DNA from: a virus
IMG/VR virus record: IMGVR_UViG_3300017786_002104
Coordinates: 1-45,396 of that record
DNA length: 45,396 nt
Reading direction: 5' to 3' (one strand)
A program made the translations under genes and the position numbers. How positions within the stretch are numbered: the first letter of the stretch is position 1; every line of letters begins with the position of its first letter. Shown in pieces: positions 1-45,396 of this stretch. Below the pieces are notes generated by a model, which had not been told where the DNA came from, made no database searches, and worked only from the letters and a program-made list of their open reading frames with translations.

Positions 1-19
1 AAGAATGCTTCTAGTGACA

Positions 20-253
20 TTATCCCCCTACTGTTTTCATGTGTTCTTCCACAGACCAATCGAACCATGCAGAAGCTAATTTAGATTGATTAGTTGAAGA
101 TATGAAATCACCCATCTTTGACCAAATTTCAGACTGAACTAAATCCCAGTCAATACCGTGACCGTTCTTTTCTGAATTACTGACGTTCCAAACGGCAACA
201 TCAAATGCTTTATTCATTTCACCAAATAGTTCTTGTTGATTTGACTTATACAT
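20..253 (-). CDS. Hypothetical protein, 77 aa
   Basis: I recognise no family. The product is soluble and mildly acidic, rich in Asn, Ser and Trp, with no signal peptide or membrane segment. The ATG is preceded by a clear AGGAG ribosome site 7 bases upstream, which supports the start. It follows the 66-aa gene at 264-464 and both probably belong to the transcript from the promoter at 494-522. It is most likely an early accessory protein. Confidence 0.7.
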   Translation of the reverse strand: MYKSNQQELFGEMNKAFDVAVWNVSNSEKNGHGIDWDLVQSEIWSKMGDFISSTNQSKLASAWFDWSVEEHMKTVGG

Positions 254-263
254 TTTGTATCTC

Positions 264-464
264 CTACCAATACTTTTCTACAGTTACAGACCAATGGGCT
301 TCTTGCCACTGTTCACCAGTAACAGAGCTAATACCATCATTGAAAAAAGGACCTCGTACATAATAGTCTGCATTAGGCGCAGTATCACGAACGTTTGCAT
401 AGCTATCTACTTTTTTCTGGGCGGCGGCCTCAGTTGCGTAGGTGAATGTTTCTTTCTTATGCAT
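264..464 (-). CDS. Hypothetical protein, 66 aa
   Basis: Small soluble protein of unknown function, starting MHKKETFTYATEAAAQKKVD. The first 20 residues look helical and the C-terminal half is Trp/Tyr-rich. It is the first gene downstream of a well-formed sigma-70 promoter (494-522), about 25 bases from the predicted transcription start. An AGAGA ribosome site precedes the ATG. It is probably an early gene. Confidence 0.65.
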   Translation of the reverse strand: MHKKETFTYATEAAAQKKVDSYANVRDTAPNADYYVRGPFFNDGISSVTGEQWQEAHWSVTVEKYW

Positions 465-493
465 TGTAATGTCTCTCTTGTTGTTACCTATAC

Positions 494-522
494 TGTATAG
501 TACATGATTCGTATGGTGTCAA
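494..522 (-). promoter_or_regulatory. Sigma-70 early promoter, minus strand
   Basis: Read on the minus strand, a perfect -35 TTGACA (517-522), a 17-base spacer and a -10 TATACA (494-499). It sits in the gap downstream of the methyltransferase gene and drives 464 and 253. Its sequence from the -35 into the spacer (TTGACACCATAC) recurs in the promoter at 2175-2203. Confidence 0.75.
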
Positions 523-527
523 CAGGT

Positions 528-1490
528 TTATATAAAAAAATCTTCTAAAGTTGTAGGTTTTTCGTACTGTGGAACTAAAGTACCGTCTGTTACTTGACGA
601 TCAAAATTCATAATACGATCACCAAGCCACTTAACAACAGGAACTGTCATTCCATTCAGCATGTACAATTGCATATTAGATAGATCACAACCATCAAAAA
701 AGTCAGTAGGGTAACCCTGTAGGGCTAAACGCTCATTAACAGCCAACTTACGTAGACCACCACTGTCTAGTACCAGATCAGTAAAGTCTTTGTAATCACG
801 TTTCAAGATAGTAGATGCTACTCCTTTTTCGCCAAACTGGTCACTTCTTTGTCTAGTAAAGAAGGCAAATGGATATCCGTCTTTGCATCCCTGTTCAAAA
901 TTCCAAGGGCGGCTTTCTTGGATATGTAAAGTTTTGGATTGGATTGCTTTGTCACTGCGCTCGACAAATCCGAATATATCGGCTCCTTCGGGGATTCCAT
1001 CACGGACTGCCAGAATGTAAACTCTACGTCTTCGCTGTGGGACTCCAAAGTATTGGCTGTCGCACATCGTCCAAGTCGCATCGTACCCGATTTCGGCAAG
1101 GTCTTGGAGAATGACATTAAGTCCTCTTGAAAGCAATGCGCTGACGTTTTCAATAACTGCATATTTTGGTTTTGTTTCATCAATTAATCTCCTAAATTCA
1201 CGCCAAAGGCCAGAACGTTCGCCTTCAATGATACCTTTGTTTTTACCAGCTATAGATATGTCTTGGCACGGAAATCCACCGCAGATCAAATCAAAGTCAA
1301 CCCCATCACGTTTAAGGTCTTCGCCAGTTACTGTTGTGACGTCACCATATATGGGAACCCCTTGCCAATTCTTTTTCAAAACACGTTTGGCGTATTCTTC
1401 GTATTCACAAAACGCAACAGTCTCCATACCAGATTGTTCAAACCCTAGACTGTAACCACCACTTCCACTGAATATGTCGAATACCTTCAT
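528..1490 (-). CDS. DNA (cytosine-5) methyltransferase
   Basis: C5-type DNA methyltransferase that transfers a methyl group from SAM to cytosine in DNA. At 320 aa it has the usual ordered motifs: motif I FDIFSGSGG near residues 4-12, motif IV GGFPCQD with catalytic Cys75, motif VI ENV, motif VIII QRRRR, and a C-terminal ERLALQGYP region typical of motifs IX/X. The target-recognition region between VIII and IX is short. No restriction endonuclease is adjacent, so it is an orphan enzyme. It could protect phage DNA from host restriction or alter regulation. Its start overlaps the end of the upstream methyltransferase gene by 4 bases. Confidence 0.93.
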   Translation of the reverse strand: MKVFDIFSGSGGYSLGFEQSGMETVAFCEYEEYAKRVLKKNWQGVPIYGDVTTVTGEDLKRDGVDFDLICGGFPCQDISIAGKNKGIIEGERSGLWREFRRLIDETKPKYAVIENVSALLSRGLNVILQDLAEIGYDATWTMCDSQYFGVPQRRRRVYILAVRDGIPEGADIFGFVERSDKAIQSKTLHIQESRPWNFEQGCKDGYPFAFFTRQRSDQFGEKGVASTILKRDYKDFTDLVLDSGGLRKLAVNERLALQGYPTDFFDGCDLSNMQLYMLNGMTVPVVKWLGDRIMNFDRQVTDGTLVPQYEKPTTLEDFFI

Positions 1491-2152
1491 GCTTCGTTTC
1501 TTTCTATGATATAACCACCAAATTCACCATAGCGAAAAAATTCAGTGTATTTGTATGAACTAAAAAGAGTTTCTGGATTTATCGGACGCTGTACACCAGA
1601 CAAAGATAATTCTTTCTTTATGATATCGTCTGGTTTCGCGCCACTTTGCATCTTTGCTCTCAACGTAAGTCGAGAAAGCACGGTAGATACATACCCACCT
1701 GTGGGAATAGTTTTCTCTACTATCACCAAAGCACCATCATCTCTGAGACTATCCATCATACGATCAAGCAATAGGTTTCGTCTGTGTGGTGGTATGAACA
1801 TCATTGTGAGAAACATTACACCAAAGTCAAACTCTTCAAATGAATGTTCTGTGGCATCTGCAACAATCACAGGATTGTCACCAGTGTACATATCAGCCAT
1901 TTGTTGGCTTTTCTCAATCGGAATAAAGTTTACGTTTCTCTCAATGAGAATAGACTTCAAGGTACGCTCTACATTACCTGTACTCGCACCAACATCATAA
2001 ACAGTACCTTGCTCTGGTATGTAGTGATTAGCTATTTGGGCAATAGCACTACTTACCATATCGTACCAAGGTAGTTGTTCGCGCACATGATCGTCAAAGT
2101 TGCAAGCAACCTTGACGTCATTAAATGTCCAGTTTGTGGGTATATCAATCAT
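1487..2152 (-). CDS. Class I SAM-dependent methyltransferase, CmoA-like
   Basis: A Rossmann-type methyltransferase with a motif I-like VYDVGASTGN segment and an acidic motif followed by FLTMMFIPPHRR, the arrangement seen in CmoA-like small-molecule enzymes. The substrate is not predictable. I chose the internal ATG at 2152 because an ATG at 2176 lies inside the -10 box of the promoter at 2175-2203 and would be upstream of the mRNA start. The gene overlaps the C5 methyltransferase by 4 bases and is probably co-transcribed with it. Whether CmoA activity (carboxy-SAM formation) exists is unknown. Confidence 0.8.
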   Translation of the reverse strand: MIDIPTNWTFNDVKVACNFDDHVREQLPWYDMVSSAIAQIANHYIPEQGTVYDVGASTGNVERTLKSILIERNVNFIPIEKSQQMADMYTGDNPVIVADATEHSFEEFDFGVMFLTMMFIPPHRRNLLLDRMMDSLRDDGALVIVEKTIPTGGYVSTVLSRLTLRAKMQSGAKPDDIIKKELSLSGVQRPINPETLFSSYKYTEFFRYGEFGGYIIERNEA

Positions 2153-2174
2153 ATTCCATACTTTCTTTTCATAC

Positions 2175-2203
2175 ATATTACATTATGATTAGTATGGTGT
2201 CAA
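2175..2203 (-). promoter_or_regulatory. Sigma-70 early promoter, minus strand
   Basis: Minus-strand -35 TTGACA (2198-2203), 17-base spacer, -10 TAATAT (2175-2180). It shares the block TTGACACCATAC-AATCAT with the promoter at 494-522. It fixes the start of the methyltransferase below it, because the longer reading frame would begin inside the -10. Confidence 0.75.
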
Positions 2204-2611
2204 CTACAATTTTCCATCTTCTCTCATTTGTTTGCGAATTTTTGTAGCAGAGATGTTATGCACTTCTTCACCAAGATCGTGTTCGGTAAATGTGTATCCT
2301 ACACCACGTCCATAACTGATATCAACAATGTTAGGAACCTCTAAGATAAGGTAATCGTGACCGTTGTAGAAGCCGTGTGGGGCTAGTCCACTTTCGATGT
2401 TAGCAATGACGTCAATCATCCCAAAGGGGTTGTCATCTTGCGCTACAGTGCGCCCAGCGCCCGCGTCACCGTCATACTTGAACACGTCACGTACCATGAT
2501 AACAACTTGTCCAGTGATAGCGTGAGCCTTCTTAAATAGGGCTGTATGACCATCGTGCCAAGGTTGCCAACGCCCCAACATCTGTACTGTTGGTTTCTTG
2601 TAATCAAACAT
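2204..2611 (-). CDS. Nucleotidyltransferase of the HxGH superfamily
   Basis: Short (135 aa) member of the cytidylyl/adenylyltransferase-like fold. The nucleotide-binding motif GRWQPWHDGH lies near the N-terminus and the second signature ISATKIRKQM at the C-terminus; both are complete. It should join a nucleotide to a phosphorylated small molecule, and NMN adenylyltransferase-like activity is one option. The ATG at 2611 is chosen because it has a GGAG ribosome site 8 bases upstream and overlaps the upstream stop as TAATG. It is coupled to the kinase at 2611-3057, which suggests a two-step pathway. Confidence 0.82.
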   Translation of the reverse strand: MFDYKKPTVQMLGRWQPWHDGHTALFKKAHAITGQVVIMVRDVFKYDGDAGAGRTVAQDDNPFGMIDVIANIESGLAPHGFYNGHDYLILEVPNIVDISYGRGVGYTFTEHDLGEEVHNISATKIRKQMREDGKL

Positions 2612-3057
2612 TATAATTCTCCATCCCAAGGTTTGTCATCTTTAATTGCCACGTACCGTTGAACTACTTTGTGCAACACGTCTGGTGTATTAGTAAACCA
2701 TTTTTCTACATGATAATCTACGTTCTCAGGTGTTTCAAACATATCATTCGTATCTTCAAATCTACCACGAGAAATAGTGTCCATCCATACAGTAAAGTCT
2801 GGATTGAACTTTGATCTTGTTTCATCTGTGGGGCAAACAAAGTCAGCTACTGCAACCTTACCTGCCATTACAATCCCATCTGATAGATGTTTCATACGAT
2901 TTGCTTGTCTGATGCGTCCTTCTAGCGAGAAGTCCCAATCGTTGTAGCTTGTTCGTATGATGTCAGCATTGACCCACACGCCCCCCAGAAGCTCTGCTAG
3001 GGGCTTTGCAAGAGTAGACTTACCTGATCCAGGTAAGCCCATAATAAGTATCTTCAT
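2611..3057 (-). CDS. APS-kinase-like P-loop kinase
   Basis: 148-aa P-loop kinase. Walker A GLPGSGKS is at residues 7-14, followed by an adenylylsulfate-kinase-like pattern: NADIIRTSYND, then DWDFSLEGR, and ADFVCPT-R-F-PDFTVWMDTI. APS kinase makes PAPS, the donor used by sulfotransferases, from adenosine 5'-phosphosulfate. Two sulfotransferase domains occur elsewhere in the window (19822-21354, 37418-38089), so PAPS supply is plausible but unproven. It could instead phosphorylate another nucleoside or metabolite. It overlaps both neighbours by a few bases and is coupled to the nucleotidyltransferase. Confidence 0.78.
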   Translation of the reverse strand: MKILIMGLPGSGKSTLAKPLAELLGGVWVNADIIRTSYNDWDFSLEGRIRQANRMKHLSDGIVMAGKVAVADFVCPTDETRSKFNPDFTVWMDTISRGRFEDTNDMFETPENVDYHVEKWFTNTPDVLHKVVQRYVAIKDDKPWDGEL

Positions 3058-3413
3058 TTGTCATTCTCTTCTGTTAGGTCTATATCCCAAATTGAAATTA
3101 ATATGGAAAGAGTTGTAATTAAAACATATAAAGCACTAAAACCCCCTATAAAATCCCAACCAACTTGATAGAACATGTAAATTGAAAATGCCTGTGTGGC
3201 GTTGTGTAAAAGTTTCCAACTAGCTGAAGTATCAGCGTATGCTAATTCCACTTCCCAATTTGGGCTAAACACTAATACACAAACTCTAACGAATTTGTAT
3301 AGTTGATACGCCATAACCGAAAGGTTGATATACAGAAATATTGGGTCAGAGTAATTCTGGTATAGTAGAATTCCAAAGAGATTTGCAGTTATAAAAATTA
3401 AAGTCCATTTCAT
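3054..3413 (-). CDS. Hypothetical integral membrane protein
   Basis: About 119 aa with roughly four hydrophobic stretches (near residues 3-18, 25-45, 70-85 and 90-110), so a small inner-membrane protein. No family is recognised. The longest frame starts at a GTG at 3428 without a ribosome site. The ATG at 3413 (MKWTLIFITA) gives a normal membrane-protein start and has only a weak GGA upstream, so the start is uncertain. It overlaps the APS-kinase-like gene by 4 bases. Confidence 0.65.
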   Translation of the reverse strand: MKWTLIFITANLFGILLYQNYSDPIFLYINLSVMAYQLYKFVRVCVLVFSPNWEVELAYADTSASWKLLHNATQAFSIYMFYQVGWDFIGGFSALYVLITTLSILISIWDIDLTEENDK

Positions 3414-3417
3414 TCTA

Positions 3418-3513
3418 TTATATTCCACGAATAAGCATTAAGGGGTCAATCCAAATTAGAAGTAGCCCTAAAGCTACTCCCAGTAATATCATATCTGTAA
3501 CTTTAAGATGCAT
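3418..3513 (-). CDS. Possible 31-aa single-span membrane peptide
   Basis: A short frame starting inside the last codons of the DUF932 gene encodes a peptide with one hydrophobic segment (MILLGVALGLLLIWI) and little else. An internal ATG at 3492 would give 24 aa. It fills the gap between the DUF932 gene and the membrane protein gene, which favours a real gene. No strong ribosome site is visible, so this is tentative. Confidence 0.4.
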   Translation of the reverse strand: MHLKVTDMILLGVALGLLLIWIDPLMLIRGI

Positions 3514-4459
3514 CAGCCATTTCCAATGCTAAGTCAAGAGCTTTTACTTTACGGTTTGCGTTGTTGCCAAACCAAGCAGAAGTCATGCGCGTATCGGCAG
3601 AACGTCCTAGCTCGTGATCAGCCATGTATGTCACTGCATTGTAAGCGTTCCACCATGTACCAGGACGAAAGTTGTCACCCGGTTGGTTTTCAGTTACTTC
3701 TACTGCACGTCGTGCTGTAGTTGAAAGTGTCTGATCTTCACGAGTAGACTCTCCAAAGATTTTACCAAAGAACTTCTCTAGTTGCTCACGCTTGTAGTTA
3801 CGTGAACCAAGAAACTCTGCGGCTTCTTTGAACTGCTCCACTTTATTATGTGATACACCAAGTATTTCTTTTACACGCTCTGGATCGAACTGTGTACGGT
3901 GATTGACACGCACTGAAGCTTGACGATCATCGCTCAACGCTACTGCAAGAGTGTTGTTGCATACTACACGCTCCATAACGAATTTGATGTCGATTGATTT
4001 GCCATACATGTGTGGGTTGGAAAATAAAAGATAACCACGCACTTCATCACCATCAAACAACGTAAACCCATCACGAACATCAGCCATAGCCCATACGATT
4101 TGTCCACCTTTAAGCGAACCCGCAGTGTCCATAGCCATATCACCGTTAGAAACAAACTCTGTAAAGAAGTCGAAAGCTTCAGAGTTTTGCACAGGGTTCC
4201 AGTTCTTACCAACTTGCGTTAGAACCTTACCATCTGTTTCGCGTACTAATGCTTGTTGACCTGTAGCGATGTTGTCACCTTTGAAGCGGAAGTAGGTGTT
4301 AACCTTCTCTACACCCCAATCAAGATTGGCGGCTTGCATCATTTCTCTTGGTGACATGTCGTCACCTACTGGTGTACCTAGTCCATGCCAAGGTAGTCCA
4401 TTGCTTGCGCGATATGCCATTTGAGCTTCGCCATTAATCATTTCAAGTTCATGTGCCAT
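3503..4459 (-). CDS. DUF932 / TIGR03299 phage-plasmid protein
   Basis: 318 aa, beginning MAHELEMINGEAQMAYRAS and followed by PWHGLGTPV, the hallmark N-terminus of the DUF932 family found in phages and plasmids. The biochemical function is unknown; soluble, no catalytic motif visible. AAAGGG upstream of the ATG serves as ribosome site, and the gene is the first after the promoter at 4520-4548. Expression is probably early and strong. Confidence 0.85.
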   Translation of the reverse strand: MAHELEMINGEAQMAYRASNGLPWHGLGTPVGDDMSPREMMQAANLDWGVEKVNTYFRFKGDNIATGQQALVRETDGKVLTQVGKNWNPVQNSEAFDFFTEFVSNGDMAMDTAGSLKGGQIVWAMADVRDGFTLFDGDEVRGYLLFSNPHMYGKSIDIKFVMERVVCNNTLAVALSDDRQASVRVNHRTQFDPERVKEILGVSHNKVEQFKEAAEFLGSRNYKREQLEKFFGKIFGESTREDQTLSTTARRAVEVTENQPGDNFRPGTWWNAYNAVTYMADHELGRSADTRMTSAWFGNNANRKVKALDLALEMADAS

Positions 4460-4519
4460 TATATAACCCTTTCAAGGTTTAAGTTTGTTTTCATTACAAG
4501 TGATTCTGTTTGTTCTTAC

Positions 4520-4548
4520 TTTATATTATCAAAACAAGTTTGTGTCAA
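4520..4548 (-). promoter_or_regulatory. Sigma-70 early promoter, minus strand
   Basis: Minus-strand TTGACA (4543-4548), 17-base spacer, TATAAA (4520-4525), upstream of the DUF932 gene. The spacer contains TTGTTTTGAT, also found at the same position in the promoter at 5240-5268, so the two look like copies. Confidence 0.75.
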
Positions 4549-4551
4549 CAC

Positions 4552-4875
4552 CTAATGTACTGCTTCACTTGGCATATACAATGCATCTATCATTTCGGTA
4601 GCAAAATCAGCATGACCTGACCTACATATATCACCCACGTCAACAAATTGACTAGTGGAATCTGAATCTACTTCTGCTACGAAACTATGTTTAAGATGTC
4701 TTTTAATATGCTTATATAGGTAAGCAGTAGCTTCATCTTTAGTCTTCCAACAAGTTGCTCTAGTGATGTATAAAAAATTGTGAGACGAGAACAACATTCC
4801 CATCCCACCCATTTCTTCATCTTTCCTAGTACCCAGAAAAATGCCTTCTTCTGGGTCAATGATGATGTAACGCAT
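4552..4875 (-). CDS. Hypothetical protein, 107 aa
   Basis: Soluble protein of unknown function. It begins MRYIIIDPEEGIFLGT, suggesting a beta-strand-rich N-terminus, and has an acidic middle and end. The ATG overlaps the stop of the upstream gene (TAATG) and follows AGGAA, so translation is probably coupled to 4875-5207. No motif is recognised. Confidence 0.68.
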   Translation of the reverse strand: MRYIIIDPEEGIFLGTRKDEEMGGMGMLFSSHNFLYITRATCWKTKDEATAYLYKHIKRHLKHSFVAEVDSDSTSQFVDVGDICRSGHADFATEMIDALYMPSEAVH

Positions 4876-5207
4876 TACATTCCTTTCTTAGCTTTCCACT
4901 TAGCCATAATGTCTATAGACCACTGTGGATTTTTACCTTCTAAGATTGCGTGAGGTGTTAAACCTTCGGCACGTTTGGCGGCATATTCTTCTACCGTCCA
5001 GTTTTTCTTCAACTCTTTAACAAAGTTTGCTTTTGTGAAAGGAGTACCACTGTATTTAAAACGAGCAAGAAACAAGTCAATGCCACGTCCGATATTCGAA
5101 GGGTGGATGTTTGGCTTATCTTCATAAACTGGTTGACCTTCGTAAGAGCCAGTAAACATAAGGTATCCACCGTGGTAGCTAAGGTTCTCATTAGTAAAAG
5201 CAGTCAT
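4875..5207 (-). CDS. Hypothetical protein, 110 aa
   Basis: Soluble protein of unknown function, starting MTAFTNENLSYHGGYLMFTG. The frame is open to 5252, but that start lies upstream of the -10 box at 5240-5245. The ATG at 5207, with an AGAGA ribosome site and about 26 bases from the predicted transcription start, is therefore used. It is coupled to the 107-aa gene downstream. Confidence 0.7.
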   Translation of the reverse strand: MTAFTNENLSYHGGYLMFTGSYEGQPVYEDKPNIHPSNIGRGIDLFLARFKYSGTPFTKANFVKELKKNWTVEEYAAKRAEGLTPHAILEGKNPQWSIDIMAKWKAKKGM

Positions 5208-5239
5208 GATATTCTCTCTTTCGTTTTGATTACATATTA

Positions 5240-5268
5240 TGTATAGAATCAAAACAAACTAGTGTCAA
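5240..5268 (-). promoter_or_regulatory. Sigma-70 early promoter, minus strand
   Basis: Minus-strand TTGACA (5263-5268), 17-base spacer, TATACA (5240-5245). It drives 5207 and the following genes and decides the start of the 110-aa protein. It shares TTGTTTTGAT in the spacer with the promoter at 4520-4548. Confidence 0.75.
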
Positions 5269-5271
5269 GTG

Positions 5272-5484
5272 TTAATTTGTAATAAAATGCAAGTTTAACA
5301 TATCAAGAACATCATGGTATTTTGCCATCTCAAGGATTTCCCCTTCCATAGCTTCAAATACGTCAGGATGTTCACCAATCCCTGCTGGGTTTGCTAGATA
5401 TACTTCTACGTTCATTTTATGCTTATCGATGTGACCTTGTGCGTGTGAACGCATTGCGTCTAACATTTTATTTCTGTCTATCAT
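5272..5484 (-). CDS. Hypothetical protein, 70 aa
   Basis: Small soluble protein, His/Met-rich at the N-terminus (MIDRNKMLDAMRSHAQGHID) with an acidic helical C-terminus. The ATG at 5484 is chosen over a longer frame because it has AGGA 8 bases upstream and lies just after the stop of the nuclease gene. Function unknown. Confidence 0.65.
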   Translation of the reverse strand: MIDRNKMLDAMRSHAQGHIDKHKMNVEVYLANPAGIGEHPDVFEAMEGEILEMAKYHDVLDMLNLHFITN

Positions 5485-5497
5485 AATATAGTTCCTT

Positions 5498-6166
5498 TTA
5501 CATATTGTTAAGTTCTTTGTACTTCTTACGTACACTCAAAAAGTGTTCTAAATAATCGTATGTATTTATCTTAAATACCTGAGGCTCATTATGGTCTACA
5601 GTTATTAAGATTACACCCTGTTTAATGGGTATTCCTGTTCTCTCATAGAAAGCGGCGGCATAGAAAGATGCTTGAATGAAGTAACTTGTAATCCATTCCA
5701 CTTTCTTTGGTTTACGAGATGTTTTGAAATCAATAATAGACAACTGCCCATCAAACTCTGCTATACAGTCAACCTGTCCAGCAGTCTTTAAACGATCACT
5801 ATATAAGAATACTTCTTGCATCCAAATATTGTTTAGGCGTTTATCCATGATCTTTTTGATGTCTTCAAACGAGAAAAGATTAGTTGGCATTGCGCCTTCT
5901 TTCCAATCTGGATCGTTATTCAGATAGTCCTCAGCTAACTTGTGTACAGCCGTACCTCTTACTGATGCTTGTTGGGATATCTTATTGGCTTCTTCTTCAC
6001 CTACACGCTTGCGCCATGCGATGATGCCTTCTTTATTCAATACACCCAAGACAGTGGTGATTGATGGGTATGCGTTACCTTCGGGTGTAAAATACTTACG
6101 CCCTGTATCTGTTGTTTTTCGGGTCAACGTAGGTAACACTACGTCGTGCTTCACATGATTAAACAT
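5498..6166 (-). CDS. PD-(D/E)XK superfamily nuclease
   Basis: 222-aa nuclease of the lambda-exonuclease/Cas4/RecB-like type. Visible motifs are GTAVHKLAED with His75, Glu118 in QEVFLYSDRL, the metal-binding Asp133 in AGQVDCIAEF, then IIDFKTSRK providing the D-x-K pair (Asp146, Lys148), and a following helix with ITSYFIQASFYAAAF. It probably degrades or processes DNA during replication, recombination or host genome breakdown. It is the first gene after the promoter at 6191-6219. The exact substrate is not determined by sequence. Confidence 0.88.
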   Translation of the reverse strand: MFNHVKHDVVLPTLTRKTTDTGRKYFTPEGNAYPSITTVLGVLNKEGIIAWRKRVGEEEANKISQQASVRGTAVHKLAEDYLNNDPDWKEGAMPTNLFSFEDIKKIMDKRLNNIWMQEVFLYSDRLKTAGQVDCIAEFDGQLSIIDFKTSRKPKKVEWITSYFIQASFYAAAFYERTGIPIKQGVILITVDHNEPQVFKINTYDYLEHFLSVRKKYKELNNM

Positions 6167-6190
6167 AATATAACTTTCTATTGATTCTGT

Positions 6191-6219
6191 ATTATACCAC
6201 AGAAAAAATTATTTATCCA
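6191..6219 (-). promoter_or_regulatory. Extended -10 promoter, minus strand
   Basis: Minus-strand consensus TATAAT (6191-6196) preceded by TG-G (extended -10, TGGTATAAT), with TGGATA 17 bases upstream as a weaker -35 (6214-6219). It lies between the PAAR gene stop and the nuclease start. Confidence 0.6.
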
Positions 6220-6560
6220 CCTAAAAATACTTTACTTGATCCAGATGTGATTTTTGCACTGCAATCATACACATCACCTTTGCGACCTGCACCCTTGGTT
6301 TCTATAAAAACCTTTCCACTACCAATAGTTAATCCTGGTGTGTGAGTAGAACAAGTTCCACCAATAGGATGGGCAGTAACGGCGTCACCCTGTCGAACGA
6401 CGCCAATACCTTGTGCGAAAACCTTGCCGCTACATACATTTGTTGATGTGGTGATAGGTGCAACATCACAGAAAGACCCATCAGTTGGGTCTGCATCTCC
6501 TGTTGCTACGTGAACTGTATTCACAGTTTCTGTCGTATTACCTCTAGCGGCTTCGGGCAT
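6213..6560 (-). CDS. PAAR-motif spike-tip protein
   Basis: 115 aa, glycine/threonine/serine-rich, with PAAR-like repeats such as KVFAQGIGVVRQGDAVTAHP, an internal GGTCSTHTPG segment and IETKGAGRKGD. PAAR proteins form the sharpened metal-bound tip of the contractile tail spike in phages and type VI secretion. The His and Cys residues (H-C-H around GTCSTHT) are candidate metal ligands. The start overlaps the phoH stop as TAATG. It is a virion protein placed among early genes, so separate late expression would be expected; no clear late promoter is seen right before it. Confidence 0.85.
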   Translation of the reverse strand: MPEAARGNTTETVNTVHVATGDADPTDGSFCDVAPITTSTNVCSGKVFAQGIGVVRQGDAVTAHPIGGTCSTHTPGLTIGSGKVFIETKGAGRKGDVYDCSAKITSGSSKVFLGG

Positions 6561-7309
6561 TATGCGGCTTCCAATACTTTTTCTTTGGCGATGATATATT
6601 CTTTAACCAAACCAGAACGAACAATATCATCTACTGTGAAATTGATTGTCTTGAATGAAGGAATGTCGTTAAGAACATTCATAAACTCACCAAGACCAGA
6701 TACATCTGCCCTGTTGCGATTGGTTGCCAAATCATCTTGTTTAGTATCTCCACAGAATATAATTCTTGAGGATTCACCAACACGAGTAATGATCGTGTCT
6801 AATTCGTGATATGTCATTGACTGACACTCATCAACTAATATGACTGCATTGTCAAAAGTTAGACCACGAACAAAAGAAGATGTCATAAATTGAATCATGC
6901 CTTTTTGTTTTAAAATTTGATAAGCATCTCCACGACCATATAGATCGTTTGCTATGTCTTGATAGGGGGCTTCATATACAGCCGCCTTTTCTGCTTGTGA
7001 ACCTGGCATAAAACCTTGTTCTCTTGTTTGTACTGCCGATCTAATAATGACAATCTTTTCGTATTGGTGTTTCGTCATGACGTCTTGCATTGCTAGGTAC
7101 ATTCCACACATCGTTTTGCCTGTGCCAGCAGTACCAACTGCCGCGAGATTTTTTCCTTCTTTATAAGAGTTGAATAGGTCTGATTGAGAGACTGTTAATG
7201 GTGTAATCTGTCGCATTGCGAATTTTTGGTTGAGAATACCTACCATATGTTCGCTGTCTCTAGCTTGTCTACGCTTTTCCTTGCGGGATAATCTGCGCTG
7301 TTTTGTCAT
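6560..7309 (-). CDS. phoH: PhoH-like ATPase
   Basis: 249-aa P-loop ATPase of the PhoH family, very common in marine T4-like phages. Walker A GTAGTGKT is at residues 59-66, Walker B is in NAVILVDECQSM, and GDTKQDDL and GLGEFMNVL are further family signatures. The N-terminus is very basic. Cellular PhoH is phosphate-regulated in E. coli and the domain is linked to RNA metabolism; the phage role is unsettled. The ATG follows an AGGAGG-like site. Confidence 0.93.
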   Translation of the reverse strand: MTKQRRLSRKEKRRQARDSEHMVGILNQKFAMRQITPLTVSQSDLFNSYKEGKNLAAVGTAGTGKTMCGMYLAMQDVMTKHQYEKIVIIRSAVQTREQGFMPGSQAEKAAVYEAPYQDIANDLYGRGDAYQILKQKGMIQFMTSSFVRGLTFDNAVILVDECQSMTYHELDTIITRVGESSRIIFCGDTKQDDLATNRNRADVSGLGEFMNVLNDIPSFKTINFTVDDIVRSGLVKEYIIAKEKVLEAA

Positions 7310-7342
7310 GAAACCTCCTTGTGATAACTCAAGATCAGGATT

Positions 7343-7579
7343 TTACCATGTGTTGATGTTATCTTTTTTATGATGATGTTTTACGTTTTTGAGTACATCT
7401 CGAAAGCTGTCATCGGGCTTTTTAAGCCCAAGACGGTACGGGTCAACTGTCCCCGGAAACTTATTAAAAATTTGTTTGATATGAGTGTTGGTAGCTAGAT
7501 AATGCTCTAAGTTTGCCCAAGGCATACTTTCTTCAAACTGTTCATGTGTTTCTTTGTTTTCAAAACTATAGGTAGGCAT
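7343..7579 (-). CDS. Conserved small protein, FmdB-like N-terminus
   Basis: 78 aa. The first residues MPTYSFENKETHEQFEE resemble the start of FmdB-type proteins, but the zinc-ribbon cysteines are missing. The C-terminus (KPDDSFRDVLKNVKHHH) is basic. Similar small proteins occur in marine T4-like phages; function unknown. The ATG at 7579 is used, with AAGGAG 5 bases upstream, and a late promoter lies about 25 bases further up. Confidence 0.75.
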   Translation of the reverse strand: MPTYSFENKETHEQFEESMPWANLEHYLATNTHIKQIFNKFPGTVDPYRLGLKKPDDSFRDVLKNVKHHHKKDNINTW

Positions 7580-7604
7580 CAATGCTCCTTATATTCTATA
7601 CATC

Positions 7605-7612
7605 TATTTATA
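7605..7612 (-). promoter_or_regulatory. T4-type late promoter TATAAATA
   Basis: Exact T4 late-promoter -10 octamer on the minus strand, 25 bases upstream of the 78-aa gene at 7343-7579. In T4 this element is read by gp55-RNA polymerase with the sliding clamp. It could also serve phoH and the PAAR spike gene downstream. Confidence 0.65.
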
Positions 7613-7672
7613 ATATGATTTCCCACGAAACGACATGTTCGTGAAATTTATTTTTTTTATTTTTACAGGCTT

Positions 7673-8260
7673 TCATGTAATTAGTCTATAAATACCATGC
7701 CAATTAGGAACGTTTGTTACGTCGTGGTGAAAAAAGTCCTTACTGTGGTTAGATGTTAATAGATATGCGTCTAAACCCATCTCTGCACCAAGTTGGGCAT
7801 TCTCTGGCTTATCTTCCACCCAGATACAACCACTGTCACGATATGGCTCAAGAGCATCATGCTTTTCAGCACCGCAAGGCAAGCAGATTATTTCTTCAAA
7901 AATCTTTCGACCAAACACGGCTTCGAGGTTCTTCTTGCGAAGTTTACCTGCATAAATGTCATCTGATAGAGATGTAATTACATGGAATACATAACCATGA
8001 TCTTGATTTAGTTTTCGAACATACTTAACGGAGTCACGAAATGGTGTTAACCACCCAATAGCCGCAGACTGATTAAAATACTCAATCATCTCATGTGCTT
8101 TCTCTGGTGTGATACCAAACGTAGCACCCATACAGTAAGTCGAGATGGTTGGGTCTACTGGCTTATAGCCTTGCGTATCCATCCATCTAAAGAAGCTGTA
8201 CGTCCATTCTAATAGCACACCATCGCAGTCTACCATTATCACTTTTTCATTCATCATCAT
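7673..8260 (-). CDS. HAD-superfamily phosphatase (5'(3')-nucleotidase-like)
   Basis: 195 aa. The N-terminal motif VDCDGVLLEW carries the catalytic Asp pair, followed by HVITSLSDD (motif II) and CIWVEDKPENAQLGAEMG (motif IV). The layout resembles phage 5'-nucleotidase-like HAD enzymes that dephosphorylate nucleotides or small sugar phosphates. It lies among nucleic-acid genes, so nucleotide turnover is reasonable. Three successive Met codons make the exact start uncertain by a few residues. Confidence 0.82.
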   Translation of the reverse strand: MMMNEKVIMVDCDGVLLEWTYSFFRWMDTQGYKPVDPTISTYCMGATFGITPEKAHEMIEYFNQSAAIGWLTPFRDSVKYVRKLNQDHGYVFHVITSLSDDIYAGKLRKKNLEAVFGRKIFEEIICLPCGAEKHDALEPYRDSGCIWVEDKPENAQLGAEMGLDAYLLTSNHSKDFFHHDVTNVPNWHGIYRLIT

Positions 8261-8274
8261 AATATAAAACTTTC

Positions 8275-8439
8275 TTAATCGTCTTTTTTAACAGACAAGT
8301 TTGCTTGTTTCTCATCACGCTTCATGCGCTTTCTGTCACGTCGTTGTTTCATTCTGTGTTCTTTATCATGAACATCATCGTCACCTGATCCCCATTCTTC
8401 ATCGTAATATTCACGGAATTTCTTAAAACTTTTAGCCAT
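8275..8439 (-). CDS. Small highly charged protein, 54 aa
   Basis: A 54-residue frame between the HAD gene and the next CDS. It starts MAKSFKKFREYYDEEWGSGD, with an acidic middle and then a strongly basic run (KQRRDRKRMKRDEKQ). It fills an otherwise empty 180-base gap in a genome that has almost no gaps. It could bind nucleic acid; no family is recognised. Confidence 0.65.
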   Translation of the reverse strand: MAKSFKKFREYYDEEWGSGDDDVHDKEHRMKQRRDRKRMKRDEKQANLSVKKDD

Positions 8440-8444
8440 TTATT

Positions 8445-8873
8445 TTACTCTTCGATTAATTCTGGAAATGCTTCCATTACAGTTTTCTTTGTAAGTCCTT
8501 TTACAGACTTGTGCGATATCATATGGTTTGCCAATAAATCAGCATCTTCATTATCAATGTCTTCTAAAAGACTGATGAACAGTTGTTCACGCTTAATTGG
8601 TTTCAATGTGTCGTAACCACCACCCTCAACGAAAATCCTCAGTCTACGTGCCTCTTGAAATAAAAGTGCTTTAGCTTCATCTTCGTATTCATTATATTTC
8701 CATGGTGGGGCTGTGTCTGGTATTAAAAACTTTACCCCTACATCATATATATTCTTTAAGACAACTCGCAAAGGTTGACTGTCATTTTCTTTGAGCCAAG
8801 CAACCTTTTCGCTCTTAGAGCCAAGTGTTTGTACGTGATTTACGATTTCTGAAATAGATCGTCTTACTGCCAT
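8445..8873 (-). CDS. Conserved T4-like phage protein (DUF6433-like)
   Basis: 142-aa soluble protein of a type I associate with marine T4-like phages next to RNase H, with a conserved look in the stretch around LIPDTAPPWKYNEYEDEA. No catalytic motif is visible. The gene starts 1 base after the stop of rnh, so the two are translated together and may share a role at the replication fork. The family name is from memory. Confidence 0.7.
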   Translation of the reverse strand: MAVRRSISEIVNHVQTLGSKSEKVAWLKENDSQPLRVVLKNIYDVGVKFLIPDTAPPWKYNEYEDEAKALLFQEARRLRIFVEGGGYDTLKPIKREQLFISLLEDIDNEDADLLANHMISHKSVKGLTKKTVMEAFPELIEE

Positions 8874-8874
8874 A

Positions 8875-9735
8875 TTAAAAATCCTGTATGTCTGAAACTA
8901 AGTTCTTTAGTATTTTAGTTATAAAAAAGTTAAACAAATGTTGACGTCCAACTGTTTCTTCTTGGTTAAATTCGTTTATGATCATATCTTTATAATCTTG
9001 TGGAACTTGTTCCAAGTCGATCATCTGTTTATTACGATTATATCTTGCAAGAGTTTCATCGTCCATATTCTCAGTAGTACCTCTATACAAACCCATACGC
9101 TTCTGCGTCATAGGCTTCTGACGTTCTCCTACAGCTAAGCAATTGTCAGCCGATAGGATATTAGGTACGCCATCACCGCTATCTCCCTTGATGATATGTT
9201 CTTCAAGGAACTGTGATGGGTTCTTATCACTTAACCAACGCTTACGGATAGGATCGTACTGATCAACGTTTGCGTATGTCTGTAACTGAATGAAGTCTTT
9301 ATCAGCCGACAGAATTAAGTATTTTTCAGCACCTGTATTCATTGTCGTGCCTTCTTTGTGTATAATAGTACCAATAATATCGTCTGCTTCACAATGATCA
9401 ATATGAATGACCTTGTATGGGAAGAACTCACGCATTTCATCACGAATGACGTTCATTGTGTTAAACACTGCACCCCAATCAAGATCAGATTTATCTCGTG
9501 TCTTTTTGCGGTTAGCTTTGTAGTATGGATACGCTTCACGTCTCCATGTATTCTTTCCGTCAGCACAAATGATTATTTCACCATAGTCTTTGTGAAACTT
9601 CTTTCTATTCATTCTGACAGAGTTCAAGAACATGTGACGAATGACGTTTTCATCAATGTCAATGTTCGTATGATTACCTATGCTCGAAAATAGCGAGGCT
9701 AAGATAACCTGATTAAAGTCCATTAGGATTGCCAT
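8875..9735 (-). CDS. rnh: RNase H, T4 type (5'-3' exonuclease)
   Basis: 286-aa homologue of T4 RNase H, a flap-endonuclease-family enzyme that removes RNA primers and adjacent DNA from lagging-strand fragments. The N-terminal MAILMDFNQVILASLF holds the first metal-binding Asp. Acidic clusters in HIDHCEADDIIGT and SADKDFIQLQ supply further metal ligands, and KGDSGDGVPN is the conserved loop after them. It is driven by the promoter at 9766-9794. Complete in length against T4 (305 aa). Confidence 0.92.
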   Translation of the reverse strand: MAILMDFNQVILASLFSSIGNHTNIDIDENVIRHMFLNSVRMNRKKFHKDYGEIIICADGKNTWRREAYPYYKANRKKTRDKSDLDWGAVFNTMNVIRDEMREFFPYKVIHIDHCEADDIIGTIIHKEGTTMNTGAEKYLILSADKDFIQLQTYANVDQYDPIRKRWLSDKNPSQFLEEHIIKGDSGDGVPNILSADNCLAVGERQKPMTQKRMGLYRGTTENMDDETLARYNRNKQMIDLEQVPQDYKDMIINEFNQEETVGRQHLFNFFITKILKNLVSDIQDF

Positions 9736-9765
9736 AATATTTCTCTTTATTTAGTTGTATAGACC

Positions 9766-9794
9766 ATTTTAGTCTATATCTTCCTCATTGTCAA
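9766..9794 (-). promoter_or_regulatory. Sigma-70 promoter for rnh, minus strand
   Basis: Minus-strand TTGACA (9789-9794), 17-base spacer, TAAAAT (9766-9771). The promoter is embedded in the last codons of the 118-aa gene at 9769-10125 and its start site would be about 25 bases before the rnh ATG. Confidence 0.65.
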
Positions 9795-10125
9795 GTGTTT
9801 TATCAATTATATCTACGTGAAAGTCTTCAATGTTAAACGCATCACGAGCAAATTGCTGTAATGGATGCTCTATACCTTGAGTCTGTAGATGTAATGATTT
9901 TATTGTTTCTAAAATAAGAACTAGTGCTGGAAAAAATTCATCTGGGTCTTCACTGAAGTTACAACCACTTCTAATAAGTTCTGTGAGTACGGTTTGCCAA
10001 ATTACTTCTGATACTTGTTCAGAAAGACCAAATCTAAAATCGGTAATTTGGTTTTCAAGATCGTCCTCAGAGGTGGGTGGTGTACCCATCCTCTTCATTT
10101 TAGGGAATTCAATTATATCAGCCAT
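9769..10125 (-). CDS. Hypothetical protein, 118 aa
   Basis: Starts MADIIEFPKMKRMGTPPTSE, with a helical body and an acidic C-terminus. No known family. The ATG overlaps the glycosyltransferase stop by 8 bases and its own end contains the rnh promoter, so part of its acidic C-terminus may be shaped by that overlap. Soluble, no signal peptide. Confidence 0.7.
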   Translation of the reverse strand: MADIIEFPKMKRMGTPPTSEDDLENQITDFRFGLSEQVSEVIWQTVLTELIRSGCNFSEDPDEFFPALVLILETIKSLHLQTQGIEHPLQQFARDAFNIEDFHVDIIDKTLDNEEDID

Positions 10126-11077
10126 TCGCTCTCAATTCTAGTAAAAGTTTTGTCCAATTACTTTTGAAAATATCAATGTTATGTGGGTATAACTGACACC
10201 TATCAGTATTCGTCATCTTATGAATAAAGTCAGGGTCATTCTTTTGAATATCCAATACTTGTTTAGCATAAGCATAAGCAATATTAGCATGTGCAGACTT
10301 ATCTTCATTGTAGTTATACTGAATTGTAGCATTTGCGCTTGTTTCGCTTAAAGCACCAAGATTAGGGTGAATACATAGAACACCACAACGAATGGCTTCG
10401 ATCATTGCAATACAAGATGTTTCTTGCCAAATACATGGATACAAGAAGATGTGAGATTGCTTGAGCGCTTCCAAAACAGTACCATTAGGCTGTGCGCCAT
10501 GGTATGTAATGTGTGGGTGATCAGTCAATTCCATGAACGTTTCACGGTATGGTTCGTCTCTTTGTTCCCACCCATAGATGGAAAAAGATGAGAAGACATC
10601 TAAGTGGATATTGTCATGTACCTTAGTCAGTGCGTCAAATACTGGATAGAGCAATTCTAAGCCCCTGTGAGGCGTTGTATGGTAAATAAACCGAATTTGT
10701 TCAGTAGATTTCTTACGTGGCTCATATGTCGTTTCTATGGCGTTCTGAATGATAGAACACTTAGAGAAAGGAATGCCATACATAGCATTGTATTGGTCAC
10801 GTTGCCATTGAGAAACAAAAACAAAATGGTCAAACTGTTTCCATTTTTCGTTGCGTAAAATAGTATTTTCTGGGTCTTGAGCCAAGTCATGGCAATATAG
10901 AATATTCTTATTAACATCTGCTGGTACATGTCTTGGTCTTGAGAAGTGAATAGCAACATCACTTAATAGTTCAGAGTCCACGTTGTCTATCAGACGCTTA
11001 CGCATCATTTCTGTACCACCATTTGCGTTTTTGGATTGTTCGCTCTCGACAACATTTCCTTTATGAATCATGCTCAT
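10118..11077 (-). CDS. Glycosyltransferase, GT4 (GT-B) family
   Basis: 319 aa. A GGTE loop occurs near residue 20, NILYCHDLAQDP and FVFVSQWQRDQY in the N-terminal half, RFIYHTTPHRGLELLYP at the start of the second domain, and IFLYPCIWQETSCIAMIEAIRCGV as the nucleotide-sugar-binding E-x7-E region. This is the GT-B layout of group 1 glycosyltransferases. The sugar donor and acceptor are unknown; phage glycan decoration or host surface modification fits. A GGAG precedes the ATG. Confidence 0.87.
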   Translation of the reverse strand: MSMIHKGNVVESEQSKNANGGTEMMRKRLIDNVDSELLSDVAIHFSRPRHVPADVNKNILYCHDLAQDPENTILRNEKWKQFDHFVFVSQWQRDQYNAMYGIPFSKCSIIQNAIETTYEPRKKSTEQIRFIYHTTPHRGLELLYPVFDALTKVHDNIHLDVFSSFSIYGWEQRDEPYRETFMELTDHPHITYHGAQPNGTVLEALKQSHIFLYPCIWQETSCIAMIEAIRCGVLCIHPNLGALSETSANATIQYNYNEDKSAHANIAYAYAKQVLDIQKNDPDFIHKMTNTDRCQLYPHNIDIFKSNWTKLLLELRANG

Positions 11078-11092
11078 TATTAATTCTCCGAA

Positions 11093-11365
11093 TTACAATA
11101 GTTTAAAATCAGTTACAGAATCCCAACGAAATGAACGCCAACCTGGAGCATTCACATCATACACCACGCAAACTTCTTCGTTTACGGCGCGAACTTTTTT
11201 CTGTGTAAGGGGTTCGTCTTTTTTGGCTGCTGGAAGTACGCTTTCCATGAGTGTACATTGCATTACACGCATATCACCATTTTTCTTGGTGAAGGTTACT
11301 TCGCAAGTTCTTTCTTTTAAGTTGGCAATGATACCATCTTTATAAGCTTGTCTAACTGTTTCCAT
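11093..11365 (-). CDS. DUF2693 / WYL_2-like Sm-fold protein
   Basis: 90 aa, pattern of short beta strands: an N-terminal KERTCEVTFTKKNGDMRVM, a middle KKVRAVNEEVCVVYDVNAPG and a final WRSFRWDSVTDFKLL. This matches the small phage proteins called DUF2693, predicted to fold as an SH3/Sm-like barrel. It may bind nucleic acid or a protein partner. A CATAAATA late-like element is 28 bases upstream. Confidence 0.7.
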   Translation of the reverse strand: METVRQAYKDGIIANLKERTCEVTFTKKNGDMRVMQCTLMESVLPAAKKDEPLTQKKVRAVNEEVCVVYDVNAPGWRSFRWDSVTDFKLL

Positions 11366-11392
11366 AATGTATCTTTCTTTTGTTCAGTCAAT

Positions 11393-11400
11393 TATTTATG
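11393..11400 (-). promoter_or_regulatory. Late-like promoter variant CATAAATA
   Basis: Minus-strand CATAAATA, one base from the T4 late consensus, 28 bases before the 11093-11365 gene. The same variant recurs at 12746-12753 in the same position relative to a gene. Moderate support only. Confidence 0.4.
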
Positions 11401-11644
11401 CCTCAAACACTACCAATTTTAAGTCTATGGTTAAAACTTTAAAAACTACTTCTGATGCGTCTTTAAGTGGGTCTATTCGTAAATTAGCAATAAACCTATC
11501 CACAAACTGCAATTCTTTGTCGTGTTGTGCCGCTATTTCTAGTCCTTCAAAAAATGTTTCGACATCATAAGGGTTCTCATAGAATGTCGATGTAAAAAGC
11601 TTTGCCTTTGGTTTGGCGTTACGCTCTTTCTTTGATTTTGACAT
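11396..11644 (-). CDS. Hypothetical protein, 82 aa
   Basis: The basic N-terminus (MSKSKKERNAKPKAKLF) is followed by an alpha/beta body with no known motif. The ATG at 11644 has GAGG 8 bases upstream and is used instead of a longer frame. It overlaps the end of the dNMP kinase gene by 26 bases. Function unknown. Confidence 0.68.
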   Translation of the reverse strand: MSKSKKERNAKPKAKLFTSTFYENPYDVETFFEGLEIAAQHDKELQFVDRFIANLRIDPLKDASEVVFKVLTIDLKLVVFEA

Positions 11645-12254
11645 TTGTTTCCTCTTCATATATACAACTTAGTGCGTTATTTAATTCAGCAACAGTTCCA
11701 TTATTGTGTATTCTGTACGTCCTTATATTAAACTTGTGATCTAGTATGTATTTATTGTCAATATCTGTTTTGTGAGAATTAACATATTCTCCTACTATTT
11801 TACCATCAAAATACCTACGACTATCTATGGAATAGTCACAGCCATCTCTTGTAAGTTGCACAAGAACGAAATTGTCTGAACCGATTTTATTTATAATTGG
11901 AAACAGTTCGTGAACAAAACCACCATCAGATATTACATAATTGTTTTTTGGGTCTACTTCTTCTGCAACCTTCTTACCAAAGTAATCAAGACCTTTGCGA
12001 GGTTTTATCACTTTTTCTGATGTGTATATCATAGCCTCACGGCGTGACATGCCATCAAGATGCGCGGAAGGACTTTCTTTTACAGTTCGATTATCATAGT
12101 CTTGCATGAACCATTCTTCACTAACGTCGAAATGTTTGAAAGTTTCTTTGAATAGTTGATATTTAAAAGATAGGTGTTTGAACCCTTTAGCTTTAAAATA
12201 ATCAGCCGCGCAATCTTTTCCAGATGCTGGAGGTCCGTTAAATAGTATAATCAT
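11619..12254 (-). CDS. Deoxynucleoside monophosphate kinase (gp1-like)
   Basis: 211-aa P-loop kinase resembling T4 gene 1 dNMP kinase, which phosphorylates deoxynucleoside monophosphates for DNA synthesis. The Walker A region is ILFNGPPASGKDCAA at the N-terminus. A lid/substrate region HLDGMSRREAMIY and GLDYFGKKVAEEV follow, as in the phage family. It complements the thymidylate synthase, ribonucleotide reductase and dihydrofolate reductase genes at 24680-29143. It is the first gene after the promoter at 12290-12318. Confidence 0.85.
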   Translation of the reverse strand: MIILFNGPPASGKDCAADYFKAKGFKHLSFKYQLFKETFKHFDVSEEWFMQDYDNRTVKESPSAHLDGMSRREAMIYTSEKVIKPRKGLDYFGKKVAEEVDPKNNYVISDGGFVHELFPIINKIGSDNFVLVQLTRDGCDYSIDSRRYFDGKIVGEYVNSHKTDIDNKYILDHKFNIRTYRIHNNGTVAELNNALSCIYEEETNVKIKERA

Positions 12255-12289
12255 TATAAATTCGTCACTTTCTATTTTATATTTCTATT

Positions 12290-12318
12290 AGGATACACTA
12301 TTCTATCAGAAATGTCAA
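12290..12318 (-). promoter_or_regulatory. Sigma-70 promoter, minus strand
   Basis: Minus-strand TTGACA (12313-12318), 17-base spacer, TATCCT (12290-12295), inside the last codons of the GIY-YIG gene. It drives the dNMP kinase gene about 30 bases downstream of the predicted start site. Confidence 0.6.
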
Positions 12319-12720
12319 GTCTTTTACATGGCTTCGATGAATTTTGCAGTTGATTATGCCATTGTAATAATCATCACGTAACAGTACATCATGTTCAAAC
12401 TGATACTTAGCCTCAAGGTAGCCAAGTTCCCCTTTCTTCATACATAAGGTTAGTATCTCCCTGTGGAAGTTATCAGCGCCTTTTTCTTCAAGCATTTCTT
12501 TTACTGCATCAGATGAACCGTAATAGGTTCTCCAATCCGACTCTTTTATAACAGTACGCCTACGCTTATATCCTTTTAGAGGGGGAAGCTTACGAACAGA
12601 CTTCAACAGTTTCTTTCCAACGTATTTCATTCCGTTAGATTTGTCTGTGATTAGATACACGAAACCAATGTATTCTCCAATCATTTCAGAAGTGAATTCC
12701 TCACCCTTGTAATACCACAT
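12298..12720 (-). CDS. GIY-YIG-family nuclease, putative
   Basis: 140 aa. An N-terminal GFVYLITDKSNGMKYVGKK matches the GIY-YIG signature (here F-V-Y and Y-V-G), and DWRTYYGSSDAVKEML plus a Glu in LGYLEAKYQFEH could supply the rest of the active site. It may be a free-standing endonuclease, homing-like or used in host DNA degradation. There is no intron or interrupted gene beside it. A GGAG ribosome site precedes the ATG. Confidence 0.75.
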   Translation of the reverse strand: MWYYKGEEFTSEMIGEYIGFVYLITDKSNGMKYVGKKLLKSVRKLPPLKGYKRRRTVIKESDWRTYYGSSDAVKEMLEEKGADNFHREILTLCMKKGELGYLEAKYQFEHDVLLRDDYYNGIINCKIHRSHVKDLTFLIE

Positions 12721-12745
12721 AATAAATCTCCATAAGCTATGAAGT

Positions 12746-12753
12746 TATTTATG
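12746..12753 (-). promoter_or_regulatory. Late-like promoter variant CATAAATA
   Basis: Minus-strand CATAAATA 26 bases upstream of the GIY-YIG nuclease ATG, overlapping the end of the 69-aa gene. Same variant and spacing as at 11393-11400. Confidence 0.4.
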
Positions 12754-12958
12754 TTGGTTCGATAACCCTTGGAATGCAGATTGCTTGAGTACCTTTAGGG
12801 AAAGAACCCATAACACCACTAAACTCAAAACCAAGACTAGATCGTGCTTGAAAGCACTCTATCATAGTGTCATAAGTCCAATAGCCCTCTACTGTAGGTT
12901 CGTGGTACGATCCATTAAACATAAGGTTTATAAAAACTAGTGTCCATACCTCAGTCAA
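12749..12958 (-). CDS. Hypothetical protein, 69 aa, TTG start
   Basis: Short protein with a hydrophobic N-terminus (VWTLVFINLMF) that could be a signal or anchor, followed by a polar region with two cysteines (IECFQ and AICIP). The first codon is TTG, supported by AGGAG 8 bases upstream and overlap with the preceding stop. No family recognised; possibly exported. Confidence 0.6.
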   Translation of the reverse strand: MTEVWTLVFINLMFNGSYHEPTVEGYWTYDTMIECFQARSSLGFEFSGVMGSFPKGTQAICIPRVIEPT

Positions 12959-13145
12959 TACAAATCTCCTCTTCGTCTTCGAATGTCACCATTACTTTCA
13001 AAGTTCGATTATCATCTTGCAACGAAAGCCATACACGTTCAACATTATGTTTAGCATACGACCTTCCGTTGTTATCAATTACTTCAACTCTAGTAATAGG
13101 ATATTCGAAATGAATTTGATCTGGTTGTTTATTAAACTCAGTCAT
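12951..13145 (-). CDS. Hypothetical protein, 64 aa
   Basis: Beta-rich small protein (RVEVIDNNGRSY, TLKVMVTFEDEEE) with an acidic end. The ATG at 13145 is used; the longer frame starts with TTG and has no better ribosome site. It overlaps both neighbours by 8 bases. Function unknown. Confidence 0.62.
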   Translation of the reverse strand: MTEFNKQPDQIHFEYPITRVEVIDNNGRSYAKHNVERVWLSLQDDNRTLKVMVTFEDEEEICID

Positions 13146-13374
13146 AACCACGCCCAACAACCTTGTCTACGTCTTCATCGTCTACCCATTCATATGTATA
13201 CCATATCCTCACGTATTGATTGAAGTCTTCACCAAAGTTACCCAACTCAGCCATTGGATAACCTTCCGATACTAACCAAAGATTTAAACTCCATGGTTCT
13301 GGAAGTGGGTTTGGTAGTGCCTTTGGAAATCCATATGCCCACCCTTTAGGTGGATCAACCCAAGTCGTTTTCAT
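13138..13374 (-). CDS. Hypothetical protein, 78 aa
   Basis: Trp- and Pro-rich acidic protein (WVDPPKGWAYGFPKALPNPL). No known domain. A strong AGGAG ribosome site precedes the ATG, and the gene leads a run of three overlapping small genes. Confidence 0.65.
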   Translation of the reverse strand: MKTTWVDPPKGWAYGFPKALPNPLPEPWSLNLWLVSEGYPMAELGNFGEDFNQYVRIWYTYEWVDDEDVDKVVGRGYD

Positions 13375-13385
13375 AATATATCTCC

Positions 13386-13640
13386 TTATAGTTTTCCATC
13401 ACCAAATCCACCAGAGGTATCCTCTAGTTCTTTGGCTAGTTCATTGTACCCACCTATGAGTTTTCCATAGCGGAATATTTGTGGTACTGTCCTATACCCT
13501 TCGGTAAGCAAATTGTCAAGTTCGCTCTTGTACATTTCATATTCAATGTTTTTGTATTCGTATTCTAGCCCCATGCGTTCGCATAGTTTCTTGGCTCTAA
13601 GACAAAAAGCACATGTTGTAGTCCCATAGATATTAATCAT
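13386..13640 (-). CDS. Glutaredoxin
   Basis: Thioredoxin-fold protein of about 84 aa with the redox motif C-A-F-C (TTTCAFCLRAKKLCERMG) and the cis-Pro loop YRTVPQIFRYGKLIGGYNEL. Glutaredoxins reduce ribonucleotide reductase and other disulfides using glutathione; the NrdA encoded at 24680-26365 ends in a CAAC pair that such a protein could reduce. The ATG at 13640 has GGGA 7 bases upstream; an ATG at 13646 is the alternative. Confidence 0.88.
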   Translation of the reverse strand: MINIYGTTTCAFCLRAKKLCERMGLEYEYKNIEYEMYKSELDNLLTEGYRTVPQIFRYGKLIGGYNELAKELEDTSGGFGDGKL

Positions 13641-13866
13641 TTTCATTTCCCATCAAATAAGCACCTTCTGGCAGATGCATTGCCGCTGTCATTTCATTAA
13701 ACTGCTCTGGTGACATCTCAATAAGAGAATAATCACTTCCGTCTTGGCTCCATTGGCGAATGTACACAATATCATCGTATATTAGAAATTGTACGTCTTC
13801 GTGGTTCCCTGTAGAATCTAGTATGGTTAGTGCGGTTTCATCCCAATCCATTTCTATCGTAAACAT
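13633..13866 (-). CDS. Hypothetical protein, 77 aa
   Basis: Acidic, beta-rich small protein (FTIEMDWDETALTILDSTGN, ending in YLMGNEND). No family recognised. It overlaps the glutaredoxin start by a few bases and follows the phosphomannomutase-like gene after 3 bases. Confidence 0.65.
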   Translation of the reverse strand: MFTIEMDWDETALTILDSTGNHEDVQFLIYDDIVYIRQWSQDGSDYSLIEMSPEQFNEMTAAMHLPEGAYLMGNEND

Positions 13867-13869
13867 TTT

Positions 13870-14577
13870 TCATTCTCCTAATTCTCTAAGCTTATCCCAA
13901 GTGTCCTTCCAATCTGAGACTGTGAAGTTCTTACCATATTTATTAGCAATTTTTAAAGCGTAATCGTTACCACCTTCGTCCATTGCATCACCAAAGAAAT
14001 AGACCATATCACCATCAAAATCTTTCAGAATTTGCGATTTGTCTGCACCCTTTGGAGCTATATCTAATCCAGTCTCTCCACCAACGTTAGCTTCTAAGTC
14101 TGGAAACATCATGTTAAATGCGTTTGCTATGTTAGAACGTTCATTAGTTTCTCTGTCCCATAAGATGTATTTAGCACGATTATCTTTAGTGGCATTTCTG
14201 CCAACCACACTAAAGTTTATACACCCAGGACGTTCTTCAATATGCTTACCTGTACGCAAACCAAAACCACTCTCGTATTCACAGCTAATAAGAAATGTTC
14301 TTGCTAGGTCTGGTAACTTCCATTTGTTTCTTCTGACGTTTTGGTCACGCTCATATACATCGTTTCCAGAACAATTATACACTCTCTTACAAGTGTCATA
14401 GATATATGCACCAACTTGTTCTACAGTCTTTTGTCTGTCACTACCAGTAACTAAGTACACACTTTCTTTTTGGCAAAATTTACTAAACCAAACAGCAAAG
14501 TGTTTGTTCATCTTTCCTCTACTAGGCGTCAATGTACCATCAACATCAAAAACGTATTTAATCTTCATCTGCTTCAT
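13870..14577 (-). CDS. Phosphomannomutase-like HAD hydrolase (eukaryotic PMM type)
   Basis: 235-aa HAD-IIB protein resembling the PMM1/PMM2 family. The matching motifs are FDVDGTLTPSRG, ERPGCINFSVVGRNAT where PMM has a GMLNVSPIGR-like loop, VGGETGLDIAPKGADKSQIL, and FFGDAMDEGGNDYAL. PMM interconverts mannose-6-P and mannose-1-P on the way to GDP-mannose. The ATG at 14577 is preceded by GAGGG at a good distance and replaces a longer frame. Neighbours are sugar and glycan genes. A general sugar phosphatase role is the alternative. Confidence 0.8.
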   Translation of the reverse strand: MKQMKIKYVFDVDGTLTPSRGKMNKHFAVWFSKFCQKESVYLVTGSDRQKTVEQVGAYIYDTCKRVYNCSGNDVYERDQNVRRNKWKLPDLARTFLISCEYESGFGLRTGKHIEERPGCINFSVVGRNATKDNRAKYILWDRETNERSNIANAFNMMFPDLEANVGGETGLDIAPKGADKSQILKDFDGDMVYFFGDAMDEGGNDYALKIANKYGKNFTVSDWKDTWDKLRELGE

Positions 14578-14686
14578 AAATGAATCCCTCACTTTTATCA
14601 ACCTCTATTTCTTGTTTCTTAAACTTCATCTTCCAGATCATAAACCTAAATTTTGTTTTAAGAATAAGCTTTTGAATACTGTTCAT
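14558..14686 (-). CDS. Small basic protein, 42 aa
   Basis: 42-residue frame, basic N-terminal half (KLILKTKFRFMIWKMKFKKQ) and acidic end. It has AAGGA 7 bases before its ATG, overlaps the end of the SGNH gene and the start of the PMM-like gene, and so fills a gap in a coupled run. Function unknown. Confidence 0.5.
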   Translation of the reverse strand: MNSIQKLILKTKFRFMIWKMKFKKQEIEVDKSEGFIYEADED

Positions 14687-15467
14687 AATATTTCCTTGCT
14701 ATTAATTCATGTCCTTCTGCGTTTGGATGCGAATCTAAATCACTTATTTCTTTTCCTTTAATTTTATCATTAAGCAAAAAACCATGTAAGCTTTTTAGAA
14801 AGGGGTATCCTACATAATGCTTTTTGTCTAAATCGTATAGTGCGTTTATTCTACCATAAGCTATATGCCATTCTACTTCAGTCCAAGGTATTTCACTATC
14901 AAAAGAGTTTTCAACTTGCCGATACTTTTCTAAAGATATATTCCCACAAAGCGGAGCCATTATAAATTTGATATTAAGTGCCTTACACAATTCTTGTATT
15001 TGCCACATTTGTTTAAACCAATATATTACCTGTTCTGTGTACAAGTTAGTGTGATCTTTAAAAGTTCTATTAACAAGAAACTCTCCATACAAATGTTTAA
15101 ACAACGGGATAACTGCTTTGGTCTGTTTTGTGAATTTTTCATAATTCTCTGGGCGGTATAAAGAAGTCATTGGATTAAAACGATATATGTCTAATAAACC
15201 AAATCTTTGTATTTCAGTCCATCCGACAACAACTAGTTCTATGTTAGTAGGGTCTTTTAAAATATGTTGAATTAATTGCGATGTTATGTAATCGTTGCCA
15301 ACACCACAAAGTCCAATATTTTTAACGTCAAGATCAAGATACTCACCTAATATCTCAGGCCATTTGGGAAAAGAACAATCAAAGTCTTTACCCATAACAG
15401 GCGACCAAAAATTCTTGTCTGTGAAACTACACCCAGCAGCTAAAATATACTTAGAAGACTTTGACAT
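14658..15467 (-). CDS. SGNH/GDSL-like hydrolase
   Basis: 269 aa. The N-terminal block AAGCSFTDKNFWS corresponds to the SGNH nucleophile region (G-x-S). The GVGNDYI segment provides the Gly/Asn blocks, and the C-terminal DSHPNAEGHELIA gives the catalytic D-x-x-H. Such enzymes are often O-acetyl esterases acting on glycans. The ATG at 15467 (MSKSSKYILA) has AAAGGA upstream and overlaps the carbamoyltransferase end by 17 bases. Its place among glycan genes supports a carbohydrate substrate. Confidence 0.75.
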   Translation of the reverse strand: MSKSSKYILAAGCSFTDKNFWSPVMGKDFDCSFPKWPEILGEYLDLDVKNIGLCGVGNDYITSQLIQHILKDPTNIELVVVGWTEIQRFGLLDIYRFNPMTSLYRPENYEKFTKQTKAVIPLFKHLYGEFLVNRTFKDHTNLYTEQVIYWFKQMWQIQELCKALNIKFIMAPLCGNISLEKYRQVENSFDSEIPWTEVEWHIAYGRINALYDLDKKHYVGYPFLKSLHGFLLNDKIKGKEISDLDSHPNAEGHELIARKYYEQYSKAYS

Positions 15468-16806
15468 TATATTTCCTTTGAAACTCAAGAGCATGTTCCC
15501 ACGTATCAACCATTGGCTGACCTTTTATATTTAGGCTAGTGTTCAAAAGCATTGGGCAACCAGTGTCGTCATACCATTCTTCAAGAATTGTTCTCAAAAC
15601 AGATTTGCAGTCTTTTCTGACAATCTGTACCCTTGCAGTCCCATCTACATGAGTTACTGATTTATGATCATGCTTTGCATTGGCGACAAACTGCATGTAT
15701 TCATTCATTTGTCCTTCGAAATACTCATTAGCATATTCTTCCAAGATAGAAGGTGCAAAGGGTCGAAATTTTTGTCTTTGTTTAACTTCGTTAATAGTGT
15801 CTTTAATATCGAGTCTAGGGTCAGCAATAAGGCTACGATTGCCAAGGGAACGAGCGCCAAACTCAGCACGACCATTTGCAATACCACAATAACCATCACT
15901 CCCAAGAGTTTTGATAACATCTTTAATTTTAATTTCATGTTTAATCTCCGTTCCTAAGTATGGGTCAATCCAATTCAATTTCTTTCCATATGCCAACGCC
16001 GCCGCACCTAGAGACGAACCTGCATCACCAGGGCTTGGCATAATCCATATATTCTTTCCAAGTTCTGCTACCTTAGTATTGGCAACACAATTCATAGCCA
16101 CCCCACCCATCATAATCAGGTTTTCGTGTAAGCAATATTTCTTCACTAGATTGAGTATCGTATCTTCGACAATAGCCTGTGCTGATGCGGCAATATCTTC
16201 ATTGAACCAATGCGATGGTAAACGTGGTATTCCCCTGTGACAATTCGTATAGTCTAGGTATTGCTTGAGTTCATCATAGAACCTTGGCTCACCATAAGCC
16301 GCCATACCCATTGTAATGTATTCGTCTTCTTGTGGTTTCAAACCTATACATCTAGTAACAGCGGAATAGAACAATCCGATAGAGTAAGGATACTTAAAAC
16401 TCTTTGTCTTGATCATCTTTGGGACGCCATTCTTTTCCCACGCTTTCCATACAGAAACCGTATCCCACTCACCAATGGCATCAATTACTAATATGTTGCA
16501 CGATTCAAATTTAGACGTGTAAAAACCTGCCGCCGCATGTGATTTGTGATGATTGAAAGAAACATCATAATCAGTACGACATGGCTTCCACCCTTGACCA
16601 GAGTATATCTGTCGAGTTTTTTTAAGCCAAGGCTTTTCATAGAATGCTACTGTTGCATCAATATCTTTGGGATATTGTGATGGGTGCGTCCATCGATCAT
16701 TCTTCTTGCGACTATAGCGTTCGGCATGTGTAGCTGAAATGATATTACCACCATCAACTACACTTACACTTGCATCATGAAAGCCTTCGCTTATGCCAAT
16801 GATCAT
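15451..16806 (-). CDS. NodU/CmcH-family carbamoyltransferase
   Basis: 451 aa. The N-terminal ASKHA-type domain starts MIIGISEGFHDASVSVVDGG and holds FNHHKSHAAAGFYTS with the His residues needed for carbamoyl phosphate use. MMGGVAMNCVANTK and GDAGSSLGAAALAYG follow, and the YrdC-like C-terminal part has GARSLGNRSLIADPR and LLNTSLNIKGQPM. These enzymes put a carbamoyl group on a sugar hydroxyl (as NodU does on Nod factor). It is shorter than typical members (about 550-600 aa). It sits in the glycan island. Confidence 0.9.
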   Translation of the reverse strand: MIIGISEGFHDASVSVVDGGNIISATHAERYSRKKNDRWTHPSQYPKDIDATVAFYEKPWLKKTRQIYSGQGWKPCRTDYDVSFNHHKSHAAAGFYTSKFESCNILVIDAIGEWDTVSVWKAWEKNGVPKMIKTKSFKYPYSIGLFYSAVTRCIGLKPQEDEYITMGMAAYGEPRFYDELKQYLDYTNCHRGIPRLPSHWFNEDIAASAQAIVEDTILNLVKKYCLHENLIMMGGVAMNCVANTKVAELGKNIWIMPSPGDAGSSLGAAALAYGKKLNWIDPYLGTEIKHEIKIKDVIKTLGSDGYCGIANGRAEFGARSLGNRSLIADPRLDIKDTINEVKQRQKFRPFAPSILEEYANEYFEGQMNEYMQFVANAKHDHKSVTHVDGTARVQIVRKDCKSVLRTILEEWYDDTGCPMLLNTSLNIKGQPMVDTWEHALEFQRKYNVKVF

Positions 16807-16989
16807 TTAAAAGTTTTGATTATCTAAAAGCAAATCGATCTTAGCTTCGATTGCATCCATACGCTCAAACACTTCTTCCCACAATGGTGAGATTTCTGTG
16901 ATCTGTTCTTTGACTGGAGTTACGATAACATCAGCCTCATATTCCATCAAATCTGGTTTCTCTTGTTTTTTCTCGAAAAGTTTAAACAT
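16807..16989 (-). CDS. Hypothetical protein, 60 aa
   Basis: MFKLFEKKQEKPDLMEYEAD followed by a helical acidic stretch ending in LLLDNQNF; likely coiled coil. The ATG at 16989 has AGGAA 6-8 bases upstream. It ends directly before the carbamoyltransferase start. Function unknown. Confidence 0.65.
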   Translation of the reverse strand: MFKLFEKKQEKPDLMEYEADVIVTPVKEQITEISPLWEEVFERMDAIEAKIDLLLDNQNF

Positions 16990-16997
16990 AATGTTTC

Positions 16998-17192
16998 CTA
17001 TTCTGTTCCTGTCCAATGCCCACGAGTGTGCGCTCTACTAGTTAATTCTATTAAACGACTAATTACTTTTTTCAAAGTCTTTTTTGCAATAGGATTTGTT
17101 TCTTTATTAGCTAATACTTGCATAACATCAATTAGCTTCAAGTCTTCTTGCATGACCTTATTTACATCATATGGTTTACGTGGTTCTATCAT
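16998..17192 (-). CDS. Hypothetical protein, 64 aa
   Basis: Helical, basic protein (MIEPRKPYDVNKVMQEDLK, then TLKKVISRLIELTSR). It overlaps the end of the preceding gene by 4 bases (ATGA). No family recognised. Confidence 0.65.
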   Translation of the reverse strand: MIEPRKPYDVNKVMQEDLKLIDVMQVLANKETNPIAKKTLKKVISRLIELTSRAHTRGHWTGTE

Positions 17193-17371
17193 CGTTGTAC
17201 CAATGGTTGTGATGAAATGGTATCATTATAATCATTATCACCATAGTAATCACGAGTTGCACTTTCTTTAGTCATAACCCCATTCTTAACACGATAGGTT
17301 ACGATCTCTCTGCGAATAACACCTTTTGTGTCTGCATCAAATGCACTTTTAAACGGACCTTCTGTCATCAT
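17189..17371 (-). CDS. Hypothetical protein, 60 aa
   Basis: Small polar protein, Asp/Asn/Tyr-rich in its second half (RDYYGDNDYNDT). It overlaps the cytidylyltransferase stop by 4 bases. Two Met codons at the start leave a one-residue uncertainty. Function unknown. Confidence 0.6.
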   Translation of the reverse strand: MMTEGPFKSAFDADTKGVIRREIVTYRVKNGVMTKESATRDYYGDNDYNDTISSQPLVQR

Positions 17372-17781
17372 TCATTCCTTTCACATACTCTTTTGCGTAA
17401 GTCACTAGAACTGAATCTATGATCACGCTTATTAAAATATAAATCAATATCGCGTCTACGGCAAATATCTTTGCCAGTAAACTCTTTATCTCTGTATTCT
17501 TCTCCTAGTATTCTAACATCTAATTGATACATTGTCAAGATATCTTCTACATCTGACTCTGTTCCATATGGGATGATTTCATCTACGTACTTGACACCTT
17601 TAAGTTGGCTATAGCGCTCAACAATGGTCTGTACTGGACAATTCTTTTCTGGTCTGTCTTGTGTAGGGTCTACCTGTAGTCCACATATGAGATAGTCACA
17701 ATGATCCTTAGCTTCACGAAGCATCTGTATATGACCTGCATGTAATAGGTCAAATGTGCTAAACGTTATTCCTACTCTCAT
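17368..17781 (-). CDS. Cytidylyltransferase, TagD-like
   Basis: 137 aa. Complete HxGH-type nucleotidyltransferase: TFDLLHAGHIQMLREAKDHC at the N-terminus and the second signature RFSSSDLRKRV at the C-terminus, with RYSQLKGVKYVDE in between, as in glycerol-3-phosphate cytidylyltransferases. It would make a CDP-activated alcohol or sugar. It overlaps the dehydrogenase gene by 23 bases, so the two may act on the same precursor pathway. Confidence 0.88.
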   Translation of the reverse strand: MRVGITFSTFDLLHAGHIQMLREAKDHCDYLICGLQVDPTQDRPEKNCPVQTIVERYSQLKGVKYVDEIIPYGTESDVEDILTMYQLDVRILGEEYRDKEFTGKDICRRRDIDLYFNKRDHRFSSSDLRKRVCERNE

Positions 17782-18517
17782 TTCTCAACCTTTCATTATA
17801 TTGCATTGCCTCTGATAGAATAGACAAATCTACACCTTTGGTATATGCTGTATTTAGTAAGGCTGAAACATCCTTGGGAAAACAATGACCACCGTACCCA
17901 CGATCATCTCCATTAACATATGTGTGACTTTTACCAATCCTTGGATCGTTTGAAACACTCTGTAACAGTTCGTGTGGGTCTAAGTTAGTCGCATCTGCCA
18001 TATCATATATCTGATTGAAGAATGCAACCTTCATTGCTAGGTAAGAGTTGCGGAAATACTTAGTAAGAATTAAAACCTCAGGCTTAGATACATTTACTGG
18101 TATGCTGAGTGCAGATAACAAATCAGTCCAAAACTTCGTATCCCCACCACCAATAGACACTGATGTTTGGGACTTAAAGTCTTCCATTGCGTGTTCAGCA
18201 CGTAAGTATTCTGGCGAAAAGGTAATCTGTCTGTCTGGATAACTGCGGTTAATAAGTTCCCAACCCTCAAGACTAATTGTTGACTTAATTAGAATTGGCA
18301 CATCATCTTTGACACGTTCAATGACTTCATACACATTATTCATATTACACGAGCCATCTTTATTCTCAGGTGTCGATACAGCTATAATCACTGCGTCACA
18401 GTCAACCCAATCTTTGTATCCCTTCATAGGATCATATACATGTGTCTTATGATACGGCTGTAGGGACAGCGCATGTGCCATCCCTACGAAACCATATCCA
18501 CAAATTAAGACGTTCAC
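17759..18517 (-). CDS. UDP-glucose/GDP-mannose dehydrogenase-like, short form
   Basis: 252 aa. The N-terminal Rossmann motif CGYGFVGMAHALSL, then IIAVSTPENKDGS, SPEYLRAEHAMED, the central-helix region TKYFRNSYLAMKVAFFNQ, and the catalytic cysteine loop GGHCFPKD. The family is normally about 390-450 aa with a third, UDP-binding domain; that domain is absent here because the frame stops about 50 residues after the catalytic Cys. It may be a shortened nucleotide-sugar dehydrogenase or need a partner. Confidence 0.88.
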   Translation of the reverse strand: MNVLICGYGFVGMAHALSLQPYHKTHVYDPMKGYKDWVDCDAVIIAVSTPENKDGSCNMNNVYEVIERVKDDVPILIKSTISLEGWELINRSYPDRQITFSPEYLRAEHAMEDFKSQTSVSIGGGDTKFWTDLLSALSIPVNVSKPEVLILTKYFRNSYLAMKVAFFNQIYDMADATNLDPHELLQSVSNDPRIGKSHTYVNGDDRGYGGHCFPKDVSALLNTAYTKGVDLSILSEAMQYNERLRNESRNNV

Positions 18518-18840
18518 TTTTTAATCTTCCAATTAGCAATACGTTCTAAGATTGCTTCATCGTCCATAAATTCCACAACATGAGGGGTATCACGCTTATA
18601 CAGATTAAGGACACGTTCCTTGTCGAGAACAAAAGTGTCCACAATATTCTCGCCCATCCAATGTTGAGAGAACTCTTCAACTTCTTCCATGGTTACGCTG
18701 TCTTCAATATAAGTAATAGCTTGATCAGTGTTTAAAGGCATATCACCTTCTTCACTCATAGCACTAATTGGGATTGCATATCTCATGCGGTGTGTACTGA
18801 CAACTGTTGTCACTACGTAAAGTTCGTTATCTTTTGTCAT
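18514..18840 (-). CDS. Hypothetical protein, 108 aa
   Basis: Soluble acidic protein (YVVTTVVSTHRMRYAIPI, then a Glu-rich middle EEVEEFSQHW). It is followed by the dehydrogenase with a 4-base overlap. No catalytic motif seen. Confidence 0.68.
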   Translation of the reverse strand: MTKDNELYVVTTVVSTHRMRYAIPISAMSEEGDMPLNTDQAITYIEDSVTMEEVEEFSQHWMGENIVDTFVLDKERVLNLYKRDTPHVVEFMDDEAILERIANWKIKK

Positions 18841-18850
18841 TCACGTCTCC

Positions 18851-18979
18851 TTAATAATAAATCCATTCGACTTGTGCATATCGCGCATCAAGCCAGTCAC
18901 GATACTCTTGAGCATCTAAAGCGCAAGTGAAGTATTTATTCACTTCTTTATTTTTGTAATATGCTTTGATCTGTATCAT
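18851..18979 (-). CDS. Small protein, 42 aa
   Basis: 42-residue frame between the SleB gene and the 108-aa gene, with aromatic-rich ends (MIQIKAYYKNKEVNKYFTC and QVEWIYY). The start lies 1 base after the upstream stop, with GAGAA nearby as a ribosome site. It fills the only gap here. Function unknown. Confidence 0.5.
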   Translation of the reverse strand: MIQIKAYYKNKEVNKYFTCALDAQEYRDWLDARYAQVEWIYY

Positions 18980-18980
18980 A

Positions 18981-19532
18981 TCATTTCTCAATGTAGAAGA
19001 CATGACTACCAATACGAGCAACACGGTTCAGAGATGACGCCCAATAAGCTTTCATCCAGTGGGCATGGTAATGTGTAGCTCCCTCAGTCATACCACGATA
19101 GTTAGCATTAATATAAATGTCACGAGCATACTTACGTGATTTTTCCCAAGCATCGTTGTCGTATGGTTCGTCATGCTTGCCATCACAAAACCACGAGAAC
19201 TGACAAGACTTCTTGCCTGGTTTGTACCCTTGGTGAACAACATCACATACTGTGTTTGGATAACGTGTACTAACCACACGGTTAAGAACAACGTCACTTA
19301 CACTCATAGCATCAACTAGACTAGATGCGTGTGTTTCAAAATAGATGTTAAGTGCCAAACACTTCATCTCTTTTGTTTGTTCCTCAGCTAACTCGGCTTG
19401 ATAAGCCGCCGCTACAGCTTCTGCTTCTAATGTTTGTTGGTGCGCGTGTAGCGTGTTTCCTGAGTAGATTAAACCACCAAATACTAATGTATTAATTGCG
19501 ATGGCGATGCCTGTTTTATAGATACTTTTCAT
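18981..19532 (-). CDS. Cell-wall hydrolase, SleB/CwlJ family
   Basis: 183 aa. An N-terminal hydrophobic segment (residues 7-26) acts as signal anchor, followed by a helical linker and the Hydrolase_2 (SleB) domain: LNIYFETHASSLVDAMSVSDVVLNRV with the catalytic Glu, QFSWFCDG, and the terminal GATHYHAHWMKAYWA and GSHVFY motifs. These are lytic transglycosylase-like peptidoglycan enzymes. A membrane-tethered version suggests action from the inner membrane, in lysis or DNA entry. It is distant from the GH19 endolysin at 31938-32798 and has its own promoter (19567-19595). Confidence 0.9.
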   Translation of the reverse strand: MKSIYKTGIAIAINTLVFGGLIYSGNTLHAHQQTLEAEAVAAAYQAELAEEQTKEMKCLALNIYFETHASSLVDAMSVSDVVLNRVVSTRYPNTVCDVVHQGYKPGKKSCQFSWFCDGKHDEPYDNDAWEKSRKYARDIYINANYRGMTEGATHYHAHWMKAYWASSLNRVARIGSHVFYIEK

Positions 19533-19566
19533 TGTTTTTATGCCTCAATTTTTGTTCTATGCGACA

Positions 19567-19595
19567 TTTATACTGTGATTCGTTACCTACGTCAA
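19567..19595 (-). promoter_or_regulatory. Sigma-70 promoter, minus strand
   Basis: Minus-strand TTGACG (19590-19595), 17-base spacer, TATAAA (19567-19572), about 35 bases before the SleB ATG. The -10 region also reads TATAAATG, close to the late-promoter octamer. Confidence 0.65.
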
Positions 19596-19825
19596 GAGAA
19601 ATTATTCTTTATTTGTGTCAATACATTCTTTAGTTTAAAGACGATACCTGATCTCAAAGCTTCTTCTGACCAAAAGGTATCGTCTTCTGTGATAGCCGAC
19701 AAAGACTCCAACAACATCATGTTTTGGTTTTTAAGTGCGTCGATCTCATTATACATTTCTGTCTTTTCAGACTTATGATGTTCAATCTCTGCAAGTAAGG
19801 CGTCTATGTTTGGCTTTCTCATCAT
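19592..19825 (-). CDS. Hypothetical coiled-coil protein, 77 aa
   Basis: Starts MMRKPNIDALLAEIEHHKSE and continues as a heptad-like helix (YNEIDALKNQNMMLLESLSA). It overlaps the stop of the glycosyltransferase fusion gene as ATGA. Function unknown; may oligomerise. Confidence 0.65.
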   Translation of the reverse strand: MMRKPNIDALLAEIEHHKSEKTEMYNEIDALKNQNMMLLESLSAITEDDTFWSEEALRSGIVFKLKNVLTQIKNNFS

Positions 19826-21354
19826 TTATGTTTCTTATAGAATTCGTAGTCTTCTTTGTAGATATTCTTTACAAATGCCAACTGTTCATCTGATAAGTCT
19901 TCTTTCAAGATTTCTTTCTTTGTTTGGTTTAGCTTGTGGGACACCTTAAATGTTTTCGAAACATCATGTTTATCCACAACCGTAAACTTCTTAAACTTAT
20001 CTTGATCAACAAACCATGACTGTGGGTGGAAATGGTGCAACTGATGATGCGAAGACAATTTGTTGAAGTTCGCAAAGAAATAGTCAATCTTCTCTTGCTT
20101 AGTACAAGTCTTTAGATCAACACCGAAAGATGAGAACATATCCTCACCATAATGATAGTAGCGTTGCTTTTCGACTAGATAAGCATTGATACAAGATTCA
20201 AAACGTTCTACTGGATCAGAGAATACCATAATAGGCTTACCTCTTAATTCATCGTAATCATCAGTATCTCGCATAATTTGTCTACGATCAGGGAACGTCT
20301 CCTTGATTGTTACACTACAACTTCTTGGTACTTCAAACCAGTTACGTTCCCCATCAAGGTTATATAGTAATGGGAACTGAAGTTTCTGACACCAAAAACA
20401 GTTACATTTTGGGAAGTGGTAATCTTCATTCAATTTCACTGGTGGCAACAAGAAGTCTTTGATCTCTTGGTCTTCAAAGATTAGCTTAGGTAGTTGTTCT
20501 ACAGGGAACCTCTTGAGATGGTGATTTACGTTACCATCTGGTGCAGGACCTTCTTCCATCAAGGTGTCGCCAAGTTTACTGTATTCAGAATAACCCTTAG
20601 CACCATCTGCCATCCATTCAAAAGAGTCGTGTGCATGTGCAAACGAGTCTGCTTTTGCTTGACGCTGTTTCTCATTACCCATCCATGCAAAATGCCAACC
20701 CATATCTTGTATGACTCTGTTGTTGTGAGTAGGCCAACGGATAGGCCATGATATAGCACCACATCTAATACGGTTTATAGATGTTTTCATAATTTGATCT
20801 TTAGTTGCAAAGAACATAGCCTTCCACCAAACTACATGACTTCCATCAGTATTAAACGCTCTCAAATCAGCACGTCCTTGTAGATATGCTAGTGGTATTT
20901 TTAGAATGATGTCTTGATGGTTAACACACATTTTTGCAACCCATCTAACATTCTCAGGTTTGATAATTTCATCTGCATCACCATAGATGAACACATCATT
21001 ATCATTAAATTGATCCATTGCTTGCATAACAGCATCTTTTTGTAGACGCTCACGAACTCGTGCATACAAAGACTCTTCGTTGTCTTTATTGACGCCAGCA
21101 TTGTTTCTATCGACTTTCTCAATCACTAAGTCTTCTGTTTCTGGAATATCATGTTCAATGTAAATAATCTTTTCCATTGGCAACCCTTGTTTAAGGGCTA
21201 CATCAAGAAACTTACGCTGTACGGGTTTTCCACTATGTGTCTTGTTCGACTCCACAATGATAAACTTGTCAACAACATCCTTTAAGAGGTTTACTCTTAA
21301 TTTTAATAGTTCTTCACCATACGGGGCGAAGTATGGAAAGCAATCAACAATCAT
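19822..21354 (-). CDS. GT17 glycosyltransferase-sulfotransferase fusion
   Basis: 510 aa with two domains. Residues 1-300 look like GT17 (N-acetylglucosaminyltransferase-type): VDCFPYFAPYGEELLKLRV, FIIVESNKTHSGKP, and YGDADEIIKPENV with the metal-binding DADE at 126-129. A linker with C317, C319 and C322 follows. Residues 340-510 look like a carbohydrate sulfotransferase (Sulfotransferase_2): 5'-PSB-like VPRSCSVTIKETF (342-354), 3'-PB-like SDPVERFESCINAYL (379-393), HFHPQSWFVD and a C-terminal YKEDYEFYKKH. It could add a sugar and sulfate it. Neighbours are glycan genes; start overlaps the upstream stop (TAATG). Confidence 0.82.
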   Translation of the reverse strand: MIVDCFPYFAPYGEELLKLRVNLLKDVVDKFIIVESNKTHSGKPVQRKFLDVALKQGLPMEKIIYIEHDIPETEDLVIEKVDRNNAGVNKDNEESLYARVRERLQKDAVMQAMDQFNDNDVFIYGDADEIIKPENVRWVAKMCVNHQDIILKIPLAYLQGRADLRAFNTDGSHVVWWKAMFFATKDQIMKTSINRIRCGAISWPIRWPTHNNRVIQDMGWHFAWMGNEKQRQAKADSFAHAHDSFEWMADGAKGYSEYSKLGDTLMEEGPAPDGNVNHHLKRFPVEQLPKLIFEDQEIKDFLLPPVKLNEDYHFPKCNCFWCQKLQFPLLYNLDGERNWFEVPRSCSVTIKETFPDRRQIMRDTDDYDELRGKPIMVFSDPVERFESCINAYLVEKQRYYHYGEDMFSSFGVDLKTCTKQEKIDYFFANFNKLSSHHQLHHFHPQSWFVDQDKFKKFTVVDKHDVSKTFKVSHKLNQTKKEILKEDLSDEQLAFVKNIYKEDYEFYKKHK

Positions 21355-21932
21355 TACTTAGTCCTTTCTAGCACGGTCAAACCGTTGTTATTTGTTCTGA
21401 ATTCTTTAAACTTCCATTGAGGATTTTCCATAACAAAATGAACAATGGGGGCAATCAATCCTTCATTAGCAATCGGTCTTTTGTCTTTAAAGTCACGCCA
21501 ATTCTGTTTCTCATCTCTACAACCATATGTATGAGTGTCATGAAACGCAAGAAACTTCTTAGCTTTATTACCATGTATATTAAGCTCACGCTTTAGTTGT
21601 GAACCAGAATGCCATGTATCAATGAATAATAGATCAGTTGGTTCTATTTCTATTTTCAAAACGTTTTCTTTCATGTACTTCACATCTTTACCAACAGTCT
21701 TGGCTTTTCTAAAAAGGTCTTGAACTTCTTCATCTAATTCAATGTCGTATGATCTTAGGGCGGCATTTGTATTAAGGAATGCCCTACTGCTTTGACCATC
21801 ACGAACTCCCATTTCAGTAATGTGTTCACATTCCATACCCAATGTGTATAGCAATTCAATATGCTCATTGATATCGGAAAATGTGTTCTTGGCGTTGTTA
21901 TATTCGCCTTCTATAAATTGTACGAAACTCAT
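21354..21932 (-). CDS. SAM-dependent methyltransferase-like protein
   Basis: 192 aa, class I fold: ITEMGVRDGQSSRAFL (motif I-like, with G-x-x-x-G-x-S), RSYDIELDEEV as the second strand, LLFIDTWHSGSQLKRELNI and FLAFHDTHTYGC, similar to cephalosporin-hydroxylase/Methyltransf_24-type proteins. Substrate unknown. The ATG at 21932 overlaps the epimerase stop as ATGA and has AAGGTGG upstream, so it replaces a longer frame. Confidence 0.75.
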   Translation of the reverse strand: MSFVQFIEGEYNNAKNTFSDINEHIELLYTLGMECEHITEMGVRDGQSSRAFLNTNAALRSYDIELDEEVQDLFRKAKTVGKDVKYMKENVLKIEIEPTDLLFIDTWHSGSQLKRELNIHGNKAKKFLAFHDTHTYGCRDEKQNWRDFKDKRPIANEGLIAPIVHFVMENPQWKFKEFRTNNNGLTVLERTK

Positions 21933-22951
21933 ATGTCTAACCACCTTGTATTTTTTAATGTCCATTCAGTAACCTCTGCTAGGCGTTCACGCACTGGCTT
22001 TGGTTCCCAACCCAATTGATCCTTCATTCTATCGCCACACATAGCATAACGTAAATCATGCCCTGGTCTTGACGAATGGAAGTCAACCATCTCGTATTTC
22101 AATTCTTTGCCTTGTGCTTCAGCAATGATCTGTGCAACCTCAAGGTTGTTTAGTTCTTCAGCACCCACAATGTTAAATTTCTGTGACTTGATCCCAGTTC
22201 CGTCATTATTACGCTGAAACTCTGATTGTATCAAGTTTAGTGTAGCATCTGCTACATCATTAGCATGAATATAGTGACGTGAACCTGCCTCAGTCTTTTC
22301 AGAGTTACTATGTACTGTCACTGACTTACCATCACGAATGTTTCTAATACACATAGGAATAAACTTCTCAGGGTGTTGACGTTCACCAAATACGTTCATT
22401 GTATGTGTAATATAGATTGGCATGTCGTAAGAGTTCTCGAAAGCAACCGCAAGTTCTTCACCACCCGCTTTTGATGCACTGTATGGGTTAGTACAGTTGT
22501 AACGATCATACTCTTTGTATTTAACACCTTTTGGCGCAGGACCGAACACCTCATCAGTCGAGAAGTAAATCAATCTTTCAAGACTGTCTAACTGTCTAGC
22601 ATAGTTAAGCAGATTACATGTACCAACCACGTTATCCATTACAAATTCCATAGGATGATCAATAGAGCGATCTACATGCGAACCTGCCGCCATGTGAATG
22701 ACATAATCGATACGTCCAATATCCGCTGTGATCATGGGGTTTAGTTCAGCTTTTAGATCATGGTACACTACCCTAAATCTTTTTCGCTGTGCATCAGTAA
22801 GGTCTGACAAAACGTCGTGTAAACGATTTAAGTTTCCACTATAATCAAGACGATCTAGTGAGACAATTTCCCAATCGGTTCTTCTTAAAATTTCTGAAAT
22901 TGTGTGGTGTGCAATAAAACCTGCACCGCCAGTTACTAGAACTCTTTTCAT
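21929..22951 (-). CDS. NAD-dependent dehydratase, RmlB-like
   Basis: 340-aa extended short-chain dehydrogenase. The N-terminal TGGAGFIAHHTI binds NAD, VIHMAAGSHVDRSI and YFSTDEVFGP follow, then the active-site YSASKAGGEE (Tyr-x-x-x-Lys). This matches dTDP-glucose 4,6-dehydratase more than simple epimerases, and the enzyme would make a 4-keto-6-deoxy sugar nucleotide. It is complete in length. It is first in the run 21929-19592 and preceded by a hairpin and a late promoter. Confidence 0.9.
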   Translation of the reverse strand: MKRVLVTGGAGFIAHHTISEILRRTDWEIVSLDRLDYSGNLNRLHDVLSDLTDAQRKRFRVVYHDLKAELNPMITADIGRIDYVIHMAAGSHVDRSIDHPMEFVMDNVVGTCNLLNYARQLDSLERLIYFSTDEVFGPAPKGVKYKEYDRYNCTNPYSASKAGGEELAVAFENSYDMPIYITHTMNVFGERQHPEKFIPMCIRNIRDGKSVTVHSNSEKTEAGSRHYIHANDVADATLNLIQSEFQRNNDGTGIKSQKFNIVGAEELNNLEVAQIIAEAQGKELKYEMVDFHSSRPGHDLRYAMCGDRMKDQLGWEPKPVRERLAEVTEWTLKNTRWLDI

Positions 22952-22983
22952 TATATACTCTCCATCAAAAACATTGTGTAATT

Positions 22984-23007
22984 AGCACCCCCTTATGTGG
23001 GGATGCT
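22984..23007 (-). other. RNA hairpin in intergenic leader
   Basis: Inverted repeat between 22984-22992 and 22999-23007, 9 pairs with one G-U in the minus-strand RNA and a 6-base loop. It lies 10 bases after the DUF454 stop and just downstream of a late promoter (23010-23017), so it would form near the 5' end of a late mRNA for the dehydratase. There is no U-tract on the minus strand, so terminator function is doubtful. Confidence 0.5.
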
Positions 23008-23009
23008 TT

Positions 23010-23017
23010 TATTTATA
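23010..23017 (-). promoter_or_regulatory. T4-type late promoter TATAAATA
   Basis: Exact late octamer on the minus strand directly before the DUF454 stop codon and 59 bases before the dehydratase ATG, with the hairpin in between. Confidence 0.6.
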
Positions 23018-23488
23018 CTATTTCAACCAACCGATTTTCTTACCTTCTGAAATTCTTCTTTCAGCTTCTGCTTGCGAACCAGGGTATCTCCAAGCCCACA
23101 AAACAATAAGCGCCATAGTAATGGCTAGGTATAGTACCGCCTTTGGGTTGCCTGTAGTGAACCACAGAAACGCCAGAGAAGATGACATTACTGCCACCAT
23201 AAGGTACTTTGCTTTTTGTGGATATACACGATACTTAGACCAATTCTTAATGAAAGGTCCGAAAGTCTTGTGGTTTAAAATCCAGTTGTGGAATCTATCA
23301 CTAGACTTCGCAAAGCAAAATGTAGCTCCAAGTATTGGTGTACTCCAAGGTAATCCTGGAACGATAACACCCAAATAGGCAACGCCTACCAAGATGATGC
23401 CCAGAACAAACCAAAATGGTTTCATAATCTTTTTCATAGTATTCTCTTTCTTTCGAGGTGCAAAGAAGTTGCGTTCAAGTTGATTCAT
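23018..23488 (-). CDS. DUF454 / YbaN-family inner membrane protein
   Basis: Up to 156 aa, matching YbaN-type proteins: a first transmembrane helix with [20 protein letters not shown], the conserved [19 protein letters not shown] block, GPFIKNW, and two hydrophobic stretches near residues 95-130. Function is unknown in bacteria. The ATG at 23488 overlaps the hemA stop (ATGA) with AGAGG upstream; an ATG at 23437 would remove 17 polar residues and is also possible. Its coupling to hemA suggests a link to tetrapyrrole or iron handling, which is inference. Confidence 0.83.
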
Positions 23489-24699
23489 CTCAAAACCTCT
23501 TTCAGTGCTTCGACTAATTCCACCATCATAATATCGGTATGGAATGGAGTAGGTGCAATACGTAAACGTTCCGTACCTACTTCCACTGTTGGGGAATTAA
23601 TCGGTTGAATGTATATACCGAACTCATTTAACAGCCTATCACTTGCTACTTTACATTTGAAGGCGTCGTTAACCATAACAGGAATAATATGCGTACAGGC
23701 GTTAGGATGTATATCCATACCTGCATCAATCAACATCTGCTTCAACTTAGCAGTCCTTTCTTGGTGCTTCTCCCTAACAACGTTATGATCTTTTAAGTAA
23801 CTAACAGAAGCAAGCACACCTGCACATAACACAGGAGACATACTTGTTGTGAAAATAAAACCAGCAGCGACTGACCTAATAGCATCTACGATTATTTGCT
23901 TACCTGCAATATAACCACCTTGAACTCCAAATGCTTTACCCAATGTACCGTTAATAATATCAATACGATCTGATAGACCCAACTTTTCACAGTAGCCAGC
24001 ACCAGTGTCGCCATAAAGACCAACAGCATGTACTTCATCAATGAAAGTAAAGGCTTCGTATTTCTCTGCTAAGTCACATATATCTCCTATAGGTGACACA
24101 TCACCGTCCATACTATACACAGACTCAAACAAGATTACAGGCATTTCGTTAGCTTCTACAGCTTCTTTAAGATGCTTCTCTAGGTTGTCCATGTCATTAT
24201 GTTTGAAGATACGTTTGTTTGCCCTACTATGTTTCACACCCATGATAAGAGAATTGTGGTTCTTTTCATCAGAAATAAAACATACGTTTGGCAATATACG
24301 AGAGATAGCAACGAGCGACCACTCATTTGCTACATATGCACTCGTAAATAATAGTGAAGATTCTTTTCTATGCAACCCTGCTAATACACGCTCAAGTGTT
24401 ACGTGATAATGTGAAGTACCACCTATGTTTCGTGTACCACCAGAACCTGCCCCAGTTTGATCTAAAGCAGTATGCATTGCATCTATGACGTATTGGTTTT
24501 GACCCATACCTAAGTAATCATTAGAACACCAATTCACTATATTCTTTGGTGCGTACTTGCCGTACCAAATGGAACGTGGAAAATTCCCACGCTCCCTAAG
24601 TATGTCGTTAAATATTCTATAACGACCATCGCCTTTAAAGTCTTCGACAGTTTGGCTGAAATAGTCCAAATAGTGTCTGTTACGCTTCACAGGCGGCAC
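23485..24699 (-). CDS. hemA: 5-aminolevulinate synthase
   Basis: 404-aa PLP enzyme that makes 5-aminolevulinate from glycine and succinyl-CoA, the entry to heme in alphaproteobacteria. Diagnostic blocks are [54 protein letters not shown] (PLP-binding Asp221, His224), [17 protein letters not shown] with Lys255, and [11 protein letters not shown]. Related AOS enzymes (KBL, BioF) lack this N-terminal pattern. The start is GTG with no clear ribosome site and lies 20 bases inside nrdA, so translation is coupled. Full length, no frameshift. Confidence 0.94.
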
Positions 24700-26365
24700 A
24701 ATCTGCTGACATTACCCGTTTACGTGTTAACGACTGAGCCGCTGACATTGAGAAGGCATAATATAAGCTTTTGACACCCATTTCGTTTGCGTAAAGATAC
24801 AATGCATTAATATCTTTAACAGACATATCTGGATCAAGCATCAAATTCAAACTTTGGCTTTGATCAACATATTGTTGACGAATAGCCGCTTGATCGATGA
24901 TTGTGTTTGGGCTGATTTCAGAGAACGTCTTAAATACAGCACGTTCATCTTCAGTCAGGAACTCAAGATGCTGTACTGAGCCATCGTGGTTCTTAATTGA
25001 TTCCCAAACATCAGGATTGTCCTGATTTTTTTCTACCAACAATTCCTTTAGGTAAGGGTTGCGGATAGTAACCTTCATCTTAGCAAGGTCTTTCACATAC
25101 GCATTAGAGAACTCAGGTTCAATAGATTGTGAAACTTGACCAAGAATGAAACTTGATGATTTGGTAGGTGCAATAGCCATCGTAGTAGTATTACGCATAC
25201 CATATCCTTTGAGTAGGTCAGGCTCACCTAACGCCACTGCCATTTCTTTAGACGCCGCATATGAACGTTCTTGCATAGTCTGTGAAATTTCAAGGTTTAG
25301 TTGTGCCGCTTCTTTAGATTCAAAAGAAATCATATTAGACTGCAAATACGAATGCCAACCAAGAACACCTGCACCTAATGCACGGTGGTTCTTAGCAAAG
25401 TCACGAGCGCGTTTCATGTATATCTGCCCCTCAGTCTTACGAACGAACTCTTCACATACAGTGTCAAGAAACATAGTTAGAACTTCGATAGCATCAGTAT
25501 CTTTGATTGTATCCCAATGTAGTAGGTTCAAAGACGATAGAACGCATGTAAAGGTTTCTTCATGGCTAGAAGGCAAAGCAATCTCAGCACACATATTAGA
25601 GGCATATACACGCATGTCTTTATCTTTGTATACTTGTGGACGCCCATCATTCACATTATCACTAAACAAGATATAAGGATAACCGATCTCTGAACGACGT
25701 TGTAGCACCTTAGCCCACAAACGACGCTTCTCAGGGTCACCTGCTTTCATTTCATCAATAAACTTGTTGCTTACTGTAATGCCTGTTGTAAGCCCTTGGA
25801 TAGGGTTACCCTCAGTCCCAATGTCAAGGAATTCGTCTGCATCTGGATGTTCAATGTCTTGGTATGCCGCAAAGAAACCACGACGTACTGAACCTTGTGA
25901 CACAACAGATGCTAACGTATCATACATCTGCATAAAGTGTACTGAACCAGATGAATCGCCACTGTCTCTAATAGTTGCACCACGTCCACGAATAGCACCA
26001 AAGTAACCAGAAGTCCCACCACCATTTTTCATTAGCATACCATTTTCAGCATGACCAAATAAAATAGCTTGCATACTATCGTCAATATATGAACCAAAGC
26101 ATGATACAGGTAGTCCACGTTCCTTGCCATAGTTTGCCCACACTGGACTTGCCAAGGAATAGTAACCTTTACTCATATAATCATAGAATTTGTCAGCGAA
26201 ACCTTTAGAAAGCTTCTTACCACCCATATCTTTCAGATACCATTCTGCTTTATCAGCAATAGCACGTATTCTTTGTTCTGGTTTTTCTTTACCCTCTAAG
26301 TAACCACGCGACAGAAATGTGCGCGAGTCGTCATTGAGCCAATAGAACTTTTTGTGTTTTCTCAT
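24680..26365 (-). CDS. nrdA: Ribonucleotide reductase alpha subunit, lacking ATP-cone
   Basis: Class I large subunit, 561 aa, that reduces ribonucleotides. Redox cysteines Cys89 (VSCFGSY) and Cys274 ([11 protein letters not shown]), radical site NMCAE (Asn257, Cys259, Glu261), Tyr535-Tyr536 in the radical path, and a C-terminal CAAC pair (556, 559) for reduction by glutaredoxin. The N-terminus begins directly with the catalytic-domain region, so the allosteric ATP-cone usual in NrdA is missing. The cone is instead on NrdB, the adjacent gene. Length is short against E. coli (761 aa). Confidence 0.94.
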
Positions 26366-26379
26366 TTGTTTTTTCTTTC

Positions 26380-27648
26380 TTAAAATAAATCATCTTCAGT
26401 GAAGGCTTTGGTTTTCTTTGAATATGCAGTAGAACGCTTCACAAAGAAGTCTACGTTCTTTGTGCTGAGAATTTCTTCTACAAACCAATCCGTACTACGA
26501 ATTGCTTCTTCGTCTACTTCATATAAAGGCTTCATGTCAATAGCCTTTAGGGACTGATTGAAACGATGCTTAAGAAATTCTTTCACTGTTTGTTTAGGTA
26601 AGAAGTCTAAATCATAATCATCATAAATCCAATCTACAATGGCTGACTCAGCTTTAAACGCATCACGACAAAGGCGATTTACCTCAGCGTTGCTATCCTT
26701 GTCAAACCAATCGGGGTTTTCTTCACGTATAATATTCACGAGTTCAAACCCAAAACGAGCGTGAATATCTTCTTCTTTTGATGTCGCTTCAACGGCATTT
26801 GAGATACCCTTGAGAACATTCTTGTGTTTATTAAATGCCATCATGATCAAGAACTGACTGAACAGCGATACGTTCTCTACAAACATAGAGAATAGAATGA
26901 TCTTGTGGAAATAGTCTTTATCGTCTGCTGGCGAACCAATAGACTGTTCGAGATATGCAATACGCTTTTTCATTGCAGGTACTTCTACAACTTTTTCAAA
27001 TTCTTCATTAAGACCCATAATCTCAATCAAGTTAGAATACGCATCAGCATGACGCACTTCTGATTCACCAAATGTAATACCAACAGCCGCCACTTCTGGC
27101 TTAGGGAAACGATCACCAATCTTTGCCCAGAACGTTTTAACAGCAACTTCGATCTGAGAGATAGCCAACATAGCTTTCTTAACAATCTCTACTTCTTGTG
27201 GCTCCATCTTAACTTTCATATCTTGAATGTCAGAAGAATAGTTAAATTCTGTATGTACCCAATAAGAGTGTCGGATAGCATCTGTAAACTCTACAAGTTG
27301 TGGATACTCATATGGTTTCAGACTTGTTCTTTTACGAAAGATGTCTGGTTTGTTATTATAACGAAAAAGGATATACTCTCGCGCAAGGTCATGTAGACCT
27401 TTATCCATCATAACATTTTCCACTGTTCTGTGTACTGTATCAACATCGACAATAACATCATCTGATTCATGATTAATCATGTCTACAGTTTCTTCTGTTA
27501 CTTCGCTTGCTAAGTATTTGCTTCTCATACCAATACTTTTCATTGCCTTAGTTACAGCAAGTGAAATCTTTTGATCATCAAAGTCTTTGGTGGTTCCGTC
27601 ACGCTTAGTTACGTAATTAACTGTTCTTATTTCTGTGGTATTTAACAT
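26380..27648 (-). CDS. nrdB: Ribonucleotide reductase beta subunit with N-terminal ATP-cone
   Basis: 422 aa in two parts. Residues about 8-98 form an ATP-cone (NYVTKRDGTTKDFDDQKISL, then VDTVHRTVENVMMDKGLHDL and AREYILFRYN). The rest is a ferritin-like class I beta subunit: Glu167, E197-x-x-H200, Tyr204 (HADAY) as radical tyrosine, Glu258 and E293-x-x-H296 as metal ligands. The C-terminal peptide AFTEDDLF should dock into NrdA. ATP-cones on NrdB are known in some bacteria, where they control activity by changing oligomer state. The start has GAGG upstream. Confidence 0.93.
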   Translation of the reverse strand: MLNTTEIRTVNYVTKRDGTTKDFDDQKISLAVTKAMKSIGMRSKYLASEVTEETVDMINHESDDVIVDVDTVHRTVENVMMDKGLHDLAREYILFRYNNKPDIFRKRTSLKPYEYPQLVEFTDAIRHSYWVHTEFNYSSDIQDMKVKMEPQEVEIVKKAMLAISQIEVAVKTFWAKIGDRFPKPEVAAVGITFGESEVRHADAYSNLIEIMGLNEEFEKVVEVPAMKKRIAYLEQSIGSPADDKDYFHKIILFSMFVENVSLFSQFLIMMAFNKHKNVLKGISNAVEATSKEEDIHARFGFELVNIIREENPDWFDKDSNAEVNRLCRDAFKAESAIVDWIYDDYDLDFLPKQTVKEFLKHRFNQSLKAIDMKPLYEVDEEAIRSTDWFVEEILSTKNVDFFVKRSTAYSKKTKAFTEDDLF

Positions 27649-27677
27649 TCATCGGCCTCTTTGTTTTAGTGACTAAT

Positions 27678-27702
27678 ATGCCAACACCTAAACGGTGGGC
27701 AT
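27678..27702 (-). other. Hairpin in nrdB leader
   Basis: Outer stem ATGCC/GGCAT and inner stem CACC/GGTG separated by a two-base bulge, loop of five. It lies 30 bases before the nrdB ATG and downstream of both promoters, so it would be in the mRNA leader. No T-tract follows. Confidence 0.4.
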
Positions 27703-27755
27703 ATATGGTATTCTATGGGAATTTGACAGCTATAGGTACGCTGACTTGGTTAGTT

Positions 27756-27763
27756 TATTTATA
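27756..27763 (-). promoter_or_regulatory. T4-type late promoter TATAAATA
   Basis: Exact late octamer on the minus strand, just past the thyA stop and about 108 bases before nrdB. A late promoter for dNTP genes would be unusual, so it may be a chance match. Confidence 0.4.
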
Positions 27764-27768
27764 ACATC

Positions 27769-28659
27769 TTATACGGACATATTGGCTTTTATTGTATCAT
27801 GATGCAAATAATTTGTCAATTTTATTTTATCTGCGTCATTAAGTCCAAACGAACCCCAATGATATTCTGAATCCATATCGAAGACACAATTCAAATCGAA
27901 GCTATCATCAATATCAAGTTGGGGTAAATCGTATTCACTGCGCCCTAGTTGTTCTTCTACTTGTTCAAAGTGATCATTGTAAATGTGAGCATCACCAAGA
28001 GTATGTACCAAGTCACCAACACCAAGATTACAATGTCTTGCGAGTATGTGGGTAAGCAAAGCATATGAAGCAATGTTAAAAGGTACGCCAAGGAACACAT
28101 CAGCACTTCTTTGATATAACTGACAGCTTAGTTTGCCATCATACACTCTAAACTGTGCCATTACGTGACAAGGTGGTAGTGTCATTTCATCAACCTCAGA
28201 AGCATTCCAAGCATTAAGAATGATACGTCGGCTATCAGGGTTGTGAGTTATTTCATCTAAGATATACTCAAGTTGGTCAAAACCATTAAAGTCTCTCCAT
28301 TGACTTCCGTATACAGGTCCTAGTTCTTTGTAGAACTTATGGTTCTGATATCCCAAGTCAACACCTTGTTTATTGGCATTAGCAGTCCAGATTGTATTCT
28401 TATCCTCAATCCACTCACGACTTTTACCATAGGTCAATTCAGCTAATCTACGCTCATCTGTAGAACCCTCTAAAAACCATAGTAGTTCTCCCACTACTGA
28501 TTTCCATGCTAAGCGCTTAGTAGTGACCGCAGGGAAGCCATCCTCTAGGTTAAACCTCATTTGATGACCAAAAATGGAACGTGTGCCTGTGCCTGTCCTA
28601 TCAGCCACGTCACGCCCTTGTTCCATAATAACTCTTAGTAGTCTACTATAATCATGCAT
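27769..28659 (-). CDS. thyA: Thymidylate synthase (ThyA type)
   Basis: 296-aa classical thymidylate synthase converting dUMP to dTMP with methylene-tetrahydrofolate. Motifs are DRTGTGTRSIFG, GELLWFLEGST, the active site LPPCHVMAQF (Cys164), YQRSADVFLGVPFNIASYA for dUMP and folate binding, and LGDAHIYNDH. Complete. It overlaps the dihydrofolate reductase gene by 8 bases, which would recycle the dihydrofolate it makes. Confidence 0.96.
   Translation of the reverse strand: MHDYSRLLRVIMEQGRDVADRTGTGTRSIFGHQMRFNLEDGFPAVTTKRLAWKSVVGELLWFLEGSTDERRLAELTYGKSREWIEDKNTIWTANANKQGVDLGYQNHKFYKELGPVYGSQWRDFNGFDQLEYILDEITHNPDSRRIILNAWNASEVDEMTLPPCHVMAQFRVYDGKLSCQLYQRSADVFLGVPFNIASYALLTHILARHCNLGVGDLVHTLGDAHIYNDHFEQVEEQLGRSEYDLPQLDIDDSFDLNCVFDMDSEYHWGSFGLNDADKIKLTNYLHHDTIKANMSV
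27791..27819 (-). promoter_or_regulatory. Sigma-70 promoter for nrdB, minus strand
   Basis: Minus-strand TTGACA (27814-27819), 17-base spacer, TACAAT (27791-27796), embedded in the end of thyA. It would give a leader of about 135 bases containing the hairpin at 27678-27702. Confidence 0.6.
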
Positions 28660-29143
28660 CTTTATGTTTGCTCCTAATCATAAATGAAATTTTAGGTTTA
28701 TCTACCCAATACTCGACATAAGGGAATTTGACAACAATATTTTCTTCTACATATGTATCACATATATAATTATCGTTAAACGTAGTTAAGTAAAGTTTAT
28801 CTGCATAAGGGATTGCTTGGTCATATATCTCTGCCCCACCCATAATCCAAATGTCTCTATCTGCTAGATACAATCCTTTAATCTTTTCGATAATCTCTCC
28901 CATATCGCCAGAGAACACATGATCAGCGCCCTCTAAATCCCTTGAAGTAATGACAATGTTTGTTCTGTTGGGCAACTTCTTTTTTCCAATCGAGTCCCAA
29001 GTCTTTCTGCCCATAACGACAATATCTTCGCCTGTGTTCTGTTTAAACCAAGACATATCTTCTTTGTTTCTAGGCCATGGCATGTCGCCATCATTACCAA
29101 TACCAAAGTTCAACTCCGTCGCTAAAATTACGTTAACTGTCAT
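28652..29143 (-). CDS. Dihydrofolate reductase
   Basis: 163-aa DHFR that regenerates tetrahydrofolate for ThyA. It begins MTVNVILATELNFGIGNDGDMPWP, followed by IVVMGRKTWDSI, the strand NRTNIVITS and IWIMGGAEIYDQAIPYADKLYLT. A longer frame exists, but its first 45 residues overlap the primase end. The ATG at 29143 has GGAG 6 bases upstream and overlaps the primase stop as ATGA, so it is the real start. Confidence 0.94.
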   Translation of the reverse strand: MTVNVILATELNFGIGNDGDMPWPRNKEDMSWFKQNTGEDIVVMGRKTWDSIGKKKLPNRTNIVITSRDLEGADHVFSGDMGEIIEKIKGLYLADRDIWIMGGAEIYDQAIPYADKLYLTTFNDNYICDTYVEENIVVKFPYVEYWVDKPKISFMIRSKHKDA

Positions 29144-30159
29144 GTTTTTCTCCATGCTGAAAGTTTTAGTTCTGCTACCAATCCTTGGTAAGTGTTTTCT
29201 TCTATTAGTTTCTCGACTTCGGTAAGTCCTTTGAGATACATATCGTTTATATCCTTTGCTGGGACGTCTGTAGGCCATATGCAGATTTTGTAACCATTCT
29301 TGATTACTTTCTCCATACGGGCGTGTATCTCCTTATTACGTGGCTCTGCATCGAATACATAAACTGCATTCTGGTTTGCAGAATTGCTGTTGCCCTCAGC
29401 ACCATTCATAGCGATAGCATTGGACAAGAACATGCTATCAATAGCACCCTCTACTATATAGTAAGGTTGGGTCATATCAACTGTATCCAAACCGAATATC
29501 TTTGGCTTTTCTTCGAACATAATAATTATGTAACGTAGTGATGTATTAGGATCAAAGGAACGTGCAGACACACCAAAGCATTTACCATCTTCATCAATAA
29601 ATGGTATCACAAGACGTGGTTCGTCCTTAATAATATTAGGGAATTTATTAGGTACAATCTCATTAATCCAAGCTTGGAACTTCTGTGCATAGTACAAGCG
29701 GTAATGATGCTTTGTAGGTATTTTACGTTCTTGAATGTAACGCTTAGCTGGGTGATCAAATTTCAGAGCAGAAACCTTCTTGATCTTTGTCAATGGGTCT
29801 ACATACTTCTTTTTGAAAACGGGGGCTGATGCTTTCCACTGTTCATCCCCAGGAGTTGCACTGACACTGTTGTTTGCTCTATTAACAAACTTCTCAGCAA
29901 CATAATCATTATACATCTGTTGATCTTGCCCCTTCAAGAACCAAGGAAAGCCTTGTGAAGCACCACAGTTATGACAGTAGAAGGTAAGTTTGTTGTCACG
30001 CTCTAACAGCCAACCACGAGCCATAGAACGTTTCTTCTTGGAGTCGCCACATATGGGACACCTAAAGTTAATTCTATATGGGTTAGTGTGTTTGATACGA
30101 AAGTTATCCAGACGACCAGAAAGCATCTGAGCATACTGTATATCTACAAAATCTACCAT
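29140..30159 (-). CDS. DNA primase, T4 gp61-like
   Basis: 339-aa DnaG-type primase. The N-terminal zinc ribbon FRCPICGDSKKKRS ... YCHNCGASQGF has Cys34, Cys37, Cys62 and Cys65. The catalytic RNA-polymerase domain follows (RLVIPFIDEDGKCFGVSAR), and the TOPRIM motif is YYIVEGAIDSMFL with Glu237, then VFDAEPRNKE. It makes RNA primers with the helicase at 41849-43288. It is driven by the promoter at 30191-30218. Confidence 0.93.
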   Translation of the reverse strand: MVDFVDIQYAQMLSGRLDNFRIKHTNPYRINFRCPICGDSKKKRSMARGWLLERDNKLTFYCHNCGASQGFPWFLKGQDQQMYNDYVAEKFVNRANNSVSATPGDEQWKASAPVFKKKYVDPLTKIKKVSALKFDHPAKRYIQERKIPTKHHYRLYYAQKFQAWINEIVPNKFPNIIKDEPRLVIPFIDEDGKCFGVSARSFDPNTSLRYIIIMFEEKPKIFGLDTVDMTQPYYIVEGAIDSMFLSNAIAMNGAEGNSNSANQNAVYVFDAEPRNKEIHARMEKVIKNGYKICIWPTDVPAKDINDMYLKGLTEVEKLIEENTYQGLVAELKLSAWRKT

Positions 30160-30190
30160 TATATAAAGTTCCTATTATTCAGATGTAATC

Positions 30191-30218
30191 AGTATACACT
30201 AATAGGATGGTTTGTCAA
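30191..30218 (-). promoter_or_regulatory. Sigma-70 promoter for primase, minus strand
   Basis: Minus-strand TTGACA (30213-30218), 16-base spacer, TATACT (30191-30196). An 8-base inverted repeat (TCCTATTA 30170-30177, TAATAGGA 30200-30207) flanks the -10. Confidence 0.65.
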
Positions 30219-30706
30219 CTAAAAAGATCAGGCCAATTTATTCTTGCTACCAACAAAAGTAAAACTCCACCTACACCCATCATATAATAGCGCCAATTTT
30301 CCAAGACAGAAATCTTTTTGCTTTCAGCATTGATACGCATATGAAGACTGTGTTCTATTGAATCTAATCTATCTATTATCTCTTTGTTAGAGTTTGTTCG
30401 TTTCTGTGCATTGTGTTCTGCTAATTTTTGGTGATCTTCTCGTGCAGACCTTCTATACTCTTCCAAACGATCCGAAAGAACATTCATTCGCAATTCGTCA
30501 GTACGTTTAGTCTCTTCGCACAATTTTTCAACAACGTCAAGCTTTTCTTTAGTGAAATCTAGAATCTCTGATTGCACTGCTACATTCTTAGACAGTTCTG
30601 ACATTTGATCGATTGATTTCTCGACTTTGCCAAAGAACTTGTTAATCTGTTTGATATCACTTTGTATTAGGCGTATATCAGTTTCCCAATTAGTTTCTTT
30701 CGACAA
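30215..30706 (-). CDS. Coiled-coil protein with C-terminal membrane anchor
   Basis: 163 aa: a long, heptad-rich helix (EKSIDQMSELSKNVAV ... RLDSIEHSLHMRI) followed by one transmembrane segment near the C-terminus (YYMMGVGGVLLLLVARI). The design resembles XhlA-like/holin-associated phage proteins, and it is next to the lysis genes, so a holin-like or membrane-tether role is possible. There is no enzymatic motif. A late promoter lies about 97 bases upstream. Confidence 0.68.
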   Translation of the reverse strand: MSKETNWETDIRLIQSDIKQINKFFGKVEKSIDQMSELSKNVAVQSEILDFTKEKLDVVEKLCEETKRTDELRMNVLSDRLEEYRRSAREDHQKLAEHNAQKRTNSNKEIIDRLDSIEHSLHMRINAESKKISVLENWRYYMMGVGGVLLLLVARINWPDLFS

Positions 30707-30802
30707 AATATTATTCCTTTAATGCCTTTTGATAACGGAGGCTAGTGGCGAACTCCATGATTATAATTTAATCACAATAGAAATAATATACACATTCAAC
30801 TG

Positions 30803-30810
30803 TATTTATA
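30803..30810 (-). promoter_or_regulatory. T4-type late promoter TATAAATA
   Basis: Exact late octamer on the minus strand in the 155-base gap between the spanin genes and the coiled-coil/TM gene. It fits late expression of a lysis-associated protein. Confidence 0.6.
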
Positions 30811-30830
30811 CATAATAGTACCACATACTA

Positions 30831-30843
30831 GACAAAATTTGTC
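30831..30843. other. Perfect 13-base palindrome
   Basis: GACAAA-A-TTTGTC in the gap upstream of the late promoter at 30803-30810. No T-tract on either side. It could be a protein-binding dyad; nothing else supports that. Confidence 0.35.
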
Positions 30844-30861
30844 GAATATCCGTTATGCTTA

Positions 30862-31221
30862 TTAGTCATACTGATTTTCGTATATAGCAATTATCTTTTT
30901 TTGTTGTTGGATGTATGCACGTAGATCAGCAAGGTTCAATGCAATGTCATCATAACCTTGATCTGTAACACCAAATATAACTACGTCATCAGACTTAATA
31001 TCTTCAAACACTTGGTCTACATTTTCGGGGGTCACGATAATGAACTCAATTTCTCTCATATTAAGAGGATTGATTGAGGGTACTATTGGTTTGCTTGGCT
31101 GTACGTACTCAGTTTCAGTTATCACTCGTGGTGGCGGTTCCACTGGATTCCGTTCCGAGCAAGCCCCTAGAGACAAGATCATCGTAAATCCAAGGACACT
31201 CGCTATTAAACGCTTTTGCAT
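30862..31221 (-). CDS. Rz1: Outer-membrane spanin lipoprotein, Rz1-like
   Basis: 119 aa. It begins with a basic n-region and hydrophobic core ending in the lipobox LSLGAC, so Cys21 is the lipidated residue. A Pro-rich segment NPVEPPPRVITETEYVQ follows, as in Rz1 proteins. The gene starts inside the Rz frame and overlaps it by 107 bases in another frame, the classic Rz/Rz1 arrangement. It is longer than typical Rz1 (about 60 aa) and has an extra acidic C-terminal domain. The ATG at 31221 has AGGA upstream. Confidence 0.85.
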   Translation of the reverse strand: MQKRLIASVLGFTMILSLGACSERNPVEPPPRVITETEYVQPSKPIVPSINPLNMREIEFIIVTPENVDQVFEDIKSDDVVIFGVTDQGYDDIALNLADLRAYIQQQKKIIAIYENQYD

Positions 31222-31639
31222 TTTTGGCATTCCTTTCATTATCTGTTAGTTCCGCACCTGTTTCCAATTCAAAACAACGATTTGCCTTAGCTGTTGCGCC
31301 ATTAATAACTCGACCAACAAGACCAGGTTTGGCAACAGCTAGTGCGCCTAGATCATGTTTGCCTAGACGTTTCTGTAAATCATTTTTCTGTGATTGTATT
31401 TCGGTGAAAGATTCTTGAAGTTCGTCAAACTGTTGACGTTGCTTCTCAAAATTGGCTTGCATATTAGCAATAGTTGCAATGTTCTTTTCATTGACTTCTG
31501 CTATCTGTTCTACTTGTGCAGTTAAAGTAGCATTATATTCTGTTAATTCCATAATAGTAGCTTGGGTGGACTTGTAGTAAACACTACCTGCACCACCCAA
31601 GGCTAAAAGGATTATTCCAAAATATACGAAAGATGGCAT
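31115..31639 (-). CDS. Rz: Inner-membrane spanin, Rz-like
   Basis: 174 aa. An N-terminal transmembrane segment (FGIILLALGGAGSVYY) is followed by a long coiled coil (residues about 30-95) and a C-terminal globular part with two cysteines (RCFELE, ECPWIYDDL). Together with Rz1 it would fuse inner and outer membranes at lysis. It lies just after gp67 and upstream of the coiled-coil/TM gene. The start has AGTGG upstream. Confidence 0.85.
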   Translation of the reverse strand: MPSFVYFGIILLALGGAGSVYYKSTQATIMELTEYNATLTAQVEQIAEVNEKNIATIANMQANFEKQRQQFDELQESFTEIQSQKNDLQKRLGKHDLGALAVAKPGLVGRVINGATAKANRCFELETGAELTDNERNAKNAKAFNSECPWIYDDLVSRGLLGTESSGTATTSDN

Positions 31640-31656
31640 AATAAAACCACTAAAGA

Positions 31657-31899
31657 CTATTCGTCTTCAGCATCGTCCTCATCATCATCATCGTCTTTTT
31701 TCTTTTTGGCATCTTCTGCATCATCATCTTCATCATCAGAATCAGCTTCGTCTTCCATGTCGTCAGCCGAATCAGCCATTTTCTTATACTTTTCTTCTAA
31801 AGCCATTGCGATACGCTCTTGCATTGCTTCTGCAAATGCTTCTTTCATTTCAATTGGCTGTTCTGCTAGTGCAGATTGTACGATTTTTTCTAAAGACAT
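31657..31899 (-). CDS. 67: Prohead core protein gp67-like
   Basis: 80 aa, the same length as T4 gp67, with a helical N-terminal part (IVQSALAEQPIEMKEAFAEA, AMQERIAMALEEKYKK) and an extremely acidic tail of Asp/Glu/Lys runs. T4 gp67 is a prohead scaffold protein degraded by the gp21 protease. In T4 it is next to 68, 21, 22 and 23, but here it lies beside lysis genes. AAGGAG precedes the ATG and a late promoter is 31 bases up. Confidence 0.8.
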   Translation of the reverse strand: MSLEKIVQSALAEQPIEMKEAFAEAMQERIAMALEEKYKKMADSADDMEDEADSDDEDDDAEDAKKKKDDDDDEDDAEDE

Positions 31900-31929
31900 T
31901 TCTATCTCCTTTTTATTGATTTATTCTTC

Positions 31930-31937
31930 TATTTATA
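31930..31937 (-). promoter_or_regulatory. T4-type late promoter TATAAATA
   Basis: Exact late octamer on the minus strand, directly after the endolysin stop and 31 bases before the gp67 ATG. It would also transcribe the spanin genes. Confidence 0.7.
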
Positions 31938-32798
31938 TTATTTAAACATTTTCGCTTGAGTAGCAGGTCCTACGATACCATCTGCAACCAAACCATTCAT
32001 TTTTTGCCATTTTTTAACAGTTGTTTGAGTTCCAAACCCAAAATCACCATCGGCTGTAATACCCAATGCTTTTTGCATTTTAGCTACGTCATCACCCTTC
32101 ATACCTTTGCGAAGTGTGCGTGAACCACCCTTTGATGCTTTAGCCGCTTTCTTCTTAGGCATTTCTCCACCTAAGATAGCTAAACAGTTATCCCATCTCG
32201 AATTTCTATCTTCGAGTCCGATTGTGCCACCATTGATAGCCTTCGTCAGACCTTTATTGTCACCCTTATCAGCCCACTTCTGTAGTTTGTTCTTTTTCCA
32301 GAACCAACATGCAGACTCCATAGCACCTTTTTCAGTAGCTACATATCCAGCAGCTTCTTCGGCTGACATACCGACACTTTTTCCGAATGCGGCATAATTG
32401 TTACGCCCGGTAAGTTGCTTAATACCTCTGCCTCGAAATAACCAGCCATCGCCGGGATTAGTGTTTCCCAAAGCTCCGCGCTTTGATCTAAACTCATCTT
32501 GGTAGACGTAGTTTGCGATTTTTTCTTGGTTTCGTGCATAATCTTTAGCATCCCTTTTGTTTTTACCTTTACCAAAGTAACGACCAAATACACTATTAAG
32601 TGCTTTCTCACTGTAGTTAAGGTTTTCTGTTAGGCGTGTGAAGTCAAGTGACTCGTGTGAAGTTTGTGCCATGAAACCAGCAATTCTATTTGGTGTATTG
32701 ATTTCGTATTCTTCAAACATAGGAATAGCGGCATCGTACCAAGCTTTAGGGTCTTTGTTGCTAGGGATCATTGCACTGAATTGTTCTAGTGTAATCAT
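31938..32798 (-). CDS. Endolysin: GH19 domain plus peptidoglycan-binding domain
   Basis: 286 aa. Residues about 1-205 are GH19 (chitinase/lysozyme type): MAQTSHESLDFTRLTENLNY with the catalytic Glu, YVYQDEF, and GWLFRGRGIKQLTGRNNYAAF, the family hallmark. After a Lys-rich linker, residues about 225-286 are a peptidoglycan-binding repeat (LRKGMKGDDVAKMQKALGI, GTQTTVKKWQKMNGL). It lacks a signal peptide, so release needs a holin. It is likely the main lysis enzyme. Confidence 0.94.
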   Translation of the reverse strand: MITLEQFSAMIPSNKDPKAWYDAAIPMFEEYEINTPNRIAGFMAQTSHESLDFTRLTENLNYSEKALNSVFGRYFGKGKNKRDAKDYARNQEKIANYVYQDEFRSKRGALGNTNPGDGWLFRGRGIKQLTGRNNYAAFGKSVGMSAEEAAGYVATEKGAMESACWFWKKNKLQKWADKGDNKGLTKAINGGTIGLEDRNSRWDNCLAILGGEMPKKKAAKASKGGSRTLRKGMKGDDVAKMQKALGITADGDFGFGTQTTVKKWQKMNGLVADGIVGPATQAKMFK

Positions 32799-33496
32799 GT
32801 TTTATCCTTCATCATATCTTTAAGTGTTTTCTTCTTTGATTTGTTTTTAGATGTCCATGCCTTTTGCTGTGCTTTAGACATATGACCACCATCCATACCA
32901 GCAATGTTTCCACTGCCTACGTTATTAGCTGGTTCTTCTTTTAAACCATTCTTATCTCTGTAGGAACTTAAATCTTTAGATGCCGCTTGACGTCTTTTCT
33001 TTGCCGCTTCAGCATCTTTTACGTTTTGAGAATGAACTTTATTTACATCATGTCCCATCTTAGCCAAGTTCTGCCTAAGTCTTGCCCTACCAAATGCTTC
33101 ATCTTTTGTATCAACACCTTCAGTAAGTGTAATATAATTGACATAGTAATTAGAAAATACAGATAAAGATTCATTTATCTGCTCATCAGTCATATCTTCA
33201 TTAAGAGTTGTTTCGTCTGTAAAGTGGCTGTGTTCTTTGATTAAGTACAAAGCCGCCGCATATGATGCAAGACGTGAACTACCACCTGGAACTTTGGCTA
33301 ATAGCTTCTTTAAGTTAGCAATCATAATATCAAAAACACCCCAAGCCTTTGATTGCGCTTTTGATGTGAATTGTTTTCTCTTGATTAGGACTTTACCATC
33401 CTTGTCAATAATACCTTCTTTATACGCTTCCCACTTCTCAAATGGAGTAGCTAAGCGTCGTACAAATTGATATACTAAAAATAGATCAACTACCAT
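32795..33496 (-). CDS. Conserved T4-like phage protein, 233 aa
   Basis: The N-terminal half has KWEAYKEGIIDKDGKVLIKR and a helical stretch. The C-terminal half is polar with a PANNVGSGNIAGMDGG motif, then a basic end (KAWTSKNKSKKKTLKDM). The PANN-GSGN-IAG motif is of a type I associate with head/structure proteins of marine T4-like phages. The gene is translated directly before the endolysin, with a 4-base overlap. Function unknown. Confidence 0.7.
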   Translation of the reverse strand: MVVDLFLVYQFVRRLATPFEKWEAYKEGIIDKDGKVLIKRKQFTSKAQSKAWGVFDIMIANLKKLLAKVPGGSSRLASYAAALYLIKEHSHFTDETTLNEDMTDEQINESLSVFSNYYVNYITLTEGVDTKDEAFGRARLRQNLAKMGHDVNKVHSQNVKDAEAAKKRRQAASKDLSSYRDKNGLKEEPANNVGSGNIAGMDGGHMSKAQQKAWTSKNKSKKKTLKDMMKDKT

Positions 33497-33499
33497 TTA

Positions 33500-33874
33500 T
33501 CATATTCCTTTAAGCAGATCACTTATCTTTTCGTCTGCATTTATATTATCTTTGTGTATCATTACGTCATCGTAAGTGATGTGTATTGGCATATAGTTAA
33601 GGTATTCTACGAAAGGTTTCAAATACTCGTGATAATCATGAAGTTTCATGAAAAGCATATTTGTAGCCTCAGGTCCGAATATATTATAGATCACAATAAG
33701 ATGATTAAGTATCAACCTTTCTTTTAGATCATTATCTTGTCTGTACCTACCAAATAACTTCCGTAGGTACTGAAATCTTTTCAAATCTTCGTCAAACTCA
33801 ACAATATCAGCACAATTAGGATTGTCGTAATATTTTGAGGCAAACAACAGAAAGGTTGATTCTGTTAATATCAT
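33500..33874 (-). CDS. Conserved phage protein, 124 aa
   Basis: Helical protein (LKRFQYLRKLFGRYRQDNDL, then LNHLIVIYNIFGPEATNMLF) without a catalytic motif. The frame and its position in the head-gene run suggest a conserved T4-like protein; I do not recognise its function. The ribosome site is weak. Confidence 0.68.
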   Translation of the reverse strand: MILTESTFLLFASKYYDNPNCADIVEFDEDLKRFQYLRKLFGRYRQDNDLKERLILNHLIVIYNIFGPEATNMLFMKLHDYHEYLKPFVEYLNYMPIHITYDDVMIHKDNINADEKISDLLKGI

Positions 33875-33890
33875 AATCTATATACTACTC

Positions 33891-34193
33891 TTATGAGTCG
33901 GCTACGATAGCATCTTCATCTACGGTATCGCCAGTAACACCCAAGTCACCTGCATCAGCCGCTGAGACTTTCATAGGTACTAGGCATTCAGCGTGATGAC
34001 GTCCACCATCTGTATGGTACAACCACCATCCTGGCCCAGTAATGCCTTTAGCGCGGTTAGCCGCAATGCCAGCTTCTGTAACGTCAACAAAGATTGCGTT
34101 ATCTCTATCGTTTGATTTGTTTGTGTTAGCCGCCGCATCTTCCAACCAAGTTGGTACTGATGCTAGTGCGTCTGTTTTTCCCCATAGTGCCAT
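33891..34193 (-). CDS. Conserved phage protein, 100 aa
   Basis: Starts MALWGKTDALASVPTWLEDA, with a middle GWWLYHTDGGRHHAECLVPM carrying several His and a Cys, and an acidic tail. I associate this sequence type with structural proteins of marine T4-like phages. AAAGGAG precedes the ATG, which suggests strong translation. Confidence 0.72.
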   Translation of the reverse strand: MALWGKTDALASVPTWLEDAAANTNKSNDRDNAIFVDVTEAGIAANRAKGITGPGWWLYHTDGGRHHAECLVPMKVSAADAGDLGVTGDTVDEDAIVADS

Positions 34194-34223
34194 TTTAATT
34201 CTCCTTTAAAGGTACTGTGATAT

Positions 34224-34901
34224 TTATTTGTTTGCGTTATCTATTTGCGCTTGTTTGGCTTTTTTAAGTCTTTCAGCCGCCGCTTTTACACGTTCAGCGT
34301 CTCTAACTTTCTTTTCTGCTTTGTTAGCTTTAGCTTCGGCAGAGTCAGCCTTAGCCGCTGTTGTTCCTCTGACGTTGCCTTGCTTATTCACAACTGCATT
34401 TCTTGCGCCCTTAGCAATCATTTTTACTGCGCCACCAATAGCTTTGCCTACAAATTCATCAATTTGTTGACCATCAGTGTTTTCACAATGCTCACAACCT
34501 TCACCCTTACATTTAGGGCAAGTTATGTCTTCATAACTAGCTTTTAGATTTTTTTTTTCAGCAACGACTTCTTCAGCCGCATCCTTGAAATCATCATCAG
34601 TAGGAGCGCCTTTTGATCCTGGTTTTCTCATCTTTTCGCCAGAACCTTTTTTGATGCGCTCTCTCTTTTTATGGATGTTCGCCCAAAGACCACTTTCACC
34701 TTCTTCAACAGTTTCAACTTCTTCTGATGTAACTGCTTTAGAAATAGCTTTACGACGTTTGTGTAAATACTGATCTGAAGAATCTACATCACCATCGTTA
34801 TCAATGTCTCCATCTTTACGATCTTTATGTTTACCTTTAAGAGCCTTCTTGTTCACTGGGTCAAGATTACTCTCTTGTACGTATTTTTTGAAACTTTTCA
34901 T
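34224..34901 (-). CDS. Internal head protein candidate, EF-hand-like motif
   Basis: 225 aa. The N-terminus MKSFKKYVQESN resembles the capsid-targeting sequence of T4 internal proteins. A Ca-binding-like loop DIDNDGDVDSSDQYLH (dockerin/EF-hand style) is near residues 32-47. A Cys-rich segment CPKCKGEGCEHC may bind zinc, as in DnaJ-type repeats. The C-terminal third is an Ala/Lys-rich helix. It is probably packaged with DNA. It has AAGGG upstream and a late promoter 41 bases up. Confidence 0.7.
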   Translation of the reverse strand: MKSFKKYVQESNLDPVNKKALKGKHKDRKDGDIDNDGDVDSSDQYLHKRRKAISKAVTSEEVETVEEGESGLWANIHKKRERIKKGSGEKMRKPGSKGAPTDDDFKDAAEEVVAEKKNLKASYEDITCPKCKGEGCEHCENTDGQQIDEFVGKAIGGAVKMIAKGARNAVVNKQGNVRGTTAAKADSAEAKANKAEKKVRDAERVKAAAERLKKAKQAQIDNANK

Positions 34902-34941
34902 GACGTTCCCTTTAGTTTGTGTTTTATTACAATATTAGTAT

Positions 34942-34949
34942 TATTTATA
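34942..34949 (-). promoter_or_regulatory. T4-type late promoter TATAAATA
   Basis: Exact late octamer on the minus strand, 41 bases before the internal-head-protein candidate at 34224-34901. Confidence 0.7.
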
Positions 34950-34958
34950 AGAATTGTG

Positions 34959-35246
34959 TTACCACTTTACTTTATTTGCCCACCAAGCCGCCGACATCTT
35001 ACCCTTTTTGATGTTTTTAGCATGTCTAGCCTTAAATGAAGCACGTTTCTTTTTCATTTTATCAGATTCACCTGATTTTGGATCACCAGCAGTAGAAGCA
35101 CCTTGTTCACCAAAGCGAATAGTCTTTACTTTATCGCCATCTTTAGCAACAACGATATGACTTTTGGTAGGGTGTGAGGGCGTACCTTTGGCTTTATTAA
35201 AACCAGATACACCTGCTCTTGCCAACCTTGGGTCTTTATCAGCCAT
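34959..35246 (-). CDS. Basic DUF6321-like protein, 95 aa
   Basis: Lys/Arg-rich, with RAGVSGFNKAKGTPSHPTKS, a middle IVVAKDGDKVKTIRFGEQGA and a C-terminal KARHAKNIKKGKMSAAWW. I associate this with the DUF6321 family of marine phages (name from memory). The charge suggests DNA binding or a place in the head. It overlaps its upstream neighbour by 8 bases. Confidence 0.72.
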   Translation of the reverse strand: MADKDPRLARAGVSGFNKAKGTPSHPTKSHIVVAKDGDKVKTIRFGEQGASTAGDPKSGESDKMKKKRASFKARHAKNIKKGKMSAAWWANKVKW

Positions 35247-35466
35247 TGTCAGAACCCTTCATATAATCACGTACAGAGTCCAAATAGTCTACTGCCTTTG
35301 TGATTTTATTCTGCGCCCACTCTGGCATATTGTCATCGTCACCAAGCATAGAGATTAACTCTTGTGATGCGTCCATAGCTGTCTTCAATTGAGTTTTAGC
35401 CATACCACCTTCTTGATCGTATTCGCCTGGGTCTTTAGCTTCTAGGAATGTCTTGAAATTACGCAT
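35239..35466 (-). CDS. Hypothetical protein, 75 aa, CTS-like N-terminus
   Basis: Starts MRNFKTFLEAKDPGEYDQEG, again similar to T4 capsid-targeting sequences with a possible protease site after LE. The rest is acidic and helical. It lies in the head-protein run. Function unknown, but packaging into the capsid is plausible. Confidence 0.65.
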   Translation of the reverse strand: MRNFKTFLEAKDPGEYDQEGGMAKTQLKTAMDASQELISMLGDDDNMPEWAQNKITKAVDYLDSVRDYMKGSDNG

Positions 35467-36721
35467 CTGGTGTGTCTTTCTTTAGTTTCTTAGTTAGTTC
35501 TGGTGTACCTTCTTCACCAGCACCACAACTTTCGAGAAAAGATTCAAAAGCCGCGTCTAAGTCTTTTTTCTTTTCGTCTTCATCTTTTTCAACAGGCTTC
35601 TTGATTTCGCCCCTTTTCTTCTTTTCTTGCTGTTTCTCATTAGCAAGATTAGCAAGGCTATCCTTATCCTCATCAACAGACTCGTAACCATAACCAGCCT
35701 TCAAAGGTTTAATACCCTTACTTTTGTTAAGACGATCACGCATTGCTTTAATGTCAGATTTAAGTTTGTTGTAGTTGTTAGCTTTCTTAACGTGAGCCAA
35801 GCCAGACTTCTTTACTGATTTAATAGAGAAATCCATCTCATCAAGGTCTAGTGCTTCTGTAGCTTCCATAAGATCAGCGATTTCTCTTAGATCATTAGGG
35901 ATTGTTGACTCTTCTACTTCTGGGGTTTTTTTGAACATACGGAAACGACCATCTAACTTAGGCTTCTTGTCGGCTGACAACAACATATGTGGTCTTTTCA
36001 TAACCTTCTGATCTTTGTACGATGCTTCTGAATATTCTTCTTTAGGCATCCAACATGATGCGTTTAAGTCAAAACAATCATTTTTACATCCGTTACCTTT
36101 AGTTGGTTTACCGAACTCATCACCACAATCCTTACAAACCATTGTTTGTCCATTAACGTCTTCTCTTACATTGTTTTTCATCTTACGCTGTCTTTCTTTG
36201 ATTTTTACCCCTGGGATAAGTTTTTTTGCTAACATTTCTATGCGTTTCTTAGAAATCTTAGATATTCTTTTATCGATAACTTCTTTCTCACCATTGGATA
36301 ATTCTGCATAGCGTCTATTTTTAGAGAATTTTTTCTTTAGGTTTTGGATAGCTTGCTTACGAGCGCGTTTCTTTAACACTTCCATAGTAGCTGTCTTACG
36401 CATAGCCTTTTCACGACCACGTTTCATTTTGTGTTTGTTTTTTCTGGCTGATATACCTGCCTTACGACGTTGCATTCTATTCATGACTTCTTGAAGTTCT
36501 TCGTCCATAGCATTGCAATCACAATGAGGGCAATCTGGTGAGCAATCACAATCTTCTGCTTTTACATCAGCACCACAGCAATCATCTGAACAGTATCCAG
36601 ATTTAGCTTTTTCATCTAATGTTGGTTCTACATCTACTATTGATTTAGAATCGAACTCTTTTTTTGGTTTGATCTTAAGTTCTTTTTTGTCTTTAGCTTC
36701 ATCTAGCATATCAGAATCCAT
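35459..36721 (-). CDS. Large Cys-rich basic head protein candidate
   Basis: 420 aa, alternating acidic and very basic blocks. The Cys cluster CSDDCCGADVKAEDCDCSPD (residues about 44-63, continuing CPHCDC) and a second, CKDCGDEF ... GCKNDCF, look like zinc sites. The long basic stretch NRMQRRKAGISARKNKHKMK (about 81-100) and following helix look DNA-binding. The C-terminal part has FESFLESCGAGEEGTP. It probably belongs to the head interior. No ribosome site is seen before the ATG; a late promoter lies 18 bases up, so the leader is very short. Confidence 0.7.
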   Translation of the reverse strand: MDSDMLDEAKDKKELKIKPKKEFDSKSIVDVEPTLDEKAKSGYCSDDCCGADVKAEDCDCSPDCPHCDCNAMDEELQEVMNRMQRRKAGISARKNKHKMKRGREKAMRKTATMEVLKKRARKQAIQNLKKKFSKNRRYAELSNGEKEVIDKRISKISKKRIEMLAKKLIPGVKIKERQRKMKNNVREDVNGQTMVCKDCGDEFGKPTKGNGCKNDCFDLNASCWMPKEEYSEASYKDQKVMKRPHMLLSADKKPKLDGRFRMFKKTPEVEESTIPNDLREIADLMEATEALDLDEMDFSIKSVKKSGLAHVKKANNYNKLKSDIKAMRDRLNKSKGIKPLKAGYGYESVDEDKDSLANLANEKQQEKKKRGEIKKPVEKDEDEKKKDLDAAFESFLESCGAGEEGTPELTKKLKKDTPDA

Positions 36722-36737
36722 TTTATTGAGTTTTCTT

Positions 36738-37421
36738 TTATTTATAATTTCTAAGAAAGGACGGTATGAAATTATAGTTTTTATTTGCAGAACTGCCCCA
36801 TATTGTCGATTCTCGTAACCATCCTATCGCAGGGGTAGGACTTGCTATGTGCAATGGCATTGCAGTTCTGCGTTGACCACGTATAAAGTAATCATTATCA
36901 ACTGCGCTCCTTAAACCCTGTGTATGTAGCTCATCTACTAGAAACTTAGCTGTTCTCTTAGTCATAGCATATGCGTGTGCGCCCTCATGACCATCAATCC
37001 TAATTAGGTCATTAGGAACACCAGCAGCAACGTGATCATATCTTGTTGGATCATTTAGCTTATAACCAAGAACCACAATGGTATTCTCTGGTATCTCTAT
37101 TGTTATTGGTTGTAGCATTATAGCGTCATGTTCTAACACAACACCAACATTATCAGTACCGTTTGCGATCTTCTGCCATATGGCAATGTGACCAGCAGTA
37201 CAACACATGGCTTTTTGTCCTTGGTTTGGTTCTGGGATGTAAGTATAAGGTTCTGTCGGTAGTCTAGGTATATTCAGATTAGCGAATGCCATCTTACCTG
37301 TCTGGTTAGAAAACCCCATGGAGTATTCCCAAGGTAAACCAACCTTATCACAAGAGTCAGCACAAGTCTTGGCGTAATCATGCGATACTTTCTTATCAAT
37401 CTTTAGTATGTATGCTTTCAT
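36738..37421 (-). CDS. GT25-like glycosyltransferase
   Basis: 227 aa. The N-terminal MKAYILKIDKKVSHDYAKTC, a central HIAIWQKIANGTDNVGVVLE with an acidic HDAIM end, and GAHAYAMTKRTAKFLVDEL resemble family 25 (LPS) glycosyltransferases such as LgtB. Its acceptor is unknown. It overlaps the sulfotransferase gene as ATGA with an AGAGGA ribosome site, so sugar addition and sulfation may be linked. Confidence 0.75.
   Translation of the reverse strand: MKAYILKIDKKVSHDYAKTCADSCDKVGLPWEYSMGFSNQTGKMAFANLNIPRLPTEPYTYIPEPNQGQKAMCCTAGHIAIWQKIANGTDNVGVVLEHDAIMLQPITIEIPENTIVVLGYKLNDPTRYDHVAAGVPNDLIRIDGHEGAHAYAMTKRTAKFLVDELHTQGLRSAVDNDYFIRGQRRTAMPLHIASPTPAIGWLRESTIWGSSANKNYNFIPSFLRNYK
36739..36746 (-). promoter_or_regulatory. 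T4-type late promoter TATAAATA
   Basis: Exact late octamer on the minus strand, overlapping the stop of the GT25-like gene and 18 bases before the 420-aa protein start. The predicted leader is about 10 bases. Confidence 0.65.
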
Positions 37422-38089
37422 ACGTATGTTTCCTCTGCCAAATCATTGTACAATTCTATGTCTGCACCAAAACGTTTTGATAATGTTTCCATGGCTTCTT
37501 CATCAAAAACAATCTCATTTTCTCTATTTTTTCTAAAATCGTTTTTGTGGTTTGGCAACGCATGTGTTACTTGTAGATTTAGTTCTCGCATCAGTTGGCT
37601 TAGTTCGTTCCCTATGTTTGGATACAACCAATATTCGCCTTGTATCTCCCCACTACATTTTAATATGTTAGACTGTAATATACCAGAGTTTGGTTCACCG
37701 CTAAAGAAACCTTTTGGTGTCCATGCTTTGTATTGTGCCAAAGATGGTTCAGAACCAGCTTGCTTCCATCTTTTGTAAAAGTAATAGAAGCTTTTCTGTC
37801 TATCCACAGGATTGCGAATAACTGCTATTGATCTATATTCGAGCGCCTGTTGTAATGTTATGATATTGTTATCCACCAAATCCTGTAAGGTAAAATGATA
37901 GTATGCAAAATTTATTCTGTATTTGTCTGTAATTTGTTTACTTAAAGTACCACCAATACCAGAGTCTTCTACTGGTGTGTAGATTGCATCAGTATCAGGT
38001 ATATTCTTAATAAAGAATTCTGACAGGCTACTACTAGCAGTCTTTGGCGTTCTTAGGAATATTAGTTTATATTTGTGGCTTACGTACAT
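37418..38089 (-). CDS. Sulfotransferase-family protein
   Basis: 223 aa. The 5'-phosphosulfate-binding loop FLRTPKTASSSLSEFF is at residues about 11-26, and the 3'-phosphate site AVIRNPVDRQKSFYYFY near residue 100, both intact. They match carbohydrate sulfotransferases, which use PAPS as donor. It lies between the GT25-like and GT32-like genes, so a glycan acceptor is likely. It is short compared with cellular enzymes but has both motifs. Confidence 0.85.
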   Translation of the reverse strand: MYVSHKYKLIFLRTPKTASSSLSEFFIKNIPDTDAIYTPVEDSGIGGTLSKQITDKYRINFAYYHFTLQDLVDNNIITLQQALEYRSIAVIRNPVDRQKSFYYFYKRWKQAGSEPSLAQYKAWTPKGFFSGEPNSGILQSNILKCSGEIQGEYWLYPNIGNELSQLMRELNLQVTHALPNHKNDFRKNRENEIVFDEEAMETLSKRFGADIELYNDLAEETYV

Positions 38090-38739
38090 TATACACCCTT
38101 ATCATATGTTACACTATTCGCATGTCCTGTCGAACCCCACTTGTGGTCAGCATATACCTTATCAGGTCCGTCATATCTCTTAGCACCACCAATGTAGAAT
38201 AGTGGGATAAAATAGTGGCTAGGCCATACTGTAAGTTGGTGCATCCAATGAGGAACGTGACGTGATAAGAACAAATTACCCGTTGATCTAAAAGGTTCTG
38301 GGCTTAGTTCTTGCGGAGTTAATATATGTAATGTGTCTATAACATGTTTAACAAATCCATTTTCTGGATTACATGCCATAATGGGTTGAATGAAGTTATG
38401 CCTACCTCTTTCGTTTTCATAACAAGAATACGCATGGTTTTCTGGTGAAGTAAACAACTCTTCTGTGTTCTCCAAGCAAGTCATATCAGCCTCAGGCCAA
38501 AACCCACCTTGCTCATATAATAGTTCGTATCTAATCAAATCAGACACGCCTGGCCACTTACCTGTGTTGTAATAGTGTTCGATAAGATGTTGGTTCTTCC
38601 ATTTACGAGACTTTAGCATATTGTCATCGAATATAGAATACTCCCAATCAGGATGTTTGTCTCTCCAAGTGTGCATCCAAGTGAGTGGTGGTGGTTTCGG
38701 ACCTATCCATATTTGGCTTAGTTTCTTTTCGATGTTCAC
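38089..38739 (-). CDS. GT32-like glycosyltransferase, GTG start
   Basis: 216 aa. The first block IEKKLSQIWIGPKPPP, then HPDWEYSIFDDN, and ISDL-type VSDLIRYELLYEQGGFWPEADMTCLEN match the family 32 (OCH1/capsule sugar) fold, where GG-Y-D-D is usual; here the metal site reads EADM. The start is GTG at 38739, coupled to the methyltransferase stop as GTGA, with GGTGGG upstream; a TTG 15 bases earlier is an alternative. It probably adds a hexose to a glycan. Confidence 0.82.
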   Translation of the reverse strand: MNIEKKLSQIWIGPKPPPLTWMHTWRDKHPDWEYSIFDDNMLKSRKWKNQHLIEHYYNTGKWPGVSDLIRYELLYEQGGFWPEADMTCLENTEELFTSPENHAYSCYENERGRHNFIQPIMACNPENGFVKHVIDTLHILTPQELSPEPFRSTGNLFLSRHVPHWMHQLTVWPSHYFIPLFYIGGAKRYDGPDKVYADHKWGSTGHANSVTYDKGV

Positions 38740-39299
38740 TTCTGCACCCACCAAATAAAATCATCTTCGACGTTCCATGAGTTCTCCCCATAGAATTCTG
38801 TTACTGCTTGCGTAACTGTTGGGAAGTGAATGTCGTGTCCAAACACAATACCACCTTTGCGTACCTTTTGATCCCAAGCCTTGATATCTCTTAGACAACC
38901 TTCATACCCATGATCAGCGTCAATGAATATAAAGTCTAATGTACCATCAGGAACCATCTTAGCCGCTTCTGTGGTGTAGTCTTTAATAATCATAGTTCTG
39001 TCTGGGTGTTCAACTGAGAAAGATAGCATACTGTCATAGTAGTCTTCGTGCTTCCATGGATGACCGTTTTCTCCGGGCGTCCACTTCTCAGGTCCGTTAT
39101 TCTCTGGTTGTGCTTCGTATAAGTCCACACCGATTAGATGTAGGTTAGGGCAGTTGTTAATTAAGAAGCGATAATTAACCCCATCGTGGATACCAAGCTC
39201 TGCGCCTCTAGTCCACCCATTAGTATTCACAAACCTTGCAAGTGTATTCCACCTGTAAACATCACCACCGTCATTACCACGATCTCTAATTCTTCCCAT
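38736..39299 (-). CDS. Class I SAM-dependent methyltransferase
   Basis: 187 aa. Motif I-like RGAELGIHDGVNYRFL, IGVDLYEAQ as the acidic end of strand 2, LDFIFIDADHGYEGCLRDI and GGIVFGHDIHF match Methyltransf_24 type. It is the first gene of the second glycan cluster and could O-methylate a sugar. A strong GGAG precedes the ATG, and the terminator at 39320-39344 separates it from the energy operon. Confidence 0.83.
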   Translation of the reverse strand: MGRIRDRGNDGGDVYRWNTLARFVNTNGWTRGAELGIHDGVNYRFLINNCPNLHLIGVDLYEAQPENNGPEKWTPGENGHPWKHEDYYDSMLSFSVEHPDRTMIIKDYTTEAAKMVPDGTLDFIFIDADHGYEGCLRDIKAWDQKVRKGGIVFGHDIHFPTVTQAVTEFYGENSWNVEDDFIWWVQK

Positions 39300-39319
39300 A
39301 ATATATCTCCACTTAAACG

Positions 39320-39344
39320 AAAAAAGGTAGACTTTCGCCTACCT
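39320..39344 (-). terminator. Rho-independent terminator, minus strand
   Basis: Minus-strand stem of 8 pairs (one G-U) closing a GAAA tetraloop (arms 39325-39332 and 39337-39344), followed by six U. It ends the operon 39360-40932 and lies upstream of the methyltransferase gene at 38736-39299. Confidence 0.8.
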
Positions 39345-39359
39345 CTTTATTTATGCAGA

Positions 39360-39422
39360 TTACTTGCCGCCTTTTTTCTTCTCACCTTTAGGTTTGAGTG
39401 CGGTGTGGTCTGGATCGATCAT
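39360..39422 (-). CDS. 20-aa basic peptide
   Basis: Short frame MIDPDHTALKPKGEKKKGGK that starts overlapping the pseudoazurin stop (ATGA) and has AGGAG 5 bases before its ATG, one of the best ribosome sites in the region. It ends 16 bases before the terminator. The strong initiation signal makes a real peptide likely despite its size. Function unknown; the basic tail could bind RNA or membranes. Confidence 0.55.
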   Translation of the reverse strand: MIDPDHTALKPKGEKKKGGK

Positions 39423-39841
39423 AGTTCTCCTAACAAAGCCTTGAGCTTTTTCTTTGACTTGCCTTTTACTTTGGCTTTTGAAATATCATTATCTCCATCA
39501 CCTACAACGACAATAGCAATCATTCCCATGCTCTTGTGTGGTGAACACTGATACAAATATACACCTGGAGTGTCGAATTGCATCTCAACTACTTTATTAA
39601 GTTTTGATTTCTTTGGTGCTTTCCACCCATCAGGTCCTGCAATAAATTCTACATTATGACCTTTTGATGTTGGAACCCATGTGATAATCTCACCCACTTC
39701 GATACGTGTAATATCTTCTGAGTAGACCATCTTAGCGCCATCATCACGCTTGTTTAACATTTCGATTGTAACATCTGCGTTGGCTGAACTTACTGCAAAT
39801 ACAGCCGCAAACATTACTAAGTAAAAATAAAGTGTTTTCAT
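39419..39841 (-). CDS. Pseudoazurin (type-1 copper protein)
   Basis: 140 aa. Signal peptide residues 1-22 (cut after SSANA), then the cupredoxin domain: MVYSEDITRIEVGEIITWVP, KGHNVEFIAGPDGW with His62, and YQCSPHKSMGM with Cys99, His102 and Met107. The Cys-x2-His-x4-Met spacing equals bacterial pseudoazurin, and MVY...V-GE-I-WVPT-K-HNVE is family-specific. It would be periplasmic and carry one electron, in host cells typically to nitrite or nitrous-oxide reductase, cytochrome oxidases or peroxidases. A Lys-rich C-terminal tail of about 25 residues extends beyond the family. Confidence 0.9.
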   Translation of the reverse strand: MKTLYFYLVMFAAVFAVSSANADVTIEMLNKRDDGAKMVYSEDITRIEVGEIITWVPTSKGHNVEFIAGPDGWKAPKKSKLNKVVEMQFDTPGVYLYQCSPHKSMGMIAIVVVGDGDNDISKAKVKGKSKKKLKALLGEL

Positions 39842-39849
39842 ATCATATC

Positions 39850-39984
39850 CTAACTTGTTTTGTACATGTTGTGTTTAAATTCAGAGATTTCATTGGCTTT
39901 ATCATTCATGCCCATATCTCTTAACTGCTTAATACTCATACAGTAACTTCTATATTCCATTAGTTTCATAAATCGTTTAAACAT
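39850..39984 (-). CDS. Small protein, 44 aa
   Basis: Helical small protein (MFKRFMKLMEYRSYCMSIKQ, then LRDMGMNDKANEISEFKHNM) with GAGGAA 6-8 bases before the ATG. It fills the gap between the pseudoazurin gene and the membrane protein at 40000-40221. Function unknown. Confidence 0.55.
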   Translation of the reverse strand: MFKRFMKLMEYRSYCMSIKQLRDMGMNDKANEISEFKHNMYKTS

Positions 39985-39999
39985 TACGTTTCCTCTTTC

Positions 40000-40221
40000 T
40001 TACATCTTTTTACAGTCAAAGACTGATTTTTCTAATTGTACTGGTACACCGCCTTTAGCGATACATACCTCTTTCCAATTTGGTTCGTTAAATTTTTGGA
40101 TAACAGCATAGAAACCAAAAGCTATACATATTACCATAAGTGAAGTCATAATTACAAACATATAGAAACCTAACTTCTGCACTACTTGTGCTGATATTTC
40201 CATATGTTGATCACCAACCAT
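40000..40221 (-). CDS. Single-span membrane protein with Cys pair
   Basis: 73 aa, one transmembrane helix (LGFYMFVIMTSLMVICIAFGF) and a short tail with two Cys (KEVCIAKGG ... VFDCKKM). The tail may be periplasmic and form a disulfide. The ATG at 40221 overlaps the atpE stop as TAATG; an ATG at 40203 (MEISAQ) with GGTGA upstream is the alternative. Function unknown; coupling to atpE suggests joint membrane action. Confidence 0.68.
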   Translation of the reverse strand: MVGDQHMEISAQVVQKLGFYMFVIMTSLMVICIAFGFYAVIQKFNEPNWKEVCIAKGGVPVQLEKSVFDCKKM

Positions 40222-40451
40222 TATACTGCAAACATTAATAGTAATGCCACCAAGAATGCAAAGATGCCTAATGCTTCTGCAAATGCGATACCTACGAACA
40301 TTGTTCCTTGATCACCTTCACCTTTTTTAGGCATGTACTTTAATACACTGCCAACTATAATTCCGACAGCGATAGCCGCCCCACCCATTCCAATTGTTGC
40401 TAACCCTGCACCCAATAAAGCGCCCATCGTTGCTATGTCACCTGTAATCAT
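40221..40451 (-). CDS. atpE: F0F1 ATP synthase subunit c
   Basis: 76-aa c-subunit, two helices. Helix 1 carries the glycine-rich pattern [17 protein letters not shown]. Helix 2 is [20 protein letters not shown] with the ion-binding Glu59, nearly as in alphaproteobacteria. The loop between the helices is changed: cellular proteins have the conserved R-N/Q-P turn that contacts the F1 stalk, but here residues 36-51 read [16 protein letters not shown], about three residues shorter than alphaproteobacterial proteins and lacking that Arg. It would insert into the host membrane and could enter the host rotor ring. It is coupled on both sides (start in TAATG context, overlap with the next gene). Confidence 0.9.
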
Positions 40452-40645
40452 TATTTGCTCTCCAACATTAATCTTCTTGCTTCTTCTACATATCCTTGAC
40501 GGTATAATTCACTGGCGGCTCTTGCTCTACCTGCTGACTCACCGAATGCCCATAGGAACATTCCTATTGCTACGATTGTTTTACTTAATACTTTTAAGGT
40601 TGTTTTTAAAGGATGGCTTACATATTCTGCATTAGCTAATTCCAT
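40451..40645 (-). CDS. Small membrane-associated protein, 64 aa
   Basis: A hydrophobic segment ([15 protein letters not shown]) is followed by an amphipathic helix ([20 protein letters not shown]). No family recognised with certainty. The ATG overlaps the DUF1127 stop as TAATG with GAGG upstream, and its stop is adjacent to the atpE start, so it is in the same operon. Confidence 0.65.
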
Positions 40646-40932
40646 TACACTGAACCTCTCAAATTTGGGTTCGAACGAACATTATGTGGGTATGTGTCAC
40701 GAAGATTGTTTTCGTGAAATGTGTCATTAGCAATAGAACGAATATCGCCACGGCTAATGCCGATGTCGTTTAGTTCTCTATCTGTTAATGCGTGGAGTGT
40801 TTTAAATGTTTGTCTGCGATCTTTAGCTTTAGCCATCGATTGCGAAATTCCTTCGATGAATGTTACAAAACGGTATGCCCAGACTGACAACATGCTTGAA
40901 TTGTTATTGATGTTAAAGAATGTGTGTGCCAT
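40645..40932 (-). CDS. DUF1127-domain protein
   Basis: 95 aa. The C-terminal half has TLHALTDRELNDIGISRGDI, the DUF1127 signature of small basic host proteins common in alphaproteobacteria and reported in phosphate, C/N regulation and RNA maturation. The N-terminal half is helical and hydrophobic. The ATG at 40932 has AAAGGA upstream and is the first gene of the operon. The domain is probably of host origin. Confidence 0.82.
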   Translation of the reverse strand: MAHTFFNINNNSSMLSVWAYRFVTFIEGISQSMAKAKDRRQTFKTLHALTDRELNDIGISRGDIRSIANDTFHENNLRDTYPHNVRSNPNLRGSV

Positions 40933-41053
40933 GATTAATCCTTTTCTAATAAGTGTTTCTTGTTTCTTCAATAATATTTAGCACCTATTTTTGAAAATAA
41001 CACCCCAAGAGATACGCTAAGATTGCATAGTCGTATTGCGTTCTAGGAAACTG

Positions 41054-41066
41054 TGACAGTTTGTCA
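41054..41066. other. Inverted repeat TGACA-n3-TGTCA
   Basis: Perfect 5-base arms around GTT in the divergent region between the energy operon and the plus-strand gene, just upstream of the late promoter at 41070-41077. Could be an operator; no independent support. Confidence 0.35.
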
Positions 41067-41069
41067 TTT

Positions 41070-41077
41070 TATAAATA
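41070..41077 (+). promoter_or_regulatory. T4-type late promoter TATAAATA, plus strand
   Basis: Exact late octamer on the plus strand 20 bases before the ATG of the only plus-strand gene, with AGAGG ribosome site between. This is the clearest late promoter in the window. Confidence 0.8.
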
Positions 41078-41096
41078 AAAGAAAAAGAGGTTGGCA

Positions 41097-41465
41097 ATGG
41101 CAAACGTACACTACTTAAAACGATCACATAACGAAGCAGTAATCAAAGTATACGTAACAGACTCATCTGGCGATACTATTGATGTTGCACTAGCCGACCT
41201 TGTTGCTGCTGGCGAAACGTTTGATGCGGGTACAGCTTCTGTTACAATTAAAGAAATTCATTACGGCTGTAAAGTCAATAAACACGTAGACGTTTCTAGG
41301 TGGGATGGAGCAACAGCCCATGGGCATTACTATTTTGTAAACTCAGGTTCATTAGAGTTTACTGGTTTCGTAGATAACGTGTACTCAGATAGAGATATAC
41401 GGATTATCGGTGACGGACCTTTCCATTGCATAATGAAATTAACTAAAGTTTCTGGATATTCTTAA
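41097..41465 (+). CDS. Conserved protein on opposite strand, likely structural
   Basis: 122 aa, beta-rich: HYLKRSHNEAVIKVYVTDSS, then HYGCKVNKHVDVSRWDGATA and FVNSGSLEFTGFVDNVYSD. I associate this sequence type with conserved structural proteins of marine T4-like phages. It uses the ATG at 41097, with AGAGG 6 bases upstream, not the earlier TTG. It is driven by a T4 late promoter and overlaps the convergent minus-strand gene by 23 bases. Confidence 0.8.
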   Translation: MANVHYLKRSHNEAVIKVYVTDSSGDTIDVALADLVAAGETFDAGTASVTIKEIHYGCKVNKHVDVSRWDGATAHGHYYFVNSGSLEFTGFVDNVYSDRDIRIIGDGPFHCIMKLTKVSGYS

Positions 41466-41661
41466 GACGTCTCTCTAAAGCCCTCTTAACTTGAAGCATA
41501 AGAGTTTCCTCTGTGTTATTAACCCCAGACCATTGTGATCTAGGGTTAACATATTTCTTGGCTTTATTCTGATGCTCCATGTAGCGTGTCAATGCTTTCA
41601 ACAAAGCAGAAAGCAACATACGATCTCTCGCTAGAACTATCTTCTTTGATATGTTTTTCAT
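41443..41661 (-). CDS. Hypothetical protein, 72 aa
   Basis: Basic helical protein (MLLSALLKALTRYMEHQNKA, ending VKRALERRLKNIQKL). It overlaps the plus-strand gene tail to tail by 23 bases, and its start overlaps the upstream stop as TAATG. No ribosome site or family is seen. Confidence 0.6.
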   Translation of the reverse strand: MKNISKKIVLARDRMLLSALLKALTRYMEHQNKAKKYVNPRSQWSGVNNTEETLMLQVKRALERRLKNIQKL

Positions 41662-41852
41662 TAGGCGTTTATCGATTTAAATTCACTACAGAAAAAACTT
41701 GGGATAGGTCCTTGTCCAAACCCAGAACCAAGGTTCAGCTTTCTTGCTATCGTGTTAGCCTCTCTCTTGCTAACCTTGAGTGGTATTACCATATCCCATT
41801 CTGTTTCGTGTATGTCCCACTTTTTGCCTGACGATTTTACTACGTAACTCAT
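41661..41852 (-). CDS. Hypothetical protein, 63 aa
   Basis: MSYVVKSSGKKWDIHETEWD, followed by a short basic helix KVSKREANTIARKLNLGSGF. It overlaps the helicase stop as ATGA, so it is probably translated with gp41. Function unknown; may be a small helicase- or DNA-binding partner, but nothing shows this. Confidence 0.65.
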   Translation of the reverse strand: MSYVVKSSGKKWDIHETEWDMVIPLKVSKREANTIARKLNLGSGFGQGPIPSFFCSEFKSINA

Positions 41853-43288
41853 GTAATACCACCTGCGCCAAATAAGCTTTTCTTCCCAGACTTAGGATTA
41901 GAAAATGTTGTCTTATCAAATATCGGATCATCAATACCAGCTTTAGTAACTGCTTTGACTGGTGTATTGTTCGCTGTAGACTGACCTTGTTGAATACCAG
42001 ACTGTGCTGAGTCTTCAAGATCAAAGATTTGCATCTTAGCTCTATCGATACCCACAACGAACCTTCTATACCAACTAATATCACCCCAACGGTTCTTGAG
42101 TTGTTTAAACATCAACTGACCTAAATCATCTAGTTCTTCAGATGTAATCAAACCTAAGATGCAATCCGCTGTATGGGTAATGCCCATAGATTCAGAGGTA
42201 TTAGTCAAATCAACATCAGAGTTACCATATCCATCACGGTTGAACTGGGAAGACGTAACAACAGCACAATCAAATTCCATAGCCAATCCACGGATTTCTT
42301 CAGCTATTGACTTGACTAGAGTATAAGAGTTTGCCGCCGCCGCACCTTTAATACGAGATGATGCACAGATATTTAGATAGTCAATCATAATAATATCGGG
42401 TTTGAAGTTACGTTTCATTTTGAGTTCATTGAGTAAATGACGAAAATGACCTGCATGTGCTGAACCTGTAGGGTATTCTTTAACAATAAGTTTACCTGTT
42501 GTCTTAGATGTAATTCTACCCATACGTTTAGCGTATGTATCTTTGTCCATGTCTTTGATTTCATCAACACGAACGCCCATCATGTTAGCATCAATACGTT
42601 CTGAGATGCGTTCTTCTGCCATCTCCATAGTGATGTACATGACGTTCTTACCCATCATTAAAGCAGAAGCCGCCGCATGGCATTTTACTAATGACTTACC
42701 ACCACCAGTCGTTGCTAACAACACAGTCATAGACTTGCGTGGTAAACCACCCTTAGTAATCTTATTGAGAATATCTATATCAAAGGGTGTGCGCTCTTCT
42801 TTACGATGGTAGAATTCATAACGAGATTCATAATCCTCAAGATAGTCGTGACCGATAGATGTGTCAAAGCTAACACCTAACGAGTCAGTCAACATTTGAG
42901 GTAACGCACCCTTATCGAATTCTTTATCTTCGCCATCAATTACAAGGATTGCTTTACGTATTGTGTTAAACAAATCTCTGTCTTGACAGAACTTTTCTGT
43001 TTCAGAAACAAGCCAATCAGTATTAGTGTCTGGGTCACGCTTAAGACTATCAAGTGTATGCATCACTTGCTTGTAAGTGTCTTCATTCATATCTTTGCGT
43101 TTATCTACAGATATTTTAAGTGCCTCAATAGATGGGGCATCATTGTATTCGTCCACATAAGATGTATAAGCAGAAAACACTTTCTTTACACTTTGGTCTT
43201 CAAAGTAATCTGATTTTAAGTAAGGGTAAACACGACGATAAAACTCATCGTTAAATACTAAGTTGGATAATACTGTTGTTTCTATCAT
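41849..43288 (-). CDS. 41: Replicative DNA helicase, T4 gp41-like
   Basis: 479-aa DnaB-like hexameric helicase that unwinds DNA at the fork and works with the primase at 29140-30159. Walker A LATTGGGKS at residues 191-199 (VLLATTGGGKSLVKC), Walker B and DnaB motif DIIMIDYLNICAS, and VVTSSQFNRDGYGNSDVDLT with the following ESMGITHTAD. The N-terminal domain (1-150) matches gp41 size. Driven by the promoter at 43355-43383. Confidence 0.95.
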   Translation of the reverse strand: MIETTVLSNLVFNDEFYRRVYPYLKSDYFEDQSVKKVFSAYTSYVDEYNDAPSIEALKISVDKRKDMNEDTYKQVMHTLDSLKRDPDTNTDWLVSETEKFCQDRDLFNTIRKAILVIDGEDKEFDKGALPQMLTDSLGVSFDTSIGHDYLEDYESRYEFYHRKEERTPFDIDILNKITKGGLPRKSMTVLLATTGGGKSLVKCHAAASALMMGKNVMYITMEMAEERISERIDANMMGVRVDEIKDMDKDTYAKRMGRITSKTTGKLIVKEYPTGSAHAGHFRHLLNELKMKRNFKPDIIMIDYLNICASSRIKGAAAANSYTLVKSIAEEIRGLAMEFDCAVVTSSQFNRDGYGNSDVDLTNTSESMGITHTADCILGLITSEELDDLGQLMFKQLKNRWGDISWYRRFVVGIDRAKMQIFDLEDSAQSGIQQGQSTANNTPVKAVTKAGIDDPIFDKTTFSNPKSGKKSLFGAGGIT

Positions 43289-43354
43289 ATAAACGTTCCA
43301 TACGGCTAAGTTAAATAATGGCGACCAATGAAATTAGCCGCCATCTTAAAGATT

Positions 43355-43383
43355 ATAATATTACACAAATCGTGTAATGTCAA
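43355..43383 (-). promoter_or_regulatory. Sigma-70 promoter with spacer dyad, minus strand
   Basis: Minus-strand TTGACA (43378-43383), 17-base spacer, TATTAT (43355-43360). The whole spacer is an inverted repeat TTACAC-n5-GTGTAA (arms 43361-43366 and 43372-43377), suggesting a repressor site between the -35 and -10. Confidence 0.65.
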
Positions 43384-43388
43384 GGAAA

Positions 43389-44486
43389 TTATTCTTCTGT
43401 ATCGTCGATTAGTTCGTCGATAACTTCTGCACTTACTTCATCGTCACGCATGATAGCACCTGATGCACCAATAGTAAACGAATCTTTAATGTACTTGCCA
43501 AAGTTTGTTTCTTCAAACATCTTCATCCAGAAGTCTTTGTTGTCAACAATCTCTTTTGCTCTCATCAACTTATCTGAGAGTACAACACCAGTTTCTGGAT
43601 CAATAGCTTCATACCAACCTACTTTAGGTTTGTTTAAATAGCCACCTTTCTCAGCAACTTCCATAAGACCAGACCACTTCATAATACCACTGTCCCACGA
43701 TACAGAGATTGGAATCTTACTCTTCTCTCGTACATATCGTGACTTCTCAATGTTAATAACAAAGTGATAGCCTTGGATTTCAGTACCTACCTTGTCTTGT
43801 TGACGTCCAACAATCCAAACAGTATCCGCACTGTACATGATACCAGTACCACCAGACACAACAGCCTTAGAGTACATCTCTTGTGTTTGATACGTGTGAT
43901 TAACCGCAATCAATGGGATGTCTTTAAGGTTAAGGTGTGGTGTCACCATACGGAATAGAGACTTAATAGATTTGGCTCTTGACATATCAGCAACTGATTT
44001 GCCATCAAGTGAATCTTGTACCTCTTTCTTGGAAGCTAGGTTACCAATAGAGTCGATAACGATAACAATGTTACCATGATGCTTAGGCTCAATCTTATCA
44101 AGCTGTTGCATAATCTCAAACTTCAATTGCTCAACATCTGTGATTGGAATGTGTGCTACACGATCCATATCAATGCCAAAACTTTCGAAGTAGGCTTGTG
44201 GTGTTCCAAACTCTGCGTCAAAGAACATCAGAATTGCGTCTGGGTTCCGTTTCATGAAAGCACCTGCCATAAGTAGGGCAAATGCTGACTTAAAGTGTTT
44301 AGAAGGTCCTGCTAGAACTAGCAGTCCTGGTGTCAAACCACCATCAATACGTCCAGACAAAGCAACATTGACCATAGGAACCTGAGTAGGAGCCATGTCT
44401 TTCTTGCCGTATACTTTAGACTTTGTAATAGGGGCAGTCATTTTAATCGTACTATTCTTTACGATTGTGTTCAATAAATCATTCAT
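43389..44486 (-). CDS. uvsX: UvsX recombinase (RecA-like)
   Basis: 365-aa T4 UvsX-type strand-exchange protein. Walker A GPSKHFKS at residues 60-67 is the UvsX form, followed by LMFFDAEFGTPQAYFES, the Walker B strand IVIVIDSIGNLASK, and the second DNA-binding loop region LIAVNHTYQTQEMYSKA with the GGTGIMYSAD motif. The C-terminus is acidic, as in RecA. It is flanked by gp32 and helicase genes, as in related phages. Confidence 0.95.
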   Translation of the reverse strand: MNDLLNTIVKNSTIKMTAPITKSKVYGKKDMAPTQVPMVNVALSGRIDGGLTPGLLVLAGPSKHFKSAFALLMAGAFMKRNPDAILMFFDAEFGTPQAYFESFGIDMDRVAHIPITDVEQLKFEIMQQLDKIEPKHHGNIVIVIDSIGNLASKKEVQDSLDGKSVADMSRAKSIKSLFRMVTPHLNLKDIPLIAVNHTYQTQEMYSKAVVSGGTGIMYSADTVWIVGRQQDKVGTEIQGYHFVINIEKSRYVREKSKIPISVSWDSGIMKWSGLMEVAEKGGYLNKPKVGWYEAIDPETGVVLSDKLMRAKEIVDNKDFWMKMFEETNFGKYIKDSFTIGASGAIMRDDEVSAEVIDELIDDTEE

Positions 44487-44492
44487 TATATA

Positions 44493-44819
44493 TCAACTTC
44501 CCTCTACGATAGTTTTTAGTTTTGATTTATAAGCCTCAATCTTAGATACGCGATCAGGCCAATAAATTGTTGATTTCTCAGAGTTCCTACATAGGTTGTC
44601 CAAGAACGGTGTTACCGATTTAAATAATAGTTCTAAACGATACTCAAGATCGTCAGCCTTGAGTTTAGCGTCAGTTAGTTGGTCTTCTAACGTCTGCTTC
44701 TCACTGCTAACTCTCTCAATAGCAACCTTGGCTTCAGCTTCTTTCTCTTGAAGCTCTTCATCAATAAAGCTGAAACCAAAGTCAAAGTCTAAAACCTCTT
44801 CATAGACTTTGTTAGCCAT
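44493..44819 (-). CDS. Coiled-coil protein between gp32 and uvsX
   Basis: 108 aa starting MANKVYEEVLDFDFGFSFID, then a heptad-rich acidic helix (EKEAEAKVAIERVSSEKQTL and following) and a helical C-terminus with WPDRVSKIEAYKSKLK. The ATG at 44819 overlaps the gp32 end, with AAGGAA upstream. Its position between ssDNA-binding protein and recombinase suggests a mediator or loader role, comparable in place to gp59/UvsY, but there is no sequence match I can see. Confidence 0.75.
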   Translation of the reverse strand: MANKVYEEVLDFDFGFSFIDEELQEKEAEAKVAIERVSSEKQTLEDQLTDAKLKADDLEYRLELLFKSVTPFLDNLCRNSEKSTIYWPDRVSKIEAYKSKLKTIVEGS

Positions 44820-45396
44820 TCGCCAGTTCCTTGAAAATTGACAGATCATCATCATCGTCGTCGTTCATGGACATTGAGGGAGCCGCTGATTGCGACTCTG
44901 GCATTACGTTTAGTGTTGGTTCTGGTGTATTACCACCAAAGCTAGACATATCCAAATCATCAACCTCTTCCGCTGTGTTAGGTGTTGATGGTGCTTGATC
45001 TAACGCAAGTACACGATAGAACTTTGTTTTCAAATCATCATATGACTTAAAGTTCTTTGGATCGACTAATTCCTTCAAGGAATGCTCTTCGTTAAAGATG
45101 CGTTCCAATTCAGAGTCATCATCTGAAATTGCAGATGGTGTATCAAAGACTGATTTGTCGTAGTTAGGGTATCCAGCGACTTTCTGAATCTTCAATCGGA
45201 AGTTAGCACCTTCCCACATATTGAATGGGTCAGCCGCAGTTTCATCTTCAAACTGTGGGTTCAGAAGTTCTTGAAGTTTACCAAAGATTTTTGCACCATA
45301 CTGATACAAGAATACCTTGCCTTCATTTTGTGGATTTGATGGGTCTGAAACCACCAAGATGTTAGAGACATACTTCAAGCGACGTTTCATCTTACC
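44812..45396 (-). CDS. 32: Single-stranded DNA-binding protein gp32 (C-terminal part)
   Basis: The frame has no start inside the window: it is open to the right edge, so the N-terminal part is cut off. What is seen (about 194 aa) includes the OB-fold end VSNILVVSDPSNPQNEGKVF, YQYGAKIFGKL, FNMWEGANFRLKIQKV, and an acidic tail DDDDDDLSIFKELANG, the form used by gp32 to bind partners. It coats ssDNA for replication and recombination. It is co-transcribed with uvsX and the coiled-coil gene. Confidence 0.93.
   Translation of the reverse strand, partial: GKMKRRLKYVSNILVVSDPSNPQNEGKVFLYQYGAKIFGKLQELLNPQFEDETAADPFNMWEGANFRLKIQKVAGYPNYDKSVFDTPSAISDDDSELERIFNEEHSLKELVDPKNFKSYDDLKTKFYRVLALDQAPSTPNTAEEVDDLDMSSFGGNTPEPTLNVMPESQSAAPSMSMNDDDDDDLSIFKELANG

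What the first reader, a model, noticed from the sequence alone, without database searches (positions are those of the whole stretch)
39419..39841. Virus-encoded pseudoazurin
All four copper ligands (His62, Cys99, His102, Met107) and a signal peptide are present. Cyanophages are known to carry plastocyanin, but a pseudoazurin in a phage of a likely heterotroph is unusual. It may keep electrons flowing to oxidases or nitrogen-oxide reductases while host proteins decline. The Lys-rich tail is an extra.
Basis: partly seen in the sequence, partly recalled or inferred. Interest (0 to 1): 0.78.

Follow-up and report, generated by a model that had tools for sequence, protein, structure and literature searches.

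The report
Phage-encoded pseudoazurin in respiratory gene cassette
A T4-like marine phage carries an intact, strongly conserved gene for a secreted blue-copper electron carrier, and hundreds of related phage contigs carry it too, often in an operon with small respiratory-chain and ATP-synthase proteins, which suggests these viruses keep or retune their host's respiration during infection.

Summary
Window 39419-39841, minus strand, encodes a 140-aa secreted cupredoxin with all four type-1 copper ligands (H62, C99, H102, M107). Sequence and AlphaFold/Foldseek place it among pseudoazurins, although its score is below NCBIfam's strict pseudoazurin cut-off.

It is not an isolated oddity. At least 335 IMG/VR loci encode relatives. 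The ligands are invariant in 46 distinct sequences, purifying selection is strong (median dN/dS 0.09), and T4-type Gp23 capsid genes lie on the same contigs. The viral genes form essentially one old clade nested among marine Rhodobacterales pseudoazurins.

Three results point to aerobic respiration. In eight related bacterial loci the gene lies beside a complete cytochrome c oxidase operon plus ctaG. In other phages it sits 18-50 bp downstream of a cytochrome oxidase subunit IV-like gene and often beside DoxX. In the window it follows a viral ATP-synthase c subunit. A nirK nitrite reductase above cut-off was found in 0 of 20 pseudoazurin-bearing bacteria.

Best explanation: a periplasmic electron shuttle from bc1 to the host aa3 oxidase, in a viral respiration cassette. 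The most surprising side-finding is that all about 70 viral c subunits keep the proton-carrying Glu but lack the RNP loop that binds F1.

The parts
39419..39841 (-). Viral pseudoazurin-type cupredoxin, 140 aa
   Evidence: dN/dS 0.09
39776..39841 (-). Signal peptide, residues 1-22 (predicted cleavage ANA|DVT)
   Evidence: read from sequence; low-confidence helix 3-15 in model
39656..39658 (-). Copper ligand His62
   Evidence: invariant in 46 viral sequences and in 79 cellular rows
39545..39547 (-). Copper ligand Cys99
   Evidence: as above
39536..39538 (-). Copper ligand His102
   Evidence: as above
39521..39523 (-). Copper ligand Met107
   Evidence: as above
40221..40451 (-). Viral ATP synthase subunit c (AtpE); essential Glu in AFAEALGIF kept, host loop ALRNPSAAxGQT replaced by [13 protein letters not shown]
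   Evidence: PF00137 4e-11; PRK07558 7e-18; alignment of viral and host copies
40000..40221 (-). 73-aa single-TM protein of unknown function, next to viral atpE in 68 of 70 loci
   Evidence: no Pfam/NCBIfam hit
40451..40645 (-). 64-aa small protein upstream of atpE (62 of 70 loci)
40645..40971 (-). DUF1127 small protein heading the atpE module (66 of 70 loci)
   Evidence: PF06568 9.6e-12
39360..39422 (-). 20-aa micro-ORF overlapping the cupredoxin stop codon (MIDPDHTALKPKGEKKKGGK); similar M[IL]DPDH[ST].. peptides follow the gene in about 15 of 46 relatives
   Evidence: read from sequences
39319..39344 (-). Hairpin plus T-run, likely intrinsic terminator of the transcript
   Evidence: AGGTAGGCGAAAGTCTACCTTTTTT read directly; the simple scan lists the hairpin on + only
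23485..24699 (-). 5-aminolevulinate synthase (haem precursor enzyme) of the same virus, a second respiration-related gene
   Evidence: TIGR01821 547.7 bits against cut-off 338.6

Best explanation
The gene encodes a secreted type-1 copper electron carrier that the virus makes during infection of a marine alphaproteobacterium, probably a Rhodobacterales host. After Sec export and copper loading in the periplasm it shuttles single electrons from the bc1 complex to the CuA site of the host's cytochrome c oxidase. This keeps respiration and proton-motive force running while host proteins decline. It belongs to a viral respiration cassette that includes, in one or another lineage, an AtpE c subunit, a cytochrome oxidase subunit IV-like membrane protein and DoxX. 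Shown here: identity, ligands, fold, selection, viral location, cassette linkage, and linkage of bacterial homologues to cox operons. Inferred: secretion, copper loading, redox partners and benefit to the virus.
For: Fold and ligands. Strong purifying selection. T4 Gp23 on the same contigs as the cupredoxin. Eight bacterial loci carry the homologue divergent from coxB-coxA-coxC-coxD-ctaB and followed by ctaG/cox11, and CoxB there has an intact CuA motif CAEYCGTGHYAM. The viral COX4_pro_2-like protein matches Pfam in 9 of 10 members, best 2.1e-5. In an independent search from that gene, 53 of 72 viral loci have the cupredoxin within 3 kb, all on the same strand, mostly 18-50 bp downstream. DoxX 8e-08 is adjacent in many loci. 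One contig (L138) has AtpE, COX4-like, cupredoxin and DoxX in a row. COX1 is present in 16 of 20 pseudoazurin-bearing bacterial genomes.
Against: No biochemistry or expression data. The cox-operon neighbours belong to a related bacterial clade (MarineAlpha5-type), not to the Rhodobacterales loci nearest the viral gene, where the gene stands alone. Two of the lysines around the docking face of classical pseudoazurins (K46, K77) are not conserved, so the partner is uncertain. The score is under the strict pseudoazurin cut-off. The window itself lacks the COX4-like and DoxX genes. COX1 Pfam does not separate oxidase types.
Confidence: 0.68

Rival explanations
1. It feeds electrons to denitrification enzymes (Cu nitrite reductase, N2O reductase), as many classical pseudoazurins do.
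For: Classical pseudoazurin partners (family knowledge); a SAR11 nirK-cbb3 region contains a pseudoazurin (PMC12816887).
Against: NirK above cut-off in 0 of 20 pseudoazurin-bearing bacterial genomes; no nitrogen gene seen among the recurring viral neighbours; classical docking lysines K46/K77 not conserved. NosZ was not tested, and some genomes are incomplete.
Confidence: 0.1
2. It is a copper carrier or buffer that supplies copper for oxidase (CuA/CuB) assembly, or protects the virocell from copper, rather than an electron shuttle.
For: Adjacent to ctaG/cox11, a copper-insertion factor, in eight bacterial loci; sits beside a COX4-like gene in viruses.
Against: Intact type-1 ligand set and pseudoazurin fold are built for fast electron transfer, not copper release; no methionine-rich or PCuAC/Sco-type copper-transfer motif seen; ctaG is a normal part of cox operons.
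Confidence: 0.1
3. It tunes rather than sustains respiration: the cupredoxin provides an electron sink while the altered viral c subunit uncouples or blocks ATP synthase, so that the cassette redirects host energy metabolism.
For: All about 70 viral AtpE copies keep the proton-carrying Glu but replace the conserved RNP loop, while all sampled host copies keep it; atpE is directly upstream of the cupredoxin in the window and relatives.
Against: No functional data; a shorter loop might still bind F1; cupredoxin and atpE are often found apart.
Confidence: 0.1
4. It is a bacterial gene in a mis-called or mis-assembled contig, not viral.
For: The closest relatives include bacterial genes; L157 (a bacterial contig) nests in the viral clade.
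Against: The window is otherwise T4-like (UvsX, DnaB, RNR, thymidylate synthase, PhoH); Gp23 lies on the same contig in several records; 335 loci in diverse viral contexts.
Confidence: 0.02

Closest known systems
Bacterial pseudoazurin (TIGR02375; PDB 1bqk, 3tu6, 1paz)
   Same: Fold, four copper ligands with the same spacing, conserved Pro101, C-terminal helix, signal peptide
   Different: Encoded by a virus; about 41% identity to solved ones; score below the equivalog cut-off; docking lysines K46 and K77 not conserved
Cyanophage plastocyanin (petE, PHROG 515)
   Same: Phage-encoded secreted blue-copper electron carrier; weak PHROG 515 match, 7.9e-06
   Different: Different cupredoxin type; cyanophage PetE serves photosynthesis, this one sits in phages of likely heterotrophs beside respiratory genes; weak fold match in BFVD
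Marine alphaproteobacterial pseudoazurin next to the cytochrome c oxidase operon
   Same: 43-72% identical, same ligands, the likely cellular source family
   Different: Chromosomal; the viral clade has its own neighbours
Phage 5-aminolevulinate synthase, published vAlaS (PMC11480375)
   Same: Respiration-supporting auxiliary gene in aquatic phages; also present in this window
   Different: That paper does not mention azurins, cupredoxins, plastocyanin or ATP synthase

Membership tests
Pfam PF00127 Copper-bind (plastocyanin/azurin) | Profile score above gathering cut-off | tested here: met
   54.2 against 21.2 bits
Pseudoazurin | NCBIfam TIGR02375 equivalog cut-off | tested here: not met
   95.1 against 109.85 bits; the nearest bacterial homologue L153 also misses narrowly, 106.4. 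So I call it pseudoazurin-type, not a certified equivalog
Pseudoazurin | Four type-1 Cu ligands H-C-H-M with pseudoazurin spacing | tested here: met
   H62, C99, H102, M107; invariant
Pseudoazurin | Cupredoxin barrel plus C-terminal helix; nearest fold pseudoazurin rather than plastocyanin or amicyanin | tested here: met
   27 best PDB folds are pseudoazurins, TM 0.85 to target; plastocyanin E is about 5 orders weaker
Pseudoazurin | Periplasmic export | tested here: inconclusive
   Signal peptide by reading only
Pseudoazurin | Blue copper absorbance and redox activity | not testable with these tools
   needs protein
Pseudoazurin | Lysine ring (K10, K38, K46, K57, K77 region) | tested here: not met
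   K10, K38 and K57 equivalents kept; K46 to A, K77 to Q
Viral auxiliary metabolic gene | Host-derived metabolic gene in a genuine virus genome, under selection | tested here: met
ATP synthase subunit c (neighbour gene) | Essential carboxylate in helix 2 and RNP/RQP polar loop | tested here: not met
   carboxylate kept, polar loop replaced in all viral copies
aa3 cytochrome oxidase subunit IV, PF07835 (neighbour gene in other phages) | Score above Pfam cut-off | tested here: inconclusive
   9 of 10 members match, best 2.1e-5; one scored 19.7 against 22 bits

The most novel reading that the evidence does not exclude
T4-like phages of marine heterotrophs carry a dedicated oxidative-phosphorylation takeover cassette: a pseudoazurin that feeds the terminal oxidase, oxidase- and quinone-associated membrane proteins (COX IV-like, DoxX), and a decoy ATP-synthase c subunit that keeps the proton-carrying Glu but has lost the F1-binding RNP loop. 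The virus would thereby set both electron flow and coupling in the infected cell.
Probability: 0.25. Interest if true: 0.92.

Novelty: new variant of a known kind. Interest (0 to 1): 0.77.

Why it matters
Phage-encoded electron carriers are known from cyanophages, where they serve photosynthesis. Here a different copper carrier is widespread and old in phages of marine alphaproteobacteria, with recurring respiratory partners. If it works as proposed, viruses directly manage aerobic respiration and copper demand of abundant ocean heterotrophs, and the altered viral c subunit offers a testable new way for a virus to act on ATP synthase. I found no paper reporting a phage pseudoazurin in the library searched (CC-licensed PMC only).

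Tried and rejected
No relative in the INPHARED phage records by tblastn for the cupredoxin or AtpE, so no cultured phage is at hand. ALA synthase matches there are only 27-35% identical BioF/Kbl-type or unannotated records. Denitrification partner tested with NirK: not supported. Contamination by a bacterial gene rejected. PHROGs gave only a weak plastocyanin match. Literature searches for viral pseudoazurin, cupredoxin or ATP synthase c subunit gave nothing relevant; the pelagiphage and Baltic AMG papers do not mention azurin, plastocyanin or ATP synthase. A bacterial row (L157, MED-G08) inside the viral clade was not resolved: virus-to-cell transfer or unsampled donor. The small neighbours p40000, p40451, c65 and c121 stayed without any family match.

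Full report
Observation. The ORF at 39419-39841 is on the minus strand and encodes 140 aa. Pfam Copper-bind is clear. NCBIfam pseudoazurin is the best named family at 2.2e-27, but 95.1 bits is below its 109.85 cut-off. All top PDB sequence hits are pseudoazurins. An AlphaFold model from 34 aligned sequences has mean pLDDT 90, and its 27 best PDB folds are all pseudoazurins, with plastocyanins about five orders of magnitude weaker in E-value. The Lys-rich tail is shared with bacterial homologues and is the C-terminal helix, not an extra.

Distribution and reality. The window is a 45.4-kb virus record with T4-like genes: UvsX, DnaB helicase, PhoH, ribonucleotide reductase, thymidylate synthase. 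A scan of IMG/VR found 335 loci encoding relatives; 80 were kept, 66-99% identical. No record in the INPHARED phage collection matches. The copper ligands are invariant in 46 distinct viral sequences. Median pairwise dN/dS over the mature core is 0.09. T4 major capsid Gp23 lies on the same contig as the cupredoxin in G687, G688 (where Gp23 is in several pieces), G689, G693, G705 and contig C57 of G704.

Origin. In a 119-row tree, 37 of 39 viral rows plus one bacterial row (MED-G08, Paracoccaceae) form a clade (100/82), within a wider clade (99/96) that otherwise holds mainly marine Rhodobacterales such as Ascidiaceihabitans and Planktomarina (few columns, so inner order is weak). This indicates one main, old acquisition from a Rhodobacterales-like source. 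L033 falls with the bacterial side, and L163, a T4-like contig binned with Neomarinimicrobiota, is separate. The viral AtpE beside the gene matches Rhodobacteraceae AtpE at 60-69% (283 of 298 genomes), whereas the pseudoazurin is rare in that family (4 of 298 at E <= 1e-25). A Rhodobacterales host is likely but not proven.

Function from context. (a) Bacteria: in eight loci the homologue is divergent from a complete cytochrome c oxidase operon (COX2, COX1, two COX3-type genes, COX4, UbiA/CtaB) and followed by CtaG/Cox11 (families scanned on one of the eight, L221); CoxB carries an intact CuA motif, so this oxidase takes electrons from a soluble carrier. (b) Viruses: a small membrane protein related to aa3 oxidase subunit IV (9 of 10 members match PF07835, best 2.1e-5) recurs next to the cupredoxin. 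Searching IMG/VR independently with that protein gave 72 loci; 53 have the cupredoxin within 3 kb, all on the same strand, mostly 18-50 bp downstream. DoxX is adjacent in many. (c) Window: the order is DUF1127, a 64-aa protein, AtpE, a 73-aa TM protein, cupredoxin, terminator. The first four form a conserved module in 62-68 of 70 viral atpE loci. Contig L138 joins both sets: AtpE, two TM proteins, COX4-like, cupredoxin, DoxX. (d) COX1 is present in 16 of 20 pseudoazurin-bearing bacterial genomes, NirK above cut-off in none.

Mechanism. The most likely role is a secreted shuttle from bc1 to the terminal oxidase. A plausible advantage (inference) is that a cupredoxin needs only export and copper, not the cytochrome c maturation machinery, so a virus can raise carrier supply with one gene. 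Redox partners, copper loading and fitness benefit are untested. Two of the docking lysines of classical pseudoazurins are not conserved, so partner specificity may differ.

Side-finding. All about 70 viral AtpE copies keep helix 2 with the essential Glu almost identical to the host's, yet replace the ALRNPSAAxGQT loop by a shorter K-x-MPKK...T stretch (one outlier locus, L151, 53% identical, has a different loop that also lacks RNP; one locus, L150, is cut short before helix 2); every sampled host copy keeps RNP. The RNP loop contacts the F1 central stalk (family knowledge), so this subunit may form rings that do not couple normally. This is a hypothesis, but it is consistent across the viral loci.

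Novelty. Cyanophage plastocyanin is the nearest known kind; pseudoazurin in phages of heterotrophs, and the cassette, were not found in the papers searched, with the limit that only CC-licensed PMC texts were available. ALA synthase in aquatic phages is already published (PMC11480375).

Noticed in passing
window 40221-40451 (-); L082-L151: Viral ATP synthase c subunit keeps the proton-carrying Glu but in the viral copies lacks the RNP polar loop that all sampled host copies keep; possible decoy or uncoupling subunit.
   Followed up: partly
L280-L351; L138:3673-3895: Viral small membrane protein related to aa3 cytochrome oxidase subunit IV, usually directly upstream of the cupredoxin (53 of 72 loci within 3 kb, all same strand).
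   Followed up: partly
L138:4313-4717 and about 24 of 43 cupredoxin loci: Viral DoxX-family membrane protein often adjacent to the cupredoxin.
   Followed up: partly
window 39360-39422 (-): 20-aa micro-ORF overlapping the cupredoxin stop codon; M[IL]DPDH[ST] peptides follow the gene in about 15 of 46 relatives.
   Followed up: no
window 39850-39984 (-): 44-aa ORF between the 73-aa TM protein and the cupredoxin, resembling the DUF1127 motif (LRDMGM).
   Followed up: no
window 40645-40971 (-): Phage DUF1127 protein heading the atpE module; recurs in 66 of 70 viral atpE loci.
   Followed up: partly
window 23485-24699 (-): Phage 5-aminolevulinate synthase, well above its curated cut-off; kind already published for aquatic phages.
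   Followed up: partly
L163 (335-kb contig binned as Neomarinimicrobiota): T4-like Gp23-bearing contig with a separate, divergent pseudoazurin: a possible independent acquisition in a large phage.
   Followed up: partly
L157:635-1057: Pseudoazurin of Rhodobacteraceae MED-G08 on a bacterial-looking contig nests inside the viral clade: possible virus-to-cell transfer.
   Followed up: no
window 36738-39299, 15451-16806, 21929-22951 (-): Glycosyltransferase, sulfotransferase-like, methyltransferase, NodU-like carbamoyltransferase and dTDP-glucose dehydratase-like genes, suggesting surface-sugar modification.
   Followed up: no
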